Below are positions 1 to 64,000 of a DNA stretch of 64,000 nt, in pieces. Made by a program: the position numbers and the translations under genes. The DNA is taken from contig NZ_CP109444.1 in the NCBI RefSeq assembly GCF_036227225.1, positions 2,232,001-2,296,000 on the forward strand, in the 5' to 3' direction. Origin of the DNA: Streptomyces sp. NBC_01478 (GTDB lineage: Bacteria > Actinomycetota > Actinomycetes > Streptomycetales > Streptomycetaceae). Under the pieces are notes generated by a model. The model was not told where the DNA came from. It was given only the letters and a program-made list of their open reading frames with translations, and did no database searches. The number at the start of each line of letters is the position of its first letter. Within the stretch, counting starts at the first letter, position 1.

Positions 1-2073
1 GTACCAGCGGTAGCCGACGTGGATGCCTTCCGAGTACTCCTCGGTGCCGTTCACACCGGGGTAGCGGAGCGGGTCCCCGGCGACCGGGTGGTGGGCGTCG
101 TCGACCGGGAAGGACTGGGTGAGGCGGCCGCCCGGGTCGGAGTCCCCGAACAGGACGGCGGCGGTGGCGGCTGCGCCCTCCTGGCCCGGGTAGTACATCT
201 GGAGGACCGCGCCGGTGCGGGCCAGCCACGGCATCGAGGTCGAGGACGAGGTGTTGAGGACGACGGTGGTGCGCGGGTTCGCCGCCGTGACCGCGCCGAT
301 CAAGTCGCCCTGGTTTCCCGGGAGTTCGAGGGTGGTGCGGTCGAGCCCCTCGGTGGCGTCCTCGTAGCCGAACAGGACGACCTGGCGGGCGGCGCGCGCC
401 GTCGCGACCGCCTCGGCGACGTCCTGCCCGCGGGTCTCCCCGGTGATCCGCCGCAGCCGGAACAGCAGTCCCGCGTCACCGCCCGCAGCGGTGATCTTGA
501 GAGTGTGCGCACCCGCGGCGAGGGTGAGGGTCTTGCGGCGGACGGAGAGGCCGTCGGGGGAGACGGAGATCAGGCCGCCGGAGAAGTACTCGCCGTATCC
601 GGCCGCGAGGGGGAACAACTCCACGCCGTCGAGGAGGACTTGGGGGCGGGCGGTGGGCGCGGAGGAGAAGTGGAGTACGAAGGTCCACTCGTCGGTCCCG
701 GCGACGGTGAGCGAGCCGTCGTACGACCATGTCCCGCCCGCCGCCACCCGCTGCCCCTCGCTGTCGAAGGCCGGCGTGAGCGAGGACGCCGGGATCGCCT
801 TGCCGAACAGGTCCTCGCCGAGCGCGTACGTCACCCGGGTCCGCGCGCCGGCCCGTGCCCTGATCGCGTCGAGCGGGCTGTCCGCGTGGTCCGGTACGAC
901 ATGCGCGCTGCCCCCGCCGCTGACGAAGGGCAGGGAGCCGGTGGGGCCGATCACCGCGATGGAGCCGTCGGTCAGCGGGAGGGTGCGGTGTTCGTTGCGG
1001 AGCAGGGTCGCGCCCGCCTTGGCGACCTCCAGGGCGACGGCGGCGCCGGCCTTCGCATCGCGGGCGGGGCGCGGCGGCACGCTGCCGTCGAGGAGTCCGA
1101 ACCGGTCCATGACGCCGAGGATCCGGCGCACCGCGCGGTCGACGTACCGCTCGGGCAGACTGCCGTTCTGCACGGCCGACTTGAGGGGCGTGCCGAAGTA
1201 GGTGCCGTCCGGCATCTCCATGTCGAGACCGGCGGTGATCGCGGCGACGGTGCTGTGCGCGGCGAACCAGTCGGTCATCACCCAGCCGTCGAAGCCCCAT
1301 TGGCCGCGCAGGATGTCGGTGAGGAGGGTCTTGTTCTCGCAGGCGAAGGTGCCGTTGACCTTGTTGTAGGCGCCCATCACCGCACCCGTGCCGGCGCCGA
1401 CGGCCGCTTCGAAACCGCGCAACTCGACCTCGTGCATGGTCTGTTCGTCGACCCGCACGTCGATGGAACCGCGGTCCTTCTCCTGGTTGTTCATCGCGAA
1501 GTGCTTGACGGTCGCGATGAGGCCCTCGCCCTGGATGCCCTTGATCTCGGCGGCGACCAGGTCACCGGCGAGCAGCGGATCCTCGCTGAGGGTCTCGAAG
1601 TTGCGGCCCGCGTACGGGGTGCGGATGAGGTTCACCATCGGGGACAGCAGGACGTCCTGGCCGAGGGCGCGTCCCTCGCGGCCGACGACCTGGCCGTAGC
1701 GGCGGGCGAGTTCGGGGTCGAAGGCGGAGGCGAGCAGGACGGGTGCCGGGAGGGCGGTGGCGTGTGCGGTGACGCGGACGCCGGCCGGTCCGTCGGTGAG
1801 CCGTAGCGGCGGGATCTTCAGGCGCGGGACTCCGGGGATGTAGCCGGCCTGGCCGAGCGAGTTCGGGTCGGTGGCGCCGTGCAGGAGGGAGATCTTCTCG
1901 TCGAGGGTGAGCCGGGCCAGAAGTCCTTCCACTCGGGGGCCGGCCCCCGCCTCGGGTCTGGCCCGGTCGTCCGCGTACGACGGGGAGACGAGTCCGGTGG
2001 TGGCCGCGGTGGCCACCGCGATCGCACCGCCCAGCAGACGCAGGGCGGATCGCCGGGACACGGTGTCGGTCAT
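1..2073 (-). CDS. Secreted GH3 beta-glycosidase, 3' end cut by window edge
   Basis: Family 3 glycoside hydrolase that would release terminal sugars from beta-glycosides outside the cell. The 691 codons present begin with a twin-arginine signal (Arg7-Arg8, hydrophobic run, cleavage likely after SYA at residue 34). The GH3 barrel follows, with LTDGPAGVR, KHFAMNNQE and VMTDWFA; the Asp of the last motif is the expected nucleophile. A PA14-like beta-sandwich insert occupies about residues 420-525, before the GH3 C-terminal domain, a layout known in beta-glucosidases and xylosidases. The C-terminus lies beyond base 1. The ATG has GGAGTG seven bases upstream. A perfect inverted repeat lies about 75 bases further upstream. 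Substrate cannot be told from sequence; the family is certain. Confidence 0.93.
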   Translation of the reverse strand, partial: MTDTVSRRSALRLLGGAIAVATAATTGLVSPSYADDRARPEAGAGPRVEGLLARLTLDEKISLLHGATDPNSLGQAGYIPGVPRLKIPPLRLTDGPAGVRVTAHATALPAPVLLASAFDPELARRYGQVVGREGRALGQDVLLSPMVNLIRTPYAGRNFETLSEDPLLAGDLVAAEIKGIQGEGLIATVKHFAMNNQEKDRGSIDVRVDEQTMHEVELRGFEAAVGAGTGAVMGAYNKVNGTFACENKTLLTDILRGQWGFDGWVMTDWFAAHSTVAAITAGLDMEMPDGTYFGTPLKSAVQNGSLPERYVDRAVRRILGVMDRFGLLDGSVPPRPARDAKAGAAVALEVAKAGATLLRNEHRTLPLTDGSIAVIGPTGSLPFVSGGGSAHVVPDHADSPLDAIRARAGARTRVTYALGEDLFGKAIPASSLTPAFDSEGQRVAAGGTWSYDGSLTVAGTDEWTFVLHFSSAPTARPQVLLDGVELFPLAAGYGEYFSGGLISVSPDGLSVRRKTLTLAAGAHTLKITAAGGDAGLLFRLRRITGETRGQDVAEAVATARAARQVVLFGYEDATEGLDRTTLELPGNQGDLIGAVTAANPRTTVVLNTSSSTSMPWLARTGAVLQMYYPGQEGAAATAAVLFGDSDPGGRLTQSFPVDDAHHPVAGDPLRYPGVNGTEEYSEGIHVGYRWY

Positions 2074-2470
2074 GAGCCGTCACTCCTTCGTCCTTCGGTG
2101 CGCGGTCCACGCCGTCGTGGACCGCGTCTGCGCCTCGGTGCCCCGGGGGTGTGTTCAGTGTCTGAACACACCATGTGGCGGACCGGAGTTGACGACCCGC
2201 CGGGCACTACTCGCGCGGCGGGAAAACTATGACCGGCACTGACTCGTGTCAACGATCCGAACAGGAATCGACCGCGAGCCGACAAGAACCGAAGGGTGAG
2301 CTGCGGGGGGAGTATCTGCCGTCGATCCGACGCCCGCTGATGATCCTGGAGCAGAACAACGGCCGGCATAAGAACGGTGGCGGCGCTGCGGTGGGGTGCG
2401 GAGGCGTTCGCGTAGGAGCGGGGGTGGGCGCCGAGTTCGTGGCACCGCTCGCCCTTCCGGCCCCTTTTGA
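2074..2470. other. Intergenic region upstream of the GH3 gene
   Basis: This 397-base stretch holds the promoter side of the GH3 gene, including the inverted repeat at 2148-2172. The right half (2230-2470) contains weak open frames on both strands with no convincing ribosome binding site or family resemblance. I call no gene here. Confidence 0.6.
2148..2172. promoter_or_regulatory. Perfect inverted repeat, operator candidate for the GH3 gene
   Basis: Two 11-base arms (left arm GGTGTGTTCAG) are exact reverse complements around a 3-base centre TGT. The site is 75 bases upstream of the GH3 start, where a repressor would block transcription. There is no run of T and no gene ends here, so an operator is more likely than a terminator. 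The cognate regulator is not in the window. Confidence 0.6.
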
Positions 2471-3061
2471 TCAGCCGTTGCGTGGGCGTCCCTTGTAGGA
2501 GCGGGCGGTGTCCCCAAGCCTTCCGATCGCCTCGTCGACGTCACGATCGGCCCGGGCACGCGTGGCCGACTTGGGCTTCTCGGAGTAGGCGGCCACGAGG
2601 CTGCCCAGCGCGTCTGTGACGGCGGTGGAGGCTTCCCGTAGTTCGACGTCGCTGAGCATGGCGATCCGCGCCGCGGCTGCCGCCATGCGGGACGCAGGAC
2701 CTGTCAGCACGGCTTCTTCGGCGACGTCAGCGGTGCGCCGCCAGGCGAGTGCCGACCCGAGACCTTCGGCCACGCCACGGTAGACGCGACCTTCTTCGAA
2801 ACCGGCCAGCAGTTGGGCCACGGACCGCGCCAGCGCGCTCACGATCGTTCTCTTGTCCCGCCATCGGGTTTCCCAGATGGCGAGGGCCAGCTTCACGTCC
2901 AGGGCCGCCTGAATCAGCTCCCGCACGGCGCTCCGCGCTTCGCCGACTGCCGCCGACCTGCGCGTTGCCTTGTCTTTGAGGCCGGTGAACAGTTGCCCGC
3001 CCACGAAGATCGCAATCGAGGTCACGGCGGTGACGACAGCGACCCATACCTTCGCATCCAC
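2471..3061 (-). CDS. Small membrane-anchored helical protein of unknown function
   Basis: A 196-residue protein I do not recognise. Residues 5-27 form one hydrophobic segment (VWVAVVTAVTSIAIFVGGQLF). The rest is soluble, Ala/Arg/Glu-rich and probably all helical, ending in a basic tail. This suggests a single-pass anchor with a cytoplasmic helical domain. Third-position GC is high across the frame, supporting real coding. It stands alone between the GH3 gene and a VOC gene on the same strand, 123 bases downstream of the latter. Confidence 0.7.
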   Translation of the reverse strand: MDAKVWVAVVTAVTSIAIFVGGQLFTGLKDKATRRSAAVGEARSAVRELIQAALDVKLALAIWETRWRDKRTIVSALARSVAQLLAGFEEGRVYRGVAEGLGSALAWRRTADVAEEAVLTGPASRMAAAAARIAMLSDVELREASTAVTDALGSLVAAYSEKPKSATRARADRDVDEAIGRLGDTARSYKGRPRNG

Positions 3062-3184
3062 GGCCGGTCACTCTGCCATGCGGAAGGCCGACAACTCCGT
3101 TGGACATGCCGGGTGTTGAAGCCCTCGCCGTCACACTCCGGCAAAGTGGTCTCGCGCCGGCGCGACTGGATCCGTGACCTGCCC

Positions 3185-3565
3185 TCAGTGACGGACCAGG
3201 CAGAACGGATGCCCTGCGGGATCGGCATAGACACGCCAGCTCCGTCGATCGGAACCGTCGTCGTCCAATACGGTCGCCCCCATGGCCAGCACCTGCTCTT
3301 GGGCTCGGTCCAGGTCCGCAACGCCGAAGTCCATGTGGAACTGCTGGGGACGGGCGGGGTCCGGCCACTGAGGCGGCCGATAGTCCGCTGACCGCTGGAA
3401 CGCGAGAACGAGACCGGAGGGCGTGTGCAACGTCGCCCAGTTGTCGCCGAGTGCCCAGCGCCGATCCTGCTGATTGACCGTCCCACCGAGCACCGCCCGG
3501 TAGAACTCGGCGAGTTCCACCGGATCCGAGCAGTCCAGCACCACACATTGAAGATCAGCGATCAC
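3185..3565 (-). CDS. VOC-superfamily (glyoxalase/bleomycin-resistance fold) protein
   Basis: The 126-residue protein has the two beta-alpha-beta-beta-beta modules of the vicinal oxygen chelate fold. Module one starts at CVVLDCSDPVELAEFYRAVLGG; module two contains QFHMDFGVADLDRAQEQVLAMGA and ends in ADPAGHPFCLVRH, the usual C-terminal signature. The family binds a metal in glyoxalases and dioxygenases; single-copy proteins of this size are mostly of unknown substrate. His63-region and Glu-like ligands are only partly conserved, so a non-enzymatic role such as drug binding is possible. Confidence 0.88.
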   Translation of the reverse strand: MIADLQCVVLDCSDPVELAEFYRAVLGGTVNQQDRRWALGDNWATLHTPSGLVLAFQRSADYRPPQWPDPARPQQFHMDFGVADLDRAQEQVLAMGATVLDDDGSDRRSWRVYADPAGHPFCLVRH

Positions 3566-4037
3566 GAACGGATCCTAGTCGTCCGGCTCAATGAACCAGC
3601 CCCGAGGTGTGCCCCCAGAGCTGATGACGTCGTCGAGGTCGGTGCGGTGAAACCGGCGAGGCCGCCAAGACCGCTCACCACGGATCCGACGGCTGACCGC
3701 GTGTCGACGGAGAATCCCCCTACCACGCCCGACATGTACTGCCCCCGCTTGTTGTGACCAGTGCGATCGGCAGGGGGCGAGCATGCACTGCCGACGACGC
3801 TCGGAGGAGGCGTACGACCGGGTCGTGACCCGGTGGTCGGGTGGATTCTCGTCGCCCGGCTGAAGCGTCCCAGCCACAGTCGGGCGACGAGCAAGGGCAC
3901 CGCTCCGTGTCCCTCTCCTCTGATTCGGAGCCGCCGCCCGTGCGGATGGGTCCGGGTGCGTACTTCCTGCGCCGGGCCGGCGCGTGCGGGGCCACCCCTA
4001 CACGGCGGCCCCCACTGGTTCTCAGCGATTCAGCGGT
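3566..4037. other. Long intergenic region, no confident gene
   Basis: These 472 bases lie between the VOC gene and the 3' end of the ricin-domain gene. A minus-strand frame ending at 3575 finishes in a protein-like tail (TDLDDVISSGGTPRGWFIEPD) but lacks a good start and ribosome binding site; it could be a decayed gene end. Nothing else is convincing. Confidence 0.4.
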
Positions 4038-5879
4038 TCAGCGCAGGACCGGCAGGAGGCCGGTGACGGTGTCCACGACGTCCGCCACGACCGTCACCAG
4101 CGGCTGAACGGCCTCGGCGGCCGAGGCCGGCTGGACGGACGGTGCGGGCTCGGGCTGCGGCGCGGGCTCGTCGCAGCAGGCGACCTGGGCGGCGCGGGGC
4201 GCGTACTGCGACGGCCCGTTCTCCTCCGGAGAGCCCGTGGGAGGCGGCGGTACGTCACCCTGGGGTGCGCCCTCGGGTGGCACGGGCGCCTTCGGATCGC
4301 CGCTTCCGGGCATGTCACCCTGCCCCGGCCCCTCCCCCGCTCCGCCCGGTTCGCTCTGCTTCACGCGCGCGTCGGCGGTGGATTCCAGCGCCCACCGCTG
4401 CCTGTCGGACCCGTCCCGGTCCGTCACCACGAGCCGCGCCCCGGCCTTTCCGCTCGCGGGAGCGACGGCCAGCCCCTGGCTCCAGCGGAGCAGGAACTCA
4501 CCGCTCACCGTCAGGTCGTAGTGCACCTCGCCCGCGTGCACCAGACAGCCGGCCAGCGTGACCGTGCCGGCGGTGGTGTCGGCGTCGAGGCAGAGTCCCG
4601 GGTCGGTGAGGCTGCGCAGCAGACCGTCCTGGTCGTACGACCACTGCTGGGTGCCGGCGGTCGAGCAGGCCGCGAGGGCGACGGCGGCGCCGGACCGCAC
4701 GCGGCCCGGAATGTCGAGGCACAGGCCCGAGGCGAGGCTGCGCAGCACGCCCTGCTGGACGACTCCCCCGCCGGTGCCGGCGGCCGACGCGGAGGCGGCG
4801 GAACCGTCGGACGAGGGCGCGCCGACGGGGCTCGGGCGGGTCGAACTGCCGCTGGCCGCGCCCCAAGTGACGTGCGGATCGGGTGTGTTGCCCCCTTCGC
4901 TCCAGCCCTTGGTGGCGAGGACGGTCGCGAGCAGGGCGAGGGAGGTCAGGCCGACGCCCACGAGCGTGACCCTGGGATGCCTGCGCGGAAAGGTGAGACG
5001 ACCCTCCGGTACGGGACGGTGGCGGCCCATCGGACGGCGGGCGGTACGGGCGGCGGTCGCACGGCCGGGCCGTGAGTCGACGTAGCGGCGAGCGCCCCAG
5101 CCGAGGACGGTCTCGGCGAGCAGCACTTCGAGGCCGCCCTCGAAATGGCTCAACTGCTCTGCCGCGAAACGGCAGTAGCGGCACGTCATGAGATGCCGTT
5201 GCACATCGGGCAACAGGCTGCCGCCGCGGCGGATCGGAACGTCGAGGAGTCGGTTGTAGTGGCGGCATTCATAGGTCGGTGCGAGTTCCAGGTGGGCGCG
5301 TACGCAGCCCGCCCTGAATTGTTCACGTGCCTGGTCCAGCGCGGCGGTCGCGGTGAGCTCGTCCACGCCCAGCAGACCGGCCGGTACGGATATGGGTTCG
5401 GCCTCGACCTCGGTGTGCCACAGCAGGCATTGGGAGGCACCGGACAGCGCGCCGAAAGCGCGCTCCGCGAGCTTGCGCCTTTCGGAGGTGCCGGACCTCG
5501 CCGCGCGTAGACCTCGGGCGCCCGTGGTTTTACGAAGTTCCGGCAGCAGGGCGGCAATTCGCTCCTCCGCCGCCCACTTCTTCGCCATCTCCCTTACAGC
5601 AACGAGGAGTTGGGGACGTAGCGCGCCGCCGGGCGCACGGCCGGCCAGTACCTGGTGGAAGGCCGCACCCGCCACCATGGACGCCGAACTCTCGGCAGAC
5701 GCAAGACAGATGACCGCATATTCGCTTGTCGCCTGCCAGTGGCGCGCGAGCAACAGGGCGACGGCGTGAGTGCCCTCGGCTTTGTCGCCGAGTTGCGCCA
5801 CGAGATTGCGGTCCGACTCCCCCGGACTCGATCCGGGGCGAGGCGGGAACGGCGGGCGTGGGGGGTAGGGGGATTGCAC
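4038..5879 (-). CDS. Membrane protein: sigma-like N-terminus, zinc finger, one TM helix, extracellular ricin-type lectin domain
   Basis: A 613-residue protein of composite design. Residues about 20-75 resemble ECF sigma region 2 (LLARHWQATSEYAVICLASA), and about 140-190 resemble region 4 with its helix-turn-helix (WHTEVEAEPISVPAGLLG then ALDQAREQF). Next is an anti-sigma-like zinc motif (ECRHY, then HLMTCRYC) near residue 230, a single TM helix near 300-322, a Ser/Gly linker, and a ricin B beta-trefoil (about 380-500) with Q-x-W repeats (QQW, QRW). A Pro-rich tail ends the protein. The conserved acidic motif of sigma region 2.2 is lost, so true sigma activity is doubtful. Start chosen at GTG 5879, with GGAAGG about ten bases upstream; GTG 5912 is the alternative. 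Likely a surface carbohydrate sensor; function is inferred. Confidence 0.85.
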   Translation of the reverse strand: MQSPYPPRPPFPPRPGSSPGESDRNLVAQLGDKAEGTHAVALLLARHWQATSEYAVICLASAESSASMVAGAAFHQVLAGRAPGGALRPQLLVAVREMAKKWAAEERIAALLPELRKTTGARGLRAARSGTSERRKLAERAFGALSGASQCLLWHTEVEAEPISVPAGLLGVDELTATAALDQAREQFRAGCVRAHLELAPTYECRHYNRLLDVPIRRGGSLLPDVQRHLMTCRYCRFAAEQLSHFEGGLEVLLAETVLGWGARRYVDSRPGRATAARTARRPMGRHRPVPEGRLTFPRRHPRVTLVGVGLTSLALLATVLATKGWSEGGNTPDPHVTWGAASGSSTRPSPVGAPSSDGSAASASAAGTGGGVVQQGVLRSLASGLCLDIPGRVRSGAAVALAACSTAGTQQWSYDQDGLLRSLTDPGLCLDADTTAGTVTLAGCLVHAGEVHYDLTVSGEFLLRWSQGLAVAPASGKAGARLVVTDRDGSDRQRWALESTADARVKQSEPGGAGEGPGQGDMPGSGDPKAPVPPEGAPQGDVPPPPTGSPEENGPSQYAPRAAQVACCDEPAPQPEPAPSVQPASAAEAVQPLVTVVADVVDTVTGLLPVLR

Positions 5880-6187
5880 GGGAGCATTTCCTTCCAAGCC
5901 GCAGGACGGCACACGAATGCCCGACCATCGGAAAGCAGGTGCTTGATTGGTGCATACCTATGAGCTGTCAGAAACGACCCTGACCATTGCCTTCTCACGA
6001 CTGGCCTCATGAGGTGGCTCACACTCGCACAAGCGCCAGACAGGAAACAAGGAGTTCAGGTGACCGATGTTCAAAACGCTATGAATTCAGATTGGTTACC
6101 GCGGGTATCCACAGGCGTCTCCACAAAATCTCCAACTCCTCCGCGAACTAAGGGAGGCACACAGGGAACTCCGACGTTTCTCTCGGG
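5880..6187. other. Divergent intergenic region between the ricin-domain gene and galU
   Basis: This stretch is less GC-rich than its surroundings and should hold promoters for both flanking genes. It contains the palindrome CCTCATGAGG (6005-6014), the strong AAGGAG at 6049-6054 that serves a small open frame, and GGGAGG at 6152-6157. I could not fix a convincing -35/-10 pair. Confidence 0.4.
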
Positions 6188-6224
6188 ATGCTCTCATCGC
6201 CGTGGACCACCATGGGCCGCATGA
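6060..6224 (+). CDS. Candidate small ORF overlapping the start of galU
   Basis: A GTG codon at 6060 is preceded by AAGGAG at 6049-6054, the best ribosome binding site in this region. It opens a 54-codon frame ending at TGA 6224. The peptide (starts VTDVQNAMNSDWLPRV) is unlike any family I know and its codon use is poor for the genome. It overlaps the presumed galU start in another frame. It may be a leader ORF coupled to galU translation, or chance. Confidence 0.3.
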   Translation: MTDVQNAMNSDWLPRVSTGVSTKSPTPPRTKGGTQGTPTFLSGCSHRRGPPWAA

Positions 6225-7210
6225 TCGCCCCCCACTCTTCAGCCACCCCCGCACCCGCCCCCGTCCCCACGGTCCGCAAGGCGGTCGTGCCGGCCGCCGG
6301 GCTCGGCACGCGGTTCCTGCCCGCGACGAAGGCGACCCCGAAGGAGATGCTCCCGGTCGTCGACAAGCCCGCGATCCAGTACGTCGTGGAGGAGGCAGCC
6401 GCGGCCGGGCTCGACGACATCCTGATGGTCACCGGCCGGCACAAGCGCGCCATCGAGGACCACTTCGACCACGCCTTCGAACTGGAACAGGCCCTGGCCG
6501 CCAAGGGCGACACCGTGCGCCTGGACGCCGTACGCGACCCCGCACGCCTCGCCGACATCCACCACATCCGCCAGGGCGACCCGCTCGGCCTCGGACACGC
6601 GGTGCTGTGCGCCCGCCATCACGTCGGCGACCAGCCCTTCGCCGTCCTTCTCGGCGACGACCTGATCGACCCGCGCGAGACCCTGCTCAGCCAGATGCTG
6701 GAGGTCCGCGAGCGGTACGCCGGCAGCGTGGTCGCCCTCATGGAAGTCCCTGAGGAATCAGTCCACTTGTACGGCTGCGCGGCCGTGGAGCCGACCGGCG
6801 AGGACGGCGTCGTACGGGTCACCGGCCTGGTCGAGAAGCCCTCCCGCGAGGACGCGCCGAGCCGCTACGCCGTCATCGGCCGCTACGTCCTCGACCCGGC
6901 GATCTTCCCCACCCTGGAGCGCACCCCGCCCGGCCGCGGCGGCGAGATCCAACTCACCGACGCCCTCCAGGAGTTGGCCGCCGGCGGCACGGTCCACGGA
7001 GTCGTCTTCAAGGGCCTGCGCTACGACACCGGCGACAAGGCCGACTACCTGCGCACGGTGGTCCGGCTGGCCTGCGACCGCTCGGATCTGGGACCCGAAT
7101 TCGTCGCGTGGCTCAAGGAGTTCGTGGCGGGACTGGAGAACGGCGAAAGCGGCGGAGGCAGCGGGAGCGGCGAGGCCGGCGCGAGCGAGGGCGAGCGGAT
7201 CGCCGCCTGA
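6188..7210 (+). CDS. galU: UTP--glucose-1-phosphate uridylyltransferase
   Basis: Makes UDP-glucose from UTP and glucose-1-phosphate for cell-wall glycans, trehalose and galactose metabolism. The nucleotidyltransferase signature KAVVPAAGLGTRFLPATKA is followed by KEMLPVVDKPAIQYVVEEA, the sugar-binding EKP (VEKPS) and GLRYDTGDKADYL. Length 340 is slightly longer than usual because of a Gly/Ser/Glu-rich tail. The exact start is uncertain: ATG 6188, 6212 and 6221 are in frame and none has an ideal ribosome binding site; homologues usually begin 10-15 residues before KAVVPAAG, favouring 6212 or 6221. A strong terminator follows. Confidence 0.95.
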   Translation: MLSSPWTTMGRMIAPHSSATPAPAPVPTVRKAVVPAAGLGTRFLPATKATPKEMLPVVDKPAIQYVVEEAAAAGLDDILMVTGRHKRAIEDHFDHAFELEQALAAKGDTVRLDAVRDPARLADIHHIRQGDPLGLGHAVLCARHHVGDQPFAVLLGDDLIDPRETLLSQMLEVRERYAGSVVALMEVPEESVHLYGCAAVEPTGEDGVVRVTGLVEKPSREDAPSRYAVIGRYVLDPAIFPTLERTPPGRGGEIQLTDALQELAAGGTVHGVVFKGLRYDTGDKADYLRTVVRLACDRSDLGPEFVAWLKEFVAGLENGESGGGSGSGEAGASEGERIAA

Positions 7211-7223
7211 ACTCCACGCGCGC

Positions 7224-7261
7224 GAGGGCCCGGTCACGCCGTAAGCGATGACCGGGCCCTC
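7224..7261 (+). terminator. Strong hairpin terminator after galU
   Basis: A perfect 13-base stem (GAGGGCCCGGTCA at 7224-7236, complement at 7249-7261) closes a 12-base loop, 13 bases after the galU stop. There is no T run, as is common in Streptomyces. It sits between convergent genes and may serve both. Confidence 0.85.
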
Positions 7262-7299
7262 GTATCAACTCTGCTCAATTCACCTCTGGTTGGCGATGG

Positions 7300-7752
7300 T
7301 CAGCCGTTCGGCCGGAGGGTCCAGATGACCGTCATCTCGCCCGTGACGGCGCCGTCCTCGCGCTGGATCGCGACCGTGACCGGGAACTCGGGGCGCTCGC
7401 CCGCGTCGAGTTCGGCGACGACGTCGGCGGCGGGGCGGCCGAGGGTCGCGGTGGCCTTCACCGGGCCGAGGGCGATCTTCTTGAACGCGATCTCCGCGTT
7501 GACCGGGAGCGGCACGGCCCGCGAGAGCTGGTCGCCGAAGGCGGCGAGGACGATCGCGCCGCTGGCGGACTCCCCGAGGGTGAACATGGCACCGGCGTGC
7601 GGCCCGCCGACGTGGTTGCGGTACTCGCTCTGGTCCGGCAGCGCCAGCACGGCGCGCTCCGGACTGGTCTCCAGGTACTCCAGGTTCAGGGTCCGAACCA
7701 TCGGCACCGTGGCGGCGAGCAACTCGCCTATGGACATCTGGTCAGCGCTCAT
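7300..7752 (-). CDS. Hot-dog fold protein, DUF4442/YiiD-like thioesterase family
   Basis: A 150-residue single hot-dog domain. The central helix region reads YRNHVGGPHAGAMFTLGESASGAIV, matching the DUF4442 and PaaI-type pattern in which a His/Asn-Gly segment precedes the long helix and a Glu contributes to catalysis. The strand block at the end (VTVAIQREDGAVTGEMTVIWTLR) is typical. Probably an acyl-CoA thioesterase of unknown substrate. ATG 7752 is chosen because homologues start close to MSADQMS; the frame is open to 7824 but without a better start. Confidence 0.85.
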   Translation of the reverse strand: MSADQMSIGELLAATVPMVRTLNLEYLETSPERAVLALPDQSEYRNHVGGPHAGAMFTLGESASGAIVLAAFGDQLSRAVPLPVNAEIAFKKIALGPVKATATLGRPAADVVAELDAGERPEFPVTVAIQREDGAVTGEMTVIWTLRPNG

Positions 7753-7789
7753 GACGGTGATGTTACCCACGAGTAGCCGAATCTGGCCA

Positions 7790-7813
7790 GATGTGTGCGG
7801 CCGTACACACATC
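7790..7813. promoter_or_regulatory. Perfect inverted repeat in a divergent promoter region
   Basis: GATGTGTG and its exact complement CACACATC flank eight bases. The palindrome CTGGCCAG (7783-7790) abuts it. The site lies between the divergent hot-dog gene (start 7752) and the membrane protein gene (start 7891), where one regulator could control both. Confidence 0.5.
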
Positions 7814-7890
7814 ACCCCCACCAACTTGGTACGACCCTGACAAGGGGCGGTGACCCCACCGTGTCCCGCGCCGCACTAGGGTTGCTGCCC

Positions 7891-8907
7891 ATGTGGCCAG
7901 GACAGCAGCCGCCCGGGGGCGAGCAGAACCCGCAGGACAACCCGTACCAGCAGCCGGGGTACCAACAGCCGAATCCGTATCAGCAGCCCGGCTACCAGCA
8001 GCCCAATCCCTATGGGCAGCAACCGCATTGGGGCGCTCCGGGTCCGGCGGGCGGACCGCAGCCGCCGCAGGGCGGGGGTGGCGGGAACCGGACGAAGCTG
8101 GTCGCGATCGTCGCCGCCACGGCCGTCGTCGTAGCCGCGGGGGTGACCGGTTTCCTGGTCCTGGGCGGCAACAAGGACGACAAGGCGGACGGCGGCAAGG
8201 ACACATCGAGCCGGTCGCCGTCGGCGTCCGCGGACCCGAGTGAGTCCTCCTCCGGTTCGGACGACAACCCGCGCGGCAACGAGACCGAGAAGGCGACGAT
8301 CGCGGGCTGGAAGGTCGTCGTCAACCAGAAGTACGGCACCGCGTTCGACGTCCCCGCCGACTGGGAGGTCGGCAAGCCGGGCACCTTCACCTTCTTCGAG
8401 GACGAGGTGAAGGGCGACGGCTCCCCGTACATCGGCTTCTCGGCGCCCGCCTATCTGAAGCAGAACTGGTGCGAGTCCGACGACGACAAGGACGGCACCA
8501 CGGAGACCTCGTCGCTGGCGTCCAGCGGCACCAAGGGCGAGGACGGCGCGAAGGACACGGCGAGCACCGCGCGCGGTGACGCGGCGGCGTTCGCGTTCGG
8601 TGGGTACACGGACCAGAAGGAATCGTCCAAGAAGTACCTGAAGATCGGCGCGGCGAAGTCGTACACGACGAAGTCGGGTGTCGCCGGCAGCGTCGCCACC
8701 TCCTACACGTCCGGCGTCCCGAAGTCCGGCAAGTGCTCCTCCGACGGCAAGGCGACCACCTTCGCCTTCAAGAACTCGGCGGACGACTTCGTCTCCTGGA
8801 CGCTCTACGGCGCGAAGGGCGTCAGCGAGGAGATCCCGGACGCGACGGTGCAGAAGATCCTCAGCACCGTACGGCTGCACGGGGACCCCACGGGCAGCAC
8901 GAGCTGA
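7891..8907 (+). CDS. Pro/Gln-rich single-pass membrane protein with extracytoplasmic domain
   Basis: The 338-residue protein starts with a low-complexity cytoplasmic arm made of near-identical repeats (YQQPGYQQPNP twice, with variants, residues 14-50). A single TM helix follows (VAIVAATAVVVAAGVTGFLVLG, about 70-92), then an acidic Ser-rich linker and a soluble outer domain starting at GWKVVVNQKYGTAFDVPADWEV with two Cys residues. This architecture is common in streptomycetes; the outer domain is a conserved family of unknown role. ATG 7891 lacks a ribosome binding site, but TAGGGT at 7877-7882 is placed so that transcription would start at or next to the ATG. Confidence 0.85.
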   Translation: MWPGQQPPGGEQNPQDNPYQQPGYQQPNPYQQPGYQQPNPYGQQPHWGAPGPAGGPQPPQGGGGGNRTKLVAIVAATAVVVAAGVTGFLVLGGNKDDKADGGKDTSSRSPSASADPSESSSGSDDNPRGNETEKATIAGWKVVVNQKYGTAFDVPADWEVGKPGTFTFFEDEVKGDGSPYIGFSAPAYLKQNWCESDDDKDGTTETSSLASSGTKGEDGAKDTASTARGDAAAFAFGGYTDQKESSKKYLKIGAAKSYTTKSGVAGSVATSYTSGVPKSGKCSSDGKATTFAFKNSADDFVSWTLYGAKGVSEEIPDATVQKILSTVRLHGDPTGSTS

Positions 8908-8958
8908 CGCGCCGGCTTTGCCCGTTGTCCGTTTGGCCGGATTCTGGCAGCAAACTGT

Positions 8959-8988
8959 TTGGCAGGCGGCGGCCCGGGCGGCGATAGT
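8959..8988 (+). promoter_or_regulatory. Promoter for a leaderless MFS gene
   Basis: TTGGCA (8959-8964) and GATAGT (8983-8988) are separated by 18 bases. The expected transcription start is about base 8995, which is exactly the GTG start codon of the MFS gene. No ribosome binding site is present. Confidence 0.6.
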
Positions 8989-8994
8989 CGGCCG

Positions 8995-10302
8995 GTGACC
9001 GTCACCCCCGCCTCCCGTCGACCGCACCGGCCCGACTGGGCGGGCCGCAACTACACCCTGCTGACCGCCGCCGCGGTGGCGACCGGACTCGGTGGCAACG
9101 GCGCGCTGATCGCCTCCGCGTTCGCGGTGCTGGACGCGGGCGGCGACAGCGGTGACGTGGGTCTGGTGGCCGCCTCGCGCACGCTGCCGCTGGTGGTGTT
9201 CCTGCTGATCAGCGGTGCGATCGCGGACCGGGTGCCGCGGCACCACGTGATGGTCGCGGCCAACGCCCTCAGCGGTGTGTCGCAGGCGGTCTTCGCGGTG
9301 CTCGTCCTGACCGGCGAGCCCCGACTGTGGCAGATGATGCTGCTGACCGCGCTGGGCGGCACCGGCCAGGCGTTCTTCGGCCCGGCGGCCGAGGGCATGC
9401 TGATGTCCACGGTGAGCGGCGAACAGGCGGGCCGGGCGTTCGCCGTGTTCCGGATGGCGATGCAGGGCGCGTCCCTGGGCGGCGCGGCTCTCGGCGGCGC
9501 GCTGGTCGCCGTGGTCGGCCCCGGCTGGGTGCTCGCGATCGACGCGGCGGCGTTCGCGGTCGCCGGGGCGCTGCGCTCCTTCCTCGACGTGAGCCACATC
9601 CCGCCACGCGCGCCGGGCGGCGGCATGCTCGCCGATCTCCGGGACGGCTGGCGGGAGTTCATCGGCCGGCCCTGGCTGTGGTCCATTGTCGTGGCGTTCT
9701 CCGTCGCCAACGCGGTCGTCGGCGCGGCGGACGCGGTCTACGGCCCGCTCGTCGCCCGTGACAGCCTCGGCGGTGCGGGCCCGTGGGGCCTGGCCCTGGC
9801 CGCGTTCGGCGCGGGCACGGTGGCCGGCGCCCTGCTGATGACCCGCTGGAAACCCCGCCGCCTGCTCCTCGCGGGCATGCTCGGCATCTTCCCGCTGGCC
9901 CTCCCGTCCGCCGCGCTCGCGGTACCGGTGCCGCTCGGCGTCCTGTTCGCGGTGATGTTCGTCGCGGGTGCGACGGTGGAGGTGTTCGGGGTGTCGTGGA
10001 TGACCGCCCTGCATCAGGAGATCCCCGAGGAGAAGCTCTCCCGGATCGCGGCCTACGACTGGTTCGGCTCGATCGCGCTGGTGCCGCTGGCCGCCGCGGC
10101 GGCGGGCCCGACGGAGTCGGCCTTCGGGCGTACGGCGGCGCTGTGGGGGTGCGCGGTCCTGGTCACAGTGGTCACGGGGGCGGTGCTGTGTGTGCCGGAG
10201 GTGCGGAACCTGCGGCGGCGCACAGGGGCGACACCACAGGAGGCGCTGGACGGCTCGACCGACTCAGCCGATACCGAATGCCCCGTTCGGGGGCACGGGT
10301 GA
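8995..10302 (+). CDS. MFS transporter, probable multidrug exporter
   Basis: A 435-residue major facilitator protein with about 12 TM segments. Loop 2-3 carries SGAIADRVPRHHVMVAANAL, the G-x-x-x-D-R motif A. The fold matches the MFS_3-type exporters (macrolide efflux/tetronasin-like). Substrate unknown. GTG 8995 is chosen because it coincides with the predicted transcription start, giving a leaderless mRNA. The last 39 bases overlap the 3' end of the convergent spermidine-synthase-like gene. Confidence 0.9.
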   Translation: MTVTPASRRPHRPDWAGRNYTLLTAAAVATGLGGNGALIASAFAVLDAGGDSGDVGLVAASRTLPLVVFLLISGAIADRVPRHHVMVAANALSGVSQAVFAVLVLTGEPRLWQMMLLTALGGTGQAFFGPAAEGMLMSTVSGEQAGRAFAVFRMAMQGASLGGAALGGALVAVVGPGWVLAIDAAAFAVAGALRSFLDVSHIPPRAPGGGMLADLRDGWREFIGRPWLWSIVVAFSVANAVVGAADAVYGPLVARDSLGGAGPWGLALAAFGAGTVAGALLMTRWKPRRLLLAGMLGIFPLALPSAALAVPVPLGVLFAVMFVAGATVEVFGVSWMTALHQEIPEEKLSRIAAYDWFGSIALVPLAAAAAGPTESAFGRTAALWGCAVLVTVVTGAVLCVPEVRNLRRRTGATPQEALDGSTDSADTECPVRGHG

Positions 10303-11127
10303 CGGCACGGCGTCCTCGTCACGGACCGGCCGCGCACCGCCGATGAACTCCCTGAGCGCGGGCCCGTGTTCGAGCCGGGCCGGGAACACGTCGGAGGCCA
10401 CGAGCCGGGTCAGCGCCGCCGCGTCGATCGGGTGGTGCGCGGCGACGAGCACCGTGTTGCCGAAGCGGCGTCCGCGCAGGACGCCCGGTTCCGCGATCAG
10501 CGCCAGTTCCTGGAACACCGTGCCGAACGTGGCGAGTTGAGCCCGCAGGAAGGCGAAGGGCGCGGCGTCCGCGAGGTTGGCGAGGTAGACGCCGTCGGCG
10601 CGCAGGACCCGTTCGGCCTCGCGGGCGTACGCCACGGAGGTGAGATGCGCCGGGACCCGTGAACCGCCGAAGACATCGGCGACGACCACATCCGCCGAAC
10701 CGTCCGGCGCCGCCTCCACCCAGGCGCGGGCATCGGCTCCGTGCACGGTGACGCCGGCGCCGTCCGGCAAGGGCAGGTGCTCGGTGACCAGTTCCAGCAG
10801 CCCCCGGTCGGCCTCGACCACGTCCTGCCGCGAGCCGGGCCGGGTCGCCGCGACATACCGGGGCAGCGTGAGGGCCCCACCGCCCAGGTGCAGCACGTCC
10901 AGCGGGCGGCCCGGTTCCGCGACCGTGTCCAGCACATGCCCGAGCCGCCGTGTGTACTCGAACTCCAGATGCGTCGGCGCGTCCAGGTCCACATAGGACT
11001 GCGGCGCCCCGTCGACGGTCAGCAGCCAGGCCCGCGCCCGGTCCACGTCGGGCATGAGTCTGGCGACCCCGTGATCGACGTCCCGGATCACGGGTATCGG
11101 CTCGTTGACGGGTAGTGGCTCGTTCAC
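10264..11127 (-). CDS. Spermidine-synthase-like methyltransferase-fold protein
   Basis: The 287-residue protein has the Rossmann core of the polyamine synthase family: VLHLGGGALTLPRYVAA (cofactor loop), DVVEADRGLLELV, then DVVVADVFGGSRVPAHL. The catalytic Asp pair of true aminopropyltransferases is not evident, and the N-terminal beta domain is short. Such soluble proteins are common in actinobacteria and their substrate is unknown. It lies 37 bases downstream of the patatin gene on the same strand, probably in one transcript. GTG 11127 is the first good start. Confidence 0.85.
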   Translation of the reverse strand: MNEPLPVNEPIPVIRDVDHGVARLMPDVDRARAWLLTVDGAPQSYVDLDAPTHLEFEYTRRLGHVLDTVAEPGRPLDVLHLGGGALTLPRYVAATRPGSRQDVVEADRGLLELVTEHLPLPDGAGVTVHGADARAWVEAAPDGSADVVVADVFGGSRVPAHLTSVAYAREAERVLRADGVYLANLADAAPFAFLRAQLATFGTVFQELALIAEPGVLRGRRFGNTVLVAAHHPIDAAALTRLVASDVFPARLEHGPALREFIGGARPVRDEDAVPSPVPPNGAFGIG

Positions 11128-11164
11128 AGGCCCATTGTGCCGGGGTGGTGGGGTGGGGGTGGGT

Positions 11165-12013
11165 TCACCCCGGCAGGCCGGACCCCCAGACCTCCCCCAC
11201 CTCCGCCACATGCGCCGACGCCTGTTCCCGCCCCGCCCGCGCCGCGGCCGCCCGTATCGACGGGTCGAGCAGATTGCGGCCGAAGGCCTGTTTCGCTTCC
11301 GGGGAGGGTGAGACGACGACCGCGCGGGCGCCCTGCTCCGTGAGGCGCCGGGCCTGGGTCGCCGCCGATACCAGGGGGCCGCCCCCGAGGGTCATCGGAG
11401 CGAGGACGACGACCTGGTCGTAGCCCTCGGCGAGCTGCGCGTTGGCCGGTGAGTGGATGCCGCCGTCGATCCACCGGCGGTCCTCGATGGTGACCGGGGG
11501 CCACACCCCGGGGACCGCGCAGCTCGCGGCGACGGCGTCGCCCAGGGACACCCCGCTGTCCTTGTCGAAGACCCGCAGTTCACCGGTGACCGTGTCGACG
11601 GCGGTGAGGCGCAACGCGCGCTCGGGCCACTCCGGTGACACGAGCCGCGTCTCGATCGCCGCGCGCCGGGCCGCCGCGGGGGGTGTCCTGGCGGCGAGTG
11701 CCATCCGGCCGATCTTCCGCCCGTACGCCTCGGGAGTCCGGGCGGACACGGTCGCCCACACGAAGCGGAGCATCAGGCTCTTGCCGAGTCGGGCGGCGAT
11801 CTCGCCCTCGGGTGCGGCGAGTTGACGCTCGTAGACCTCCTTGAGCGTGCTCGCCCGCATCTGGGCCCCGACGGCCGAACCCGCCGATGTGCCGATCACG
11901 ACATCGGCGTCGGAGAGATCGACGCCGGCCTCACCCAACCCGTACAGCACCCCCGCCATCCAGCCGATCCCACTGCTGCCCCCGCCACCCAGCACAAGTG
12001 CCTTGCCCGCCAT
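11165..12013 (-). CDS. Patatin-like phospholipase
   Basis: A 282-residue patatin-family lipid hydrolase. The oxyanion loop LVLGGGGSSGIGWMAG begins at residue 6, the nucleophile motif GTSAGS (G-x-S-x-G) follows near residue 50, and the catalytic Asp is in WIDGGIHS near residue 185. All three family signatures are intact, so Ser/Asp dyad activity is expected. No signal peptide, so it acts in the cytoplasm. ATG 12013 has GGTGGGAG just upstream. Confidence 0.92.
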   Translation of the reverse strand: MAGKALVLGGGGSSGIGWMAGVLYGLGEAGVDLSDADVVIGTSAGSAVGAQMRASTLKEVYERQLAAPEGEIAARLGKSLMLRFVWATVSARTPEAYGRKIGRMALAARTPPAAARRAAIETRLVSPEWPERALRLTAVDTVTGELRVFDKDSGVSLGDAVAASCAVPGVWPPVTIEDRRWIDGGIHSPANAQLAEGYDQVVVLAPMTLGGGPLVSAATQARRLTEQGARAVVVSPSPEAKQAFGRNLLDPSIRAAAARAGREQASAHVAEVGEVWGSGLPG

Positions 12014-12144
12014 GGTGCTCCCACCTTTCCCGCGCCCTCGCCACAACTGCCGCCGCGATCAAGTCTTGCGCACGGCACTGACAATCGCGGATACGCGTAC
12101 GCGCCCCCGGCTTCGGACAGCCGAGATCGCGCGCCCGGACACGG

Positions 12145-12176
12145 AAAAGGTGCCCGCCCCCGAAGGGACGGGCACC
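12145..12176 (-). terminator. Rho-independent terminator of the EF-Tu gene
   Basis: On the minus strand a 12-pair stem with one mismatch closes a TTCG tetraloop and is followed by TTTT, a classical terminator. It begins nine bases after the EF-Tu stop codon. Confidence 0.9.
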
Positions 12177-12184
12177 CACCCCGC

Positions 12185-13354
12185 TCAGCCGACCTCCGTC
12201 ACCGTCCCGGCCCCGACCGTCCGGCCGCCCTCGCGGATCGCGAAGCCGAGCCCCGGCTCCAGCGGGACCTCACGGCCCAGCTCGACCGACATCGTGACGG
12301 TGTCGCCGGGGCGCGCGACCGCCGTCTCGCCGAGGTCGATGTCACCGACCACATCCGCGGTACGGATGTAGAACTGCGGCCGGTAACCGGTCGACACCGC
12401 CGTCGTACGGCCGCCCTCGCGGGCCGACAGGACGTACACCTGCGCCGAGAAGCGGCGGCTGGGTACGACGCTGCCGGGCGCCGCGACGATGTGCCCGCGA
12501 CGGACCGCGTCGCGTGGGACACCGCGCAGCAACAGCGCCACGCTGTCGCCGGCCTGCGCCTCCGCCATGGGCTTGCCGAAGGTCTCCAGGCCGGTGACCA
12601 CCGTGTCGACGGCGGCCCCGAGCACTTCGATCCGGTCGCCCACCCGGACCGTGCCGCGCTCGATCGCACCGGTGACGACGGTCCCGCGCCCGGTGATCGT
12701 GAGCACGTTCTCGACCGGCAACAGGAACGGCGCGTCGAGATACCGCTCGGGCATGGGCACATACGTGTCCACGGCGTCGAGCAGCGCGTCGATCGACGCC
12801 TCCCAACGGGGGTCCCCCTCAAGGGCCTTGAGGCCGGACACCCGTACGACGGGCACGGAGTCGCCGCCGTAGCCGTTCACGGTGAGCAGTTCGCGGACCT
12901 CCAGCTCGACCAGGTCGGTGAGCTCGTCATCGCCCGCGTCGGCCTTGTTGAGCGCGACCACGATGTGGTCGACGCCCACCTGCCGGGCGAGCAGCACGTG
13001 TTCGGCGGTCTGCGGCATGATCCCGTCGAGCGCGGAGACGACGAGGATCGCCCCGTCGAGCTGCGCGGCCCCGGTGACCATGTTCTTGACGTAGTCGGCG
13101 TGGCCCGGCATGTCCACGTGCGCGTAGTGCCGGGTGTCCGTCTCGTACTCGACGTGCGCGATGTTGATGGTGATGCCGCGCGCGGCCTCCTCCGGCGCCC
13201 GGTCGATCCGGTCGAACGGTACGAAGGTGGACGCGCCGCGCTCGGCAAGGACCTTGGTGATGGCGGCGGTCAGGGTGGTCTTACCGTGGTCGACGTGACC
13301 CATGGTGCCGATGTTCAGATGCGGTTTCGTGCGGACGTATGCCGTTTTGGACAT
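12185..13354 (-). CDS. tuf3: Elongation factor Tu paralogue, tuf3 type
   Basis: GTPase that carries aminoacyl-tRNA to the ribosome. All EF-Tu elements are present in 389 residues: P-loop GHVDHGKT (19-26), switch region [21 protein letters not shown] and the C-terminal [10 protein letters not shown]. It is clearly divergent from housekeeping EF-Tu: the usual DCPGH is DMPGH, and the region after NKAD is altered (AGDDELTDL). It stands alone, not with rpsG-fusA as tuf1 does. This matches the third EF-Tu gene known in S. coelicolor and S. ramocissimus, expressed under special conditions. GAGG precedes the ATG; a strong terminator follows. Confidence 0.92.
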
Positions 13355-13464
13355 GGCGGTACCTCGAAGCCTCTCCAGAGGTGAAAAGCCCAGTGGTGAA
13401 AAACGGGACCCCGAGGACTCGCCGACCCTCCCCCTGCGGGGTCCGCCGGACGATCCGGAGAGGG

Positions 13465-13578
13465 TCAGCTTCGGGCGCCGTCGACTGCGGCGACGAGTGT
13501 GGGAACGGCAGCCTTCGGGGCATCCGCGACCGCGGATGCTGCGAGGTGGAAGGCGTACCGGAACATGAGGCCGATCAT
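13465..13578 (-). CDS. Candidate 37-residue peptide between alkD-like gene and tuf3
   Basis: An ATG at 13578 opens a 38-codon frame with high third-position GC, giving an Ala-rich, probably helical peptide ([20 protein letters not shown] at its start). No clear ribosome binding site is seen. It lies 47 bases downstream of the AlkD-type gene and upstream of tuf3 on the same strand. It may be a small gene or noise. Confidence 0.3.
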
Positions 13579-13625
13579 TGCCGACGCTTTGCCCTGCGTC
13601 GAACGATTTATCAGTACGTGGGACG

Positions 13626-14348
13626 TCAGGCGCCGATGTTCTTCAACGCCTCGCGCACCGACAGCGGCGCGAACCGCCCCTTCTCCCGGGCCAGGAAGCC
13701 CCGTACCGCCTCCGGGTCCGTCCAGGCGTACTCCCGCAGGCACCAGCCGATGGCCTTGCGGATGAAGAAATCGGGGTGTCCGGACTGGCGCAGGCAGTAC
13801 GCGAAGAGGCGTTCGGTGTCGGTGCGCTCCTTGTAGCGCAGTTGGTGGAGCAGGGCCGTACGGGCCACCCACAGGTCGTCGTCCGCGATCCACGCGTCCA
13901 TGTCGGCCGTCAGCTTCGGATCGGCGGAGACCAGGCCTCCCACTACGTGGGAGGCGAGTGCGTCGACGGTGTCCCACCAGGGGACCGTCGAGACGAGATG
14001 GCGCGCGACCGGCAGGAAGCCGGACGTGCAGTGCCTCACATGGCGGCGCAGGTAGTCCACCGCGAAGTACTGGTACTCCCGCTCCGGCAGTTCCCAGCAG
14101 CGCAGGGCGATCGCGGTGCAGTCGGCCTCGTCGGGGCGGGGTGTGCCCTCCAGGACCGTGCGGGACAAAGCCCTGCGTACGGGGGTGGTGAGGCCCAGGA
14201 AGGGCGCCACGTCCTTCATGTACGCCCGCATGGGCACGGCCCGCTCCGGGTCGGCCGCGGCGCCGTACGTGGCGGTGAGCCGCTCCAGCACGGTGTCCGC
14301 GAGAACGCTGCCCGGCACCCGCGCGGTGCCCGCACCTGTGACGCTCAT
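13626..14348 (-). CDS. AlkD-type DNA glycosylase (DNA alkylation repair)
   Basis: A 240-residue all-helical HEAT-like repeat protein of the AlkD family, which removes positively charged alkylated purines without base flipping. The diagnostic WWDTVD segment, carrying the catalytic Asp and an active-site Trp, is present, as are [15 protein letters not shown] and [19 protein letters not shown]. Length is standard. ATG 14348 is used; ATG 14360 is also possible. Divergent from the TVP38 gene with about 50 bases between them. Confidence 0.93.
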
Positions 14349-14398
14349 GAGACGAACCATACGGCGATCACATACACAGGTCGGTTAGTGTCGCCGAC

Positions 14399-15220
14399 AT
14401 GCTCGCCGATGCCGCCACCGCCTCTGGGGGCACCCGAACGGCCACTCCCCAGGCCACTGCGCAGATCACTGGCGCGGAGCTCGCCGCAGTCGTGGCCGTC
14501 CCCGCGGCTGTGCCCGTCGGGGCTCTGCCGCCCGTCGTCCCGACCGGCTTCACCGCGCGCTGCACGAGAGCCCTGCTCTCACCGTGGTCGCGGCTGTCGC
14601 TGCTGCTCGTCCTGCTCGCCGGGGCGGCGTCGACCGTGCTGCTCTTCCACCCGCAGAGACTCCTCTCCGACGGCTGGCCGCCCCAACTCGGCGGCGCCAT
14701 GGCCGCGTTGGTGTTCGCGGCGGCGTACGGCCTGTGCAGCGTGGCGTTCGTGCCGCGCCCTCTGCTGAACCTCGCGGCAGGCGCGCTGTTCGGCTCCCAA
14801 CTGGGCACCGCCTCGGCGCTCGCGGGCACGGTGCTCGGCGCCGCGATCTCCTTCGGCCTGGGACGGGTGCTGGGCCAGGACGCCCTGCGCCCGCTGCTGC
14901 GGGGCCGGTGGCTGAAGGCGGCGGACGGCCAGCTCAGCAGGCACGGCTTCCGTTCGATGATGGCGGCACGGCTCTTCCCGGGCCTGCCGTTCTGGGGCGT
15001 GAACTACTGCGCCGCAGTCTCCCGTATGCGCTGGATGCCGTTCCTGCTCGCGACGGCGCTCGGTTCGCTCCCGAACACCGCTGCGTACGTCGTCGCCGGG
15101 GCCCGCGCCTCCAGCCCCACGTCGCCGGCCTTCCTGATCGCGATGGCCTGCATCGCCCTGCCGGCCCTGGGCGGCGCGGTGGTGGCCTGGCGCAAGCGCC
15201 ACCACCTGCGGGGCGTCTGA
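14399..15220 (+). CDS. TVP38/TMEM64-family (DedA-like) membrane protein
   Basis: The 273-residue integral membrane protein has about six hydrophobic segments. The VTT core is marked by VPRPLLNLAAGALFG and the signature ARLFPGLPFWGVNYCAAVSRM, where the R-x-x-P-x-x-P-F pattern is typical. The N-terminus is a 55-residue Ala/Pro-rich extension. DedA-family members act in lipid flipping and membrane homeostasis. TAGTGT at 14385-14390 would place the transcript start one or two bases before the ATG; no ribosome binding site is seen, so it may be leaderless. Confidence 0.88.
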   Translation: MLADAATASGGTRTATPQATAQITGAELAAVVAVPAAVPVGALPPVVPTGFTARCTRALLSPWSRLSLLLVLLAGAASTVLLFHPQRLLSDGWPPQLGGAMAALVFAAAYGLCSVAFVPRPLLNLAAGALFGSQLGTASALAGTVLGAAISFGLGRVLGQDALRPLLRGRWLKAADGQLSRHGFRSMMAARLFPGLPFWGVNYCAAVSRMRWMPFLLATALGSLPNTAAYVVAGARASSPTSPAFLIAMACIALPALGGAVVAWRKRHHLRGV

Positions 15221-15233
15221 ACGACCGGGCGCG

Positions 15234-16403
15234 TCAGACGGCTTCGAGGATCATCGCGTTGGCGAGGCCGCCCGCCTCGCACATCGTCTGCAGCCCGTAG
15301 CGCGCCCCGCGGTCCCGCATCGCGTGCACCAGTGTGGTCGTCAACCGGGTCCCGCTCGCCCCGAGCGGATGGCCGATCGCGATGGCCCCGCCGTGCACGT
15401 TCACCTTGGCGAGATCCGCGCCCGTCTCCTGCTGCCAGGCCAGAACGACACTGGAGAACGCCTCGTTGACCTCGAACAGGTCGATGTCGTCGAGGGTGAG
15501 CGAGGCCCTGCGCAGCACCTTCTCGGTGGCCGGGATGACGCCGGTGAGCATGAGCAGCGGGTCGGAGCCGGTCACGGCGAAGCTGTGCAGCCGAGCCAGC
15601 GGGCGCAGGCCGAGACGGGCCGCCGTATCGCTGGACGTGATCAGGACGGCGGAGGCTCCGTCGTTGATCGGGCTGGAGTTGCCGGCGGTGATGTTCCACT
15701 CGATCTGCGGGAAGCGCTCGGCGTACGTCGGGTCGTAGAAGGCGGGCTTGAGGCCGCCCAGGATCTCGGGCGTGCTGCCGGGCCGTACGCACTCGTCGCG
15801 CGAGGCGCCCGCCAGGGGTGCCACCTGGGCGTCGAAGAGTCCCGCGTCCCAGGCGGTGGCCGCCTTCTGGTGCGAGGAGACCGCGAAGGCGTCCAACTGG
15901 TCGCGTGTCATCGACCACTTGGCGGCGATGAGTTCGGCGCTGATGCCCTGCGGGACGAGGCCCTCCGGGTAGCGTCCGGCGACTCCGGGGCCGAAGGGAT
16001 CCGTGCCGGGCAGCACGCTCGACCCCATCGGCACGCGCCCCATGGACTCCACTCCACAGGCCACGACCAGGTCGTACGCCCCGGAGATCACGCCCTGCGC
16101 CGCGAAATGAACAGCCTGCTGGGACGAACCGCACTGCCGGTCCACGGTGGTCGCGGGCACCGACTCCGGGAAGCCCGCCGACAGCACGGCCTGCCGGGTG
16201 ATGTTGACGGCCTGCTCACCGACCTGGGTGACCGTGCCGCCGATGACGTCGTCGATGACCGCCGGGTCGATCCCGGTGCGCTCGACGAGAGTGCGCAGGG
16301 TGTGCGAGAGGAGTTCCACGGGGTGGACCTGAGCGAGGGAGCCGTTCGGCTTGCCCTTGCCCACGGGGGTGCGTACGGCTTCGACGATCACTGCGTCACG
16401 CAT
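15234..16403 (-). CDS. Acetyl-CoA C-acyltransferase (thiolase)
   Basis: Thiolase of 389 residues that joins or splits acyl-CoA units in fatty acid oxidation. The nucleophile Cys91 is in RQCGSSQQAVHFAAQG, the C-terminal His motif is GHPLGASG, and the final Cys is in QTMCEAGG; all catalytic residues are intact. N-terminus RDAVIVEAVRTPVGKGKPNG is typical of FadA/FadI-type enzymes. ATG 16403 is chosen for its GGAGG eight bases upstream. Divergent from an HxlR regulator, with an inverted repeat between them that suggests control by that regulator. Confidence 0.94.
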   Translation of the reverse strand: MRDAVIVEAVRTPVGKGKPNGSLAQVHPVELLSHTLRTLVERTGIDPAVIDDVIGGTVTQVGEQAVNITRQAVLSAGFPESVPATTVDRQCGSSQQAVHFAAQGVISGAYDLVVACGVESMGRVPMGSSVLPGTDPFGPGVAGRYPEGLVPQGISAELIAAKWSMTRDQLDAFAVSSHQKAATAWDAGLFDAQVAPLAGASRDECVRPGSTPEILGGLKPAFYDPTYAERFPQIEWNITAGNSSPINDGASAVLITSSDTAARLGLRPLARLHSFAVTGSDPLLMLTGVIPATEKVLRRASLTLDDIDLFEVNEAFSSVVLAWQQETGADLAKVNVHGGAIAIGHPLGASGTRLTTTLVHAMRDRGARYGLQTMCEAGGLANAMILEAV

Positions 16404-16448
16404 GATGCGGGCCTCCAGGATGGCCACAAAGAACGACCAGAACTACCA

Positions 16449-16471
16449 GTGAGTAGGAAATCCAAACTCAC
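16449..16471. promoter_or_regulatory. Inverted repeat between thiolase and HxlR genes
   Basis: GTGAGT (16449-16454) and ACTCAC (16466-16471) are exact complements separated by 11 bases, about one helical turn. The site lies in the divergent promoter region and is the natural candidate for binding by the adjacent HxlR dimer. Confidence 0.5.
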
Positions 16472-16519
16472 CTTAACCCTGTCAGTTGGAAAAGCAAACC
16501 CTCCTCTAAAGTAGGTCCT

Positions 16520-16990
16520 ATGGCCGCCCTCAAAGACCCGCGCCCCTGCTCGATCGCCGACGCCCTCGCGCTCGTCGGCGAGAAGTACTCCCTGCTCGTC
16601 CTGCGGGAGGTGTGCCTCGGCAATCGCCGCTTCGACCAACTGGTCCGCAACATCGGCGCCCCGCGCGACGTCCTGGCCACCCGGCTGCGCCGTCTCGTCG
16701 ACGCCGGGATCCTGACCCGGCGGACCTACAGCGAGCACCCGCAACGCTTCGAGTACCGGCCCACGGAGGCAGGGCTCGAACTGGAGCCGGTCCTGATGAC
16801 CCTCATGGCGTGGGGCGACCGTCATCTCCGAAAAGATGACGACCGCCCCATGGTGATCGAGCACATCTGCGGCAACGAACTGGTCCCCGCCGTCACCTGC
16901 ACCGCCTGCGGCAACCCGGTCCGCCACGAGGACCTGACGGCTCACCCGCAGACACCCGGTTGGACGGTGACGGGCCCGGCAGCGGCCTGA
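16520..16990 (+). CDS. HxlR-family winged-helix regulator with C-terminal zinc-like motif
   Basis: A 156-residue MarR-like regulator of the HxlR family. The N-terminus has the family Cys (PCSIADALALVGEKYSLLVLREV), then the wHTH (LVRNIGAPRDVLATRLRRLVDAGILTRR). The C-terminal third is extra: ICGNELVPAVTCTACGNPVRHED has three Cys residues that could bind a metal or sense redox state. TTGGAA (16486) and TAAAGT (16507) lie just upstream with a short 15-base gap, suggesting a nearly leaderless transcript. Divergent to the thiolase it may regulate. Confidence 0.92.
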   Translation: MAALKDPRPCSIADALALVGEKYSLLVLREVCLGNRRFDQLVRNIGAPRDVLATRLRRLVDAGILTRRTYSEHPQRFEYRPTEAGLELEPVLMTLMAWGDRHLRKDDDRPMVIEHICGNELVPAVTCTACGNPVRHEDLTAHPQTPGWTVTGPAAA

Positions 16991-16999
16991 GATCCGGAC

Positions 17000-17737
17000 C
17001 TACGCCCCCTTGTAGACGTCCAACCGCCCGCACATCCCGAACTTCCCGTACGCCGAAGGCTGTTCGGCCCGTACGGCGGCGTCGGCGAGGTGCGAGAAGT
17101 CGCCCCGGTCCAGCCGGTCGAGCTGCGCCCCCGTGGCCGCGGCGGCGGCCCGCGCGCCCCGCTCCCAGCGCTCGCGCCACTCCGCGAGCCGGGGTCGTAC
17201 CAGCGCGGCGGCGGCCCGGTGGAACGCGGCCAGCGCTTCCGGACCCTCGGCGGAGCGCAGCGCCTCGTAGCCCTCCAGGGCGAGGTCGCGCCGGGCCCGG
17301 GCGACCCGTTCCTGTTCGGTCTCGGGCGCGTCGGCCGGGATCACGGTGGCGGCGGCGTACGTCTCCGGGTCGGTGAGGTACCGCGGGGGCAGCGTGAGCA
17401 CCGCGTCGCCCGCCTCGGGCAGCCCGCTGTTCTGCATGAGGACGGTGATGCGCAGGTCACCCTCGTTGACGAGGCGGTGAATGGTGCCCGGCGTGAACCA
17501 GGCGACCGTTCCGGCCGCGAGCGGTGTCACCTCGTACCCGGACGCCGTGAGCGTCTGCACCGCACCGCGCCCGCCGGTGACGACGTACCCCTCCGAACAG
17601 GTCAGGTGCATATGGGGAGTTCCGCCGCACACCCCGCCGTCGACCTCGGCCGGCCAGTCGTAGACGGACAGATGCGAGACGGCGACCCCGCCCGGCAGCC
17701 CGGAGAGGCCTTCCGTGGTCACCGGGGAGGTGTTCAC
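17000..17737 (-). CDS. Cupin-domain protein in a sugar operon
   Basis: A 245-residue protein with an N-terminal cupin. The metal-site pattern PHMHLTCSEGYVVTGGRG near residues 40-60 (His, His, Glu) and the later FTPGTIHRLVNEG match RmlC-like cupins. A helical C-terminal region (about 125-245) has no known domain. Start is GTG 17737, overlapping the stop codon of the upstream DUF6807 gene as GTGA, so translation is coupled. Third gene of an operon with an oxidoreductase; a role in sugar epimerisation or sensing is plausible. Confidence 0.85.
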   Translation of the reverse strand: MNTSPVTTEGLSGLPGGVAVSHLSVYDWPAEVDGGVCGGTPHMHLTCSEGYVVTGGRGAVQTLTASGYEVTPLAAGTVAWFTPGTIHRLVNEGDLRITVLMQNSGLPEAGDAVLTLPPRYLTDPETYAAATVIPADAPETEQERVARARRDLALEGYEALRSAEGPEALAAFHRAAAALVRPRLAEWRERWERGARAAAAATGAQLDRLDRGDFSHLADAAVRAEQPSAYGKFGMCGRLDVYKGA

Positions 17738-18672
17738 CACGGCCGCGCCTCCAGGTACTTGGTGATCTCCTCCCGCTCCCACGCCCCGTCGGCGACGACG
17801 ACCCGGTAGCGCCGGGTGAGCGTGTCGCCGGGTTCGAGCACCAGCTCGTCGTAGAAGGCGAAGGAGGGGGCGATCCCGGCGAACGGCTCGTTGCGTACGA
17901 ACCAGTGGGCGGGGTGGGTCCCCTGGGCGCCGGCCTGGTCGTTCTCGGGGGCGTGCGCGAAGACGACGGTCGCGTGGCCGTCGGTGCCGTCGTGCTCGCC
18001 GGAGACGGCGAGCCACGAGCCCTGGGAGCCCATCAGTTCGGGGCCCTCGCCGTCGGGGCCGATGATCCGGCCGTCGCGGAAGGCGCGCGGGCCGCGCCAG
18101 AAGAGGCCCGTGTAGCCGGCCGCCTCGCGCCCGTGGGTGGTCGGGCTGCCGAACAGCAGGGGCTCGTCACGGCGGTTCGTCACGGCGCTCGTCCAGGTCA
18201 GCGCCCACGAACCCGACTCCGTGTCGACGTCGTGCACCTCGATCCGGCGCTGCTCGTCGGCCCAGAGCTCACCGCTGTACGGGTGCCAGGTCAGCCGTTC
18301 GGCGATGACGAGACGCTCCTCACCCGAGTCGATGTGAGTGTCGATCTCGTCGAAGGCGACGTGGGCCATCGACCCGACCCGCTCCGGGAGTTCGAGATAC
18401 CCCTCGCCGTGAACGTATGTGTTGCCGCCCCACAGGTTCTGGCCCGACAGATGCGAGGCGGTGAACTGCAGGCCCTTGTGCCAGCGGTGGTCGTTGGGCC
18501 GGTAGTCCGTGACGACGTCACCGGCCAGCGTCCTGATCGGGTGGAGGTACGGCTTCGGCGCCTCCCAGGCGGCCTCGGGCCGGTACACATAGCTGAACAG
18601 CTCGACGCCGGTGACCGGTTCGGTCACCGTGATGCGGTCGTCGTGGGCATGGACGATACGCAGGCCGGTCAC
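17734..18672 (-). CDS. PmoA/DUF6807-family protein
   Basis: The 312-residue protein matches the family misnamed methane oxygenase PmoA, now DUF6807. Conserved signatures are YRPNDHRWHKGLQF, with the HHxxG-like His pair, SGQNLWGG and FGSPTTHGREAAGYTGLFWRG. No signal peptide. The family is habitually found beside Gfo/Idh/MocA oxidoreductases in carbohydrate operons, as here. GTG 18672 overlaps the stop of the upstream gene as GTGA. The enzymatic role is not established. Confidence 0.88.
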   Translation of the reverse strand: MTGLRIVHAHDDRITVTEPVTGVELFSYVYRPEAAWEAPKPYLHPIRTLAGDVVTDYRPNDHRWHKGLQFTASHLSGQNLWGGNTYVHGEGYLELPERVGSMAHVAFDEIDTHIDSGEERLVIAERLTWHPYSGELWADEQRRIEVHDVDTESGSWALTWTSAVTNRRDEPLLFGSPTTHGREAAGYTGLFWRGPRAFRDGRIIGPDGEGPELMGSQGSWLAVSGEHDGTDGHATVVFAHAPENDQAGAQGTHPAHWFVRNEPFAGIAPSFAFYDELVLEPGDTLTRRYRVVVADGAWEREEITKYLEARPW

Positions 18673-19856
18673 GCCGGCACCTCCTCGCGCGCCACGGGCG
18701 CCCAGCCGGGGGCGCCACCGTGCAGCGCCGTGTAATAGGGGTCTCCGGGGCCGATGTCGCCGGCCCGCACGGTCGTGTCCGTGAACGCCGACTTGTAGAG
18801 CGCGGTGATCAGTTCGAGGCTGGTGCGCCCGTCCGTGCCGCTGCTGCGCGGCCGTTCGCCGGCCCGCATGCTCACGACGAGTTCACGCAACTGCTCCACG
18901 TGCGAACTGGGCACGTCCGGCCCGAAGTCCTGCCAGACGGCGGCCTCGTCACCCGGCACATCGGGGGCGGGCGTGATCCGCCAGTTGTCGTTGCTGTGCC
19001 CGTACAGATGGGTGAGTTCGACGGTCGCGCGCTCGCAGTCGATGCGGATACGGCTGACCTCGTCGGGGCTCAGCACGCTGTTCACGACGGTCGCCAGCGC
19101 GCCGTTCTCGAAGCGGACCAGGGCGGTCGAGACGTCCTCGGTCTCCACGTCGTGGACCAGCCGCCCGGCCATGGCCTTCACCTCGCTCCACGGCCCGAGC
19201 AGATCGAGCAGCAGGTCCATCTGGTGGATGCCGTGTCCCATGGCGGGACCGCCGCCCTCGGTCTCCCAGCGACCGCGCCAGGGCACGGCGTAGTAAGCGG
19301 TGTCGCGGTACCAGGTGGTCTGGCAGTGCGCCACGAGCGGCCGCCCCATGGCCCGCTCGGCGAGCAGCTTGCGCACATGCCGGGACCCCGAGCCGAACCG
19401 GTGCTGGAAGACGATCGAGGCGTACGGCCCGCCGGCCATCCCCTTTGCCGGGCCTTCCTCGTCCTCCACGGCGTCGAAGTCGGCCAGCGTCGGCACCGGC
19501 GGCTTCTCGCACCACACCCAGGCACCGGCCCGCAGCGCGGCGACGGTCTGCGCGCGGTGCAGGGTGGGCGGGGTGCAGATGGTGACGAGGTCGGGCCGCT
19601 GCTCCCGGAGCATCTGCTCCAGATCGGTGTAGGCGTGCGGGATTCCGGACTCGGCGCAGAAGGACTCGACCGACTTGGCATCGATGTCAACGGCGGCGAC
19701 GACCTCGGTCTCGCCCTCCTCGGCGAGCCGGGCGAGCGCCGGGAAATGGGAACCGCGGCCGATGGCACCGGCGCCGACCACGGCGGCCCTGATGCGTCGG
19801 CCGCTGAGCGGCGGCAAGGGCTGGAACGCCCCGGGGTGGGTGGCGGGTGTGGACAT
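18669..19856 (-). CDS. Gfo/Idh/MocA-family oxidoreductase
   Basis: NAD(P)-dependent sugar dehydrogenase-like enzyme of 395 residues. The Rossmann fold opens with IRAAVVGAGAIGRGSHFPALA (G-x-G-x-x-G), and WVWCEKPPVPTLADFD carries the E-K-P motif with the catalytic Lys. A longer C-terminal beta domain begins near residue 150 (QHRFGSGSRHVRKLL). First gene of a three-gene coupled operon. ATG 19856 is chosen; GGAGGAG lies 15 bases upstream, somewhat far. The LacI-type palindrome at 19900-19907 is about 45 bases upstream of the start. Confidence 0.92.
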   Translation of the reverse strand: MSTPATHPGAFQPLPPLSGRRIRAAVVGAGAIGRGSHFPALARLAEEGETEVVAAVDIDAKSVESFCAESGIPHAYTDLEQMLREQRPDLVTICTPPTLHRAQTVAALRAGAWVWCEKPPVPTLADFDAVEDEEGPAKGMAGGPYASIVFQHRFGSGSRHVRKLLAERAMGRPLVAHCQTTWYRDTAYYAVPWRGRWETEGGGPAMGHGIHQMDLLLDLLGPWSEVKAMAGRLVHDVETEDVSTALVRFENGALATVVNSVLSPDEVSRIRIDCERATVELTHLYGHSNDNWRITPAPDVPGDEAAVWQDFGPDVPSSHVEQLRELVVSMRAGERPRSSGTDGRTSLELITALYKSAFTDTTVRAGDIGPGDPYYTALHGGAPGWAPVAREEVPA

Positions 19857-19899
19857 GGGCGTGATCAGCACTCCTCCGGAGACAGCGAGCGCGTCCAGC

Positions 19900-19907
19900 A
19901 AGCGCTT
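19900..19907. promoter_or_regulatory. LacI-family operator candidate of the sugar operon
   Basis: AAGCGCTT is a perfect palindrome with the central CG typical of LacI/GalR sites; on the minus strand it reads GGAAAGCGCTTGCTGG in context. It sits 45-51 bases before the first gene of the sugar operon. The LacI protein itself is not in the window. Confidence 0.6.
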
Positions 19908-19976
19908 TCCTCCGCTGCAACGTATGTGCCGCCCCCGCAGCTGGTCAACACCGCAAACCCGGAGTCCCGGGACCAC

Positions 19977-20078
19977 CCGTGAAACCCCTGTGTCCGGAGT
20001 CGCCCGACCGCCACGAAACCTCCGCATCCGGGGTCGCACGACCGCCGTGAAACCCCTGTGTCGGGCCTGTCACACCGG
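19977..20078. repeat. Three 34-bp imperfect tandem repeats
   Basis: Units start at 19977, 20011 and 20045 with CCGTGAAACC, CCACGAAACC and CCGTGAAACC, a regular 34-base period. Units 1 and 3 share CCGTGAAACCCCTGTGTC exactly. A shorter related piece starts at 19951. They are intergenic and 34 is not a multiple of three. Confidence 0.75.
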
Positions 20079-20175
20079 GACGCTACGCTGCCCCTCACAC
20101 ACACTCGTTCACCGCGCGCGGCGTTTTGGTGTGTCCTTTGCCCCTCCTCGATCAGCACTTGGACGCCGTAACTCC

Positions 20176-21051
20176 ATGTCTTGGTTTGAATCCCTCATCC
20201 TCGGACTCGTCCAGGGGCTGACCGAGTTCCTCCCCGTCTCCTCCAGCGCGCATCTGCGGCTGACGGCGGCCTTCTCGGGCTGGGAGGACCCGGGCGCGGC
20301 CTTCACCGCGATCACACAGCTCGGCACGGAAGCGGCGGTGCTGATCTATTTCCGCCAGGATGTCGGGCGGATTCTCGCCGCGTGGTTCCGGTCGCTCACG
20401 AACAAGGAGATGCGGCGCGATCACGACGCCCAGATGGGCTGGCTGGTGATCGTCGGCTCCATCCCGATCGGCGTGCTCGGCGTGACGCTCAAGGACCAGA
20501 TCGAGGGGCCGTTCCGCGATCTGCGGATCACCGCCACGATGCTGATCGTGGTGGGCATCGTCATCGGCGTCGCCGACCGGCTCGCGGCCCGCGACGAGTC
20601 GGGCGGCAAGCACCGGGCGCCCAAGCAGCGCAAGACACTTGAGAACCTGAACGCCAAGGACGGCCTGCTGTACGGCCTTTGCCAGGCGATGGCGCTGGTC
20701 CCCGGCGTCTCCCGCTCGGGCGCGACCATCAGCGGCGGCCTGTTCATGGGCTACACCCGTGAGGCGGCGGCCCGTTACTCCTTCCTCCTCGCCATGCCGG
20801 CCGTACTGGCCTCGGGCGCCTTCGAGTTGAAGGACGCGGCGGAGGAAGGGCATGTCGCGTGGGGGCCGACGATGTTCGCGACGGTGATCGCGTTCGTGGT
20901 CGGCTATGCCGTAATTGCGTGGTTCATGAAATTTATCTCCCACAAGAGCTTCATGCCGTTCGTCTGGTACCGCATCGCGCTCGGCATCGTCATCATCGCG
21001 CTGGTGACGGCGGGCGAACTCAGCCCGCACGCGGCGGAGTCGGCGAACTGA
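20176..21051 (+). CDS. uppP: Undecaprenyl-diphosphatase (bacitracin-resistance type)
   Basis: Integral membrane phosphatase that recycles undecaprenyl pyrophosphate for cell-wall synthesis and gives basal bacitracin resistance. Both catalytic motifs are present in 291 residues: LTEFLPVSSSAHL near residue 15 and LVPGVSRSGATISGG near residue 175. About eight TM segments. ATG 20176 fits the family's N-terminus (SWFESLILGLVQGLTEF); no strong ribosome binding site is seen. The stop is one base from that of the convergent AhpD-like gene. Confidence 0.96.
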   Translation: MSWFESLILGLVQGLTEFLPVSSSAHLRLTAAFSGWEDPGAAFTAITQLGTEAAVLIYFRQDVGRILAAWFRSLTNKEMRRDHDAQMGWLVIVGSIPIGVLGVTLKDQIEGPFRDLRITATMLIVVGIVIGVADRLAARDESGGKHRAPKQRKTLENLNAKDGLLYGLCQAMALVPGVSRSGATISGGLFMGYTREAAARYSFLLAMPAVLASGAFELKDAAEEGHVAWGPTMFATVIAFVVGYAVIAWFMKFISHKSFMPFVWYRIALGIVIIALVTAGELSPHAAESAN

Positions 21052-21052
21052 C

Positions 21053-21619
21053 CTACCGCTCGGGCAGGTCGAGCGCCCACGTCTCGGGCTCGATCCCGAC
21101 ACCATTGGCGACGTAGGCGATGGTGCGGTACCACCCGGCCAGCACAAGGAATTCGATCGCTTCGGGTTCGTCGAGATGCTCCCGCAGGCCGGACCAGGCA
21201 GCGTCACTCAGGTGTGCGTCGGCGTGGAGTTCGTCGACGGCTCGGAGCAGCGCGGACTGCCGGGGCGACCAGACCGGGTCGTCCGGGGCGCCGGTCGCGG
21301 TCAAGGTGACCTGCCGCGGGGTGAGTTGCGCGATCTCGGCGTACACCGCCATGTGGACGCCCCACTCGTAGGCGCAGCCGGCGCGGGCACAGACACGGGC
21401 GATGACGAGTTCGCGGTCGGCGGCGCCCAGGCGGCCGTGGACGAGGAGCCCGGCGCCCAACGCCCGCATCCGTGAGGCGAGTTCGGGGTGGCGTTCGAGG
21501 ACCTTGAAGAGCGTCAGGGGTTCGCGGGTCACGCCGGGCGGCATCCAGCGGCGCAGGGCGCGATCGGTGTCGGGGGCGTAGGGCGGGGTGACTCCTTCGA
21601 TGCGCTGCTTCATGTTCAC
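21053..21619 (-). CDS. Carboxymuconolactone decarboxylase/AhpD-like protein
   Basis: A 188-residue all-helical protein of the CMD/AhpD fold. The core reads RELVIARVCARAGCAYEWGVHMAVYAEI, corresponding to the family helix with Cys and His residues that relay protons or thiols; the spacing is not the strict C-x-x-C of AhpD. Such proteins handle peroxide or cyclic substrates. Start is GTG 21619 (ATG 21613 is the alternative). Divergent from an HxlR regulator across a perfect inverted repeat, so probably its target. Confidence 0.9.
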   Translation of the reverse strand: MNMKQRIEGVTPPYAPDTDRALRRWMPPGVTREPLTLFKVLERHPELASRMRALGAGLLVHGRLGAADRELVIARVCARAGCAYEWGVHMAVYAEIAQLTPRQVTLTATGAPDDPVWSPRQSALLRAVDELHADAHLSDAAWSGLREHLDEPEAIEFLVLAGWYRTIAYVANGVGIEPETWALDLPER

Positions 21620-21624
21620 GGACT

Positions 21625-21651
21625 CTTGCGCTTCTGAAATCGAAGCGCAAG
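21625..21651. promoter_or_regulatory. Perfect 10-bp inverted repeat, HxlR operator candidate
   Basis: CTTGCGCTTC (21625-21634) has its exact complement at 21642-21651 across seven bases. It is six bases from the start of the AhpD-like gene and 43 from that of the HxlR gene, ideal for a regulator controlling both. Confidence 0.65.
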
Positions 21652-21693
21652 GGTGAGCCAGGAGATCGCCATGAACCAGGCGAGGAGGCCCTG

Positions 21694-22044
21694 TTGGAAC
21701 CGACCCCCGCCCCCGGTCGCCCGGTACGCGGATCGACCACCGGCCGCCCCGTCATGGCCGCGCTCGACCTCCTCGGCCGGCGCTGGACACTCCGCGTGAT
21801 CTGGGAACTCCACCGGCGCGCCACTCCGATCGGCTTCCGCGACCTGCAACGCCGCTGCGACGACATGTCCTCCAGCGTCCTCTCCACCCGCCTCACAGAG
21901 CTGCGCGAGGCGGACATCGCGACGCAGACACCCGACGGGGCATGGCAGTTGACCCCGCTGGGCGAGGACCTGGTGACGGCGATGGGGCCGTTGCTGGACT
22001 GGTCGCGGGTGTGGGCCGAGCGGACGGTTCCACCGCGCCCGTGA
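21694..22044 (+). CDS. HxlR-family winged-helix regulator
   Basis: A 116-residue HxlR regulator: MAALDLLGRRWTLRVIWELHRRATPIGFRDLQRRC then SSSVLSTRLTELREADIATQ, the wHTH and wing. The usual N-terminal Cys is missing (VRGSTTGRPV), so thiol sensing is unlikely. Start is TTG 21694, supported by GAGGAGG five bases upstream; this rare start may keep levels low. Divergent from the AhpD-like gene, with the inverted repeat between. Confidence 0.9.
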   Translation: MEPTPAPGRPVRGSTTGRPVMAALDLLGRRWTLRVIWELHRRATPIGFRDLQRRCDDMSSSVLSTRLTELREADIATQTPDGAWQLTPLGEDLVTAMGPLLDWSRVWAERTVPPRP

Positions 22045-22111
22045 CCAACCCCATACGGTCTGAGTAGCCGTCCGGTAGCGCAGTGTCAGTCCTTGCCCCT
22101 AGGCTGTGAGC

Positions 22112-22291
22112 ATGTCCCCCGATTCCGTAACCCCTGGTTCCGTGCGGTCTGCTTCCGAGGTGAACGAGCAGATCCGGGCCCTCTGGCTGCGTGCGGGCGG
22201 CTCGCTCTCCACCCAGGAGCGCGAGGAATACGAGACGTTGGTGGTCGAGTGGGCCGCCGCGATCCGCGACGAGGTCATCGCCGCCGCCTGA
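22112..22291 (+). CDS. Conserved small acidic protein
   Basis: A 59-residue protein with a helical pattern (VNEQIRALWLRAGGSLSTQE, then YETLVVEWAAAIRDEV). It has excellent codon bias and resembles a small protein widely annotated in streptomycetes; role unknown. ATG 22112 is used, with an in-frame GTG at 22106. TAGGCT at 22100-22105 would put the transcript start at the ATG. Confidence 0.75.
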   Translation: MSPDSVTPGSVRSASEVNEQIRALWLRAGGSLSTQEREEYETLVVEWAAAIRDEVIAAA

Positions 22292-22372
22292 AGCCGCCTG
22301 AGGGCCGCCTGAATCTCCTTGCACGCACGGGCAGTTGGGGCAGTCTGGGGCAGGGCGCCCGGAGCCCACGGC

Positions 22373-23113
22373 TCATCGCCCGCCCGACACCCGCATCACC
22401 GTCCCCGTCGCATACGACGCCTCCGGCGACATCAGCCACGCGATCGCGGCGGCGATCTCCTCCGGTTGGCCCGGGCGACGCAGCGGAATCGACGCCGCCG
22501 GCCGCCGGGGCCGGTCCGGGTCGCCCGTTCTCGCGTGGATCTCGGTGTCGATGACGCCCGGCGCGACCGCGTTGACGCGGATGCCGTCGGGGCCGAGTTC
22601 CTGGGCGAGGCCCAGGGTGAGGGTGTCGACGGCGGCCTTCGTCGCGGCGTAGTGGACATGGTCGCCGGGGCTGCCGAGGGCGGCGGCGGACGACGAGACG
22701 TTCACGATCACGCCGTTTCCCCGTGCCGCCATCACCTGTGCGGCGCGGCGCGAACACAGCAGTGTGCCAAGGAGGTTGACCTCGACGACCCGGCGCAGGT
22801 CGGCGGGGTCGGCGTCGGCGAGGCGGCCGAACGGTCCGGTCACCCCGGCGTTGTTCACCAGCCCGGTGACCGGCCCGAGTTGCCGCTCCGCCGCCGCGAA
22901 GAGCCGCTCGACGTCCGCCTCGACCGACGTGTCGCCCTGCACGCACACCGAACGGGCCCCGGTCCGCCGTACCGCCTCCGCGACGTCCTCGGCCGCCCGC
23001 GCGTCCCCGAGGTACCCCACCACCACGTCGTGCCCGTCCGCCGCGAGCCGCAGGCAGGTCGCGGCGCCGATACCCCGGCTGCCCCCGGTGACGACCGTGA
23101 CAAGGCGTTTCAT
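22373..23113 (-). CDS. SDR-family oxidoreductase
   Basis: Classical short-chain dehydrogenase of 246 residues: cofactor loop TGGSRGIGAATCLRL, NNAG, catalytic Ser in VNVSSSAAALGSPGDH and Y-A-A-T-K (YAATKAAVDTL). N-terminal TGGSRGIG and the C-terminal MRVSGGR are typical of FabG-like enzymes; substrate unknown. ATG 23113 has GGGGAG six bases upstream. Divergent from the SnoaL-like gene. Confidence 0.93.
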   Translation of the reverse strand: MKRLVTVVTGGSRGIGAATCLRLAADGHDVVVGYLGDARAAEDVAEAVRRTGARSVCVQGDTSVEADVERLFAAAERQLGPVTGLVNNAGVTGPFGRLADADPADLRRVVEVNLLGTLLCSRRAAQVMAARGNGVIVNVSSSAAALGSPGDHVHYAATKAAVDTLTLGLAQELGPDGIRVNAVAPGVIDTEIHARTGDPDRPRRPAASIPLRRPGQPEEIAAAIAWLMSPEASYATGTVMRVSGGR

Positions 23114-23203
23114 GAGCACTCCCCACAACGAAGAACCGAATGTTCCCCACCTTGTCCCCGCGTCCCCCTTGGCGCGACACCCTCCGTAGCCAACACTGAG
23201 CCG

Positions 23204-23707
23204 ATGACGCAGCGTGTGGAACTGGCGATTGTGATGGACCGGCTGGCCGTGGACGAACTGATCACCGAATACGCGGTGGCGGTGGACGACGGCGACTGGG
23301 AGGCGTACCGGAAACTGTTCGCACCGGACGGGCGTGCCGACTACCGGTCCGCCGGAGGAATCGAGGGCAACGCGGAACAGATCGCCGAGTGGCTGGCGGA
23401 GAGCATGGAGCTGTTCCCGATGCGGCAGCATCTGATCGTCAACCGGCGCATCCGCTTCGGAGCCCTGGACCAGCACACCGACGACACCGCGCGCGTCCAG
23501 GCCGACTACGTCAATCCGATGCGCTTCGCCAAGGAAGACGCCGAGGGAGACGACAGCGACGGTTCCACCGCTCCGGACTTCGTGTGCGGCGGGCGGTACA
23601 CGTTCGGGCTGCTGCGGACGGACGACGGCTGGCGGCTGACCGAGGTCGTCGTGGCGGAGAAGTGGCGGCGCCTTCCCGAGCGGCGTCCGGCAGCCGTGGT
23701 CAACTGA
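23204..23707 (+). CDS. SnoaL-like/NTF2-fold protein
   Basis: The 167-residue protein begins with the NTF2-like pattern RLAVDELITEYAVAVDDGDWEAYRKLFAPDGRADYR, which is typical of SnoaL_4-type ring-hydroxylating beta-subunit-like and scytalone-dehydratase-like enzymes. An acidic insert (DAEGDDSDG) is unusual. TTGGCG at 23169-23174 and AACACT at 23192-23197 (17-base spacing) predict a start at the ATG. Substrate unknown. Confidence 0.85.
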   Translation: MTQRVELAIVMDRLAVDELITEYAVAVDDGDWEAYRKLFAPDGRADYRSAGGIEGNAEQIAEWLAESMELFPMRQHLIVNRRIRFGALDQHTDDTARVQADYVNPMRFAKEDAEGDDSDGSTAPDFVCGGRYTFGLLRTDDGWRLTEVVVAEKWRRLPERRPAAVVN

Positions 23708-23784
23708 TACGACCGGTTCGGCGTCCGCCGTCCCGGATCGACCGCGGCACGCACACCGGAGCCACCAGCGGGTAGGGGGTCCAC

Positions 23785-25359
23785 ATGAGGAACTTCGGCG
23801 ACTGGCTCGTCTCCCCCTGGCGGCGTTCCCTGCTCGCCGCGCTCGCGGGCACCCTGCCCGTCCTCGCGTTCCCCGCGCCGTCCTGGTGGTGGTTCGCCTA
23901 CGTCGCGCTCGTCCCCTGGATCCTGCTGACCCGCTCGGCACCGACCGGGCGACGGGCGGTCTACGACGGCTGGTGCGGCGGGCTCGGGTTCATGCTGGCC
24001 GTGCACAGTTGGCTGGTGCCGAGCCTGAGCGTGTTCATCGTGGTCATCGCCGGGCTGCTGGGCGCGCTGTGGGCGCCGTGGGGCTGGCTGGTACGCCGCT
24101 TCCTCGGCGGTGTGCCGTCGCCCGCGCGGGGTGGGGCCGCGCTCCTCGTGCTGCCCTCGGGCTGGCTGATGGTCGAACTCGTCCGGTCCTGGCAGGGGTT
24201 GGGCGGCCCCTGGGGTCTGCTCGGCTCCACCCAGTGGCAGGTGGAACCGGCCCTGCGGCTCGCCTCCGTCGGCGGGGTGTGGCTGCTGAGCTTCCTGGTG
24301 GTGGCCGTGAATGTCGCGGTCGCCGTGCTCGTCGCCGTGCGCGCGGTCCGGGTACCCGCCGTGGCCGGGCTGCTCGTCACCGCCGCCGTGACCTCGGCGG
24401 CCTGGGTGTGGTCGCCGCGCCCCGACGTCGACGGCCGCGTCCGCATCGCCGTCGTACAGCCGGGTGTCATCGCCGGCGACGAGAGCGGCGAGCGGCGCTT
24501 CGACCGCGAGGAGCAGCTCACCCGCCAACTCGCCGGTCAGGACGTCGACTTGATCGCCTGGGGCGAGAGCAGTGTCAGCTTCGACCTCACCAAGCGCCCC
24601 GACCTCGCGCGCCGTATCGCGGCGCTCTCCAAGGAGACCGGCGCCGACATCCTGGTCAACGTGGACGCCGAGCGCTCCGACAAGCCCGGCATCTACAAGA
24701 GCTCGATCCTGGTCGGCCCGGAGGGTCTCACCGGCGACCGCTACGACAAGATGCGGCTCGTCCCGTTCGGCGAGTACATCCCGTTCCGCTCGCTGCTCGG
24801 CTGGGCCACCTCCGTCGGCAAGGCGGCGGGCGTGGACCGCAGGCACGGCACCGAGCAGGTGGTGATGAACGTGGGGCACGGGCTGCGCGTCGGCCCCCTG
24901 GTCTGCTTCGAGACCGCGTTCCCCGACATGAGCCGCCATCTCGCGCAGGACGGCGCGGACGTACTCCTCGCGCAGTCGTCGACCTCGTCGTTCCAGAAGA
25001 GCTGGGCCCCCGAACAGCACGCCACCCTCGCCGCCCTGCGCGCCGCCGAGACCGGCCGCCCGATGGTCCACGCCACCCTGACCGGCGTCTCCGCCGTCTA
25101 CGGCCCGGGCGGACAGCGCATCGGCTCCTGGCTGGGCACGGACAAGAGCACCACCCAGGTCTACGACGTCCCGCTCGCGCACGGCATCACCCCGTACGTC
25201 CGCTACGGCGCCTGGCCGGTGGGCCTGGCGCTGCTGGTGCTCGCGGCGATGTGCTTCGGGGAGAGTGCCGTGGCGATCAGGCTGCGGCGGGCCGGTCCGC
25301 GACCGCTCGTACCACCCGCTCGCACAGTTCATGAGTCGCCAGCGCGTCCCGGGCGCTGA
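23785..25359 (+). CDS. lnt: Apolipoprotein N-acyltransferase
   Basis: Adds the third acyl chain to lipoproteins in the membrane. About eight TM segments (residues 15-205) precede a nitrilase domain from residue 220. The catalytic triad is visible: Glu in LIAWGESSVSFD, Lys in YDKMRLVPFGEYIPF and Cys in LVCFETAFPD. The length of 524 is normal. ATG 23785 follows GGTAGGGGG. The last 83 bases overlap the 3' end of the convergent Gfo/Idh/MocA gene. Several lipoproteins in this window (26959, 28940, 35705) would be substrates. Confidence 0.96.
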   Translation: MRNFGDWLVSPWRRSLLAALAGTLPVLAFPAPSWWWFAYVALVPWILLTRSAPTGRRAVYDGWCGGLGFMLAVHSWLVPSLSVFIVVIAGLLGALWAPWGWLVRRFLGGVPSPARGGAALLVLPSGWLMVELVRSWQGLGGPWGLLGSTQWQVEPALRLASVGGVWLLSFLVVAVNVAVAVLVAVRAVRVPAVAGLLVTAAVTSAAWVWSPRPDVDGRVRIAVVQPGVIAGDESGERRFDREEQLTRQLAGQDVDLIAWGESSVSFDLTKRPDLARRIAALSKETGADILVNVDAERSDKPGIYKSSILVGPEGLTGDRYDKMRLVPFGEYIPFRSLLGWATSVGKAAGVDRRHGTEQVVMNVGHGLRVGPLVCFETAFPDMSRHLAQDGADVLLAQSSTSSFQKSWAPEQHATLAALRAAETGRPMVHATLTGVSAVYGPGGQRIGSWLGTDKSTTQVYDVPLAHGITPYVRYGAWPVGLALLVLAAMCFGESAVAIRLRRAGPRPLVPPARTVHESPARPGR

Positions 25360-26188
25360 GCACCTTTCCGGCGCGTACGGCGTCCAGGAACGTGAGCACG
25401 GCCTGCTCGATGCCCCGCTGCCGGGCCACCGGCACCCAGTCCCCCCGGCGCCGTATCGTCGGCTGGCCCTTGTGGTCGACGACCTCGGCGAGGTTGAGGA
25501 TCTGACGCTTGGTGTCCTGGCCTGAGACCTCCAGGATCTCCTCGACCGAGCCGCTGAGCCGGTTCATCACGCCGAGCGCGGTGAAGCCGTCCCCGGCGAG
25601 CTGGAGCACGAGGTGGTGCAGCAGTCCGTCCTGGACGCGGGCGCGCACGGTGACGTCCTCGACCGGGCCCGGCACCAGGAACCGCAGGGTGTCCACGATG
25701 TGGATGAAGTCGTCCAGGATCATCGCGCGCGGCTTCTCGGGGAGCCCGATCCGGTTCTTCTGCATGAGGATCAGCTCGCGCGGGTGGTCGGCGCACTGCG
25801 CGTACGCGGGGGCGTGGCGGCGGTTGAAGCCGACCGCGAGGGACACGTTCCGCTCTTCCGCGAGGCGCACCAGCCGCTCGGAGTCGGCGAGTTCGTAGGC
25901 GAGGGGCTTGTCGACGTAGGTCGGTACGCCCGTCTCCAGGAGCCTGGTGACGATCTCCGGGTGCACGCTCGTGGGGGCGTGCACGAAGGCGGCGTCGAGG
26001 TCCTGCGCGAGGAGTGCGTCGAGGTCCGTGTGCCGCCGGTCCGTCGGAACGTGGAGGCCGTCGGCGACCCGGGCGAGGGTGGCGGGCGTGCGGGTCTGCA
26101 GGTGCAGTTCGACCCCGGGCAGGCTGCCGAGAACCGGCAGGTAGGCCTTCTGCGCGATGTCACCGAGTCCGATGCAGCCGACCTTCAC
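25277..26188 (-). CDS. Gfo/Idh/MocA-family oxidoreductase
   Basis: NAD(P)-binding sugar dehydrogenase-like protein of 303 residues: MKVGCIGLGDIAQKAYLPVL for the cofactor, VDKPLAYELADSERLV with the catalytic Lys, and NRRHAPAYAQ. It is shorter than the paralogue at 18669 and belongs to the virulence-factor MviM-like branch. A monocistronic gene overlapping lnt by 83 bases at the 3' end. Substrate unknown. Confidence 0.92.
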   Translation of the reverse strand: MKVGCIGLGDIAQKAYLPVLGSLPGVELHLQTRTPATLARVADGLHVPTDRRHTDLDALLAQDLDAAFVHAPTSVHPEIVTRLLETGVPTYVDKPLAYELADSERLVRLAEERNVSLAVGFNRRHAPAYAQCADHPRELILMQKNRIGLPEKPRAMILDDFIHIVDTLRFLVPGPVEDVTVRARVQDGLLHHLVLQLAGDGFTALGVMNRLSGSVEEILEVSGQDTKRQILNLAEVVDHKGQPTIRRRGDWVPVARQRGIEQAVLTFLDAVRAGKVLSARDALATHELCERVVRAVADRPAAA

Positions 26189-26294
26189 GGAGTCTCCCTA
26201 GCGCTCGCCGAGCGGTACCGCCTGTACCTCCTCGGAAGCATACGGCGGGGAATAACCGCTGGTGCGGGCGGTGGGAGCAGGCGAGGATGCGGGC

Positions 26295-26807
26295 ATGACG
26301 ATCGAGCGCAGTGAACCCGCGACCACCGCCGACGAACGCACCATGCTGGAGGGCTGGCTGAAGTACCACCGGGACACCCTCGCCTGGAAGTGCGAGGGCC
26401 TGACCGACGAACAGTTGAGGACCGCTTCCGTGGAGCCGTCCGCCCTGTCGCTCCTTGGCCTGGTGCGGCACATGGCGGAGGTGGAGCGGGGCTGGTTCCG
26501 CTTCGTCATGGCGGAAGAGCGGGTGGATCCGATCTATTACACCGACGCGGACCCGGACGGCGAGTTCCATCTCACCGAGGCGGACACCTGGGCCGAGGCG
26601 TACGCCACCTGGCAGGGGGAGATCGAGGCGGCGAAGGCCAACGCGGCCCGGTTCGCCCTGGACGACCTCTCCGTGGGCAAACACCGGCGCACCGGCGAGC
26701 GCTTCAACCTGCGCTGGATCTACACCCACATGATCGAGGAGTACGCCCGGCACAACGGCCACGCCGACCTGCTCCGCGAGCGGATCGACGGGAACACCGG
26801 TGACTGA
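26295..26807 (+). CDS. DinB-family (DUF664) protein
   Basis: A 170-residue four-helix protein of the DinB/YfiT superfamily. The family His ligands are in GLVRHMAEVERGWFRFVM and YTHMIEEYARHNGHADLLRE, forming a probable metal site. Actinobacterial DUF664 proteins may act as mycothiol-dependent transferases. ATG 26295 is chosen, with GAGG nine bases upstream. Confidence 0.92.
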   Translation: MTIERSEPATTADERTMLEGWLKYHRDTLAWKCEGLTDEQLRTASVEPSALSLLGLVRHMAEVERGWFRFVMAEERVDPIYYTDADPDGEFHLTEADTWAEAYATWQGEIEAAKANAARFALDDLSVGKHRRTGERFNLRWIYTHMIEEYARHNGHADLLRERIDGNTGD

Positions 26808-26958
26808 CGCCGGCGACTGACGTCACGTCACCCGTCAGCCGTCAGCCGTCACCCGGAGCGGGCGCGCACCGTCCGTAAGGGGGCGGAGATCACCCGTGTG
26901 GGGCATCATCCGCCCGTCCGCTGTACCGAACGGGGCCTGAACCAGCAGAGTTGCGCGG

Positions 26959-27447
26959 GTGCATCGAACGACGACCACCGCAACGCTCCTGGTCACCGTG
27001 GCTGTCTCGGCCCTCTCCGGCTGTGTGACGGTCCAACGGCCGGCGGCCCCCGCTCCCCCGGCCGTACCGTCCCAAGCGTCGGTGCCGCGCCCGGACGGGA
27101 GCGCGGAGCCGCAGGTCGTACAGGCCCCGGCGCGGGAGGCGCTGGAACTGATCAACCCGTCCCACCGCTCGAAACCGGCCACGCATCCGCCGCACCACGC
27201 ACCGGCCCCGCCGGCGGCCCAGGCACCGGTACCGGTCCCCCGCTCACACCAGCACCCCCATCCGTATCCCCACCCCCATCCGCACCCGAAGCCGCACCAC
27301 CCCCGGCAGCCGGGCGCCGACATTCCCGACGTGGTCAAGTCGGTCCCCAAGAACACGTCGGACGTCTGTGCCCTGGGCAGGAAGTACGGCGGCTGGCAGT
27401 CGGACAGCCCGCAGTCGATCATCTGCGGTAAGACGTACGGCCGTTGA
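26959..27447 (+). CDS. His/Pro-rich secreted lipoprotein
   Basis: A 162-residue protein with a signal peptide and lipobox (LLVTVAVSALSGC, Cys22). The mature part is Pro-rich, followed by a striking metal-binding-like run of alternating His-Pro (HPHPYPHPHPHPKPHH, about residues 99-114). The C-terminal 40 residues (DVVKSVPKNTSDVCALGRKYGGW) form a small domain with two Cys. A role in metal capture or cell-wall contact is inferred; unrecognised family. GTG 26959. Confidence 0.8.
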   Translation: MHRTTTTATLLVTVAVSALSGCVTVQRPAAPAPPAVPSQASVPRPDGSAEPQVVQAPAREALELINPSHRSKPATHPPHHAPAPPAAQAPVPVPRSHQHPHPYPHPHPHPKPHHPRQPGADIPDVVKSVPKNTSDVCALGRKYGGWQSDSPQSIICGKTYGR

Positions 27448-27487
27448 GGCCGGCGGGGCCGGTCACCGGGACCAGGTCGGCCGGACG

Positions 27488-28039
27488 CTAGGGCCGCTGT
27501 CTCGGCGGCCCCCAACTCTCGTTCTCGCCCCCGTCACCCAGCCGCAGTTCCAGTCGGCCGATCGCTGCTCGCACTCCGTTGCCGTAGCCGTCGTCGGCCA
27601 GGACCGCGCAGGCGCCGCGTGCCCGGTGGAGGTGGGTGCGGGCGGCGTCCGGGCGGCCGAGCTTCACATAGTCGGCCGCGAGGTTCAGGTGCAGGGAGGG
27701 GTAGAAGGCGCGCACCGCGATCGCCCCCTCCCGACCGGAGTCCCCCGTGTCCCCGGAGTCCCCGAGGCCTTCGGAATTCCGCCCGTCCGTCAGCTCGTCC
27801 GCCGCCGACAACGCCCGGAGATCCCAGGCGAGTTCGTCGGTCGGGTCGTCCTGGGTGTCGGCCAGGTAGTGGGCCAGTGTGCAGCGGTGCAGCGGGTCGC
27901 CGTCCTCCCCGAGCTCCGCCCACAGGCCCAGCAGCCGGTCCCGGGCCTCCTCGCGGTCGCCGCCGTGGTGCAGCATGACGATCTGTCCGATCCGCGTCAG
28001 CAGAGCGTCCGGTGCCGCCTGCTCCTGTCGCTCCGTCAC
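27488..28039 (-). CDS. Conserved helical protein, probably TPR-like
   Basis: The 183-residue protein reads as repeated helical pairs (ALLTRIGQIVMLHHGGDREEARDRLLGLWAELGE; LHLNLAADYVKLGRPDAARTHLHRARGA), the second fitting a TPR unit. It is a family seen in streptomycetes, probably a protein-interaction module. Start GTG 28039 is preferred over GTG 28051 because GGAGG lies five bases before it. Confidence 0.8.
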   Translation of the reverse strand: MTERQEQAAPDALLTRIGQIVMLHHGGDREEARDRLLGLWAELGEDGDPLHRCTLAHYLADTQDDPTDELAWDLRALSAADELTDGRNSEGLGDSGDTGDSGREGAIAVRAFYPSLHLNLAADYVKLGRPDAARTHLHRARGACAVLADDGYGNGVRAAIGRLELRLGDGGENESWGPPRQRP

Positions 28040-28142
28040 AGCGTCCTCCACACCTTGTCAGCCACCGTTGGCCGTCCCCCTCGACGCTAACGGGCCCCAC
28101 TGACAATCCCCGTCAGGCGGCCCCGGACCGGCCCGGCCGAGG

Positions 28143-28826
28143 TCAGCCCAGGTTCGGGATGCGCCAGTCGATCGCGGTGTGGCCCTGCTTCGCGACGGCC
28201 TCGTCGATCTGGGTGAACGGACGGGAGCCGAAGAACTTCTTGGCCGACAGCGGCGAGGGGTGCGCGCCCTTGACCACCACGTGGCGCTCCTCGTCGATCA
28301 GGGGGAGCTTCTTCTGCGCGTAGTTGCCCCACAGGACGAAGACCGCCGGGTCGGGGCGGTCGGCCACCGCGCGGATGACCGCGTCCGTGAACTTCTCCCA
28401 GCCCTTGCCCTTGTGGGAGTTGGCCTCGCCGGAGCGGACCGTGAGCACCGCGTTGAGCAGCAGGACGCCCTGCTGGGCCCACGGCATCAGATAGCCGTTG
28501 TCCGGGACCGGGAGGTCCAGCTCCTCCTTCATCTCCTTGTAGATGTTCCGGAGGGAGGGCGGGGTCTTCACCCCGGGGCGGACCGAGAAGCACAGGCCGT
28601 GGCCCTGGCCCTCGCCGTGGTACGGGTCCTGACCGAGGATCAGCACCTTCACCTGGTCGTACGGCGTCGCCTCCAGGGCGGCGAAGACCTCCTCGCGCGG
28701 CGGGAAGACCGGTCCCTTCGCCCGCTCCTCCTCGACGAACTCGGTCAGCTCCTTGAAGTAGGGCTGCTGAAGCTCGTCGCCCAGGACCCCGCGCCAGGAC
28801 TCGGGGAGCATGGAGATGTCGGTCAC
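28143..28826 (-). CDS. ung: Uracil-DNA glycosylase, family 1
   Basis: Removes uracil from DNA. All motifs are present in 227 residues: GQDPYH (65-70, catalytic Asp67), LLLNAVLTV, LWGNYAQKK and HPSPLSA (catalytic His). Start GTG 28826 with AAGGAAG upstream. Located 113 bases downstream of the peptide-binding lipoprotein gene, same strand. Confidence 0.97.
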   Translation of the reverse strand: MTDISMLPESWRGVLGDELQQPYFKELTEFVEEERAKGPVFPPREEVFAALEATPYDQVKVLILGQDPYHGEGQGHGLCFSVRPGVKTPPSLRNIYKEMKEELDLPVPDNGYLMPWAQQGVLLLNAVLTVRSGEANSHKGKGWEKFTDAVIRAVADRPDPAVFVLWGNYAQKKLPLIDEERHVVVKGAHPSPLSAKKFFGSRPFTQIDEAVAKQGHTAIDWRIPNLG

Positions 28827-28939
28827 GTCAACTTCCTTACCGTGTGCGGCGACTGCGATGCGGAGCGACCGCGGAGCGCGGTCTCTTCCATGTCCCAGAA
28901 CCTACAGGCGACCACTGACAACGGCTGCCGCGAGCCGCC

Positions 28940-30517
28940 TCACCAACTGGTCTTGCGGTACAGCTTCCACATCATCATGATCGTCGACGGGTCGAGGGCC
29001 TGTTCCCCGCCGGAGACGTCGTCGCTCGCGGCCACGTACTGCCGGCCCTGCCACAGCGGCAGCAGCCGGGCGTCGTCCACCAGGATCTGCTGGGCGTCCT
29101 CGAACTCCTTGACCACTTCGGCCCGGTCGCTCTCCCGGCGGGACTCGGGCAGCAGTACGTCGGTGATCCTGGTCGACAAGTAGGGCGTACCGAGCGCGTT
29201 CTGCTGCCCCACGAACGGCGCGATGAAGTTCTCGGCGTCGGGGAAGTCCGGGAACCAGCCGCGCCCGAACACCGGGTACTCGCCCTTCTGGTAGCCCGTC
29301 ACATAGGTCTTCCAGGGGCGGCTCCTCAGGGTGATCGTGAAGAGCCCCGAGCCGTCCAACTGCCGCTTGAGTTCCCGGAATTCGAGGGCGGTCTCGGAGC
29401 CGTAGCGGTCGCTCGTGTACCAGAGGGTGAGGGGGACGGGCTCGGTGATGCCCGCGTCGGTGAGGAGCTTGCGTGCCTTGGGGACGCTGGGGTCGCCGAA
29501 GTCGTCGAAGAACGTGGTGGTGTGGCCGGTGAGGCCCTTCGGGACCATCGAGTAGAGCGGGTCCACGGTGTCGCGGTAGATCTTGTGGGTGATCGCCCCT
29601 CGGTCGACGAGCTGGGCGACGGCCTTGCGGACGGCGAGGTTCCCGGCCCACTTGTCCTTGGGGTTGAACACCAGGTAGTTGATGTCGGTGCCGGAACCGT
29701 CGACCAGTTGCAGGCTCTTGGAGGCGCGGCCCTGGAGGGCGATGATGTCGTCGGCGGCGAGGCCCCGGTAGGTGACGTCGATCTTCCCGTCCCGCAGCGC
29801 CTTCACCATGGTGCCTGAGTCCTGGAAGTAGCGGATCGTCACCGCGTCGTTCGCGCGGTCGGCGAAGCCCTTGTAGCGGTCGTTGCGGACCAGTTGGGCC
29901 CGCTTCCCGTCGTCGTACGACTTCAGGGTGTACGGCCCGGAGCCGAAGACCTTGCCGTCCTTGCGCAGCGAGTGCGCGGGGTAGTCGTCGGGGTCGACGA
30001 TCGACATGGCCGGGGTGGCGAGGACGAACGGGAAGGTGGCGTCGGGCTTGTTGAGGTGGAAGACGACCTCGCGGGCGCCGGTCACCTGCACCCGGTCGAG
30101 GCTGCCCAGCAGGCCCGCCGGGCCGCTCGACACGTTGATCTGCCGGATCCGGTCGATGGAGTGCTTGACGGCCTGCGCGTCGAGGGTGTCGCCGTCGGCG
30201 AACTTCATGCCCGTGCGGAGTTCGCAGCGGTACGTCGTGTTCGAACCGTCCGTGAAACGGCAGCTCTTGGCCGCGTCCGGCTCGGGCGCGGTCGCGCCGG
30301 AGGGATAGGCGAGCAGCGTCTGGTAGATGTTGCGGAACAGCTCCCAGGAGCCGTCCCAGGAGGCGGCCGGATCGAGTGTGCTGGGGGCGCTGGTGGTCCC
30401 GACGACGATGGCTCCCCGGTCGTCGGAATTCCCGTCCGAGAACACACCGCATCCGGCCACCAGGGATATCGAGGCGATCGCCGCGCCTGCCCGCAGGCCT
30501 CGGTTCCGGTTGAACAC
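28940..30517 (-). CDS. ABC-transporter peptide-type substrate-binding lipoprotein
   Basis: A 525-residue SBP_bac_5 protein: lipobox LVAGC near residue 22, then YQTLLAYPSG, the signature FADGDTLDAQAVKHSIDRI and VFNPKDKWAGNLAVRKAVAQLVDR. It would capture oligopeptides or similar at the membrane surface, but no permease or ATPase gene is nearby, so it is an orphan. GTG 30517 is chosen because GAGGAG is seven bases upstream; GTG 30523 would be too close to it. Confidence 0.93.
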   Translation of the reverse strand: MFNRNRGLRAGAAIASISLVAGCGVFSDGNSDDRGAIVVGTTSAPSTLDPAASWDGSWELFRNIYQTLLAYPSGATAPEPDAAKSCRFTDGSNTTYRCELRTGMKFADGDTLDAQAVKHSIDRIRQINVSSGPAGLLGSLDRVQVTGAREVVFHLNKPDATFPFVLATPAMSIVDPDDYPAHSLRKDGKVFGSGPYTLKSYDDGKRAQLVRNDRYKGFADRANDAVTIRYFQDSGTMVKALRDGKIDVTYRGLAADDIIALQGRASKSLQLVDGSGTDINYLVFNPKDKWAGNLAVRKAVAQLVDRGAITHKIYRDTVDPLYSMVPKGLTGHTTTFFDDFGDPSVPKARKLLTDAGITEPVPLTLWYTSDRYGSETALEFRELKRQLDGSGLFTITLRSRPWKTYVTGYQKGEYPVFGRGWFPDFPDAENFIAPFVGQQNALGTPYLSTRITDVLLPESRRESDRAEVVKEFEDAQQILVDDARLLPLWQGRQYVAASDDVSGGEQALDPSTIMMMWKLYRKTSW

Positions 30518-30661
30518 ACGCACGCTCCTCGATCCGCCGTACCAAGGGTCGGCAGACCGTACCGCAGTTCCCCGGCCGGAAAAGCTGGTTCGGACGAGGC
30601 TGTTGAGCAGCGATTTTATGACGACGTTGTCATTCGGCTGTGCGCGTTTTATGTCCTGACA

Positions 30662-30706
30662 CGGGCGCCGATTCCGTCAAGGGAACAGCAAAGAGATCGG
30701 CGCCCG
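30662..30706 (-). terminator. Terminator-like hairpin after the SDR operon
   Basis: An 11-base perfect stem (CGGGCGCCGAT at 30662-30672, complement at 30696-30706) with a 23-base loop lies just past the stop codon of the SDR at 30717. No T run follows. Confidence 0.55.
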
Positions 30707-30716
30707 GGCGGATCGG

Positions 30717-31478
30717 TCAGCCCACTCCGGCGTTCAGGAGGATGCCTCCGTCGACGACGAGGGTCTGGCCGGTGATCCAGTCGGACTGGTCCGAGGTCAG
30801 GAAGGCGGCGGCGCCGCCGATGTCGGACGGCACGCCGAGCCGGGCCATCGGGTAGGAGGCGGCGGCCTCCGCCTCGCGGCCCTCGTACAGGGCGGCGGCG
30901 AACTTGGTCTTCACGACCGCCGGGGCGATCGAGTTGACCCGTACGCCGGGCGCGAACTCGTGCGCCAACTGGAGCGTCAGGTTGATCATCGCGGCCTTGC
31001 TGACGCCGTACGCGCCGATGAACGGCGAGGCGGAGACCCCCGCGAGGGAGGCGATGTTGACGATGGCGCCGCCGTTGTCCTTCTGCCAGGCGTGCCAGGT
31101 CTTCTGGGCGAAGCCGAGCGCCGAGATGACGTTGGTCTCGAAGACCTTGCGGGCGACGTTGAGGTCGAGGTCGGCGATCGGGCCGAACACCGGGTTCGTA
31201 CCGGCGTTGTTGACCAGGAAGTCGATCCGGCCGAAGGCCTCCATCGTGCGCTCGACGACGACGGCCTGGTGGGCCTCGTCGTGGGCCTTGCCGGCGACGC
31301 CGATGACGCGCTCGGCGCCGAGCGTCTCGACGGCCTCCTTGAGGGCGTCCTCGCTGCGGCCGGTGATGCAGACCCGGTCGCCGCGGGCGAGCAGCGCCTC
31401 GGCGACGCCGTAGCCGATGCCGCGGCTGGCGCCGGTGATGACGGCGACCTTGCCGGAGAGTTCAGGCAGTTCAGTCAT
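30717..31478 (-). CDS. SDR-family oxidoreductase
   Basis: Short-chain dehydrogenase of 253 residues with GASRGIGYGVAEALL, NNAGTNP, Ser in VNIASLAGVSASP and YGVSKAA. The C-terminus SDWITGQTLVVDGG is FabG-like. Second gene of a two-SDR operon, 32 bases after the upstream gene; the spacer carries short GGGAACAC repeats. AGGAAAAC precedes the ATG. The pair may act on CoA- or ACP-bound beta-hydroxyacyl substrates. Confidence 0.94.
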   Translation of the reverse strand: MTELPELSGKVAVITGASRGIGYGVAEALLARGDRVCITGRSEDALKEAVETLGAERVIGVAGKAHDEAHQAVVVERTMEAFGRIDFLVNNAGTNPVFGPIADLDLNVARKVFETNVISALGFAQKTWHAWQKDNGGAIVNIASLAGVSASPFIGAYGVSKAAMINLTLQLAHEFAPGVRVNSIAPAVVKTKFAAALYEGREAEAAASYPMARLGVPSDIGGAAAFLTSDQSDWITGQTLVVDGGILLNAGVG

Positions 31479-31510
31479 TGTTTTCCTGCGTTCCCGTGTT
31501 CCCGTGTTCC

Positions 31511-32272
31511 CTAGTTGAGCGGTCCGCCGGCGACGTACAGCACCTGGCCGGAGACGAAACCGGCCGCCTCGTTCGTGAAGAAGGCGACGGCGTTGGCGAT
31601 GTCGTCGGGCTCGCCGACGCGCTGCACCGGGATCTGGGTGGCGGCCGCGGCCTTGAAGTCGTCGAAGCCCATGCCGACGCGGGCGGCGGTCGCGGCGGTC
31701 ATGTCGGTGGCGATGAAGCCGGGGGCGACGGCGTTGGCCGTGACGCCGAACTTGCCGAGCTCGATGGCGAGGGTCTTGGTGAAGCCCTGCAGACCGGCCT
31801 TGGCGGCGGAGTAGTTGGCCTGGCCGCGGTTGCCGAGGGCGGAGGACGAGGAGAGGTTGACGATCCGGCCGAAGCCCGCGTCGACCATGTGCTTCTGGAC
31901 GGCCTTGGTCATCAGGAACGAGCCGCGCAGGTGCACGCCGAGGACGGTGTCCCAGTCGGCGACGCTCATCTTGAAGAGCAGGTTGTCGCGGAGCACGCCC
32001 GCGTTGTTGACGAGAATCGTCGGCGCGCCGAGCTCGGCGACGATCCGCGTGATCGCGGCCTCGACCTGCGCCTCGTCGGAGACGTCGGCGCCGACCGCGA
32101 GGGCCTTGCCGCCGGCCGCGGTGATCTTCTCCACGGTGTCCTTGCAGGCGGCCTCGTCGAGGTCGATCACGGCGACCGCACGGCCCTCGGCCGCGAGGCG
32201 TACGGCGGTGGCGGCGCCGATGCCCCGCGCCCCGCCGGTGACAATCGCGACCCGCTGCTCAGTGGTGGACAT
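31511..32272 (-). CDS. fabG: 3-oxoacyl-ACP reductase-like SDR
   Basis: A FabG-type reductase of 253 residues: TGGARGIGAATAVRL, NNAGVLRDNLLFKM, Ser in VNLSSSSALGNRGQANY and SAAKAG. The NNAGVLRDN and RGQANYSAAKAGL stretches are close to FabG4-like enzymes. Substrate may be acyl-CoA rather than acyl-ACP. ATG 32272 follows GAGGAG at eight bases. A consensus promoter and an inverted repeat lie upstream. Confidence 0.9.
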   Translation of the reverse strand: MSTTEQRVAIVTGGARGIGAATAVRLAAEGRAVAVIDLDEAACKDTVEKITAAGGKALAVGADVSDEAQVEAAITRIVAELGAPTILVNNAGVLRDNLLFKMSVADWDTVLGVHLRGSFLMTKAVQKHMVDAGFGRIVNLSSSSALGNRGQANYSAAKAGLQGFTKTLAIELGKFGVTANAVAPGFIATDMTAATAARVGMGFDDFKAAAATQIPVQRVGEPDDIANAVAFFTNEAAGFVSGQVLYVAGGPLN

Positions 32273-32328
32273 TCCTGGTTCTCCTCGCCCTTGAGAGACT
32301 CTCGGCCCTTGAAACCGCGGCCCGCCGG

Positions 32329-32342
32329 TGAGCGACCGCTTA
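32329..32342. promoter_or_regulatory. TetR-type operator candidate before fabG
   Basis: TGAGCG and CGCTTA, nearly perfect complements (one mismatch), flank AC. The site is about 15 bases downstream of the predicted transcript start, where a bound repressor would block elongation. Confidence 0.5.
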
Positions 32343-32360
32343 GTACCTTCGCCAGACGTG

Positions 32361-32389
32361 ACGCTAGAAGCCCTGGCACTCGGTGTCAA
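32361..32389 (-). promoter_or_regulatory. Consensus housekeeping promoter of the SDR operon
   Basis: On the minus strand TTGACA (32389-32384) and TAGCGT (32366-32361) are separated by exactly 17 bases, the best sigma-HrdB promoter in the window. Transcript start is expected near 32354, giving an 80-base leader to fabG. Confidence 0.75.
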
Positions 32390-32414
32390 CGTGCGCGCCG
32401 CCGGGTGTGATCCA

Positions 32415-32831
32415 TTACCTCACCAGCAGGTCCAGCAGGCGCTCCGCCTCGGCCGCGGGATCGACGGTGAGACCGGTGTGCACGGGCCCCGGCTGCACCA
32501 CCGTGGACCGCGGCGCGATCAGCCACCGGAACCGCCGCCCGGCATCGTCCCGCGCCGCCTGACCTGCCGCCTCACCGCCCGCACACACACCTTCCACGGC
32601 GCCCAGCGCGGCCCGGATCCCGGCCACGTCGGCGTCCGGGTCGAGCGCGAGCAGCCTCGCCTCGTCCAGATGGGTGCGGGCGCCGACGTAGGACTGGGCG
32701 CGGCAGTAGACGAGCACCCCCGCGTTGATCTGCTCGCCGCGCTCGACGCGGGGGACGACGCGCAGGAGGGCGTACTCGAAGACGTCCCGTTCGTTGGCCT
32801 CGCTGGGCCGGATGATGTGGCGCTCGGTCAC
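32415..32831 (-). CDS. DUF3037-family protein
   Basis: The 138-residue protein matches DUF3037: YALLRVVPRVERGEQINAGVLVYCR, LDPDADVAGIRAALGAVE and GRRFRWLIAPRSTVVQPGPVHTGL. It starts at GTG 32831, overlapping the stop of the HipA-like gene as GTGA, so the two are translationally coupled. This pairing is conserved in actinobacteria and beyond; the role is unknown. Confidence 0.9.
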   Translation of the reverse strand: MTERHIIRPSEANERDVFEYALLRVVPRVERGEQINAGVLVYCRAQSYVGARTHLDEARLLALDPDADVAGIRAALGAVEGVCAGGEAAGQAARDDAGRRFRWLIAPRSTVVQPGPVHTGLTVDPAAEAERLLDLLVR

Positions 32832-33580
32832 TGGTCCCTCTTGATGCGGTCGTGGATGACGGCGGCGCGGGCGAGGAGGGGCGCCGCGTAGGCCCGGCGG
32901 AGGTCGTCGGGGGTGTCGAAGCCGGGTTCGCCGGTCAGCCAGGCGTCGGGGATCTCGGCGGTGACCTCGGCGAGGAGTCCCTCGGTGACGCGCGGCGCCA
33001 GGTCCCCGGCGGCGGTCGCGAGGTCGGGGCCGAAGCGGGCGAGGGCGTGGTCGGCGGCGTCGTAGGGGCGGGCCGCGGAGGTCTGGGCGCCGGGCCAGTT
33101 GTGGTGCCAGATCATGGTGGCGCCGTGGTCGATGAGCCACAGATCGCCGTGCCACATCAGCAGGTTGGGGTTGCGCCAGGAGCGGTCCACGTTGTTGACC
33201 AGCGCGTCGAACCAGACGATCCGGCCGGCCTCCTCGGGGCTCACCGTGAACGCGAGCGGGTCGAAGCCGAGCGCGCCGGACAGGAAGTCCATGCCGAGGT
33301 TGCCGCCGCCGCTGGACTTCAGCAACTCCTGGACCTGCTGGTCGGGTTCGCCCAGGCCGAGCACGGGGTCGAGGTCGAGGGTCACCAGCCGGGGCACCCT
33401 GAAGCCCAGCCGACGGGCCAACTCCCCCACCACCACCTCGGCGACGAGCGTCTTGCGGCCCTGCCCCGCGCCGCTGAACTTCATGACGTACGTCCCGAGG
33501 TCGTCCCCCTCGACGAGCCCCGGCAGCGAACCGCCCTCCCGCAGGGGTGTGATGTAGCGGGTCGCGATGACTTCCTTCAT
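32828..33580 (-). CDS. HipA-like kinase-fold protein
   Basis: A 250-residue protein of the compact HipA-like family. Nucleotide loop ITPLREGGSLPGLVE, then KFSGAGQGRKTL, catalytic Asp in NNVDRSWRNPN and the metal Asp in LWLIDHG are all visible. It lacks the HipB partner and N-terminal domain of the true toxin. ATG 33580 has no ribosome binding site, but TACTAT lies 10 bases upstream, suggesting a leaderless start. Coupled to DUF3037. Confidence 0.9.
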   Translation of the reverse strand: MKEVIATRYITPLREGGSLPGLVEGDDLGTYVMKFSGAGQGRKTLVAEVVVGELARRLGFRVPRLVTLDLDPVLGLGEPDQQVQELLKSSGGGNLGMDFLSGALGFDPLAFTVSPEEAGRIVWFDALVNNVDRSWRNPNLLMWHGDLWLIDHGATMIWHHNWPGAQTSAARPYDAADHALARFGPDLATAAGDLAPRVTEGLLAEVTAEIPDAWLTGEPGFDTPDDLRRAYAAPLLARAAVIHDRIKRDQ

Positions 33581-33635
33581 GAAGCGAGCATAGTAATCGA
33601 GCGTGATCACCGGCCGCGGGTGAGTCCGATGCTCC

Positions 33636-33679
33636 GTGACGGGAGTGCGGCGAGGGCGAGCCCGCCGCACTCCCGTCAC
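33636..33679 (-). terminator. Strong 17-bp hairpin after the long MFS gene
   Basis: A perfect 17-base stem (left arm begins GTGACGGGAGTGCGGC at 33636; right arm 33663-33679) with a ten-base loop starts 20 bases after the MFS stop, separating it from the HipA gene. Confidence 0.85.
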
Positions 33680-33698
33680 AAGAGCTGCCCGACCGCGC

Positions 33699-35399
33699 CT
33701 AGCCGGCGGCGAGCGCGGCCAACTCCCGGTCCACGGCGTCCTGGTGGGCCCGGGCGTCCTCGCGGGCCTTCTTCGGGCTCCAGCGGCCGGCCATCACGAA
33801 CACGAAGGGCAGGAAGAGGACCTGCCCGCCCACACAGATCCACCACCAGGTACGCCACTCCCCGGGACCGTCCTTGACGGCCTTCTGCACCTTCGGCCCG
33901 TACTCGTTGAGCACCTTGAGCTGCGGCTGCGCCTTCTGTACGACGGCCAGGTCGGCGGCGCCGACCTCCTTGACCGCCTGGGCGGCCAGGGCGGGGGGTG
34001 TCGTGGTCGGCGTGTACTTGCCCAGTTCGGCGAAGAGTTGGGGATGGGCGCCGACGATGGCCAGGGCCGGGGCGGCCTGCTTCTGCGCCGCCGCGACCTC
34101 GGCGCCGTGCTCGACGAGCGGGGTGACGGAGGTGACGAGCACCGGGATGAAGGCCGCCGACACGGCGACCACGATCCGTACCGTCCAGCCCCAGACGGCG
34201 AGACCGGCGGCGGTCGCGGCCGGATTGCGCTTCTCCACGGTCTCGGTGAAGCTCGCCATCCAGGGTGCGTAGGCGACCCCGCTGAACACACCGATCGCGA
34301 CGAACAGCCAGGCGAAGGTGTAGTAGTCGGTCGTCGCGTGGGTGGCCAGCGAGGCGAAGAACGCGGTCGCCACGATGGCGCCGATCGCGCCGACGATCAT
34401 GAAGGGCTTGCGCACCAGCAGCCGGTCCGAGAGCAGGCCGGCCACGATCAGCGCGAGGGCGTTGGCCGCCCAGTACCAGTTGGCCAGGCCGTTGGTGCGC
34501 TGCTCGCTGTAGCCGAAGGTGGTCGAGAAGTAGACGACGAAGTTGCCGACGGCCGCGTAGTAGAGCAGCAGGAAGACGGCGATCGCGAAGGCGGAGCCGA
34601 GGATGTCCAGGCGCAGCATCTGCCGCCACTCGCCGCGCCGTACCGCCTCGGTGTCCAGGCCCTTGGCGCGCGCCTCGACCAGGGCCCGGTCGCGCAGGCT
34701 GACCATGATCTGGTCGCGCAGCCCGGGCGACAGCTCGCGCAGGGCGAACAGGGTGACGACGAACACGACCAGTCCGGCCGCCCCGGAGTAGCGCAGCTCG
34801 TCCTGCCAACTCGCGGAGTCGAGCGTGTTGCTGGTCACCGAGGTGACGACCAGGCTGCCGATGACCGGGCCCATCGTCCAGTAGCCCATCGCGGTCGCGC
34901 GGCCGAGCTGCGGTGAGAAGTCCCGTATCAGCGCCGGGGTCGCGACCAGCACGATGCCCTCGACGAAGCTCACGACGGCGAACAGCACCAAGTAGGTCGT
35001 CTTGTCACCGGCGTTGGGCAGTCCGAAGAAGACCAGGAGCGCGGCGACGAGCAGTCCGTAGACCACGAGGTTCGCCCGTCCCCAGCGGTCCGCGAGGCCG
35101 GCTATGAGGGAGGCGAAGGCGCCGACCGCGTTGCCGACGACCGAGACCCAGACGAAGTAGCGGTAGGTCATGTCGAAGTGCGTGATGATCGACGTCGCCA
35201 CCGCGTACTGGATGTAGAGCATGTAGTAGAGCACGACGGTCGTGACCACCACGATCGCCAGGTACGACATGCGCCGCCCGGTGGCCGGATACGCCGCCAG
35301 GTCGCGGCGGTACAGCCGCCCGATCGAGCCGCGTGCGCCGGCGCCGGACGCGTCGGCACCGGAGCCTCTTGTGTCGAGAGGTGCGGAGGCGGAGGGCAT
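33699..35399 (-). CDS. MFS transporter with large extracytoplasmic insert
   Basis: A 566-residue MFS protein, longer than the usual 400-450. Motif A appears as GLADRWGRANLVVYG; about 12 TM segments. Two insertions explain the length: a cytoplasmic central loop (LVEARAKGLDTEAVRRGEWRQ) and an Ala/Val-rich 100-residue segment before the last TM helix (about residues 425-520). The TetR-like operator at 35475-35492 and GGGAG before the ATG suggest controlled expression. Substrate unknown. Confidence 0.9.
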   Translation of the reverse strand: MPSASAPLDTRGSGADASGAGARGSIGRLYRRDLAAYPATGRRMSYLAIVVVTTVVLYYMLYIQYAVATSIITHFDMTYRYFVWVSVVGNAVGAFASLIAGLADRWGRANLVVYGLLVAALLVFFGLPNAGDKTTYLVLFAVVSFVEGIVLVATPALIRDFSPQLGRATAMGYWTMGPVIGSLVVTSVTSNTLDSASWQDELRYSGAAGLVVFVVTLFALRELSPGLRDQIMVSLRDRALVEARAKGLDTEAVRRGEWRQMLRLDILGSAFAIAVFLLLYYAAVGNFVVYFSTTFGYSEQRTNGLANWYWAANALALIVAGLLSDRLLVRKPFMIVGAIGAIVATAFFASLATHATTDYYTFAWLFVAIGVFSGVAYAPWMASFTETVEKRNPAATAAGLAVWGWTVRIVVAVSAAFIPVLVTSVTPLVEHGAEVAAAQKQAAPALAIVGAHPQLFAELGKYTPTTTPPALAAQAVKEVGAADLAVVQKAQPQLKVLNEYGPKVQKAVKDGPGEWRTWWWICVGGQVLFLPFVFVMAGRWSPKKAREDARAHQDAVDRELAALAAG

Positions 35400-35474
35400 A
35401 CGACTCCCTTTGGAACAGCCGGGGACGAAGGGGGCGGTGGGAGGTGGGGGCTCCCTCCGTTCCGGCGGAGGCTA

Positions 35475-35492
35475 GTACCGACTGGTCGGTAC
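35475..35492. promoter_or_regulatory. TetR-type operator candidate of the MFS gene
   Basis: GTACCGAC and GTCGGTAC are exact complements around TG, with CTAG just outside on both sides. ACCGAC-N2-GTCGGT is a pattern typical of TetR sites in actinobacteria. It lies 76 bases upstream of the MFS start. Confidence 0.65.
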
Positions 35493-35541
35493 GGCTAGAT
35501 GCGCGACATGACTTCCTTGTGAGTCACCGCGGGTTGCCGGT

Positions 35542-35614
35542 GCCTGATCAGGCCTTATGCGCGGCCGACAGCGGAACGACAGGGACGTTTTACGTCTTCC
35601 TGATCTCGATCAGG
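35542..35614. promoter_or_regulatory. Pair of related palindromes before the Rieske gene
   Basis: GCCTGATCAGGC (35542-35553) is a perfect 12-base palindrome; CCTGATC-TC-GATCAGG (35599-35614) repeats the same half-sites with a wider centre. Both end in GATCAGGCC. They are centred about 60 bases apart, 90-160 bases before the Rieske start. Confidence 0.55.
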
Positions 35615-35704
35615 CCAAGCTCTCGACACCGTCTGAACGACGGTCACCCGCACGTCGTACCCCTTTGCACACCCACGAATGCTTTCCATGGAAGGAACGT
35701 CAGC

Positions 35705-36172
35705 ATGACCAGCGAATCGTTCGAACCCGTTACGGCGCCGTCCCGCCGCACCGCGTTGGCGGCGGTCGGCGCGGCGGGACTCGCCGTCGCGCTGACCGCG
35801 TGCTCGTCCAGCGACGACTCGTCGTCGGACACCTCGGGCTCCACCAGCACGGCCGGCTCGACCACCGCCCAGGGTGACGCGGGCGGTACCGAGCTGGCGA
35901 AGACCACCGACATCCCCGAGGGCGGCGGCAAGATCTTCGCCAGCCAGGGTGTGGTGGTCACCCAGCCGACGGCGGGCACCTACAAGGCGTTCTCGTCGAA
36001 GTGCACCCACCAGGGCTGTGCGGTGAGCAGCATCAGCAACGGCGTCATCGTGTGCCCGTGCCACCAGAGCGAGTTCTCCGTCACGGACGGCAGCGTGAAG
36101 AAGGGTCCCGCGACCCAGGCGCTGCCCGCCGAGCAGATCTCCGTCTCCGGGGACTCCATCACGCTGGCCTGA
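35705..36172 (+). CDS. Tat-exported Rieske [2Fe-2S] lipoprotein
   Basis: A 155-residue protein with a twin-arginine signal ending in a lipobox-like LTAC (Cys33), a Ser/Thr/Asp-rich linker and a Rieske domain. The cluster ligands are Cys100 and His102 in CTHQGC, Cys117 and His120 in CPCHQ; Cys105 and Cys119 can form the stabilising disulfide. It would be an electron carrier on the outer membrane face; partner unknown. ATG 35705 with GGAAGG upstream. It ends four bases from the convergent isochorismatase-like gene. Confidence 0.93.
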   Translation: MTSESFEPVTAPSRRTALAAVGAAGLAVALTACSSSDDSSSDTSGSTSTAGSTTAQGDAGGTELAKTTDIPEGGGKIFASQGVVVTQPTAGTYKAFSSKCTHQGCAVSSISNGVIVCPCHQSEFSVTDGSVKKGPATQALPAEQISVSGDSITLA

Positions 36173-36175
36173 CGG

Positions 36176-36817
36176 TCAGGCTCGGCGTGGTCGTTTGAGA
36201 CAGCCCAGCACCTCGTCCGTGGTCGCGACCGTAGCGACCAATGCGAGGGTGTTGCGGATCATCGCGGGGGTGTACTCGGCAGGCACCCCCGCGATGGCGT
36301 CCCCGGGGACGACGACGGTGTAGCCGCGGTTGACGGCGTCGAACACCGTGTTGGGAATGGCCACGTTGGCCGAGACACCGGTGACGATCAGTGTGCGGCA
36401 GCCCAAGTTGCGCAGCAGCGCGTCGACTTCGGTGCCGTGGAGCGGCGACAGACCGTGCAGCCGTCGTACGACGAAGTCCTCCTCGGCGACTTCGATCGGG
36501 GGTGCCACGCGTACCGCCGTGGTGCCCGAGAGCTGTTGTACGGGCAGGCGTTCGGCGGCGCGGAAGAGCCGGGCGTTGCGGTTGGCGCCCCGGCCGTCCG
36601 GGCGGCGCTCGGCGATCGCGTGGATCACCTGCACTCCGCTCTCGTGGGCGGCGGCGACCAGGCGGGCCACGTTGGCGAGCGCGCCCGACGAGCGTGCCGC
36701 TAGGGCGAGTTCGGGCAGTGCGCTGTCCGGGCCGACCACTCCCTGTTGACATTCGACGGTCAGCAGGGCAGTGCTCACCGTGTCGAGGATCTCACTGAGT
36801 TGTGCGTGCGACGGCAT
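36176..36817 (-). CDS. Isochorismatase-like protein lacking the catalytic triad
   Basis: The 213-residue protein has the isochorismatase/cysteine hydrolase fold (LLTVECQQGVVGPDSALPEL; TLIVTGVSANVAIPNTVFDAVNRGY). All three expected catalytic positions are changed: Asp to Glu (VECQQ), Lys to Arg (FVVRRLHG) and Cys to Ala (NVAIPNT). It is therefore probably a non-catalytic member. ATG 36817 follows AGGGAGA. It is convergent with the Rieske gene and divergent from the PPOX gene. Confidence 0.88.
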   Translation of the reverse strand: MPSHAQLSEILDTVSTALLTVECQQGVVGPDSALPELALAARSSGALANVARLVAAAHESGVQVIHAIAERRPDGRGANRNARLFRAAERLPVQQLSGTTAVRVAPPIEVAEEDFVVRRLHGLSPLHGTEVDALLRNLGCRTLIVTGVSANVAIPNTVFDAVNRGYTVVVPGDAIAGVPAEYTPAMIRNTLALVATVATTDEVLGCLKRPRRA

Positions 36818-36908
36818 GGCTCTCCCTTGTCGCCGACGGCCGGGGCGGGCGACAGTAACGAGCATCGCGTGCGTACGGAAGACGGCCGACGCCCATCCGG
36901 CCATTTTC

Positions 36909-36923
36909 CTGACGCCCCGTCAG
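36909..36923. promoter_or_regulatory. Inverted repeat CTGACG-N3-CGTCAG
   Basis: Perfect six-base arms around CCC, 42 bases before the PPOX start at 36965. A near-identical site occurs before the SRPBCC gene (45658). Confidence 0.55.
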
Positions 36924-36964
36924 AAGCGGCTGCCGCCGCTCGCGCCGTAGCCGAAGGGGATCGC

Positions 36965-37432
36965 ATGACCGCCACTCAGCGTCGAGGCCGGAAGATCATG
37001 ATGACACCCGAGGAACTGGACGAGTTCCTCGCCACCGAGCGCACCTGCCGGGTCGCGACCGCCTCCGCGGACGGGGCCCCGCATGTCAGCCCGCTCTGGT
37101 TCGCGTGGGACGGCACCTCGCTGTGGCTGTACTCGATCACGCGCAGCAAGCGCTGGGCCGATCTGCGCCGCGATCCGCGCGTCGCGGTGGTGGTCGACGG
37201 CGGGCACGCCTACGACGAGTTGCGGGGCGTCGAGCTGGCCGGGACCGTCGAGTTCGTGGGCGAGGCCCCGCGCACGGGCGAGCCGCATCCCGAACTCGTC
37301 GCCGTGGAGAAGCTGTTCGCGCAGAAGAACTTCGGCCTCGACGCGATGCCGTACGACGGCCGGCACGCGTGGGTACGACTGACGCCGGACACGCTGACGT
37401 CCTGGGACTTCCGCAAGTTGGCGGCGCTGTAG
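36965..37432 (+). CDS. PPOX-class (pyridoxamine 5'-phosphate oxidase-like) flavoprotein
   Basis: A 155-residue split-barrel protein. RTCRVATASADGAPHVSPLWFAWD is the typical first strands, then LYSITRSKRWADLRRDPRVAVVVD. Members bind FMN or F420 and reduce small substrates; actinobacterial ones are often F420-dependent. ATG 36965 has AAGGGG six bases upstream. Confidence 0.9.
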   Translation: MTATQRRGRKIMMTPEELDEFLATERTCRVATASADGAPHVSPLWFAWDGTSLWLYSITRSKRWADLRRDPRVAVVVDGGHAYDELRGVELAGTVEFVGEAPRTGEPHPELVAVEKLFAQKNFGLDAMPYDGRHAWVRLTPDTLTSWDFRKLAAL

Positions 37433-37471
37433 GGGAGTTGGCTGGGCACATGCCGGCGGCTCTGCGGGCGG

Positions 37472-37590
37472 GTTGACCGCGCCGTGCGCAAGTCGGCGCG
37501 TCTGTAGGCGCGTTGGCCGCGCCGCGCGCACGTCGGCCGCTCCGCCGGCGAGTCGCCCGTACTGCCCGCAAGTCGGCTGCCCGCCGGCGA
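37472..37590. repeat. Three 40-bp imperfect tandem repeats
   Basis: Units start at 37472 (GTTGACCGCGCCG), 37512 (GTTGGCCGCGCCG) and 37552 (GTCGCCCGTACTG), with CAAGTCGGC or CACGTCGGC in each; a truncated fourth starts at 37591. They fill the gap between the convergent PPOX and LysR genes. Confidence 0.75.
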
Positions 37591-37608
37591 GTTGCCTCAG
37601 GCGGGCCG

Positions 37609-38511
37609 TCAGGCGACCGTCTCCGCCGCCGCCTGCAACGCCTCGACCGCCGCGCGGATGGACGGGCGGCGGTCGGCGTCCGCGCGCCAGACGACGTAGA
37701 CATGTCGGCGCACCCGCTGCTTCAGGGGGACGGTGACGACTCCGGCGGGCATCGGGTTGCGGCCCAGCAGGGGTACGACGCAGACGCCCAACCCGGCGGC
37801 CACCAGGCCCAGTTGGGTGTGTGTCTCGGCGGCGCGGTGGCCGATGATCGGTTCGATGCTCCGGGAGCGCAGGGTGAACATCAGCCACTCGTGGCAGAAC
37901 TCGCCCTCGGCCCAGGTGATCCACTCGTCGTCGGCGAACTCCCCGAGGTCCACCTCCTCGCGCCCGGCCAGCCGATGACCGGTCGGCATCGCCACATCGG
38001 CGGGGTCGTCCAGGATCGGCGCCTTCACCAGACCGTCGGGCAGCGGCATCGGCTTGTTGTACCAGTCCAGGACGACGGCGAGGTCGAGATCACCGCGCAC
38101 GACACCCGCGATGCCACTCTCCGGTTCCTGCTCCGTGGAGCGGACACGAAGGGCGGGATGCCGGGCGCGGAGGGCGGCGAGCGCGGTGGGGAAGAGGCCG
38201 CGGGCGGCGGTGGGAAACGCCGAGATCCTCAACTCGCCCACGACCTGCCCCCGTTGGGCCTCCAGGTCGGCCTGCGCCAGCTCCACCTGGGACAGGATGC
38301 GCCCCGCGTGCTCCGCGAGCAGCCGGCCGGCGTCGGTGAGCCGCACCCCCCGCCCGTTCTTCGCGAGGAGCTGCTGGCCGACCTCCCGCTCCAGCTTGGA
38401 CATCTGCTGCGACACCGCCGAGGTCGTCACATGCAGCGCCTCGGCGGCACCGCTGACCGAGCCGTGCCGGGCGAGGGCGTCCAGGGTGCGCAGTCGCTCC
38501 AGATTCAACAT
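37609..38511 (-). CDS. LysR-family transcriptional regulator
   Basis: A 300-residue LTTR: N-terminal wHTH (LRTLDALARHGSVSGAAEAL, then TTSAVSQQMSKLE), a linker helix and the two-lobed ligand domain starting at VVGELRISAFPTA. Ligand unknown. It is divergent from an EamA transporter across 74 bases holding repeats, so that transporter is its likely target. Confidence 0.95.
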   Translation of the reverse strand: MLNLERLRTLDALARHGSVSGAAEALHVTTSAVSQQMSKLEREVGQQLLAKNGRGVRLTDAGRLLAEHAGRILSQVELAQADLEAQRGQVVGELRISAFPTAARGLFPTALAALRARHPALRVRSTEQEPESGIAGVVRGDLDLAVVLDWYNKPMPLPDGLVKAPILDDPADVAMPTGHRLAGREEVDLGEFADDEWITWAEGEFCHEWLMFTLRSRSIEPIIGHRAAETHTQLGLVAAGLGVCVVPLLGRNPMPAGVVTVPLKQRVRRHVYVVWRADADRRPSIRAAVEALQAAAETVA

Positions 38512-38519
38512 GTAAGCGA

Positions 38520-38561
38520 TGCTACGAGAAACCAGGCGCGAATTCTCGCTTGTGCTACGAG
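38520..38561. promoter_or_regulatory. LysR/EamA divergent regulatory region with repeats
   Basis: TGCTACGAG occurs twice in the same direction (38520-38528, 38553-38561). Between them CGAGAA (38525-38530) and TTCTCG (38543-38548) form an inverted repeat, spacing 12. A LysR tetramer could bind both. Confidence 0.5.
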
Positions 38562-38585
38562 GTTGGGGCCAGGATCTTGGTTCTC

Positions 38586-39545
38586 ATGACCAGCGCCGTG
38601 CCCACCGCCGCCACCCGGAAGCAGACCCGGGACACCGCCGACACCACCGCTCCCCTCCCCCGCCGCGCACTCGACTGGCGGCTGCGCTTCGGGGCGCTCT
38701 CCCTCATCTGGGGCTTCAGTTTCCTGCTCATCAAGGTGGGCACGCACGGCTACGCGCCCTTCCAAGTCACGTTCGGGCGGCTGCTGTTCGGGACGGCGGT
38801 GCTCGCGGCGGCGATGGCGGTGAAGCGCGAGCGGCTGCCACGGGGTGCGCGCACATGGGTCCGTCTGACGGTCGCCGCCTTCCTGCTCAACGCGCTGCCG
38901 TTCTCGCTCTTCGCCTACTCGGAGCTGACGATCCCGTCCACGCTCGCGGGCATCTGCAACGCGACCTCGCCGTTGTGGGGCATGGCGCTGTCCCTGGTCG
39001 CCCTCTCCGAGGACCGCCCGACCCGCGTCCGCGTTGCCGGTCTGGGCCTGGGCTTCCTGGGCGTCCTGACGGTCCTGGGCGCCTGGCAGGGCTTCCACGG
39101 CCTGGACGCCACGGGCACGGCGATGGCCCTGCTGGCCTCGCTCAGCTATCCGATCGGCTGGATCTACGTCCGCCGCACGCTGGCGGGCACCGACGCGTCG
39201 CATCTCTCCCTGACGGGCGCCCAGTTGCTCCTGGCGACCCTCCAACTGGCCGTCATCACCCCGCTGTTCACGTCGGTGCCGGCCCGCTTCCCCCTCCTCC
39301 CCCTGCTGGCGATCGCCGCGCTGGGCGCCCTGGGCACGGGACTCGCCGTCCTCCTCCAGTACGGCCTGGTCGCCGAGGTCGGCCCCACCACCGCCCAGAT
39401 GGTCACGTACTTCATCCCGGTCGTCGCCACGGCGGCGGGCGTCGCGATCCTGGGCGAGACGCTGACCTGGTCGACTCCGGTCGGGGCGGTGATCGTGCTG
39501 GCGGGGGCGGGACTTACGCAGGCGGGGCGCAGGGCAGGCCGGTAG
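38586..39545 (+). CDS. EamA (DMT) family transporter
   Basis: A 319-residue protein with ten TM helices in two EamA repeats (first ALSLIWGFSFLLIKVG; second AMALLASLSYPIGWIYVRR). The N-terminus has a 28-residue cytoplasmic extension. Members export amino acids or metabolites. ATG 38586 is chosen as the first good start; no strong ribosome binding site. Under probable control of the divergent LysR. Confidence 0.92.
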   Translation: MTSAVPTAATRKQTRDTADTTAPLPRRALDWRLRFGALSLIWGFSFLLIKVGTHGYAPFQVTFGRLLFGTAVLAAAMAVKRERLPRGARTWVRLTVAAFLLNALPFSLFAYSELTIPSTLAGICNATSPLWGMALSLVALSEDRPTRVRVAGLGLGFLGVLTVLGAWQGFHGLDATGTAMALLASLSYPIGWIYVRRTLAGTDASHLSLTGAQLLLATLQLAVITPLFTSVPARFPLLPLLAIAALGALGTGLAVLLQYGLVAEVGPTTAQMVTYFIPVVATAAGVAILGETLTWSTPVGAVIVLAGAGLTQAGRRAGR

Positions 39546-39588
39546 GCGGGCCCCGAGGCGGCCCCGAGTCGGGAGGGCCCGGAACCTC

Positions 39589-40920
39589 CTACGCGTACCC
39601 CCGGACCGGCGTCGGCCCGCAGGCGGAAGCGATCGCCTCCGCCAGGGCGTCCGTCTCGTCGGGTGTCAGGGTCGAGACGGTGACGCGGATGCCGGGGGAT
39701 GCGCTCAGCCGGAAGCGCGCGCCGGGAGCCACGGCCCAGCCGGCGTGGAGGAGGCGGGAGACCGCGCCGGTCTCGTCCGGTACGGGGATCCACACGTTGA
39801 GGCCGCTGATGCCGTGGGCCGCGACCCCGCGTTCGGCGAGCGCGGCGGTAAGCGCGTCCCGGCGGGCGCCGTACGCGGCCGCCACCGCCGGTGTGTCGAC
39901 CGCGCCGTCGGCCCACAGCCGGGCCACGGCCCGCTGGGTCAGGCGGCTGACCCAGCCCGGGCCCAGCCGTTGCCGGCCACGGACCCGGTCGAGGGTGACG
40001 GCGTCGCCGGTGAGCACGGCGAGCCGTAGATCGGGGCCGTACGCCTTGGCCGCCGATCGGACGAAGGCCCAGGTGCGGGTGGTGCCGGCCAGGGGGTGCA
40101 GGGGCTGGTCGACGATGCCGTGACCGTGGTCGTCCTCGATCAGCAGGGTCTCCGGGTGGGCCCGGAGCACGGAACGCAAGGCACGCGCGCGCGTGGCGCT
40201 CACCACCGCTCCGGTGGGGTTCTGCGCCCGGTCGGTGACGATCAGGGCCCGCGCACCGGACTCCAGCGCGGCGCGCACGTCGTCGGGGAGCGGCCCCTCG
40301 TCGTCGACACCGACGGGGGTCACGCGCAGCCCGAGCGCCGGTACGAGATCGAGCAGGCTGCCCCACCCGGGGTCCTCCACGGCGACGGTGTCCCCGGGCT
40401 TCAGATGGGCGCTCAGGACCCGCTCGATGACGTCCAGCGAGCCGGAGCCGACGGCCACGGGGCCCGCCGGGACCCCGTCCGCGTCCAGTTCGGCCCGCGC
40501 GATGCGCGCCAGCTCCGGTTCGACCGGGGCGTCGCCGTACATCACCGGTGCCCGGTCGGACTGTTCGGCGGCGAAGGTGAACGCGCGGGCGAGGGAGGGC
40601 AGCAGCGCCCGGTCCGGGTTGCCGTGGGAAACATCGCGCACCCCCGCCGGCACGTCCACCCGGATGTGCTCGCGCCCGGTCGTGGCCGGCTTGGGCCGCA
40701 CCCGGCTGCCCCGGCGCCCGGCGGTCTCGATGACCCCGCGCTCCCGCAGCGTCCGGTACGCGGCCGCGACCGTGTTCGGGTTCACTCCCAGCTCTACGGC
40801 CAACTCCCGCATGGGCGGCAGCAGTTGCCCCGGCTCCAGCTCCCCGGAGCCCACCGCGCGCTCGACGTCCGCCGCGATGTCCGCTGCGCGTCGCCCTTCG
40901 ATCCGATATCCTCCTAGCAC
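39589..40920 (-). CDS. MocR-type regulator (GntR wHTH fused to aminotransferase fold)
   Basis: The 443-residue protein joins a GntR wHTH (LPPMRELAVELGVNPNTVAAAYRTLRERGVIETAGRRGSRV) to a class I aminotransferase domain. PLP-binding Lys is in RSAAKAYGPDLRLAVL. Such MocR/PdxR proteins use PLP as effector, often in vitamin B6 or amino acid control. GTG 40920 is chosen because TAGTGT (40931-40926) would place the transcript start there; GTG 40929 is alternative. Divergent PPOX genes are likely targets. Confidence 0.93.
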   Translation of the reverse strand: MLGGYRIEGRRAADIAADVERAVGSGELEPGQLLPPMRELAVELGVNPNTVAAAYRTLRERGVIETAGRRGSRVRPKPATTGREHIRVDVPAGVRDVSHGNPDRALLPSLARAFTFAAEQSDRAPVMYGDAPVEPELARIARAELDADGVPAGPVAVGSGSLDVIERVLSAHLKPGDTVAVEDPGWGSLLDLVPALGLRVTPVGVDDEGPLPDDVRAALESGARALIVTDRAQNPTGAVVSATRARALRSVLRAHPETLLIEDDHGHGIVDQPLHPLAGTTRTWAFVRSAAKAYGPDLRLAVLTGDAVTLDRVRGRQRLGPGWVSRLTQRAVARLWADGAVDTPAVAAAYGARRDALTAALAERGVAAHGISGLNVWIPVPDETGAVSRLLHAGWAVAPGARFRLSASPGIRVTVSTLTPDETDALAEAIASACGPTPVRGYA

Positions 40921-40925
40921 AAAGC

Positions 40926-40943
40926 ACACTATGCACTAGTGCA
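40926..40943. promoter_or_regulatory. MocR promoter/operator with 12-bp palindrome
   Basis: TGCACTAGTGCA (40932-40943) is a perfect palindrome overlapping the region just upstream of the MocR -10 box. Repeated AGCAC elements (40916, 40923) precede it. MocR proteins often bind such repeats. Confidence 0.55.
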
Positions 40944-40981
40944 ATACGAATGGCAACCGGCGACCAGCAACTGGAGAGCAC

Positions 40982-41668
40982 ATGCAGGGGACCACCTCGA
41001 AGCCGACGTCACCACCCGCCGCCTACACGCCCACCGACCGGACCGTCCCCACCCGCTCCGCGGACCGGGCGTCGTACGACAAGGAGCTGGTGCACGCGAT
41101 ACTCGACGAGGCCTATGTCTGCCACCTCGGCTTCGTGCGCGACGGGGCGCCGGTCGTGCTGCCGACGCTGTACGGGCGGGTCGGCGAGCGGCTGTACGTG
41201 CACGGTTCGACGGGTGCGCGCCCGCTGCGGATGACGGGGCAGGCCGATCCGGGGCTCCCGGTGTGTCTGACGGTCACGCACGTCGACGGTCTGGTGCTGG
41301 CCCGTTCCGCGTTCCACCACTCGATCAACTACCGGTCCGTGGTGGTGCACGGCATCGCCCACCAGGTGACGGACCCGCAGGAGAAGCGGACGGCGCTGGA
41401 CGCGCTGGTCGACCACGTCGTGCCGGGCCGGTCGGCGGACTCGCGGCCCGCGAACAAGAAGGAACTCGCCGCCACGATGGTGATCCGCCTCGACCTCGAC
41501 CAGGTCTCCGCCAAGCTCCGCACCGGCGGCGCCAACGACGACCCCGAGGACCTGGACCTCCCGCACTGGGCCGGCGTGGTCCCCCTCCAGCCGTCCTACG
41601 GAGCCCCGCTCCCGAACGACGACCTGGCCCCCGGCACCGAACTCCCCGACTACCTCGCCGCGTTGTAA
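40982..41668 (+). CDS. PPOX-class flavin-binding protein (NimA-like)
   Basis: A 228-residue split-barrel protein of the Pyridox_ox_2 family: YVCHLGFVRDGAPVVLPTLYGRVGERLYVHGST and SRPANKKELAATMVIRLDLDQVSAKLR. The His in CLTVTHVDGLVLARSAFHHSINYRSVV is family-typical. ATG 40982 with GGAG upstream. It overlaps the next gene by one base (TAATG). Confidence 0.92.
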   Translation: MQGTTSKPTSPPAAYTPTDRTVPTRSADRASYDKELVHAILDEAYVCHLGFVRDGAPVVLPTLYGRVGERLYVHGSTGARPLRMTGQADPGLPVCLTVTHVDGLVLARSAFHHSINYRSVVVHGIAHQVTDPQEKRTALDALVDHVVPGRSADSRPANKKELAATMVIRLDLDQVSAKLRTGGANDDPEDLDLPHWAGVVPLQPSYGAPLPNDDLAPGTELPDYLAAL

Positions 41669-42303
41669 TGCTCATCCACCCCTGGGACGCACCCCAGGAC
41701 GACACCGAGTGGCAACACTGGCTCGCCGCCCACGACTTCGGCCAACTGGCGGTCAACGGCCCTTCCGGAGAGCCCCCGTTCGTCCAGCCGCTCCACTTCG
41801 CCTACGACCCGGAGCGCGGCGAGGCGATCACTCATCTCGCCCGCCCCAACCCCCTGTTGCCCGCGCTTGAGGCCGCCCCTCAGGTGGTCCTGAGCGTCGT
41901 CGACGACTACGTGTACGTCCCGGGCCCCTGGCAGGCCGAACCGGACGGCCCGGCCGAGCACGGCGTACCGACGAGCTTCTACGCGGCGGTCCAACTCCGT
42001 TGCACCGCGCACCTGGTGGACGACCCCGCCGAGATGGCACCCCTCCTCGATCACCAGGTCGGGCACTTCCAGCCCGAGGGCGGCTCGTCGCCGGTCGTCG
42101 CGGGCGGGCCGCCGTACGGACGGCTGTTGTCCGGTATCCGGGTGGTGCGGCTCGAAGTGACCGGTGTGCGGGCGAAGTTCAAGTACGCGGGGAAGCGGTC
42201 GGCCGCGGTCCAGGACCGGATCGCGGCGGGGCTCGTGGAGCGGGGCGGGCCTCGGGACGCCGTGGCCCGGGAGCATCTGCTGCGCCGGCGCCGGGAAGGC
42301 TGA
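41668..42303 (+). CDS. PaiB-type FMN-binding protein
   Basis: The 211-residue protein matches the FMN-binding negative regulator PaiB family: FVQPLHFAYDP, ITHLARPNPLLPAL, VPTSFYAAVQLRCTAHLV and FKYAGKRSAAVQDRIAAGL. PaiB helps control spermine handling and sporulation in Bacillus. Translationally coupled to the PPOX gene; both are probably under MocR control. Confidence 0.92.
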   Translation: MLIHPWDAPQDDTEWQHWLAAHDFGQLAVNGPSGEPPFVQPLHFAYDPERGEAITHLARPNPLLPALEAAPQVVLSVVDDYVYVPGPWQAEPDGPAEHGVPTSFYAAVQLRCTAHLVDDPAEMAPLLDHQVGHFQPEGGSSPVVAGGPPYGRLLSGIRVVRLEVTGVRAKFKYAGKRSAAVQDRIAAGLVERGGPRDAVAREHLLRRRREG

Positions 42304-42315
42304 CGGGGTCTCTCC

Positions 42316-43263
42316 TCACCTCGGCAGGGGGTTGCCGGCCGTCGCCGTGCGTGCCTCCGTCACCGCCAGGCCCGTGACCGAGGCGAGCATCAGCAGGGTG
42401 CCGGCCAGGGTCGTGGGGGTCAGTGGTTCACCGAGCAGGGTGACGGCGAGGACGGCCGCGCTCACCGGTTCCAGGAGCATGATCACGGAGACGGTGGCGG
42501 ACCGTACGACGGCCGCGGCCGCGAAGTAGAGGGCGTAGGCGAGGGCTGTCGGGACCGTCGCGATGTATCCGAGGAGCCACAGGACTTGGCCGGGCTGGGC
42601 GGTGTGCGGTACCAGCCCCTCGGCCAGGGCGAACGGGAGCACGCACAGGCAGGCGACCGCGAATGTCCCGACCGCCGTGGCGGACGCGTCGGTTCCGCCG
42701 TCGCGTCCCCAGCGTCGGGTCAGCAGGGTCATGGCCGAGCCGCCCGCCGCCGAGACGAGCGCGAGCAGCACACCCGACGGACGTACGGTCGCGGCCGGGC
42801 CCAGGAACAGGACGGCGAGGCCGGTGAGCGCGCCGCCCACGGCGACCGTGCCGCCGGCACCGAGCCGCTCGCCCAGGGTGAGCCGGGCACCGAGCGCGAC
42901 GAGGACGGGTCCGGCGCCCAGCGTGACGACGGTGGCCACGACGAGCCCGGTGGCCGCGACGGCCGCGAAGTAGGCCGTCTGGAAGACGGCCAGCCCGAGC
43001 CCTGTCGTCACGGTGCGCAGTGCCTTGCGGCCGAGCGGTTCGGCTACGGCGGTGGGGCGCGCCCTCGGGCGACGGAGGAGCCGGACGGCGAGCAGCAGCG
43101 CGAAACCGGCCGCGCAGCGCCAGAAGGACAGGGCGAGGGGGCCGAGGTCACTGGCCCGGTAGACCAGGGAGGCGGCCGCGCCCGCGGTGCCCCAGGCGAC
43201 TCCGGCGATGATCAGGTAGAGCAGGCCTCGCCCGACGGGCAGGCCGAGAGCGGTGTTCGACAC
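42316..43263 (-). CDS. EamA (DMT) family transporter with attenuator-like leader
   Basis: A 315-residue, ten-TM EamA exporter ([17 protein letters not shown]; second repeat [18 protein letters not shown]). GTG 43263 has a weak ribosome binding site. The 165-base leader carries a peptide frame and hairpins, and the promoter sits inside the end of the upstream EamA gene. Substrate unknown. Confidence 0.92.
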
Positions 43264-43282
43264 GAGAGGTCTCCGCAGAGGT

Positions 43283-43367
43283 GCAGAAGTGCGACGAGGA
43301 ACCCCTGTCGGCGGGGTCCATGGGCTTCTTCTGCGGGCAGCACCGTTCCGCCCGGCTCTGCCGGGCG
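43283..43367 (-). promoter_or_regulatory. Structured leader RNA before the EamA gene
   Basis: Two hairpins on the minus strand: CGCCCGGC/GCCGGGCG with a three-base loop (43349-43367), and GCAGAAG/CTTCTGC (43283-43289 with 43328-43334) enclosing ACCCC/GGGGT. They lie between a leader peptide and the EamA start codon, as in attenuators. Confidence 0.5.
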
Positions 43368-43386
43368 TGGATTCCGGGGGCCCGCC

Positions 43387-43428
43387 TCAGGCGGCCGGCG
43401 GCGGAAGAACGAGGACGTTCCGGTGCAT
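43387..43428 (-). CDS. Candidate 13-residue leader peptide
   Basis: ATG 43428 encodes MHRNVLVLPPPAA then TGA. Promoter position predicts a leaderless mRNA starting one or two bases upstream. Val and Leu codons include GTT and CTT, both rare in this genome, and the Pro-Pro-Pro run is a known ribosome-stalling motif. No ribosome binding site is needed if leaderless. The peptide precedes the EamA gene; its role in attenuation is inferred. Confidence 0.45.
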   Translation of the reverse strand: MHRNVLVLPPPAA

Positions 43429-43435
43429 GATCGGG

Positions 43436-43465
43436 AGCCTAGGCGGCCGTTCCGCGGCGGGACAA
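43436..43465 (-). promoter_or_regulatory. Promoter of the leader peptide and EamA gene
   Basis: On the minus strand TTGTCC (43465-43460) and TAGGCT (43441-43436) are 18 bases apart. The -10 box begins with the stop codon TAG of the preceding EamA gene. Expected start 43430-43429. Confidence 0.65.
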
Positions 43466-44455
43466 CTCCCTTTCGGGGCCGCCGCCGGCCACCGGCTCCT
43501 CGGAGCCCTTCGTGGGCGCGGAGGACTGCGCGATGAAGGCGCCCAGCAGGACCACCGCTCCCCCGACGATCTGCGGCGCGGAGAGGTGTTCGCCGAGCAG
43601 GACCCAGGCCAGGACGGTCGCGATGACCGCTTCGAGGCACGCCACGACGCCCGCGACCTGCGGGGAGAGGCGGCGGACGGAGACGACTCCGGTGACGTAC
43701 GCCAGGACGGTGGCGATCAGCACGATCCAGGCGAGCAGGACGGCGGCCGGGACCGCGGTGCCGTTCATGTGGGCGTCGCCCTCGAGGATCGACCAGTCCA
43801 TGGTCCAGGGGCGGGCCACAGCGGTGAGGACGAGGGCGCCGACGAGCAGGCCGTAGGCGATCACGCCGAGCGGGTCGGGGGCCTCGGTGCCGGCGTCGCT
43901 GCCCTGGTCGGACAGGACGAAGTAGCCGACCTGGCAGCAGGCGGCGGCGAGCGCGAGCAGCAGTCCCACGGCGTCGAAGCTCAGGCCCGCCCACACCTCG
44001 ACGACACAGGCGAGTCCGCCGGCCGCGAGGACCACACCGAGCGCGGCGGCCCGGGTGACGGGACGCCGCTGCACGAACCGCACCCAGCCGAGCACGAGGG
44101 CGGGTGCGAGGTACTCCACGAGCAGGGCGACGCCGACGGGTATGCGGGAGATCGCGGCGAAGTAGCAGGCCTGGACACCGGCCACGGCGAGCAGCCCGAA
44201 CCCGAGGAGCAGCGCGGGACGGCTGCGGACGAGCGCGCGGTGCCGTACGGCGAGGGGCAGCATCACGAGGGCCGCGCCGGCCACCCGCAGCCACACCACG
44301 TGCAGCGGATCGAGCCCCGCCTCGATCAGCGGCTTCGCCGCGACCCCGGACCCGCCGAAGGCCAGCGCGGACCCGAGCGCGAGGCCGAGCCCGACACCCT
44401 TGCCGCCACCCTTGCCACCGCCGGCCGCACTGCTCTCAGACGTATGCACGGGCAC
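43439..44455 (-). CDS. EamA (DMT) family transporter
   Basis: A 338-residue, ten-TM EamA protein (ALGSALAFGGSGVAAKPLIEAGLDP; second repeat LLLALAAACCQVGYFVLSDQ). The Gly/Ser/Lys-rich N-terminal arm and C-terminal polar tail are cytoplasmic. GTG 44455. Its stop codon is part of the next gene's promoter. It may export amino acids or related metabolites. Confidence 0.92.
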   Translation of the reverse strand: MPVHTSESSAAGGGKGGGKGVGLGLALGSALAFGGSGVAAKPLIEAGLDPLHVVWLRVAGAALVMLPLAVRHRALVRSRPALLLGFGLLAVAGVQACYFAAISRIPVGVALLVEYLAPALVLGWVRFVQRRPVTRAAALGVVLAAGGLACVVEVWAGLSFDAVGLLLALAAACCQVGYFVLSDQGSDAGTEAPDPLGVIAYGLLVGALVLTAVARPWTMDWSILEGDAHMNGTAVPAAVLLAWIVLIATVLAYVTGVVSVRRLSPQVAGVVACLEAVIATVLAWVLLGEHLSAPQIVGGAVVLLGAFIAQSSAPTKGSEEPVAGGGPERELSRRGTAA

Positions 44456-44556
44456 ATGATGACAGCGGATGACATGAGCGTCACCCCCGTTTGCACCTGT
44501 CTCAGGAGATGGACGAGCCCCTTACCGGTGCGCTCGGCGAACCGGAGGGACGCGGA

Positions 44557-44700
44557 CGGCTCGGCGGGCCGGGGGATACGGCGGCTCAGCGGGCCGGGGA
44601 TACGTGCGGCTCGGCGGGCCGGGGACGCGTGCGGCTCGGCGGGCCGGGGACGCGTGCGGCTCGGCGGGCCGGGGACGCGTGCGGCTCAGCAGCCCGTCTC
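44557..44700. repeat. 25-bp tandem repeats, five copies plus a partial
   Basis: Units with CGGCTCGGCGGGCCGG start at 44557, 44582, 44607, 44632, 44657 and a shorter one at 44682. The period is exactly 25, and the later units end GGACGCGTG. The block fills the gap between convergent/diverging genes and runs into the 3' end of the Clp-N gene. Confidence 0.85.
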
Positions 44701-45240
44701 GCCGCCGCCCCCGACGTACTCCCCCGAGCGGCCCTCGATCCAGATCAGTACCTCGGGGGACTCGATGCCGGCGCGGTGGAGGACCTCGACGGCGCGGGAC
44801 CCGGGGTCCGCGACGATCGTGGCGAGGAGGTCGATGCCGGACGCCAGGTCGTCGCCGCGGAGTTCGGCGCGCTCGCAGGCGTGTTCCAGGGCATCGGCGG
44901 CCAGGGGCGACCAGCCCTCCGCCGCGGCGATCACGGGGATCGCGCCGGAGTCCTCGACCGAGCCCTGCCAGCGGAGGCCGTAGCCGATGCTGCGCTGGAC
45001 GAGGTAGCCGAGCAGTCGGGCGATCTGCGGGCCGTCGCCGAAGACGGCGCGTGCCTCGGAGTCCGACTCCAGGAGGCTGTGCAGCAGATGGGCCGTGTCG
45101 ATCTGCCGGTCCCCGTCCCGCAGGGCCCGGCGGCGCGCACCGGTGACCACCGCTGCCAGCTCTGCACTGAGCCTGGCATCGTTGTCCGCGCGGTGGATTC
45201 CCTGCTCGTGGACCGACTGCCTGGGGATACGGGGTTGCAC
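44686..45240 (-). CDS. Clp N-domain protein
   Basis: A 184-residue protein with two Clp-N repeats (RLSAELAAVVTGARRRALRDGDRQIDTAHLLHSLLE; LAADALEHACERAELRGDDLASGIDLLATIV), as in the substrate-binding domain of ClpC/ClpA, but with no ATPase. Such free domains may act as adaptors or decoys for Clp proteolysis. GTG 45240 follows GTAGGAGA. Its end lies in the 25-base repeats. Confidence 0.9.
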   Translation of the reverse strand: MQPRIPRQSVHEQGIHRADNDARLSAELAAVVTGARRRALRDGDRQIDTAHLLHSLLESDSEARAVFGDGPQIARLLGYLVQRSIGYGLRWQGSVEDSGAIPVIAAAEGWSPLAADALEHACERAELRGDDLASGIDLLATIVADPGSRAVEVLHRAGIESPEVLIWIEGRSGEYVGGGGETGC

Positions 45241-45252
45241 TCTCCTACCCCA

Positions 45253-45405
45253 TCAGTCCCCCGCTTCGAGGGCATCCCCGGAGGGTTGCATTTCGTCGTC
45301 CCACACAAAGTGGACCCGGGGCGACGGAATCTCCTCCTTACGGATGAGATCACGCCCCTTGACCCCGAGAGGCGCGCGCCCGCCCGCCGCGCGCCCCGTA
45401 CGCAA
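45253..45405 (-). CDS. Candidate small ORF upstream of the Clp-N gene
   Basis: A frame ending 12 bases before the Clp-N start reads like a protein end (KGRDLIRKEEIPSPRVHFVW). The only start is TTG 45405, giving 50 residues. Codon use is only fair. It may be a small cotranscribed gene or noise. Confidence 0.25.
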   Translation of the reverse strand: MRTGRAAGGRAPLGVKGRDLIRKEEIPSPRVHFVWDDEMQPSGDALEAGD

Positions 45406-45438
45406 CCGTCCCGCATCCGGCGTACGTCTTTCGCGAAC

Positions 45439-45627
45439 ATGGAGAGCAGGTGCTGGCTGGTGGCTCTGCCGGCGGTCGACGGCAGGCAGTACGTGTACCG
45501 GGTGTACGCCCCGGAGGACGCGCTGCTCGCCGACCTGTTCTGGGACGCGTGGCACTGTCACGACGAGAGCGCCCACCCGCGCGCGTGGGACCTGTTCGAC
45601 GCGGCGGAGATACGGCGGGTGAGCTGA
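45439..45627 (+). CDS. Small conserved-looking protein
   Basis: A 62-residue protein (MESRCWLVALPAVDGRQYVY at its start, then DLFWDAWHCHDESAHPRAWD) with good codon bias and Trp/His/Tyr-rich composition. ATG 45439 lacks a clear ribosome binding site. Family unrecognised. Confidence 0.6.
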   Translation: MESRCWLVALPAVDGRQYVYRVYAPEDALLADLFWDAWHCHDESAHPRAWDLFDAAEIRRVS

Positions 45628-45657
45628 ACCGCGCAAGTGGGCGCACACGCACAATTC

Positions 45658-45672
45658 CTGACGGTTCATCAG
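45658..45672. promoter_or_regulatory. CTGACG-N3-CATCAG repeat before the SRPBCC gene
   Basis: Five of six arm positions pair. The site matches the perfect repeat at 36909 and lies 68 bases before ATG 45740. Confidence 0.5.
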
Positions 45673-45739
45673 TATTGAATGTTGCGCCCCCTGCGGCTAC
45701 GTTCCGCGACACCGTAGCCCGATACGAAGAGGTGGTCGC

Positions 45740-46168
45740 ATGGCCGAAATCAGCGCGGAGGCACGCATCGAGGCCCCGGCCGAGAAGGTGTGGGCACAAC
45801 TCACGGACTGGTCCGCGTACGGCGAGTGGAACGCGACCCACACCAACTTCCCCAAGGGCGGCCCGGAAGTCCTCGCGGTGGGCGGGACCTTCCAGGAGAA
45901 CATGAAGCTGATGGGCTTCCCGGCCGAAGTCGATTGGACCATCGAGGAGTTGGAGCCGGCCCGCGTGCTGGCCATCCGCGGCAAGGGACCGATGGCGGTG
46001 AACGTCGCCACGCGCTACACGCTCACACCCGACGGCGATGCCACGACGGTCCGTATCGACGGCGAGTTCACGGGCGCGGCGGTGTCGTTGATGGCGGGCA
46101 AGCTGAAGGACTCGGGGACGGCCGCACTGAACGAATCGCTGCGCAAACTGGCCGGGCTGGTGGCCTGA
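45740..46168 (+). CDS. SRPBCC-family (START-like) protein
   Basis: A 142-residue ligand-binding helix-grip protein: ARIEAPAEKVWAQLTDWSAYGEWNATH is the typical polyketide-cyclase/CoxG-like start. No enzyme residues can be assigned; it binds a hydrophobic ligand. GAAGAGG precedes the ATG. A strong bidirectional terminator follows. Confidence 0.92.
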   Translation: MAEISAEARIEAPAEKVWAQLTDWSAYGEWNATHTNFPKGGPEVLAVGGTFQENMKLMGFPAEVDWTIEELEPARVLAIRGKGPMAVNVATRYTLTPDGDATTVRIDGEFTGAAVSLMAGKLKDSGTAALNESLRKLAGLVA

Positions 46169-46214
46169 GAAAAGCACCGGGACACCGCAGGAACGGGAAC
46201 GCGCAAAGGGAAGA

Positions 46215-46239
46215 CGCCCCACGGAAGCTCCGTGGGGCG
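46215..46239. terminator. Bidirectional terminator between SRPBCC and PadR genes
   Basis: An 11-base perfect stem (CGCCCCACGGA and complement) closes a three-base loop AGC, between convergent genes. Confidence 0.85.
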
Positions 46240-46273
46240 CCTTGGCCTGCTGCCTCTTCCGGCGCCGGGGACA

Positions 46274-46912
46274 TCAGTCCTCGTCGGCCAGGATCAGGTA
46301 CAGCTTCTTGCGGGCGTCGTTGATGACGGTCAGCGCCTTCTCGCGCTGCTCCTTGCTGCCGGTCTTCCAGACCTGGCCGAAGGCCTCCATCAGACCGAAG
46401 CCGGCCTGGCGGATCTCGGTGAGGGCCTCCCAGTCGACACCTCGGGAAGCCTCTTCCCAGGGCGCGTCCGGACCTTCCTCGGCCGCGGTACGGCCGGCCT
46501 CGGTGAGGGCGAACAGCTTCTTGCCGCCCTCCGACTCACTGGCGATCAGGCCCTCGTCCTCCAGCATCTGCAGGGTGGGGTAGACCGAGCCGGGGCTCGG
46601 CTTCCACGCGCCGCCGCTGCGCTCGGCGATCTCCTGGATCATCTCGTAGCCGTGCATCGGCCGGTCCTTGAGGAGGGCGAGGATCGACGCGCGCACATCG
46701 CCGCGCCGCGCCCTGCCGCCCCTCGGGCCGCCGCGCCCTCGTCCACCCCAGGGCCCGGGACCGAAGCCCGGCCCGAAGCCAGGGCCACCGGGCCCACCCG
46801 GACCACCGGGCCCGAAGGGCCCAAAAGCCCCACGCCGCCCGTCAGGGCCACCCCGGCCGCGCCGGAAGGGGCCTTCCTGTCCATGTCCACGCTCGTATCC
46901 GTGGGTACGCAT
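46274..46912 (-). CDS. PadR-family regulator
   Basis: A 212-residue PadR protein. The N-terminal 70 residues are Gly/Pro/Arg-rich (GPFGPGGPGGPG type). The PadR wHTH follows: DVRASILALLKDRPMHGYEMIQEI, then PSPGSVYPTLQMLEDEGLIAS, then a C-terminal helical domain. ATG 46912 is chosen, with GGAG eight bases upstream; GTG 46921 is alternative. It probably regulates itself through the inverted repeat upstream. Confidence 0.94.
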   Translation of the reverse strand: MRTHGYERGHGQEGPFRRGRGGPDGRRGAFGPFGPGGPGGPGGPGFGPGFGPGPWGGRGRGGPRGGRARRGDVRASILALLKDRPMHGYEMIQEIAERSGGAWKPSPGSVYPTLQMLEDEGLIASESEGGKKLFALTEAGRTAAEEGPDAPWEEASRGVDWEALTEIRQAGFGLMEAFGQVWKTGSKEQREKALTVINDARKKLYLILADED

Positions 46913-46929
46913 CGCAATCACTCCATTCC

Positions 46930-46965
46930 ATCGTTGATCTGTCGCGATGCGTCAACGATATATCG
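46930..46965. promoter_or_regulatory. PadR operator candidate
   Basis: ATCGTTGA (46930-46937) and TCAACGAT (46952-46959) are exact complements with a 14-base gap. CGATATATCG (46956-46965) is an overlapping palindrome. The site is 18 bases before the PadR start. Confidence 0.6.
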
Positions 46966-47070
46966 GAACTGTTCGGCTGGCAAGCCCCTTCTTTATCGGT
47001 TGCCGTCGTACCGGTTGATCTGGTCTGCTTCCGGCGTTTCGAGTCGGACCAGTGGAAGAGCCTGCGAGCG

Positions 47071-47967
47071 ATGACCATGCACGATGACCAAGTGGACGTG
47101 ACCACCGAAATCGTCGCGACCTTGATCCGGGAGCAGTTCCCTCAGTGGAGCGGCGAGGCGATCCGTCCCCTGTCGTCGACCGGGACGGTCCACGCGATCT
47201 TCCGCGTCGGCAACGACCTCTCGGCGCGCTTCCCACTGCGTCCGGCCGATCCCGCCCAGGCGCTGGCGGTGCTGGAACAGGAAGCCCGGGCGAGCGCGGA
47301 ACTGGCGCGGGTGTCCCGGTTCCCCGTCCCGGAACCCGTAGCCCTGGGGAAGCCCGGAGCGGGTTACCCCATGCCGTGGTCGGTCCAGACATGGCTGCCG
47401 GGGACGGTCGCCTCCGATGCCGACCCGAGTGGGTCGGACGCTTTCGCCGAGGACCTCGCGGTCTTCATCGCGGCCCTGCGGGACGCCGAGACGCGGGGGC
47501 GGCTGTTCGACGGCGACAATCGCGGCGGCGTTCTCGCGCACCACGACGACTGGATGGCGAAGTGCTTCGAGGAGAGCGAGGGGCTGCTCGACGTGCCCGA
47601 GCTGCGCCAAGTGTGGGGCCGCTTTCGGGAGTTGCCTCGCACGAGTCCCGACGTGATGAGCCATGGCGACCTGATTCCCGGCAACGTACTGGTCGCGGAA
47701 GACCGGCTGAGCGGCGTGCTCGACACCGGCGGCTTCGGCCCGGCCGACCCCGCGCTGGATCTGGTCAGTGCCTGGCACCTGTTGCAGCCGGGCCCGCGGG
47801 AAGTGCTCCGGCGGACACTCGCCTGTGACGATCTGGAGTGGGAGCGCGGCAAGGCATGGGCGTTCGAACAGGCGATGGGTCTCGTCTGGTACTACGTCGA
47901 GAGCAATCCGACGATGAGCGGCCTGGGGCGCCGGACACTCGACCGCATTCTGGAGTCGACGGAGTGA
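47071..47967 (+). CDS. Aminoglycoside phosphotransferase (APH)-family kinase
   Basis: A 298-residue small-molecule kinase. Glycine-poor N-lobe (LSSTGTVHAIFRVG), catalytic loop MSHGDLIPGNVLV with Asp and Asn, and metal motif GVLDTGGFGPADPALDL are intact. The family includes resistance and sugar kinases; substrate unknown, and resistance should not be assumed. ATG 47071. Confidence 0.92.
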   Translation: MTMHDDQVDVTTEIVATLIREQFPQWSGEAIRPLSSTGTVHAIFRVGNDLSARFPLRPADPAQALAVLEQEARASAELARVSRFPVPEPVALGKPGAGYPMPWSVQTWLPGTVASDADPSGSDAFAEDLAVFIAALRDAETRGRLFDGDNRGGVLAHHDDWMAKCFEESEGLLDVPELRQVWGRFRELPRTSPDVMSHGDLIPGNVLVAEDRLSGVLDTGGFGPADPALDLVSAWHLLQPGPREVLRRTLACDDLEWERGKAWAFEQAMGLVWYYVESNPTMSGLGRRTLDRILESTE

Positions 47968-48010
47968 TGCGGGCCCGTGCCGGTGATCACAGGCCGACGG
48001 AGTGCGGGTT

Positions 48011-49027
48011 TCAGCGGCGCCGCAGGCGTTTGTCGGTGATCGGCGGGGTGGGGTCGATGTAGAAGTCGTCGGGATTCACGTCGACGCCGGGCGGGACGAT
48101 CTCGTCGATACGGTCGAGGATGTCGTCGCCGAGTTCCACGTCGGCCGCGGCGAGGAGGTCGGTCAGTTGCTCGGGGCGGCGCGGGCCGATGAGTACCGCG
48201 GTGACCGCCGGATGGGCCCGGACGAATGCGGTGGCCAGATGAGGCAGCGGCAGTCCGGCCTCGGCGGCCAGAGCGGTCAGTTTGCCCACGGCGTCGGCCT
48301 TGGCCTGAACACCCGGCTGGGTCAGGTCGAACATCTTCGCCCCCACGCCGGCGTTGCGATGCCCGGCGGTGGGATCCGCGCGGCCCGACAGCCAGCCGGA
48401 GTTGAGCGGACCGAAGGTCAGCACGCCCATGCCGTAGCGCTGGGCGGTGGGCAGCACCCGGCTCTCCACGCCACGGGTGAGGATCGAGTACGGCGGCTGC
48501 TCGGTGCGGAACCGGTGGTGGCCGCGGCGCTCGGCCGTCCACTGGGCCTCGACGATCTCCTCGGGTGAGAAGAACGAGCCGCCGATGGCACGGACCTTCC
48601 CGGCCCGGACCAGGTCCGACAGGGCGCCGAGGGTCTCGTCGATGTCGGTGTGCGGGTCGGGGCGGTGAAGCTGGTAGAGGTCGATGTGGTCGGTGTCCAG
48701 GCGGCGCAGGCTGTCCTCCACCGCGCGGCGGATCCAGCGGGCCGACCCGCCGCCCCGGTTCGGGTCCTCGCCCATCGCCAGCCCGAACTTGCTGGCCAGG
48801 ACGATGTCGTCGCGACGGCCCTTGAGCGCCTTGCCCACGATCACCTCCGACTCGCCGCCGGAGTACACGTCGGCGGTGTCGACGAGGTTGATCCCGGCGT
48901 CCAGTGCCGTGTGGATCATGCGGACCGACTCGTCGTGGTCGGTGTTGCCCATCGCGCCGAACATCATCGCGCCGAGTGCGTACTCGCTCACCGACATGCC
49001 GGTGCCGCCGAGAATCCTGCGTTTCAT
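48011..49027 (-). CDS. Aldo/keto reductase
   Basis: A 338-residue AKR: LVDTADVYSGGESEVIVGKAL (catalytic Asp, Tyr), VLASKFG (Lys), YQLHRPD (His). All four catalytic residues are present; NADPH-dependent carbonyl reduction, substrate unknown. ATG 49027 follows GGAGG at nine bases. Divergent from an XRE regulator across a perfect inverted repeat. Confidence 0.95.
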   Translation of the reverse strand: MKRRILGGTGMSVSEYALGAMMFGAMGNTDHDESVRMIHTALDAGINLVDTADVYSGGESEVIVGKALKGRRDDIVLASKFGLAMGEDPNRGGGSARWIRRAVEDSLRRLDTDHIDLYQLHRPDPHTDIDETLGALSDLVRAGKVRAIGGSFFSPEEIVEAQWTAERRGHHRFRTEQPPYSILTRGVESRVLPTAQRYGMGVLTFGPLNSGWLSGRADPTAGHRNAGVGAKMFDLTQPGVQAKADAVGKLTALAAEAGLPLPHLATAFVRAHPAVTAVLIGPRRPEQLTDLLAAADVELGDDILDRIDEIVPPGVDVNPDDFYIDPTPPITDKRLRRR

Positions 49028-49107
49028 CAGGGGTACCTCCAGGTGCGTGCTTGCTTTTCCACCAGTCGAGCACCGCTCGCGCCCGGGGCGGGAGACCCGC
49101 TCCGACC

Positions 49108-49126
49108 GGGGGTCCGACAGACCCCC
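49108..49126. promoter_or_regulatory. Inverted repeat between aldo/keto reductase and XRE genes
   Basis: GGGGGTC and GACCCCC flank CGACA, exact complements. It lies 45 bases before the XRE start and 81 before the reductase start. Confidence 0.6.
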
Positions 49127-49170
49127 TTCGGCGCATCTGCTCCCCAGGTCACCCGGTCTACGGTGGAGGC

Positions 49171-50025
49171 ATGGCCCAGGAACCGAACAGCGAGCTGCGG
49201 GACTTCCTCCGTTCGCGCCGCGCGAAGATCACCCCCGAGGAGGCGGGCCTGGCACCCCAGCCCGGTGCCCGCCGCGTTCCGGGCCTGCGGCGCGAGGAGG
49301 TCGCCCAGCTCGCCGGCGTCAGCGTCGACTACTACATCCGGCTGGAGCGCGGACGCCACCTCAACGTCTCCGCATCCGTCCTGGACGCGATCGCCCGCGC
49401 CCTGCGCCTCAACGATCTGGAGCGCGACCACCTGTTCCGGATCGCCAGACCGGTCCGAACCCGTCCCCGCCCGCTGCCCGCGCAGCGCGTCCGCCCCGGT
49501 CTGCGACTGCTGCTCGACAGCCTCACCGACGTCCCCGCCCTCGTCTACGGCCGCCGCATGGACGTCCTGGCCGCCAACCGCCTCGCCCACGCCCTGTACA
49601 CGGACTTCGAGGCCCTGCCCGCCCGCAGCCGCAACATGGCCCGCCTGGTCTTCCTCGACGACCACTACCGGACCCTGTACGCCGACTGGGAGGACGCCGC
49701 CCGCGGCATCGTCGCCTCACTTCGCCTGTACGCGGGACGTCACCCGCATGACCCCGCCCCGGCCGAACTCATCGGCGAACTCTCCGTCCAGGACGCGGAC
49801 TTCCGCCACTGGTGGGCCGACCACGACGTGTTCCAGCGCACCCACGGCACCAAGCGCTTCCACCATCCCGTCGTCGGCGACCTCGTCCTCGGCTACGAGG
49901 CCTTCGCCCCCGCCGACGACTCCGAGCAGACCCTGGGCGTCTTCACCGCCGAACCAGGGTCCCCCTCCGCGGACGGCCTGAAGCTGTTGGGCGACTGGTC
50001 CCTGTCCCACCACGGCCATGACTGA
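49171..50025 (+). CDS. XRE regulator with MmyB-like ligand domain
   Basis: A 284-residue regulator. HTH at about residues 35-90 (GLRREEVAQLAGVSVDYYIRLERGRHLNVSASVLDAI), then the MmyB/PAS-like domain (DVPALVYGRRMDVLAANRLAHALY; VGDLVLGYEAF). Members often sit beside an SDR or reductase, as here. ATG 49171: TACGGT at 49159-49164 predicts a leaderless start. Confidence 0.94.
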   Translation: MAQEPNSELRDFLRSRRAKITPEEAGLAPQPGARRVPGLRREEVAQLAGVSVDYYIRLERGRHLNVSASVLDAIARALRLNDLERDHLFRIARPVRTRPRPLPAQRVRPGLRLLLDSLTDVPALVYGRRMDVLAANRLAHALYTDFEALPARSRNMARLVFLDDHYRTLYADWEDAARGIVASLRLYAGRHPHDPAPAELIGELSVQDADFRHWWADHDVFQRTHGTKRFHHPVVGDLVLGYEAFAPADDSEQTLGVFTAEPGSPSADGLKLLGDWSLSHHGHD

Positions 50026-50065
50026 CAACAGCGGACAGGCGGGCTCCCTCCCTACACTCATCCGC

Positions 50066-50746
50066 GTGACCGAGCAGCCCTCCTACCTCACCGCGATCCG
50101 GGAGTCGTACGACACCGTCGCCGCCGACTACGCCCAACTCGTCAAGGAACCGGCCGAGTTGGACCCGATCTCCCGCGCGACGCTGGCCGCGTTCGCCGAG
50201 ACCGTGCGGGCCTCCGACCTGGGGCCGGTGGCGGATCTGGGGTGCGGGCCCGGCAAGGTCACGGCGTATCTGGCAGGGCTCGGGGTGCCGGTCTTCGGCA
50301 TCGATCTCTCCCCGAGGATGATCGAACTGGCCCGCCGCGCCCACCCGGGCCTGACCTTCACCGTGGGCTCGATGACAGCGGCGCCGATCGGGGACGACGA
50401 GCTCGGCGGCATCCTCGCCTACTACTCCACGCACCACACCCCGCCGGACCAACTGCCGGTCGTCTTCGCGGAGTTCCACCGCACCCTCGCTCCCGGCGGC
50501 CATCTGATGCTGGCCGGTCACGTGGGAGAGGGCCAACTCCGGCGCCCGACACAGGCGTACAGCGGCCACCCCGTCTCCTACGAGTCCCACCTGCTCCCAC
50601 CGGACCGGATCGCCGAGCTGCTCGCCCGGGCCGGACTCACGCTCACCGGCCGGCTGATCCAGGAGCCGGTCGAGGGAGCGAAGCGGACCTACGCCACCTT
50701 CCTGGCCCGGAAGCCGGAACGCCCCGCCGGCACATCGGTCCACTGA
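50066..50746 (+). CDS. Class I SAM-dependent methyltransferase
   Basis: A 226-residue enzyme with motif I VADLGCGPGKVTAYL, motif II VFGIDLSPRMIELAR and LAPGGHLMLAGHV. Small-molecule methyltransferase of unknown substrate. GTG 50066 is chosen because TACACT (50053-50058) predicts the transcript start there; ATG 50018 is an alternative that would overlap the upstream gene. Confidence 0.92.
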   Translation: MTEQPSYLTAIRESYDTVAADYAQLVKEPAELDPISRATLAAFAETVRASDLGPVADLGCGPGKVTAYLAGLGVPVFGIDLSPRMIELARRAHPGLTFTVGSMTAAPIGDDELGGILAYYSTHHTPPDQLPVVFAEFHRTLAPGGHLMLAGHVGEGQLRRPTQAYSGHPVSYESHLLPPDRIAELLARAGLTLTGRLIQEPVEGAKRTYATFLARKPERPAGTSVH

Positions 50747-50759
50747 CCCCGAATTGGCC

Positions 50760-50790
50760 TTGGTCCGCGGCTCCACGCACCCTCTAGCGT
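50760..50790 (+). promoter_or_regulatory. Promoter of the PhzF gene
   Basis: TTGGTC (50760-50765) and TAGCGT (50785-50790), spacing 19. Start expected at the ATG 50797. Confidence 0.5.
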
Positions 50791-50796
50791 CACGGC

Positions 50797-51609
50797 ATGA
50801 GGATTCGCATCGTCGACGCGTTCACCGACCGCCCCTTCGCCGGCAATCCGGCCGGGGTGGTGCTTCTCGACGCCTTCCCGGCGGACGACGACTGGCTGCA
50901 GAAGGTCGCGATGGAGGTCAATCACGCCGAGACCGCCTTCGCGCACCAACTGCCCGAAGGCGGGGACGCCGACTGGGCGTTGCGGTGGTTCACGCCGGCG
51001 ACCGAGGTCGCGCTGTGCGGGCACGCGACCCTCGCCACCGCCCATGTGCTGCACACCACCGGCGCCCACGAAGGGCCCGTCCGGTTCGCCACGCGGAGCG
51101 GTGTGCTCATCGCCACGCCGGCCGAGGACGGGTCGATCACCCTCGACTTCCCGACCGCCCCGCTCACCGCCGTCACGATCCCGGACGGGGTCGCCGAAGC
51201 CCTGGGCGCCGAGCCGCTCACGGCCTTCGACACCGGCCCGAACATCGGCGACCTTCTCGTCGAACTCGCCGACGAGAAGACGGTCGTGGGCCTGGCCCCC
51301 GATCACAAGGCCCTCGCCGCCCACTCCGAGCGCGGCATCATCGCCACCGCGCGGGCCGAAGACCCCACCCGGGGCTACGACTTCGTGTCCCGCTGCTTCT
51401 TCCCGAACGTCGGCATCGACGAGGACCCGGTCACCGGCAGCGCGCACACGGCGCTGGCTCCCTACTGGTCCGAGCGGCTCGGGAACGCGGTCCTCACCGG
51501 GCTGCAGGCCTCGCCCCGCTCCGGGCTCGTGCGTACCGAACTCCGGGGCGGGCGGACCCTGTTGACCGGGCGGGCGGTCACGGTCGTCGACGGCGAGTTG
51601 CTCGCCTGA
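50797..51609 (+). CDS. PhzF-family isomerase
   Basis: A 270-residue PhzF-fold protein: IVDAFTDRPFAGNPAGVVLLD, NHAETAFAH with the catalytic Glu, RWFTPATEVALCGHATLATAHVL, and DEDPVTGSAHTALAPYW. The family isomerises phenazine precursors and others; no phenazine genes here. Probably leaderless. Confidence 0.95.
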   Translation: MRIRIVDAFTDRPFAGNPAGVVLLDAFPADDDWLQKVAMEVNHAETAFAHQLPEGGDADWALRWFTPATEVALCGHATLATAHVLHTTGAHEGPVRFATRSGVLIATPAEDGSITLDFPTAPLTAVTIPDGVAEALGAEPLTAFDTGPNIGDLLVELADEKTVVGLAPDHKALAAHSERGIIATARAEDPTRGYDFVSRCFFPNVGIDEDPVTGSAHTALAPYWSERLGNAVLTGLQASPRSGLVRTELRGGRTLLTGRAVTVVDGELLA

Positions 51610-51637
51610 GCCGCAACGGACCCGCCCCTCCCGGGAC

Positions 51638-52432
51638 TTACGCCGTCGGCAGCCAGCCGACCTTCCCCGCCAGCAGCGCATAGCCGACGAACGCCCCGAT
51701 GTCGAGCAGGGAATGCGCCACCACCAGGGGACCCACGCGGCCCCAACGGCGGTACAGGTAGACGAAGACCACGCCCATCACCATGTTGCCGACGAAGCCG
51801 CCGATGCCCTGGTAGAGGTGGTAGCTACCGCGCAGTACGGAACTGGCCACCAGCGCGGTGCCCGGCGTCCAGCCCAACTGGCCCAGCCTGCGCAGCAGAT
51901 AGCCCACCACGATCACTTCTTCGAGGATCGCGTTCTGCATCGCGGAGAGGATCAGGACCGGGTACTTCCACCAGACGTCGGGCAGCGCCTCCGGCACCAC
52001 CGTGAGGTTGAAGCCGAGGCCGCGGGCGGACAGGTAGAAAGCGATGCCGGTGCTGCCGATGACCGCCGCGATCGCAGCCCCGCGTCCCAGGTCGGGCCAG
52101 GGCCGGGTGCGGTCGAAGCCGATCGTGCGCAGGCTCTCGCCCTCCCGCAGGAGGAAGTGCGCGACGAGCGCGACGGGGACGAGTGCCGACGCGATCCCGA
52201 ACAACTGCCAGGCGAGATCCAGCCAGGGACGGCCCGGCGCGGCAGAGGCGTTGAGGGTGGCGGCCTGATCCTTGAGGCCGCCCGGTTTCGTGACCGATCC
52301 GACAAAACTGATCAGGGCGGACACACCGCTCGCACCGAGCGAAAGCCCCAGAACGAGCAGTGCCTCGGACCGGAGAATCCGCCGTGTGGGCCGCTCCAGC
52401 GGAAAAGTTTCGGCCACCTGCCCTGCCTCCAC
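51638..52432 (-). CDS. CPBP-family intramembrane metalloprotease
   Basis: A 264-residue membrane protein with about seven TM segments and the CPBP motifs: Glu-Glu and Arg in AILEEVIVVGYLLRRL, His in SSVLRGSYHLYQG and HSLLDI. Members cleave or modify peptides in the membrane and provide bacteriocin immunity. GTG 52432. Divergent from the VWA gene. Confidence 0.92.
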   Translation of the reverse strand: MEAGQVAETFPLERPTRRILRSEALLVLGLSLGASGVSALISFVGSVTKPGGLKDQAATLNASAAPGRPWLDLAWQLFGIASALVPVALVAHFLLREGESLRTIGFDRTRPWPDLGRGAAIAAVIGSTGIAFYLSARGLGFNLTVVPEALPDVWWKYPVLILSAMQNAILEEVIVVGYLLRRLGQLGWTPGTALVASSVLRGSYHLYQGIGGFVGNMVMGVVFVYLYRRWGRVGPLVVAHSLLDIGAFVGYALLAGKVGWLPTA

Positions 52433-52577
52433 CTGCGCACCTGCCTTCAGTTCGGAATTCCCGCCTCATGCCCATCTTCGTCCCGCTAGGGTCTCGAAAG
52501 AACTTACGAAGATCGTGCTCGACAGGCCGTTGGGGGAGACGGTGGCACGAGGTTCAACAGGGAGGGGCACCACCGTC

Positions 52578-54365
52578 ATGGGACGTCACAGCTTGCCCGA
52601 TCAGGACCGGGCGGGCGGCAGCGACCCCCGTCCTCGCGCGCGCCGCCGTACGGTGGCCATCGCCACGGTCCTCGTGCTGACCATCGCCGGCGGTACCGCC
52701 GTGGCGGTGCAGAGCGGGTTGCTCTCCTTCGGCTCCTCCTGCCGCAAGGACGCGGTACGGCTGAAGCTCGCCGCCTCCCCCGATCTGGCTCCCGCCCTGC
52801 GCGCGGCGGCCGGACAGGCCCGTGACCAGGGCATCACGTCCGACGGGCAGTGTCTGAACATCTCGGTGACCGCCCAGGAGTCGTACAAGTTCGCGGACAC
52901 GCTCAAGGCGGGCAAGCACCCGGACGCACAGGTTTGGGTGCCCGACTCGGAGCTGTGGGTGAACGAGGTCTCGTCGGCCGCCGACAGCGCTGCCACGGAG
53001 GTGACCCCCGCGGGCAACGTGGCCTCCACGCCGGTCGGTGTGGCGATGGTCCCGGCCGCCGCGAAATCGCTGGGATGGCCGCAGAAGACGTACACCTGGC
53101 TGGATCTGGCCGGGGCCACCCTGACGGACGACTCGCTGAAGCTGGGCGCGGCCGATCCGGCGCGCAGCGCGACGGGGCTGCTGGCGCTGACGCAGTTGAG
53201 CACGGCCGCGGCGAAGGTCAAGGGCGGGGCCACGCAGGCGGCGGCGATGATGAAGACGTTGTCGCAGCGGATCTCGGACACCGACGGTCAGGTGCTGGAC
53301 ACCCTGCCGCGCGACTCCTCGGGCACCGAGCAGGGCAATCCGAAGCGCAACCAGGCGCTGGTGCTGAGCGAGCAGTCGGCGTTCGCGTACAACGCGTCGG
53401 CCGACGGCGGCGGGAGCCTGGACCTGTTCTATCCGAAGGACGGCTCCCCTCGGCTCGACTATCCGTACAACCTCGTCGACCAGGAGCGGCTGACGACCGA
53501 CCAGAGCCGGGCCGCGATCCGGTTCCTGACCTATCTGGGCCAACCCGCGCAGCAGAAGCTCCTGGAGAAGTACGGCTTCCGCACGGACGACGAGTCCGCG
53601 CCGAAGGCCGTCGTCGCCCAGGCCGGCGGCAGCAGCCCGCAGCCGTACGCCGTGGCGGCGGCCGAGCCCGCCTCCGACGCGGCGCTCCAAGAGGCCCTGG
53701 GCACCTGGACGATCACGGTGCAGAGCGCGCGGATCACCACGGTCGTCGACGCGTCCGCCTCGATGTCGGAGAAGGTGCCGGGGACCGGCCAGTCGCGCAT
53801 GGATGTCACGAAGGCCTCGCTGCTGCAGGCACTGGCCACGTTCACGCCCGAGGACGAGATCGGGCTGTGGGAGTTCTCGACGAAGCTCGACGGCAACAAG
53901 GACTACCGCGTCCTGGTGCCGACCGAGCGGCTCGGCGACCGCAAGGGCGACGGCACCCAACGGGACGCCCTGTCAGCGGCGTTCGGCTCGCTGAAGCCGG
54001 TGCCGGGCGGGGCGACCGGGCTCTACGACACCACGCTCGCCGCGTACAGGGCGGCCACGTCCTCTTATGTGAAAGGGAAGTTCAACGCGTTGGTCATCCT
54101 GACCGACGGGGTCAATCAGGACCCGGGCAGCATCTCCCGCACCGCCCTCGTCAGGCAGTTGAAGCAACTCGCCAGCCCTGAAAGGCCGGTGCCCCTCATC
54201 ATGATCGCGGTGGGCCCGGAGGCCGACAAGGAGGAGGCCCGGCAGATCGCCGAGGCGACCGGCGGCTCGGGCCACGAGGTGAGCGACCCGGCACAGATCC
54301 AGTCGGTGATCCTCCAGGCCATCGTGGCCGCGGGCGCGTCGGGTGCGTCCGCCAACGCGGGCTGA
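52578..54365 (+). CDS. Surface protein: substrate-binding-like domain plus VWA domain
   Basis: A 595-residue protein. One N-terminal TM anchor (about 25-47) precedes a periplasmic-binding-like domain (about 60-365; PDAQVWVPDSELWVNEV and GTEQGNPKRNQALVLSEQ) and a VWA domain whose MIDAS is DASAS at residue 391, with later TG and TDG motifs. Such proteins are known in actinobacteria and may bind metal-dependent ligands. ATG 52578 follows GGAGGGG. Confidence 0.92.
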   Translation: MGRHSLPDQDRAGGSDPRPRARRRTVAIATVLVLTIAGGTAVAVQSGLLSFGSSCRKDAVRLKLAASPDLAPALRAAAGQARDQGITSDGQCLNISVTAQESYKFADTLKAGKHPDAQVWVPDSELWVNEVSSAADSAATEVTPAGNVASTPVGVAMVPAAAKSLGWPQKTYTWLDLAGATLTDDSLKLGAADPARSATGLLALTQLSTAAAKVKGGATQAAAMMKTLSQRISDTDGQVLDTLPRDSSGTEQGNPKRNQALVLSEQSAFAYNASADGGGSLDLFYPKDGSPRLDYPYNLVDQERLTTDQSRAAIRFLTYLGQPAQQKLLEKYGFRTDDESAPKAVVAQAGGSSPQPYAVAAAEPASDAALQEALGTWTITVQSARITTVVDASASMSEKVPGTGQSRMDVTKASLLQALATFTPEDEIGLWEFSTKLDGNKDYRVLVPTERLGDRKGDGTQRDALSAAFGSLKPVPGGATGLYDTTLAAYRAATSSYVKGKFNALVILTDGVNQDPGSISRTALVRQLKQLASPERPVPLIMIAVGPEADKEEARQIAEATGGSGHEVSDPAQIQSVILQAIVAAGASGASANAG

Positions 54366-54396
54366 AACAGGGTCAGTTCACCCCACCCCCCACGCC

Positions 54397-55908
54397 TCAC
54401 CCCAGCGGCTCCGGCAGCCCCACCGGCCAGGTGTGGACCGGCTCCCCGAGGTGCATCAGCTCGCTGTAGCGGCGAGTGGTGGCGGCCAGCGCGGCTTCCC
54501 TCGTGTGGCCCTGTTCCAGTGCGCGGTGGAACGTGGCGGACTGCCAGGTCGCGCCGTTGGCCCGGCGCCGGCAGCGTTCGTCGATCACGCCCAAGTACAG
54601 GTCCCGGTCGGCCGGTTCGACCCCCCACGCGTCCAGACCGGCCTCCGCGAGCGGCAGCAGTTCGTCGCGTACGAGGGCCACCGCGTCGATCTCGTTGGTG
54701 CCGCCGAGCCGCCCGCGCCGGGGCCAGAGAAGGCGGGCGTCGATGCCGTGGCGGCATGCGGTGTCGAAGTTGGCGGCCGCCGCCTCGAAGGGCAGCCGGG
54801 TCCACACCGGCCGCGACTCCTCGGCGAGGGCGCGGACGACGCCGTAGTAGAAGGCGGTGTTGGCGATGACGTCGGTGACGGTGGGGCCGGCCGGCAGGAC
54901 GCGGTTCTCGACGCGGAGGTGCGGGACGCCGTCGGCGATGCCGTAGACCGGGCGGTTCCAGCGGTACACCGTGCCGTTGTGCAGGACGAGTTCGGCGAGG
55001 GTGGGGATGCCGCCGGCGTCGAGCACGTCGAGGGGTTCCTCGTCGTCGTGGATGGGGAGCAGGGGCGGGAAGTAGCGCAGGTTCTCCTCGAAGAGCTCGT
55101 ACGCCGAGGTGACCCAGCGCTCGCCGAACCAGGTGCGGGGGCGGACGCCCTGGGCCTGGAGTTCGGGCGGGCGGGTGTCGGTGGCCTGCTGGAAGAGCGG
55201 GGGGCGGGACTCGTGCCACAGCTCACGGCCGAACAGGAAGGGCGAGTTGGCGCCCACGGCGACCTGGACGGCGGCGACGGCCTGGGCCGCGTTCCACACG
55301 TCCGCGAAGCGGTCGGGGGTGACCTGGAGGTGCAACTGCACGGAGGTGCAGGCGGCCTCGGGCGCGATGGAGCCCGAGGTGCACGTGAGGTGCTCGACGC
55401 CTTCGATGTCGAGGACGAAATCCTCGCCGCGGGCGGCCACGATCTGATCGTTCAGCAGGGTGTAGCGGTCGACCGCGGAGAGGTTGGAGGAGACCAGGTC
55501 GTCCCGGTCGAGTGTCGGCAGAATGCCGATCATCAGTATTCCGGCGTCGACCTCGCCGGCTTTCCGGTGGGCATATGCCAGTGACGTGCGGATCTCCTCG
55601 GCTAGCCGGTCGAATACCCGGCCGTCCAATCGATGTGGGGCAATGTTGACTTCCAGATTGAACATGGCGAGTTCTGTTTGGAAATCTCGGCTCGCGATGC
55701 GTTCCAGTACTTGCCCATTCAGCATTTTCGGCATGCCGTCGGAGCCGACGAGGTTCAGTTCGATCTCCAGCCCCATGAGGTTCCTGGGGCGGTCGAACCG
55801 CTTCTCGGCCAGCAGCCGCTCCAGTCCCGTCAGACAGCGCCGCAGCTTGGCGCGGTAGCGTTGCCGGTCGGCCAGTTCGAACGGCCCTGCCACGACCTTC
55901 TCACCCAT
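54397..55908 (-). CDS. Glutamate-cysteine ligase family (GCS2) protein
   Basis: A 503-residue ATP-dependent carboxylate-amine ligase: N-terminal LMGLEIELNLVG with paired Glu, MFNLEVNIAPHRLDG, TSVQLHLQVTPD and FEAAAANFDTACRHGIDARL. Streptomycetes make mycothiol, not glutathione, so the product may be another gamma-glutamyl compound. ATG 55908. Confidence 0.9.
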   Translation of the reverse strand: MGEKVVAGPFELADRQRYRAKLRRCLTGLERLLAEKRFDRPRNLMGLEIELNLVGSDGMPKMLNGQVLERIASRDFQTELAMFNLEVNIAPHRLDGRVFDRLAEEIRTSLAYAHRKAGEVDAGILMIGILPTLDRDDLVSSNLSAVDRYTLLNDQIVAARGEDFVLDIEGVEHLTCTSGSIAPEAACTSVQLHLQVTPDRFADVWNAAQAVAAVQVAVGANSPFLFGRELWHESRPPLFQQATDTRPPELQAQGVRPRTWFGERWVTSAYELFEENLRYFPPLLPIHDDEEPLDVLDAGGIPTLAELVLHNGTVYRWNRPVYGIADGVPHLRVENRVLPAGPTVTDVIANTAFYYGVVRALAEESRPVWTRLPFEAAAANFDTACRHGIDARLLWPRRGRLGGTNEIDAVALVRDELLPLAEAGLDAWGVEPADRDLYLGVIDERCRRRANGATWQSATFHRALEQGHTREAALAATTRRYSELMHLGEPVHTWPVGLPEPLG

Positions 55909-56432
55909 CGAAGCGTCACCTCCTCGTCCCTGGGTCAGGAAGGATGATGCCCAGACCTGGCGATCGATAACGTCCCCGTACCGGCCCGGGGCCAGCTACT
56001 CTGGTCGGACGTGACCCGCGGCACATTCGCGAGGCATGCGGCACATGCAGTTCCGTCCGCAATGAAGACCTCGTGAAAAACGCCGACGACAATTGGCCGA
56101 CCCCATCGGAGACATATCCCGAGGTCATCGCCGCGGAGCCGGTTCGGAACCGGGATGATTCCCGTGAATCCCTGGCCGAATAGGCCCTTGTTGTTCATAC
56201 GGGAAACGGTTAGATGAAACATCGTCTGAACACGTGTCGTATAAACTCCGCGAACAAGGCAGAAGGTTGGCGCCCACGGTCCCGGAACCTGCCGTCGAGG
56301 TGACGTGCGGCAGGCCCTACCCATGTGCACGGAACCCGGCCCCGGCCTCCCTGACCCCGAGAGCTGACAGCGCCGTCCGCCCCCGCCCCGCCCTCGTGCC
56401 ACCAGTGCCTGTCGAATGAGAGGCGACCCACC
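55909..56432. other. Long AT-richer intergenic region with possible micro-ORFs
   Basis: These 524 bases are AT-richer than neighbours. TACTCT at 55997 precedes a GTG at 56011 (21 residues), whose stop overlaps another GTG at 56073. TTGTTG (56188) and TAGATG (56211), 17 bases apart, may drive the next gene. ACACGTGT (56227-56246 region) is palindromic. Confidence 0.45.
56073..56183 (+). CDS. Candidate 36-residue acidic peptide
   Basis: A GTG-initiated frame (VKNADDNWPTPSETYPEV start) ending TAG 56183. GTGA overlap with a preceding 21-codon frame suggests coupling. Codon bias is weak and no strong ribosome binding site exists; low confidence. Confidence 0.2.
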   Translation: MKNADDNWPTPSETYPEVIAAEPVRNRDDSRESLAE

Positions 56433-57017
56433 ATGCCGCTGCATGTCCCCCCGGCTCCCGCGCCCGCCCTGCGCTCCGTTCTCACGGCACTCGGTTCCCC
56501 CACCGCAGTCCGCGAGGCCCGAACCCCGTCCCTGCGCGCGGCCCAGGGGCCGGCAACACCCGAACTCCCGCTGCCCCTCCATGTGTTGGAGCGCGTCACC
56601 GCGGAGGGGACGGCGGTCACCCGGCTGGCCGGGTGGCGTTTCCTGATCCGCTGCGGTGACCGCGCGGTGGCCGCGGCCGAGACCATGCTGACCCCCGACG
56701 GCTGGGCGTTCTCGCACTTCTTCGAGGGCCCGTACATCGCCTCCACCGAGCGCGCGCTGCGCCAGGCCGAGAACATGAAGGGCGCCCACCAGCCGCGCCT
56801 CCTCTCCGTGCCCGGCCTCTACATGCTGACACTCTGGCTGCACGGCGACCCCACCGCGGACGGCGCCGACGGCCACCCCGTCGCGTCCGATCTGCTGGTC
56901 CCGCTGGCCCCGGCACCGCCCGGCATCGCGGCCCACCGACCGCACCGGGTCGCCGAGTTGCTGCCGCTGCTGACCCATCGGGTGACTCCCGCGCCGCTGC
57001 TCGGTTCGCCCGCCTGA
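56433..57017 (+). CDS. Conserved protein of unknown function
   Basis: A 194-residue protein with Pro-rich ends and a central conserved core (RLAGWRFLIRCGDRAVAAAE, then WAFSHFFEGPYIASTERAL). I do not recognise the family, but codon bias is strong. ATG 56433 with GAGAGG upstream. Confidence 0.8.
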   Translation: MPLHVPPAPAPALRSVLTALGSPTAVREARTPSLRAAQGPATPELPLPLHVLERVTAEGTAVTRLAGWRFLIRCGDRAVAAAETMLTPDGWAFSHFFEGPYIASTERALRQAENMKGAHQPRLLSVPGLYMLTLWLHGDPTADGADGHPVASDLLVPLAPAPPGIAAHRPHRVAELLPLLTHRVTPAPLLGSPA

Positions 57018-57104
57018 CTTTCCCTCGCCGTCACTCTCGTACCCCGTCACCGAATTCCCGGCGGCGGGGTACGATCGCGTTTCCGGCCCTTTCACGCTCG
57101 TAAC

Positions 57105-57136
57105 GCTCGTCCGAGCACGAAATAGCTCGTACGAGC
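57105..57136. promoter_or_regulatory. Two phased palindromes before the DUF5999 gene
   Basis: GCTCGTCCGAGC (57105-57116) and GCTCGTACGAGC (57125-57136) are spaced 20 bases apart start to start, two helical turns; the second is a perfect 12-base palindrome. A third GCTCG lies at 57096. Confidence 0.6.
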
Positions 57137-57270
57137 CGGGAATTGGGATGAACCGTCCGCGCGGGTGATGCGTCTTGAACCTGTGAGAAGCGGTGCTGCT
57201 AAATCCCTGCGGATTGACGTCCATGGGGCAACACTGGGTTCGGACCGACTCAACACCACGGGGGACGGAC

Positions 57271-57492
57271 ATGACCACAACAGAGCGAGAGATCCCACCA
57301 ATGTGCAAGCACCAGCCACCGTGTCCCACAGCCGAATCCGCCGACCGGGAGTCCGCCCGCCTCATGGCGCACCACCCGGAACAGGGCTGGAGCCTGCTGT
57401 GCAATGGCGTTCTCCTGTTCGAGGACACCGGTGAGCTCCTGCCCGACGGCCAGATCATCGCCCCACACCGTCAGGTGATGACTGCCGCTTGA
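57271..57492 (+). CDS. DUF5999-family small protein
   Basis: A 73-residue protein: CKHQPPCPTAESADRES, then HHPEQGWSLLCNGVLLFEDT. The Cys/His pattern (CKHQPPC, LLC) is a possible metal site. Start ATG 57271 (GGGGGAC upstream); ATG 57301 is alternative, as many members begin MC-HQPPCP. Confidence 0.9.
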   Translation: MTTTEREIPPMCKHQPPCPTAESADRESARLMAHHPEQGWSLLCNGVLLFEDTGELLPDGQIIAPHRQVMTAA

Positions 57493-57509
57493 GCATTTCA
57501 AGAACATGA

Positions 57510-57545
57510 GGGGCCGGCCGCACACACGAGGTGCGCACCGGCCCC
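57510..57545. terminator. Bidirectional terminator between DUF5999 and GH43 genes
   Basis: GGGGCCGG (57510) and CCGGCCCC (57538) pair, with inner GCAC/GTGC, between convergent genes. Confidence 0.7.
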
Positions 57546-57560
57546 GACGCATTTCCGGGG

Positions 57561-59036
57561 TCAATCACCCTCCGTAGTCGGCCGCTTTCCCAGCGCCTCC
57601 TCATAGTCGAACCAGTCGAAGTCCGCCTCACCCTCGGCGACATACATGCCGATCACCCGTCCGGTGAATCCCCCCGCCACCTGCGTGGACAGATAGCGTC
57701 CGTCCAACTTCGCCATTTCCACGGCACCTTGAGGGCCCTCCACCGAAAAGGCGAGGGTGTCGGGGCCGCGCGTGCCGACGCCCGCCGTACCGATGTCGAC
57801 GGCCAGAGTGACCGGCCCTGGCGGCACGGGTTGCTCCGCGACCGCCTGCCGCACCGGGCCGATCCGCGCCACCACACTCGCCACTCCCCCGGCGACCTCC
57901 ACGTCGTAGTGATGCGCCTCGTCCATGCGGACGGACAGGCCGGCGCGTCCGGAGCCGGGGTCGAGCCGGACCGTCGCGCGGCAGTCGGGGTGCTGCTGTC
58001 GGCGTCCGAGGAACACCCGACCCGCCTCACCGCGCAGCGTCAGCCAGCCCGGCCGCTCGGTCAGCGACCAACTGTCGTCCCGCCTGCCGCGCGGGGAGAT
58101 CCAGGAGGCGGCGAGGGTCGGGGCGTCGAAGTCGTCGCGTACCGGCGGGAGTTGGACGGGGTGCCAGGCCGCCGGAGCCGGGTGCCGTTCCTGTACGGGG
58201 CCGACCCGGGGCCAGCCGTCCACCCATTCCACCGGGGTCAGGAACGTCTCGCGGCCCAGGACGTGGAAGCCGGGGAACCAGCCCCGGGGGCGGGTGCCGA
58301 GCAGCACCATCCACCAGGTGCCGTCGGGGGCCGTGACCAGGTCGGCGTGGCCGGTGCTCTGGATGGGGAGGTCCGTGCTGCGGTGGGAGAGGATCGGGTT
58401 GGCAGGGGCCGGTTCGTAGGGGCCGCGCGGGGAGCGGGCGCGGGCGATCGAGACGCTGTGGCCGTGTGCGGTGCCGCCCTCGGCCACCATCAGGTACCAC
58501 CAGTCGCCGACGCGGTAGAGGTGCGGGGCCTCCGGGTGCTGGAGTCCCGTGCCGGACCAGACGGGGAGCGGGCCCTCCAGGAGCTTGCCGGTCGCCGGGT
58601 CGATACGGGCGACCTTCACCCCGGCCACCGCGCACCAGCAGGTGCCGTCGTCGTCCCAGGCCAGGTCGGGGTCGATGCCGGGCATGTCGACGAGTACCGG
58701 GTCCGACCAGGGGCCCTCGGGCCGGTCGGCGGTGACGAGGAAGTTGCCCTTGCCGCCCACGTCGGTGGTGATCAGGTGGAAGCGGCCGTCGTGGTGGCGG
58801 AGGGTCGGGGCGTAGATGCCCGCCGAGGCCGGGGTGTCGTCCGGCAGGTCCAACTGGCTTGGTCTGTCGAGTACGTTGCCGATCTGGCGCCAGTGCACCA
58901 GGTCCCGGCTGTGGAAGAGCGGGACCCCCGGGAAGTACTCGAAGCTGGAGCACGCGAGGTAGTAGTCCTCGCCGACCCGGCACACGCTGGGGTCGGGATG
59001 GAAGCCGCCGATGACAGGGTTGTCGTAGGTCCGCAT
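57561..59036 (-). CDS. GH43-family glycosidase (xylosidase/arabinofuranosidase)
   Basis: A 491-residue GH43 enzyme, no signal peptide, so intracellular. Catalytic residues: Asp in GGFHPDPSVCR, Asp in GIDPDLAWDDDG and Glu in QHPEAPHLYR. The C-terminal beta-sandwich (residue 330 on) is typical of GH43_11-like beta-xylosidases. A CGAA-N3-TTCG operator lies 31 bases upstream. Confidence 0.94.
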   Translation of the reverse strand: MRTYDNPVIGGFHPDPSVCRVGEDYYLACSSFEYFPGVPLFHSRDLVHWRQIGNVLDRPSQLDLPDDTPASAGIYAPTLRHHDGRFHLITTDVGGKGNFLVTADRPEGPWSDPVLVDMPGIDPDLAWDDDGTCWCAVAGVKVARIDPATGKLLEGPLPVWSGTGLQHPEAPHLYRVGDWWYLMVAEGGTAHGHSVSIARARSPRGPYEPAPANPILSHRSTDLPIQSTGHADLVTAPDGTWWMVLLGTRPRGWFPGFHVLGRETFLTPVEWVDGWPRVGPVQERHPAPAAWHPVQLPPVRDDFDAPTLAASWISPRGRRDDSWSLTERPGWLTLRGEAGRVFLGRRQQHPDCRATVRLDPGSGRAGLSVRMDEAHHYDVEVAGGVASVVARIGPVRQAVAEQPVPPGPVTLAVDIGTAGVGTRGPDTLAFSVEGPQGAVEMAKLDGRYLSTQVAGGFTGRVIGMYVAEGEADFDWFDYEEALGKRPTTEGD

Positions 59037-59066
59037 GTGTCCCCGCTTCTCCGTCCGGCCCGCCTT

Positions 59067-59077
59067 CGAAAGTTTCG
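59067..59077. promoter_or_regulatory. CGAA-N3-TTCG operator before the GH43 gene
   Basis: CGAAAGTTTCG is a palindrome of the type bound by LacI-family xylobiose repressors such as BxlR in streptomycetes. It overlaps TTCGAA at 59065-59070. Confidence 0.65.
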
Positions 59078-59093
59078 GGCCGATGGGCGAACA

Positions 59094-61640
59094 TTACGGA
59101 GCGGGACTGTAGGTGGCTCCTGAGGTGTCGGCAAGGTCCTGGGCGGGGGCGAGTCGGAGGCTGAGCACCATCGTGAGGCCGCCGCCGGGGGTGTCCTCGG
59201 CGCCGAGTGTGCCGCCGAGGGCCTCGGTGAAGCCGCGGGCGACAGCGAGGCCGAGGCCCACTCCGGCGCCGCGCGGGGCGTCGCCGTAGCGCTGGAAGGG
59301 TTCGAAGATGCGGTTCTTGGCCGCGTCGGGGACGCCGGGGCCGCGGTCGATCACCCGTATCTCGACGCGGTCGGCGATGGCACTCGCCTTGACCAGTACG
59401 GGAGTTCGCTCCGGGCTGTACTTGACCGCGTTCTCGACGATGTTGGCGACCGCGCGTTCCAGCAGGCCCTTGTCGACGGGGACCATGGGCAGGCTCTCCG
59501 GGATGTCGAGTTCGACGCTGTCCTCGGGGACCCCGCCCAGCGCCATCGGGACCACCTCGTCCAGGTCGACCTCGCGGATGATCGGGGTGACCGTGCCGGT
59601 CTGCAGGCGGGACATGTCGAGGAGGTTCCCGACGAGGTTGTCGAGGCGGTCGGCGCCGTCCTCGATGCCGGCCAGGAGTTCCGCCCGGTCCTCGTCCGAC
59701 CAGGCGACGTCCTCGGAACGGAGCGAGGAGACGGCCGCCTTGATGCCTGCCAGCGGGGTGCGCAGGTCGTGGCTCACGGCGGCGAGGAGTGCCGTGCGGA
59801 TGCGGTTGCCCTCGGCCAACGCCCGTGCCTGGTCGGCCTCTTCGCGGAGGCGACGGCGGTCCAGGACCACGGCGGCCTGCGCTGCGAAGGCGGCCAGGAC
59901 GCGGCGGTCCTCGGCCGGCAGGACCCGGCCGGAGAGGGCGAGGGCCATGTGGTCGCCCACCGGTACGTCGACGTCCGCGTCCTCCGGGTTCTGGCAGGGG
60001 CGGGGGCCCACGCTGCCCGCGCAGGTCCAGGGTTCGACGTCGCTCGCGCGCTCCAGCAGGGCGGCGGACTCCATGCCGAAGGTCTCCCGGACCCGTTCCA
60101 GGAGCGCCTCCAGGCTGGTCTCGCCGCGCAGCACATTGCCCGCGAGGAAGGACAGGATCTCCGACTCGGCGCGCAGCCGGGCCGCTTGGTGCGTGCGCCT
60201 CGCGGCCAGGTCGACCACCGAAGCGACCGACACCGCCACGGCCACGAAGATCGCGATGGCGACGATGTTCTTGGGGTCGGCGATGGTGAAGGTGTGCACG
60301 GGCGGGGTGAAGTACCAGTTGAGCAGCAGCGATCCGACCGCCGCCGAGGCCAGTGCGGGGAAGAGTCCGCCGAGCAGGGCCGCCGCCACGGTCAGGGACA
60401 GGAACAGCAACATGTCGTTGGCCAGGCCCACTTCGGGGGCGACACCGCTCAACAGCCAGGTCAGCAGCAGCGGTCCGCCGATTCCGGCCAGCCAGCCCCA
60501 GACGATACGGGCCCGCCCGAGCCGCGCGCCCCGGTTCACGGGCAGTCCGCGCCCCTTGCCCGCCTCGTCGTGGGTGATGAGGTGGACGTCGAGATCGGGA
60601 CCGGACTCACGGGCGACCGTCGAGCCGACGCCGGGCCCGAAGACGTACTGCCAGCCCTTGCGGCGGGAGACACCGAGGACGATCTGGGTGGCGTTCACCC
60701 CGCGCGCGAAGTCCAGCAGGGCCACCGGGATGTCCTCGCCGACGACTTGGTGGAAGGTGCCGCCCAAGTCCTCGACCAGGGTGCGCTGTTGGGCGAGCTC
60801 CTTCGGGGAGGCGGAGGTCAGGCCGTCGCTGCGGGAGATGTAGACCGCCAACACCTCGCCTCCCGCGCCCTTTTCGGCGAGGCGCGCGGCCCGGCGGATC
60901 AGGGTGCGGCCCTCGGGTCCACCGGTCAGGCCGACGACGATCCGCTCGCGCGAGCCCCAGATCGCCGAGACGCGGTGTTCGCTGCGGTACTCCTGGAGGT
61001 AGGCGTCGACCCGGTCGGCGAGCCAGAGCAGCGCCAACTCCCGCAGGGCGGTGAGGTTTCCGGGGCGGAAGTAGTTGGAGAGGGCGGCGTCGACCTTGTC
61101 GGGCTTGTAGATGTTGCCGTGGGCCATCCGGCGCCGTAGCGCGGGTGGTGACATGTCGACGAGTTCGACCTGGTCGGCCCGGCGGACTACCTCGTCCGGG
61201 ACGGTCTCCTGCTGCCGTACGCCGGTGATGGACTCGACGATGTCGCCCAGGGACTCCAGGTGTTGGATGTTGACGGTCGAGATCACGTCGATGCCGGCCG
61301 CCAGCAGCTCTTCGATGTCCTGCCAGCGCTTGGCGTTGCGGGAGCCGGGGATGTTGGTGTGCGGCAGCTCGTCGACGAGGGCCACCTCGGGGTGGCGGGC
61401 GAGGACCGCGTCGACGTCCATCTCGGTGAACGTCGTGTCCCGGTAGGCGAGTTCGCGGCGCGGGATCTCCTCCAGGCCGTGCAGCATCACCTCGGTGCGC
61501 GGCCGGTTGTGGTGCTCGACGAAGGCGACCACGCAGTCGGTGCCCCGCTCGATTCGGCGGTGTGCCTCGGACAGCATCGCGTACGTCTTGCCGACGCCCG
61601 GTGCCGCGCCGAGGTAGATCCGGAGCTTGCCGCGTCCCAT
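59094..61640 (-). CDS. kdpD: Potassium sensor histidine kinase
   Basis: The 848-residue KdpD has the N-terminal KdpD domain (Walker-like GAAPGVGKT at 11-19), a USP domain (about 220-370), four TM helices (395-500), GAF, HisKA with VSHDLRTPLAG and HATPase (VENAVKYSPE, DRGPGVP). It senses low K+ or turgor and phosphorylates KdpE. ATG 61640, one base after the kdpE stop. Confidence 0.97.
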   Translation of the reverse strand: MGRGKLRIYLGAAPGVGKTYAMLSEAHRRIERGTDCVVAFVEHHNRPRTEVMLHGLEEIPRRELAYRDTTFTEMDVDAVLARHPEVALVDELPHTNIPGSRNAKRWQDIEELLAAGIDVISTVNIQHLESLGDIVESITGVRQQETVPDEVVRRADQVELVDMSPPALRRRMAHGNIYKPDKVDAALSNYFRPGNLTALRELALLWLADRVDAYLQEYRSEHRVSAIWGSRERIVVGLTGGPEGRTLIRRAARLAEKGAGGEVLAVYISRSDGLTSASPKELAQQRTLVEDLGGTFHQVVGEDIPVALLDFARGVNATQIVLGVSRRKGWQYVFGPGVGSTVARESGPDLDVHLITHDEAGKGRGLPVNRGARLGRARIVWGWLAGIGGPLLLTWLLSGVAPEVGLANDMLLFLSLTVAAALLGGLFPALASAAVGSLLLNWYFTPPVHTFTIADPKNIVAIAIFVAVAVSVASVVDLAARRTHQAARLRAESEILSFLAGNVLRGETSLEALLERVRETFGMESAALLERASDVEPWTCAGSVGPRPCQNPEDADVDVPVGDHMALALSGRVLPAEDRRVLAAFAAQAAVVLDRRRLREEADQARALAEGNRIRTALLAAVSHDLRTPLAGIKAAVSSLRSEDVAWSDEDRAELLAGIEDGADRLDNLVGNLLDMSRLQTGTVTPIIREVDLDEVVPMALGGVPEDSVELDIPESLPMVPVDKGLLERAVANIVENAVKYSPERTPVLVKASAIADRVEIRVIDRGPGVPDAAKNRIFEPFQRYGDAPRGAGVGLGLAVARGFTEALGGTLGAEDTPGGGLTMVLSLRLAPAQDLADTSGATYSPAP

Positions 61641-61641
61641 G

Positions 61642-62325
61642 TCATCCTTCGAAGCGGTAGCCCATGCCGGGCTCGGTGATCAGATAGCGGGGGCTCGACG
61701 GGTCCCCCTCCAACTTCCTTCTCAACTGGGCCATATAGACCCGCAGATAGTTGGTCTTGTTGCTCTGGGTCACCCCCCACACCTCCTGCAACAGGTACTT
61801 CTGGGTGACCAGCCGGCCCGGGTTGGTGATCAGGATCTCCAGCAGATGCCACTCGGTGGGGGTGAGCCGGATGTCGTGTCCGTCGCGGGTGGCCTTCTTG
61901 GCGAGCAGGTCGATGGTGAAGTCGTCGGTGGTGACGAGGGTGGTCGTCGGGGCGAGCGGCACGTCCTCGACGCGGCGGACGGCGGCCCGTAGCCGGGCGA
62001 GGAGTTCGTCCATGCTGAACGGCTTGGTGATGTAGTCGTCGGCGCCCGCGTCGAGGGCGGCGACCTTCTCGTCGGAGGCCTGCCGGGCGGACAGCACCAG
62101 GATCGGGACCCGGGTCCAGCCGCGCAGCGCCTTGATGACGTCGACGCCGTCCATGTCGGGCAGCCCGAGGTCGAGCATCACGACGTCCGGCTGCCGCGCG
62201 GCCGCGAGCCGGAGCGCGGTGGCTCCGTCGGGGGCGGCGTCGACGCCGTACTGGCGGGCCTGCATGTTGATCACGAGGGCCCGTACGAGCTGCGGGTCGT
62301 CCTCCACCACCAACACCCGTGTCAT
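61642..62325 (-). CDS. kdpE: KDP operon response regulator
   Basis: A 227-residue OmpR-type regulator: receiver with phosphoacceptor Asp52 (VVMLDLGLPDMDG) and a winged helix (LRVYMAQLRRKLE). Activates kdp transcription under K+ limitation. ATG 62325 with AAGG upstream; coupled to kdpD (TGACATG). Confidence 0.97.
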   Translation of the reverse strand: MTRVLVVEDDPQLVRALVINMQARQYGVDAAPDGATALRLAAARQPDVVMLDLGLPDMDGVDVIKALRGWTRVPILVLSARQASDEKVAALDAGADDYITKPFSMDELLARLRAAVRRVEDVPLAPTTTLVTTDDFTIDLLAKKATRDGHDIRLTPTEWHLLEILITNPGRLVTQKYLLQEVWGVTQSNKTNYLRVYMAQLRRKLEGDPSSPRYLITEPGMGYRFEG

Positions 62326-62362
62326 GGGGGTGTGCCTTTCGTGTGGTCCCTGGCATGGCACC

Positions 62363-62405
62363 GGGAGTCGGCGGTGCCGGGATCCCTCCCGGGCCGCCGA
62401 CTCCC
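62363..62405 (-). terminator. Long hairpin between kdpC and kdpE
   Basis: A 12-base stem (GGGAGTCGGCGG, complement at 62394-62405) encloses an inner CCGGGA/TCCCGG hairpin. It may partly terminate or stabilise the kdp structural transcript. Confidence 0.6.
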
Positions 62406-62425
62406 CTGCCGGTCGCGTAACGCCA

Positions 62426-63094
62426 TCAGCTCTTCGTCACAAGGGACTTGAGCGCGATGTTGAGCTCCAGCACGTTCACCGTCGGCTCACCGATGAAGCC
62501 GAGGGTGCGGCCGTCGGTGTGGTCGTCCACCAGCTTCCGCACCTGGGTGACGGTCAGGCCGTTCTTCTCGGCGATGCGGTGGACCTGGAGGTCCGCGTAC
62601 GCCAGGGAGATGTCCGGGTCGAGACCGGAGCCGGAGGAGGTGACGGCGTCGGCGGGCACCTGGGACGCCTTGACCGTGTAGCCGGGCACCGAGTTGTCCT
62701 TGACGACGGCGGCCTTGGCGTCCTTGACCTGCTGGACGAGGACCTTGCTGTCGGCGGAGAGGTTGGTGGCGCCGGACAGGATCAACGAGTACTGCGTGTT
62801 GATGCTGTTGGTGCCGAGACCGTTCTGCGGGCGGCCCTGGAACCACTTCAGATCCGGATCCGGGGTCTCCTGGCCCTTCTTCAACGGCAGGTTGTACGAC
62901 TGCCCGATCAGGGACGAGCCGACGACCTTGCCGTCCGCCTTGATCTCCGAGCCGTTCGCCTTGCCGGGGAAGACCGCCTGGGCGATGCCGGTGACGACCA
63001 GCGGGTAGATGACGCCCGTCACCAGGGTCAGCACGAGCAGGGCGCGCAGGCCCGCCCAGAGCAACCGGGCTGTGTTGGATACCGAGTTGTTCAT
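62426..63094 (-). CDS. kdpC: K+-transporting ATPase subunit C
   Basis: The 222-residue KdpC has one N-terminal TM helix (ALLVLTLVTGVIYPLVVTG) and the periplasmic domain with QSYNLPLKKG, KWFQGRPQ and SGSGLDPDISLAYA. It stabilises the KdpB-KdpA complex. 25 bases after kdpB. Confidence 0.97.
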   Translation of the reverse strand: MNNSVSNTARLLWAGLRALLVLTLVTGVIYPLVVTGIAQAVFPGKANGSEIKADGKVVGSSLIGQSYNLPLKKGQETPDPDLKWFQGRPQNGLGTNSINTQYSLILSGATNLSADSKVLVQQVKDAKAAVVKDNSVPGYTVKASQVPADAVTSSGSGLDPDISLAYADLQVHRIAEKNGLTVTQVRKLVDDHTDGRTLGFIGEPTVNVLELNIALKSLVTKS

Positions 63095-63119
63095 AGCCGA
63101 TCAGCACGCTTTCAAAAAG

Positions 63120-64000
63120 TTACAGCCCGGGGATGAGGGAGATGAGGAGGTCGATGATCTTGATGCCGATGAAGGGCGCGATCAGCCCGCCGATGCCGTA
63201 GATCGTCAGGTTGCGGCGCAGCATCTTGTCGGCGCTGACCGGCCGGTACTGCACACCCCGCAGGGAGAGCGGCACGAGCGCGATGATGACCAGCGCGTTG
63301 AAGATGACCGCCGACAGGATGGCGGAGTCCGGTGAGGACAGGCCCATCACGTTGAGCTTGTCCAGGCCCGGGTAGACGGCCGCGAACAGCGCCGGGATGA
63401 TCGCGAAGTACTTCGCTACGTCGTTGGCGATCGAGAACGTCGTCAACGCGCCCCGGGTGATGAGGAGTTGCTTGCCGATCTCGACGATCTCGATGAGCTT
63501 GGTCGGGTTCGAGTCGAGGTCGACCATGTTGCCGGCCTCCTTCGCGGCCGACGTGCCGGTGTTCATCGCGACGCCGACGTCCGCCTGGGCCAGCGCGGGC
63601 GCGTCGTTCGTGCCGTCGCCGGTCATCGCGACCAGCTTGCCGCCGGCCTGCTCGCGCTTGATGAGCGCCATCTTGTCCTCGGGAGTGGCCTCCGCGAGGA
63701 AGTCGTCGACGCCGGCCTCGTCCGCGATCGCCTTGGCGGTCAGCGGGTTGTCGCCCGTGATCATGATGGTCTTGATGCCCATGCGGCGCAGCTCGTCGAA
63801 CCGCTCGCGCATGCCCGCCTTGACGACGTCCTTGAGGTGGATGACGCCCAACACCCGTGCGCCTTCGGTGTCTTCGACGGCGACGAGCAGCGGGGTGCCG
63901 CCGGCCGCGGAGATCCGGTCGGTGAGCGCGCCGGCGTCCTCGGACACCTCGCCGCCCCGCTCCCGGACCCAGGTGACGACCGAACCGGCCGCGCCCTTGC
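63120..64000 (-). CDS. kdpB: K+-transporting ATPase subunit B, C-terminal part
   Basis: The last 293 codons of KdpB, a P-type ATPase. Visible are [24 protein letters not shown], the hinge [17 protein letters not shown], and the last TM helices. The phosphorylation site DKTGT is outside the window. The gene continues past base 64000, so the frame runs to the edge. Confidence 0.97.

Follow-up and report, generated by a model that had tools for sequence, protein, structure and literature searches.

Introduction

The nearest described counterpart of the leader reported here is mgtP, which precedes the Salmonella mgtCBR operon and which, in the account given in PMC3641672, contains three consecutive proline codons, has no intrinsic terminator and raises expression under conditions predicted to lower charged tRNA-Pro. 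The mgtA leader of Salmonella is also proline-rich and is unrelated to mgtP. For Streptomyces lividans, PMC8079986 lists eight attenuator peptides of 12–29 codons (leuL1/2, ilvL, trpL1/2, thrL, metL and alaL), of which seven, all but alaL, are described as leaderless, with the mRNA beginning at the leader ATG; hairpins follow the peptide, often with no uridine stretch. The same source gives TAnnnT as the mapped −10 consensus and reports that 17% of transcripts are leaderless. A third kind of relative is artificial: in the HisL-based reporters of PMC11611912, which operate in E. coli, test motifs stand in for the His codons of an attenuator, so that stalling at proline motifs and the action of EF-P can be measured.

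Here we describe a short ORF of Streptomyces that ends in three proline codons, two further codons and a stop, and that lies upstream of a gene for a transporter of the EamA family (EamA2). It shares the Pro-Pro-Pro codons with mgtP, whereas mgtP as presented in PMC3641672 has 17 codons and a Shine-Dalgarno-like sequence, follows an ATP-sensing ORF and belongs to Mg2+-related genes of enterobacteria. The leaders described here have mostly 11–15 codons, are predicted to be leaderless, carry Pro-Pro-Pro nearly always two codons before the stop and precede EamA genes of Actinomycetes, and no sequence relation to mgtP is claimed. The eight S. lividans leaders resemble them in layout but are assigned to other amino acids and stand before genes for biosynthesis, tRNA ligases or import; as listed in PMC8079986, none of the eight has successive prolines or is linked to an EamA gene. 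Unlike the HisL reporters, the leader would be a natural device. A search of an open-access full-text library returned no description of it, and the natural polyproline-reading leaders met there concern Mg2+ genes of enterobacteria. The same logic would operate here in another gene family and another phylum, with a strikingly rigid geometry. In these organisms EF-P has been linked to secondary metabolism (according to PMC11611912). The leader would serve as a ready-made reporter of proline and EF-P status; it would also be a handle on the cargo of widespread EamA transporters, the pausing signal being expected to indicate the substrate.

A predicted leaderless ORF upstream of EamA2

The window, by which we mean the whole stretch of 64,000 nucleotides analysed from the 12.1 Mb chromosome of Streptomyces sp. 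NBC_01478, carries on its minus strand the transporter genes EamA1 (43439..44455, 338 aa, Pfam EamA 1.1e-27) and EamA2 (42316..43263, 315 aa, GTG start at 43263, Pfam EamA 1.4e-26), each protein having two Pfam EamA matches. In the 175 bp between them lies the leader ORF (43387..43428, minus strand), with the 13-codon product MHRNVLVLPPPAA. Its ATG is at 43428, ten bases past the EamA1 stop codon, its TGA stop is at 43389-43387, and a further 123 nt (fewer in some relatives) separate this stop from the EamA2 start.

An earlier note on this DNA had pointed to a −35 element TTGTCC and, after 18 nt, a −10 element TAGGCT beginning with the stop codon of the preceding gene, with the leader ATG at the expected +1. 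Both elements are present (43460..43465 and 43436..43441, minus strand); the first three bases of TAGGCT are the EamA1 stop codon, the hexamer fits TAnnnT and lies 7 nt before the ATG, and the predicted transcription start is at 43429/43428. A simple sigma-70 scan gave no promoter at the leader, because TAGGCT agrees with TATAAT at three places only and so falls below the threshold of the scan. In the set of 129 Streptomyces-type leaders described below, a TAnnnT box is found 6–8 nt 5′ of the start in 127 (shifted controls at 16 positions gave 0–1 of 129), and a TTGn[A/C]n hexamer is kept at 18 nt from the −10 in 116. The box predicts a leaderless leader mRNA, the form to be expected from the S. 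lividans −10 consensus and leaderless leader peptides, and from the same promoter the leader and EamA2 are predicted to share one transcript.

The rarity of the GTT and CTT codons in the leader, also remarked on earlier, was borne out: in seven CDS of the window GTT accounts for 1.7% of the Val codons, CTT for 1.4% of the Leu codons and CCT for 2.1% of the Pro codons, and the corresponding values for EamA2 of the 133 loci described below are 1.4, 1.3 and 3.0%. In the leaders these rare codons are favoured, being used at 79 (GTT), 97 (CTT) and 80 (CCT) of 129 sites, which could reflect slower decoding or the avoidance of wrong RNA pairing.

Conservation of the leader in Streptomyces

Close relatives of EamA2 (E ≤ 1e-80) are present in 272 of 392 genomes of the genus, and the 251-bp upstream DNA was matched (E ≤ 0.001) in 198 of the 392, the matches ranging from near full length down to the end of EamA1 only. 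The C-terminal codons of EamA1 (43435-43500, minus strand) themselves hold the leader promoter, and positions 1-66 of the query alone were matched in some genomes. In all, 167 loci were taken. EamA1 precedes EamA2 in 163 of them, and removal of the four without EamA1 and of 30 with identical intergenic DNA left 133 distinct loci. The leader ORF was found in 129 of the 133. Of the misses, L022 has an inserted stretch before a leader that is present, in L061 the gene position was mis-set, in L062 the ATG reads ACG and L069 is without the conserved stop. Among the loci without EamA1, L027 and L028 have Pro-Pro-Pro leaders and L029/L030 more distant leaders.

The distance from the EamA1 stop to the leader ATG is 10 nt in 112 of the 129 loci, 11 nt in 13 and different in four (116 nt is seen in L076). 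Leaders are 13 residues long in 88 loci, 12 in 22, 11 in 17, and 15 and 9 in one locus each; such in-frame changes of length, together with the fixed place of the ORF in 129 of 133 loci, fit a short translated ORF before EamA2. Numbered backwards from the stop, the codons specify Val at −8 in 124 of 129 leaders, Leu at −7 in 125, Pro at −6 in 123 (Ser in six) and Pro at both −5 and −4 in every one of the 129. Each of these last two positions, which lie directly 5′ of the hairpin 1 codons, is filled by three alternative codons. Variation in the Val, Leu and last two Pro codons amounts to 1.0–1.5 bits at the third position (0.3 at codon −6) and to 0–0.3 bits at the first and second, and this difference indicates selection on the translated peptide. 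The leader peptide recognized by the earlier note is therefore real and translated, as judged by comparison, but the VLVL-PPP that it emphasized is a form of the window's own clade, where ALVL is in fact the usual version; what is conserved is the core VLPPP, preceded by an N-terminus of variable sequence and length.

A 24-nt pattern for [V/L]LPPPAA plus stop was also searched for by itself. In its TGA form it occurs once in the 12.1 Mb genome of the window, and with TRR as stop it gave 28 matches in 394 genomes of the class, with about 33 for the backward pattern and hence no excess in total. Twenty-five of the 28 fall in 40 Streptomyces genomes, each of them 5′ of an EamA2 homologue, as against four backward matches in the same genomes; of the other three, two have no EamA2 match nearby and one lies beside an EamA relative of 32%. 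Since the pattern total shows no excess, the evidence for leaders in other families rests on scans anchored on EamA genes.

RNA segments and a proposed mechanism

In the window the last codons of the leader (segment 1, 43390..43396, minus strand, as are all segments) pair with bases after the stop to form hairpin 1, with the stop codon in its loop. Directly after the stop comes segment 2, GCGGGC (43380..43385), followed by hairpin 2, GCCCGGC-AGA-GCCGGGC (43350..43366), and by segment 3, GCCCGC (43333..43338), the complement of segment 2. Segment 3 is overlapped by a candidate anti-Shine-Dalgarno sequence, CCGCAGA (43330..43336, helix 3), whose complement TCTGCGG (segment 4, 43273..43279) overlaps the EamA2 Shine-Dalgarno GGAG (43274-43271). 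In the clade of the window the order in the RNA is hairpin 1, hairpin 2, GTGCTGCCCGCAGA and then the EamA2 Shine-Dalgarno within TCTGCGGAG. The two hairpins noted earlier before the GTG at 43263 are thus present, although by themselves they would not convince, as in single-sequence folding the sequence that holds them is only weakly better than its shuffles (z −1.44, with 20 of 200 folding equally well). Rfam gave seven matches at E ≤ 10 in 43200-43500, all under the gathering score.

Alignment of relatives adds little at the level of the individual helices. In alignment A1, built from 42 of the 52 compact candidates, 96% of cells keep the helices paired (98.3% for helix 1, with a few compensatory pairs, and 96.3% for hairpin 2), and the helices vary so seldom that they prove little. 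Pair counting found three pairs with double changes against 0.6 in shuffles and 1–3 in slid versions, a weak result since most pairs vary little, and the covariation score of 0.036 was exceeded by one slid version (0.056). The pairing of segment 2 with segment 3 is a different matter. By eye, complementary pairs are seen in distant leaders (AGCGGGG/CCCCGCT, CCGGGCGCGA/TCGCGCCCGG, CGGGCGC/GCGCCCG and GCGGGG/CCCCGC), and in a swap test of 21 loci, hand-picked for diversity, segment 2 co-varied with a stretch 25–140 nt downstream (own partner −20.2, swapped partners −18.3 kcal/mol, P = 0.0002; two neighbouring control windows P = 0.31 and 0.84). It should be noted that the locus of the window ranked 17th and L270 18th of the 21, and that locus by locus, in DNA that is GC-rich, the pairing of segment 2 beat shuffles at P ≤ 0.05 in 3 of 29 deep loci, 11 of the 129 and 20 of the 59 from other genera.

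A shortage of EF-P or of charged tRNA-Pro slows translation through Pro-Pro-Pro. We think it probable that the leader is a ribosome-mediated attenuator that reads the decoding of Pro-Pro-Pro and controls EamA2. The transcript, starting at the leader ATG, would be translated at once, and the ribosome would slow at Pro-Pro-Pro whenever Pro-Pro bonds form poorly in the cell, for want of charged tRNA-Pro or of EF-P (both of which fit as the signal), an effect probably strengthened by the Val/Ile two residues earlier. With the second proline in the P site the front edge of the ribosome would stand at the leader stop codon; the halted ribosome would cover segment 1 and leave segment 2 free to pair with segment 3. 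With no pause the ribosome would leave, hairpin 1 would take up segment 2, and segment 3 could pair with the Shine-Dalgarno region (CCGCAGA with TCTGCGG). A pause would thereby raise EamA2, a direction that is suggested by analogy. A translated peptide, a leaderless promoter, a near-fixed PPP-x-x-stop and co-varying segments 2 and 3 are supported by the comparison of sequences; we infer the pause itself, the signal behind it, the direction in which EamA2 responds and the freeing of its Shine-Dalgarno. To this extent a ribosome-stalling attenuator in front of an EamA gene, as the earlier note had it, appears well supported by the conserved peptide and the competing pairings.

Leaders in other genera and families

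EamA2 relatives are found in 112 of 150 genomes of the family to which Streptomyces belongs, in 12 of its 17 genera. In 60 loci from its other genera, a choice among the non-Streptomyces EamA2 matches, the leader or a close variant is present in 59, the sixtieth being cut by a contig end, and it is present in all of eight additional other-genus loci (L213–L220). The proposal that relatives should share the peptide has thus been answered by its retention at 129 of 133 and 59 of 60 loci. N-termini in these genera are diverse (MHSTVLPPPAA, MKPYSLAVLPPPAR, MRSRILPPPVR) and the end much less so, and the family pattern is [V/I]L[P/S]PP[A/V]x-stop or a close variant; VLAPPAR, PLPPPAAR, ELSPPVR and MLLPPPVR occur among the 59. 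The promoter box was found in at least 45 of the 59, a lower bound because an internal GTG was sometimes taken as the start. The distance from the proline run to the stop is exactly two residues in 186 of 188 leaders, 173 of which are PPP-x-x-stop and 13 two-residue SPP, APP or PPPP forms; L236 has one residue and L254 three.

Outside this family, genus g3 of family f3 has VHRLFPVTPPP[GS]S-stop at 8 of 8 loci, and MSTYWHAVTPPPCA, MHRTGRRQLPPPTA and VDQYRITCPPPRS, each ending in a stop and with VT, QL and TC before the prolines, were found at one locus each, two of these single loci being in Streptomyces. No such leader was found at 9 of 20 further EamA relatives, including the paralogue in the window's own genome; in two of the nine a short ORF that ends in PP and some further residues lies far upstream and was left uncounted. 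In a class-wide scan, three EamA queries against 197 genomes each led to 89 fetched loci, of which 34 were left out (27 the same genes found by a second query and seven from Streptomyces) and 55 scanned. Nineteen of the 55 have a short ORF ending in PP plus 1–4 residues with TAnnnT, compared with one in 435 control windows of equal length; at the remaining 36 no leader survived the promoter filter. Because L332 and L374 represent a single gene, the result by gene count is 18 of 54. Analogous leaders, [V/I][T/S/L]PPPxx-stop, thus precede EamA homologues in five further families, two of them represented by single loci. They include MHRLFPITPPPAS and MHRTYPITPPPAL in f21, MTPFIVSPPPAR, MIHQTRLFVTPPPRS and the weaker VNYHWHKVLPPLSA in f19, VNSRVLPLGILPPPVV as the single locus of f28 and VARRTSTPPPRR as that of f30, all followed by a stop. 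Also in f28, L386 has VTHHLVLPPPA-stop 83 nt 5′ of its EamA match, with no TAnnnT at the expected place, and L171 has MTPQPRLLPPPAA-stop 161 nt 5′ of an EamA relative.

Of the 19 class-wide leaders, 14 have two residues after the prolines; in three the third Pro is replaced with the distance unchanged, and the gene seen as both L332 and L374 has one residue more. PPP or PP is always present outside the family, where the Leu before the prolines mostly gives way to Thr or Ser (also Cys), and the second place ahead of the prolines is taken by Val or Ile in 18 of the 19 class-wide leaders and all eight g3 leaders. This Val/Ile is unexplained by three Pro codons and counts against a simple Pro-Pro-Pro attenuator; its retention inside and outside the family suggests that the nascent chain probably matters as well.

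The same residue speaks for a nascent-peptide or drug sensor, in which the ribosome would be arrested by [V/I]-[L/T/S]-Pro-Pro inside its tunnel, perhaps together with a compound bound to the ribosome, and EamA2 would export the compound or a toxic metabolite. Within the family Val/Ile-Leu is retained as amino acids while its codons change, TTG for Leu included, which fits such a sensor, as do two general points, that EamA transporters export small molecules and that inducible resistance leaders of such a layout are common. We nevertheless consider this explanation rather improbable, because the residue adjoining the prolines differs between families (Leu, Thr, Ser, Cys) and again in the single loci with VT, QL and TC, because EamA2 at 112 of 150 genomes is common in the family, unlike many sporadic resistance genes, and because we know of no inducer for the leader.

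Returning to attenuation by Pro-Pro-Pro decoding, the preservation of the leader across several actinobacterial families suggests a sensor of paused ribosomes built into the control of the transporter. A bolder form of this proposal is that the leaderless mini-ORF [V/I]-x-PPP-x-x-stop is an ancient element of the Actinomycetes, a meter of EF-P and tRNA-Pro that sets the level of EamA and in which the distance from Pro-Pro-Pro to the stop acts as a ruler for the ribosome front edge; we offer this tentatively, as something close to an even call that we would not quite back. If true, a meter of EF-P and proline would exist naturally and outside Mg2+ control.

Pairing as a function of ribosome position

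The front edge of a ribosome lies about 15–16 nt ahead of the P site. A value of 12–15 nt is used in the treatment of mgtP in PMC3641672. RNAs were folded at 30 degrees after removal of the 5′ end up to the presumed front edge; of the 188 leaders, those with detectable segments gave samples of 177 for pairing of segments 2 and 3 by edge, 179 for Shine-Dalgarno accessibility and 153 for forced pairing. For nascent RNA of 124 Streptomyces loci the mean probability of the segment 2–segment 3 pairing was 0.07 in naked RNA, 0.34, 0.48 and 0.64 with the edge 12, 9 and 6 nt before the end of the stop codon, 0.74 (the peak) with the edge right behind it, and 0.41 and 0.01 with the edge 3 and 6 nt further on. 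In full-length RNA the corresponding values were 0.10 (naked), 0.10, 0.18, 0.24, 0.44, 0.22 and 0.01. In Streptomyces the pairing of segments 1 and 2 drops from 0.50 to 0 while that of segments 2 and 3 peaks at one edge position. For 53 other loci nascent RNA gave 0.10 when naked, 0.65 (again the peak) behind the stop and 0.04 six nucleotides on, and full-length RNA was low and flat, at 0.18–0.20 from −6 to 0. In these foldings the two pairings are mutually exclusive and set by ribosome position, more weakly so in the full-length RNA of other genera.

When the second Pro occupies the P site, a front edge 15–16 nt further on falls at the peak of the segment 2–segment 3 pairing, which would account for the rigid spacing of Pro-Pro-Pro, two codons and stop; were the ribosome to stand at the leader stop codon, the pairing would be lost. 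Ribosomes waiting for Val or Leu would stand about 11 or 8 nt upstream of the best position, where the pairing is clearly lower for Val and moderately lower for Leu. These positions bear on a branched-chain attenuator, the amino acid sensing that the earlier note had favoured, in which the Val and Leu codons (GTT, CTT) would be the sensor and Pro-Pro-Pro incidental. Several observations suit it: the window reads Val-Leu-Val-Leu with the rare GTT and CTT favoured in its relatives, most distant leaders retain a Val or Ile codon, ilvL of S. lividans encodes the similar MRTRILVLGKRVG-stop (PMC8079986, Table 4, as given there), the nascent pairing is already 0.48–0.64 at the edges −9 and −6, near the Leu-starvation position, and in full-length RNA of the 53 other loci the edge at −6 equals the best value. 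Yet a Val-starved ribosome (edge about −11) leaves the pairing well under its peak in all four comparisons and a Leu-starved one (about −8) reaches about half the peak in full-length Streptomyces RNA. The first Leu is lost outside the window's clade (TVLPPP, GVLPPP), and in other families the prolines persist while Leu has mostly given way to other residues. As Leu is kept inside the family and mostly not outside it, branched-chain sensing is unlikely as the shared function; Val/Ile is usually retained, but the original suggestion is weakly supported at best, and we regard the explanation as a whole as very improbable.

Accessibility of the Shine-Dalgarno and a possible link to EamA2

For attenuation by Pro-Pro-Pro decoding, the step from the switch to EamA2 is where folding gives least. 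Equilibrium folding did not free the EamA2 Shine-Dalgarno and gave no peak at the leader stop, its mean unpaired probability over all ribosome positions being 0.21–0.33 in Streptomyces and 0.16–0.31 in the others. Forcing segments 2 and 3 to pair changed it from 0.29 to 0.32 in 113 Streptomyces loci (with shifts of more than 0.1 upwards in 34 and downwards in 29) and from 0.29 to 0.35 in 40 others (upwards in 14, downwards in six). Freeing of the Shine-Dalgarno by the stall was thus looked for twice by folding and not seen, the Shine-Dalgarno staying mostly paired and gaining almost nothing from forced pairing. Pairing of segment 3 with the Shine-Dalgarno was better than swaps in Streptomyces (P = 0.004) and not in other genera (P = 0.35) or in a collapsed set of 62 (P = 0.26), in which a neighbouring control window came closer (P = 0.056); in family f21 this pairing and that of segments 2 and 3 can coexist in the minimum-energy fold. 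An intrinsic terminator (GC-rich hairpin plus T run) was looked for in 42000-44700 and none was found, shuffles giving 0.2. Co-transcriptional timing, an effect on transcription or an RNA-binding protein could be the link. That the leader instead acts by termination and re-initiation or through transcript stability, with no alternative RNA pairing, would suit a switch that folding does not tie to the Shine-Dalgarno and a region with no intrinsic terminator, but we give it hardly any credence, since the 123 nt from leader stop to EamA2 start in the window are long for re-initiation (though shorter in some relatives) and since segments 2 and 3 co-vary over families and pair best at one ribosome position.

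The transporter and its neighbours

The earlier description of EamA2 as a putative amino acid exporter holds as regards the Pfam EamA domain, which places it in the EamA family, but with TIGR00950 (amino acid/amine exporter 2A78) it scores 94.8 bits, under the curated cut-off of 230.2, so 'amino acid exporter' is a guess at the level of the family. A PDB sequence search and PADLOC gave nothing usable for EamA2. Near it lie genes for a MocR-type regulator (39589-40929, minus strand), a PaiB-like FMN protein (40982-41668, plus strand), both named by inspection, and a PPOX protein (Pfam; 41668-42303, plus strand). Relatives of the MocR-type and PPOX genes are found downstream of EamA2 in 69 of 69 Streptomyces loci with long flanks and PaiB-like relatives in 33 of the 69, a neighbourhood which hints at a link of EamA2 to pyridoxal-phosphate or amino acid metabolism. 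Less than 7 kb away there is a third EamA-type ORF (38550-39545, plus strand), adjoined by a LysR-type gene (37609-38511, minus strand), again both named by inspection; their relatives, with orientation kept, occur in 62 and 60 of the 69 loci respectively. On the other side, between EamA1 and the upstream gene, the minus strand at 44560-44700 consists of head-to-tail repeats of about 25 nt (GAGCCGCACGCGTCCCCGGCCCGCC), and this array touches the end of the upstream gene, which has a Clp_N match (44686-45240).
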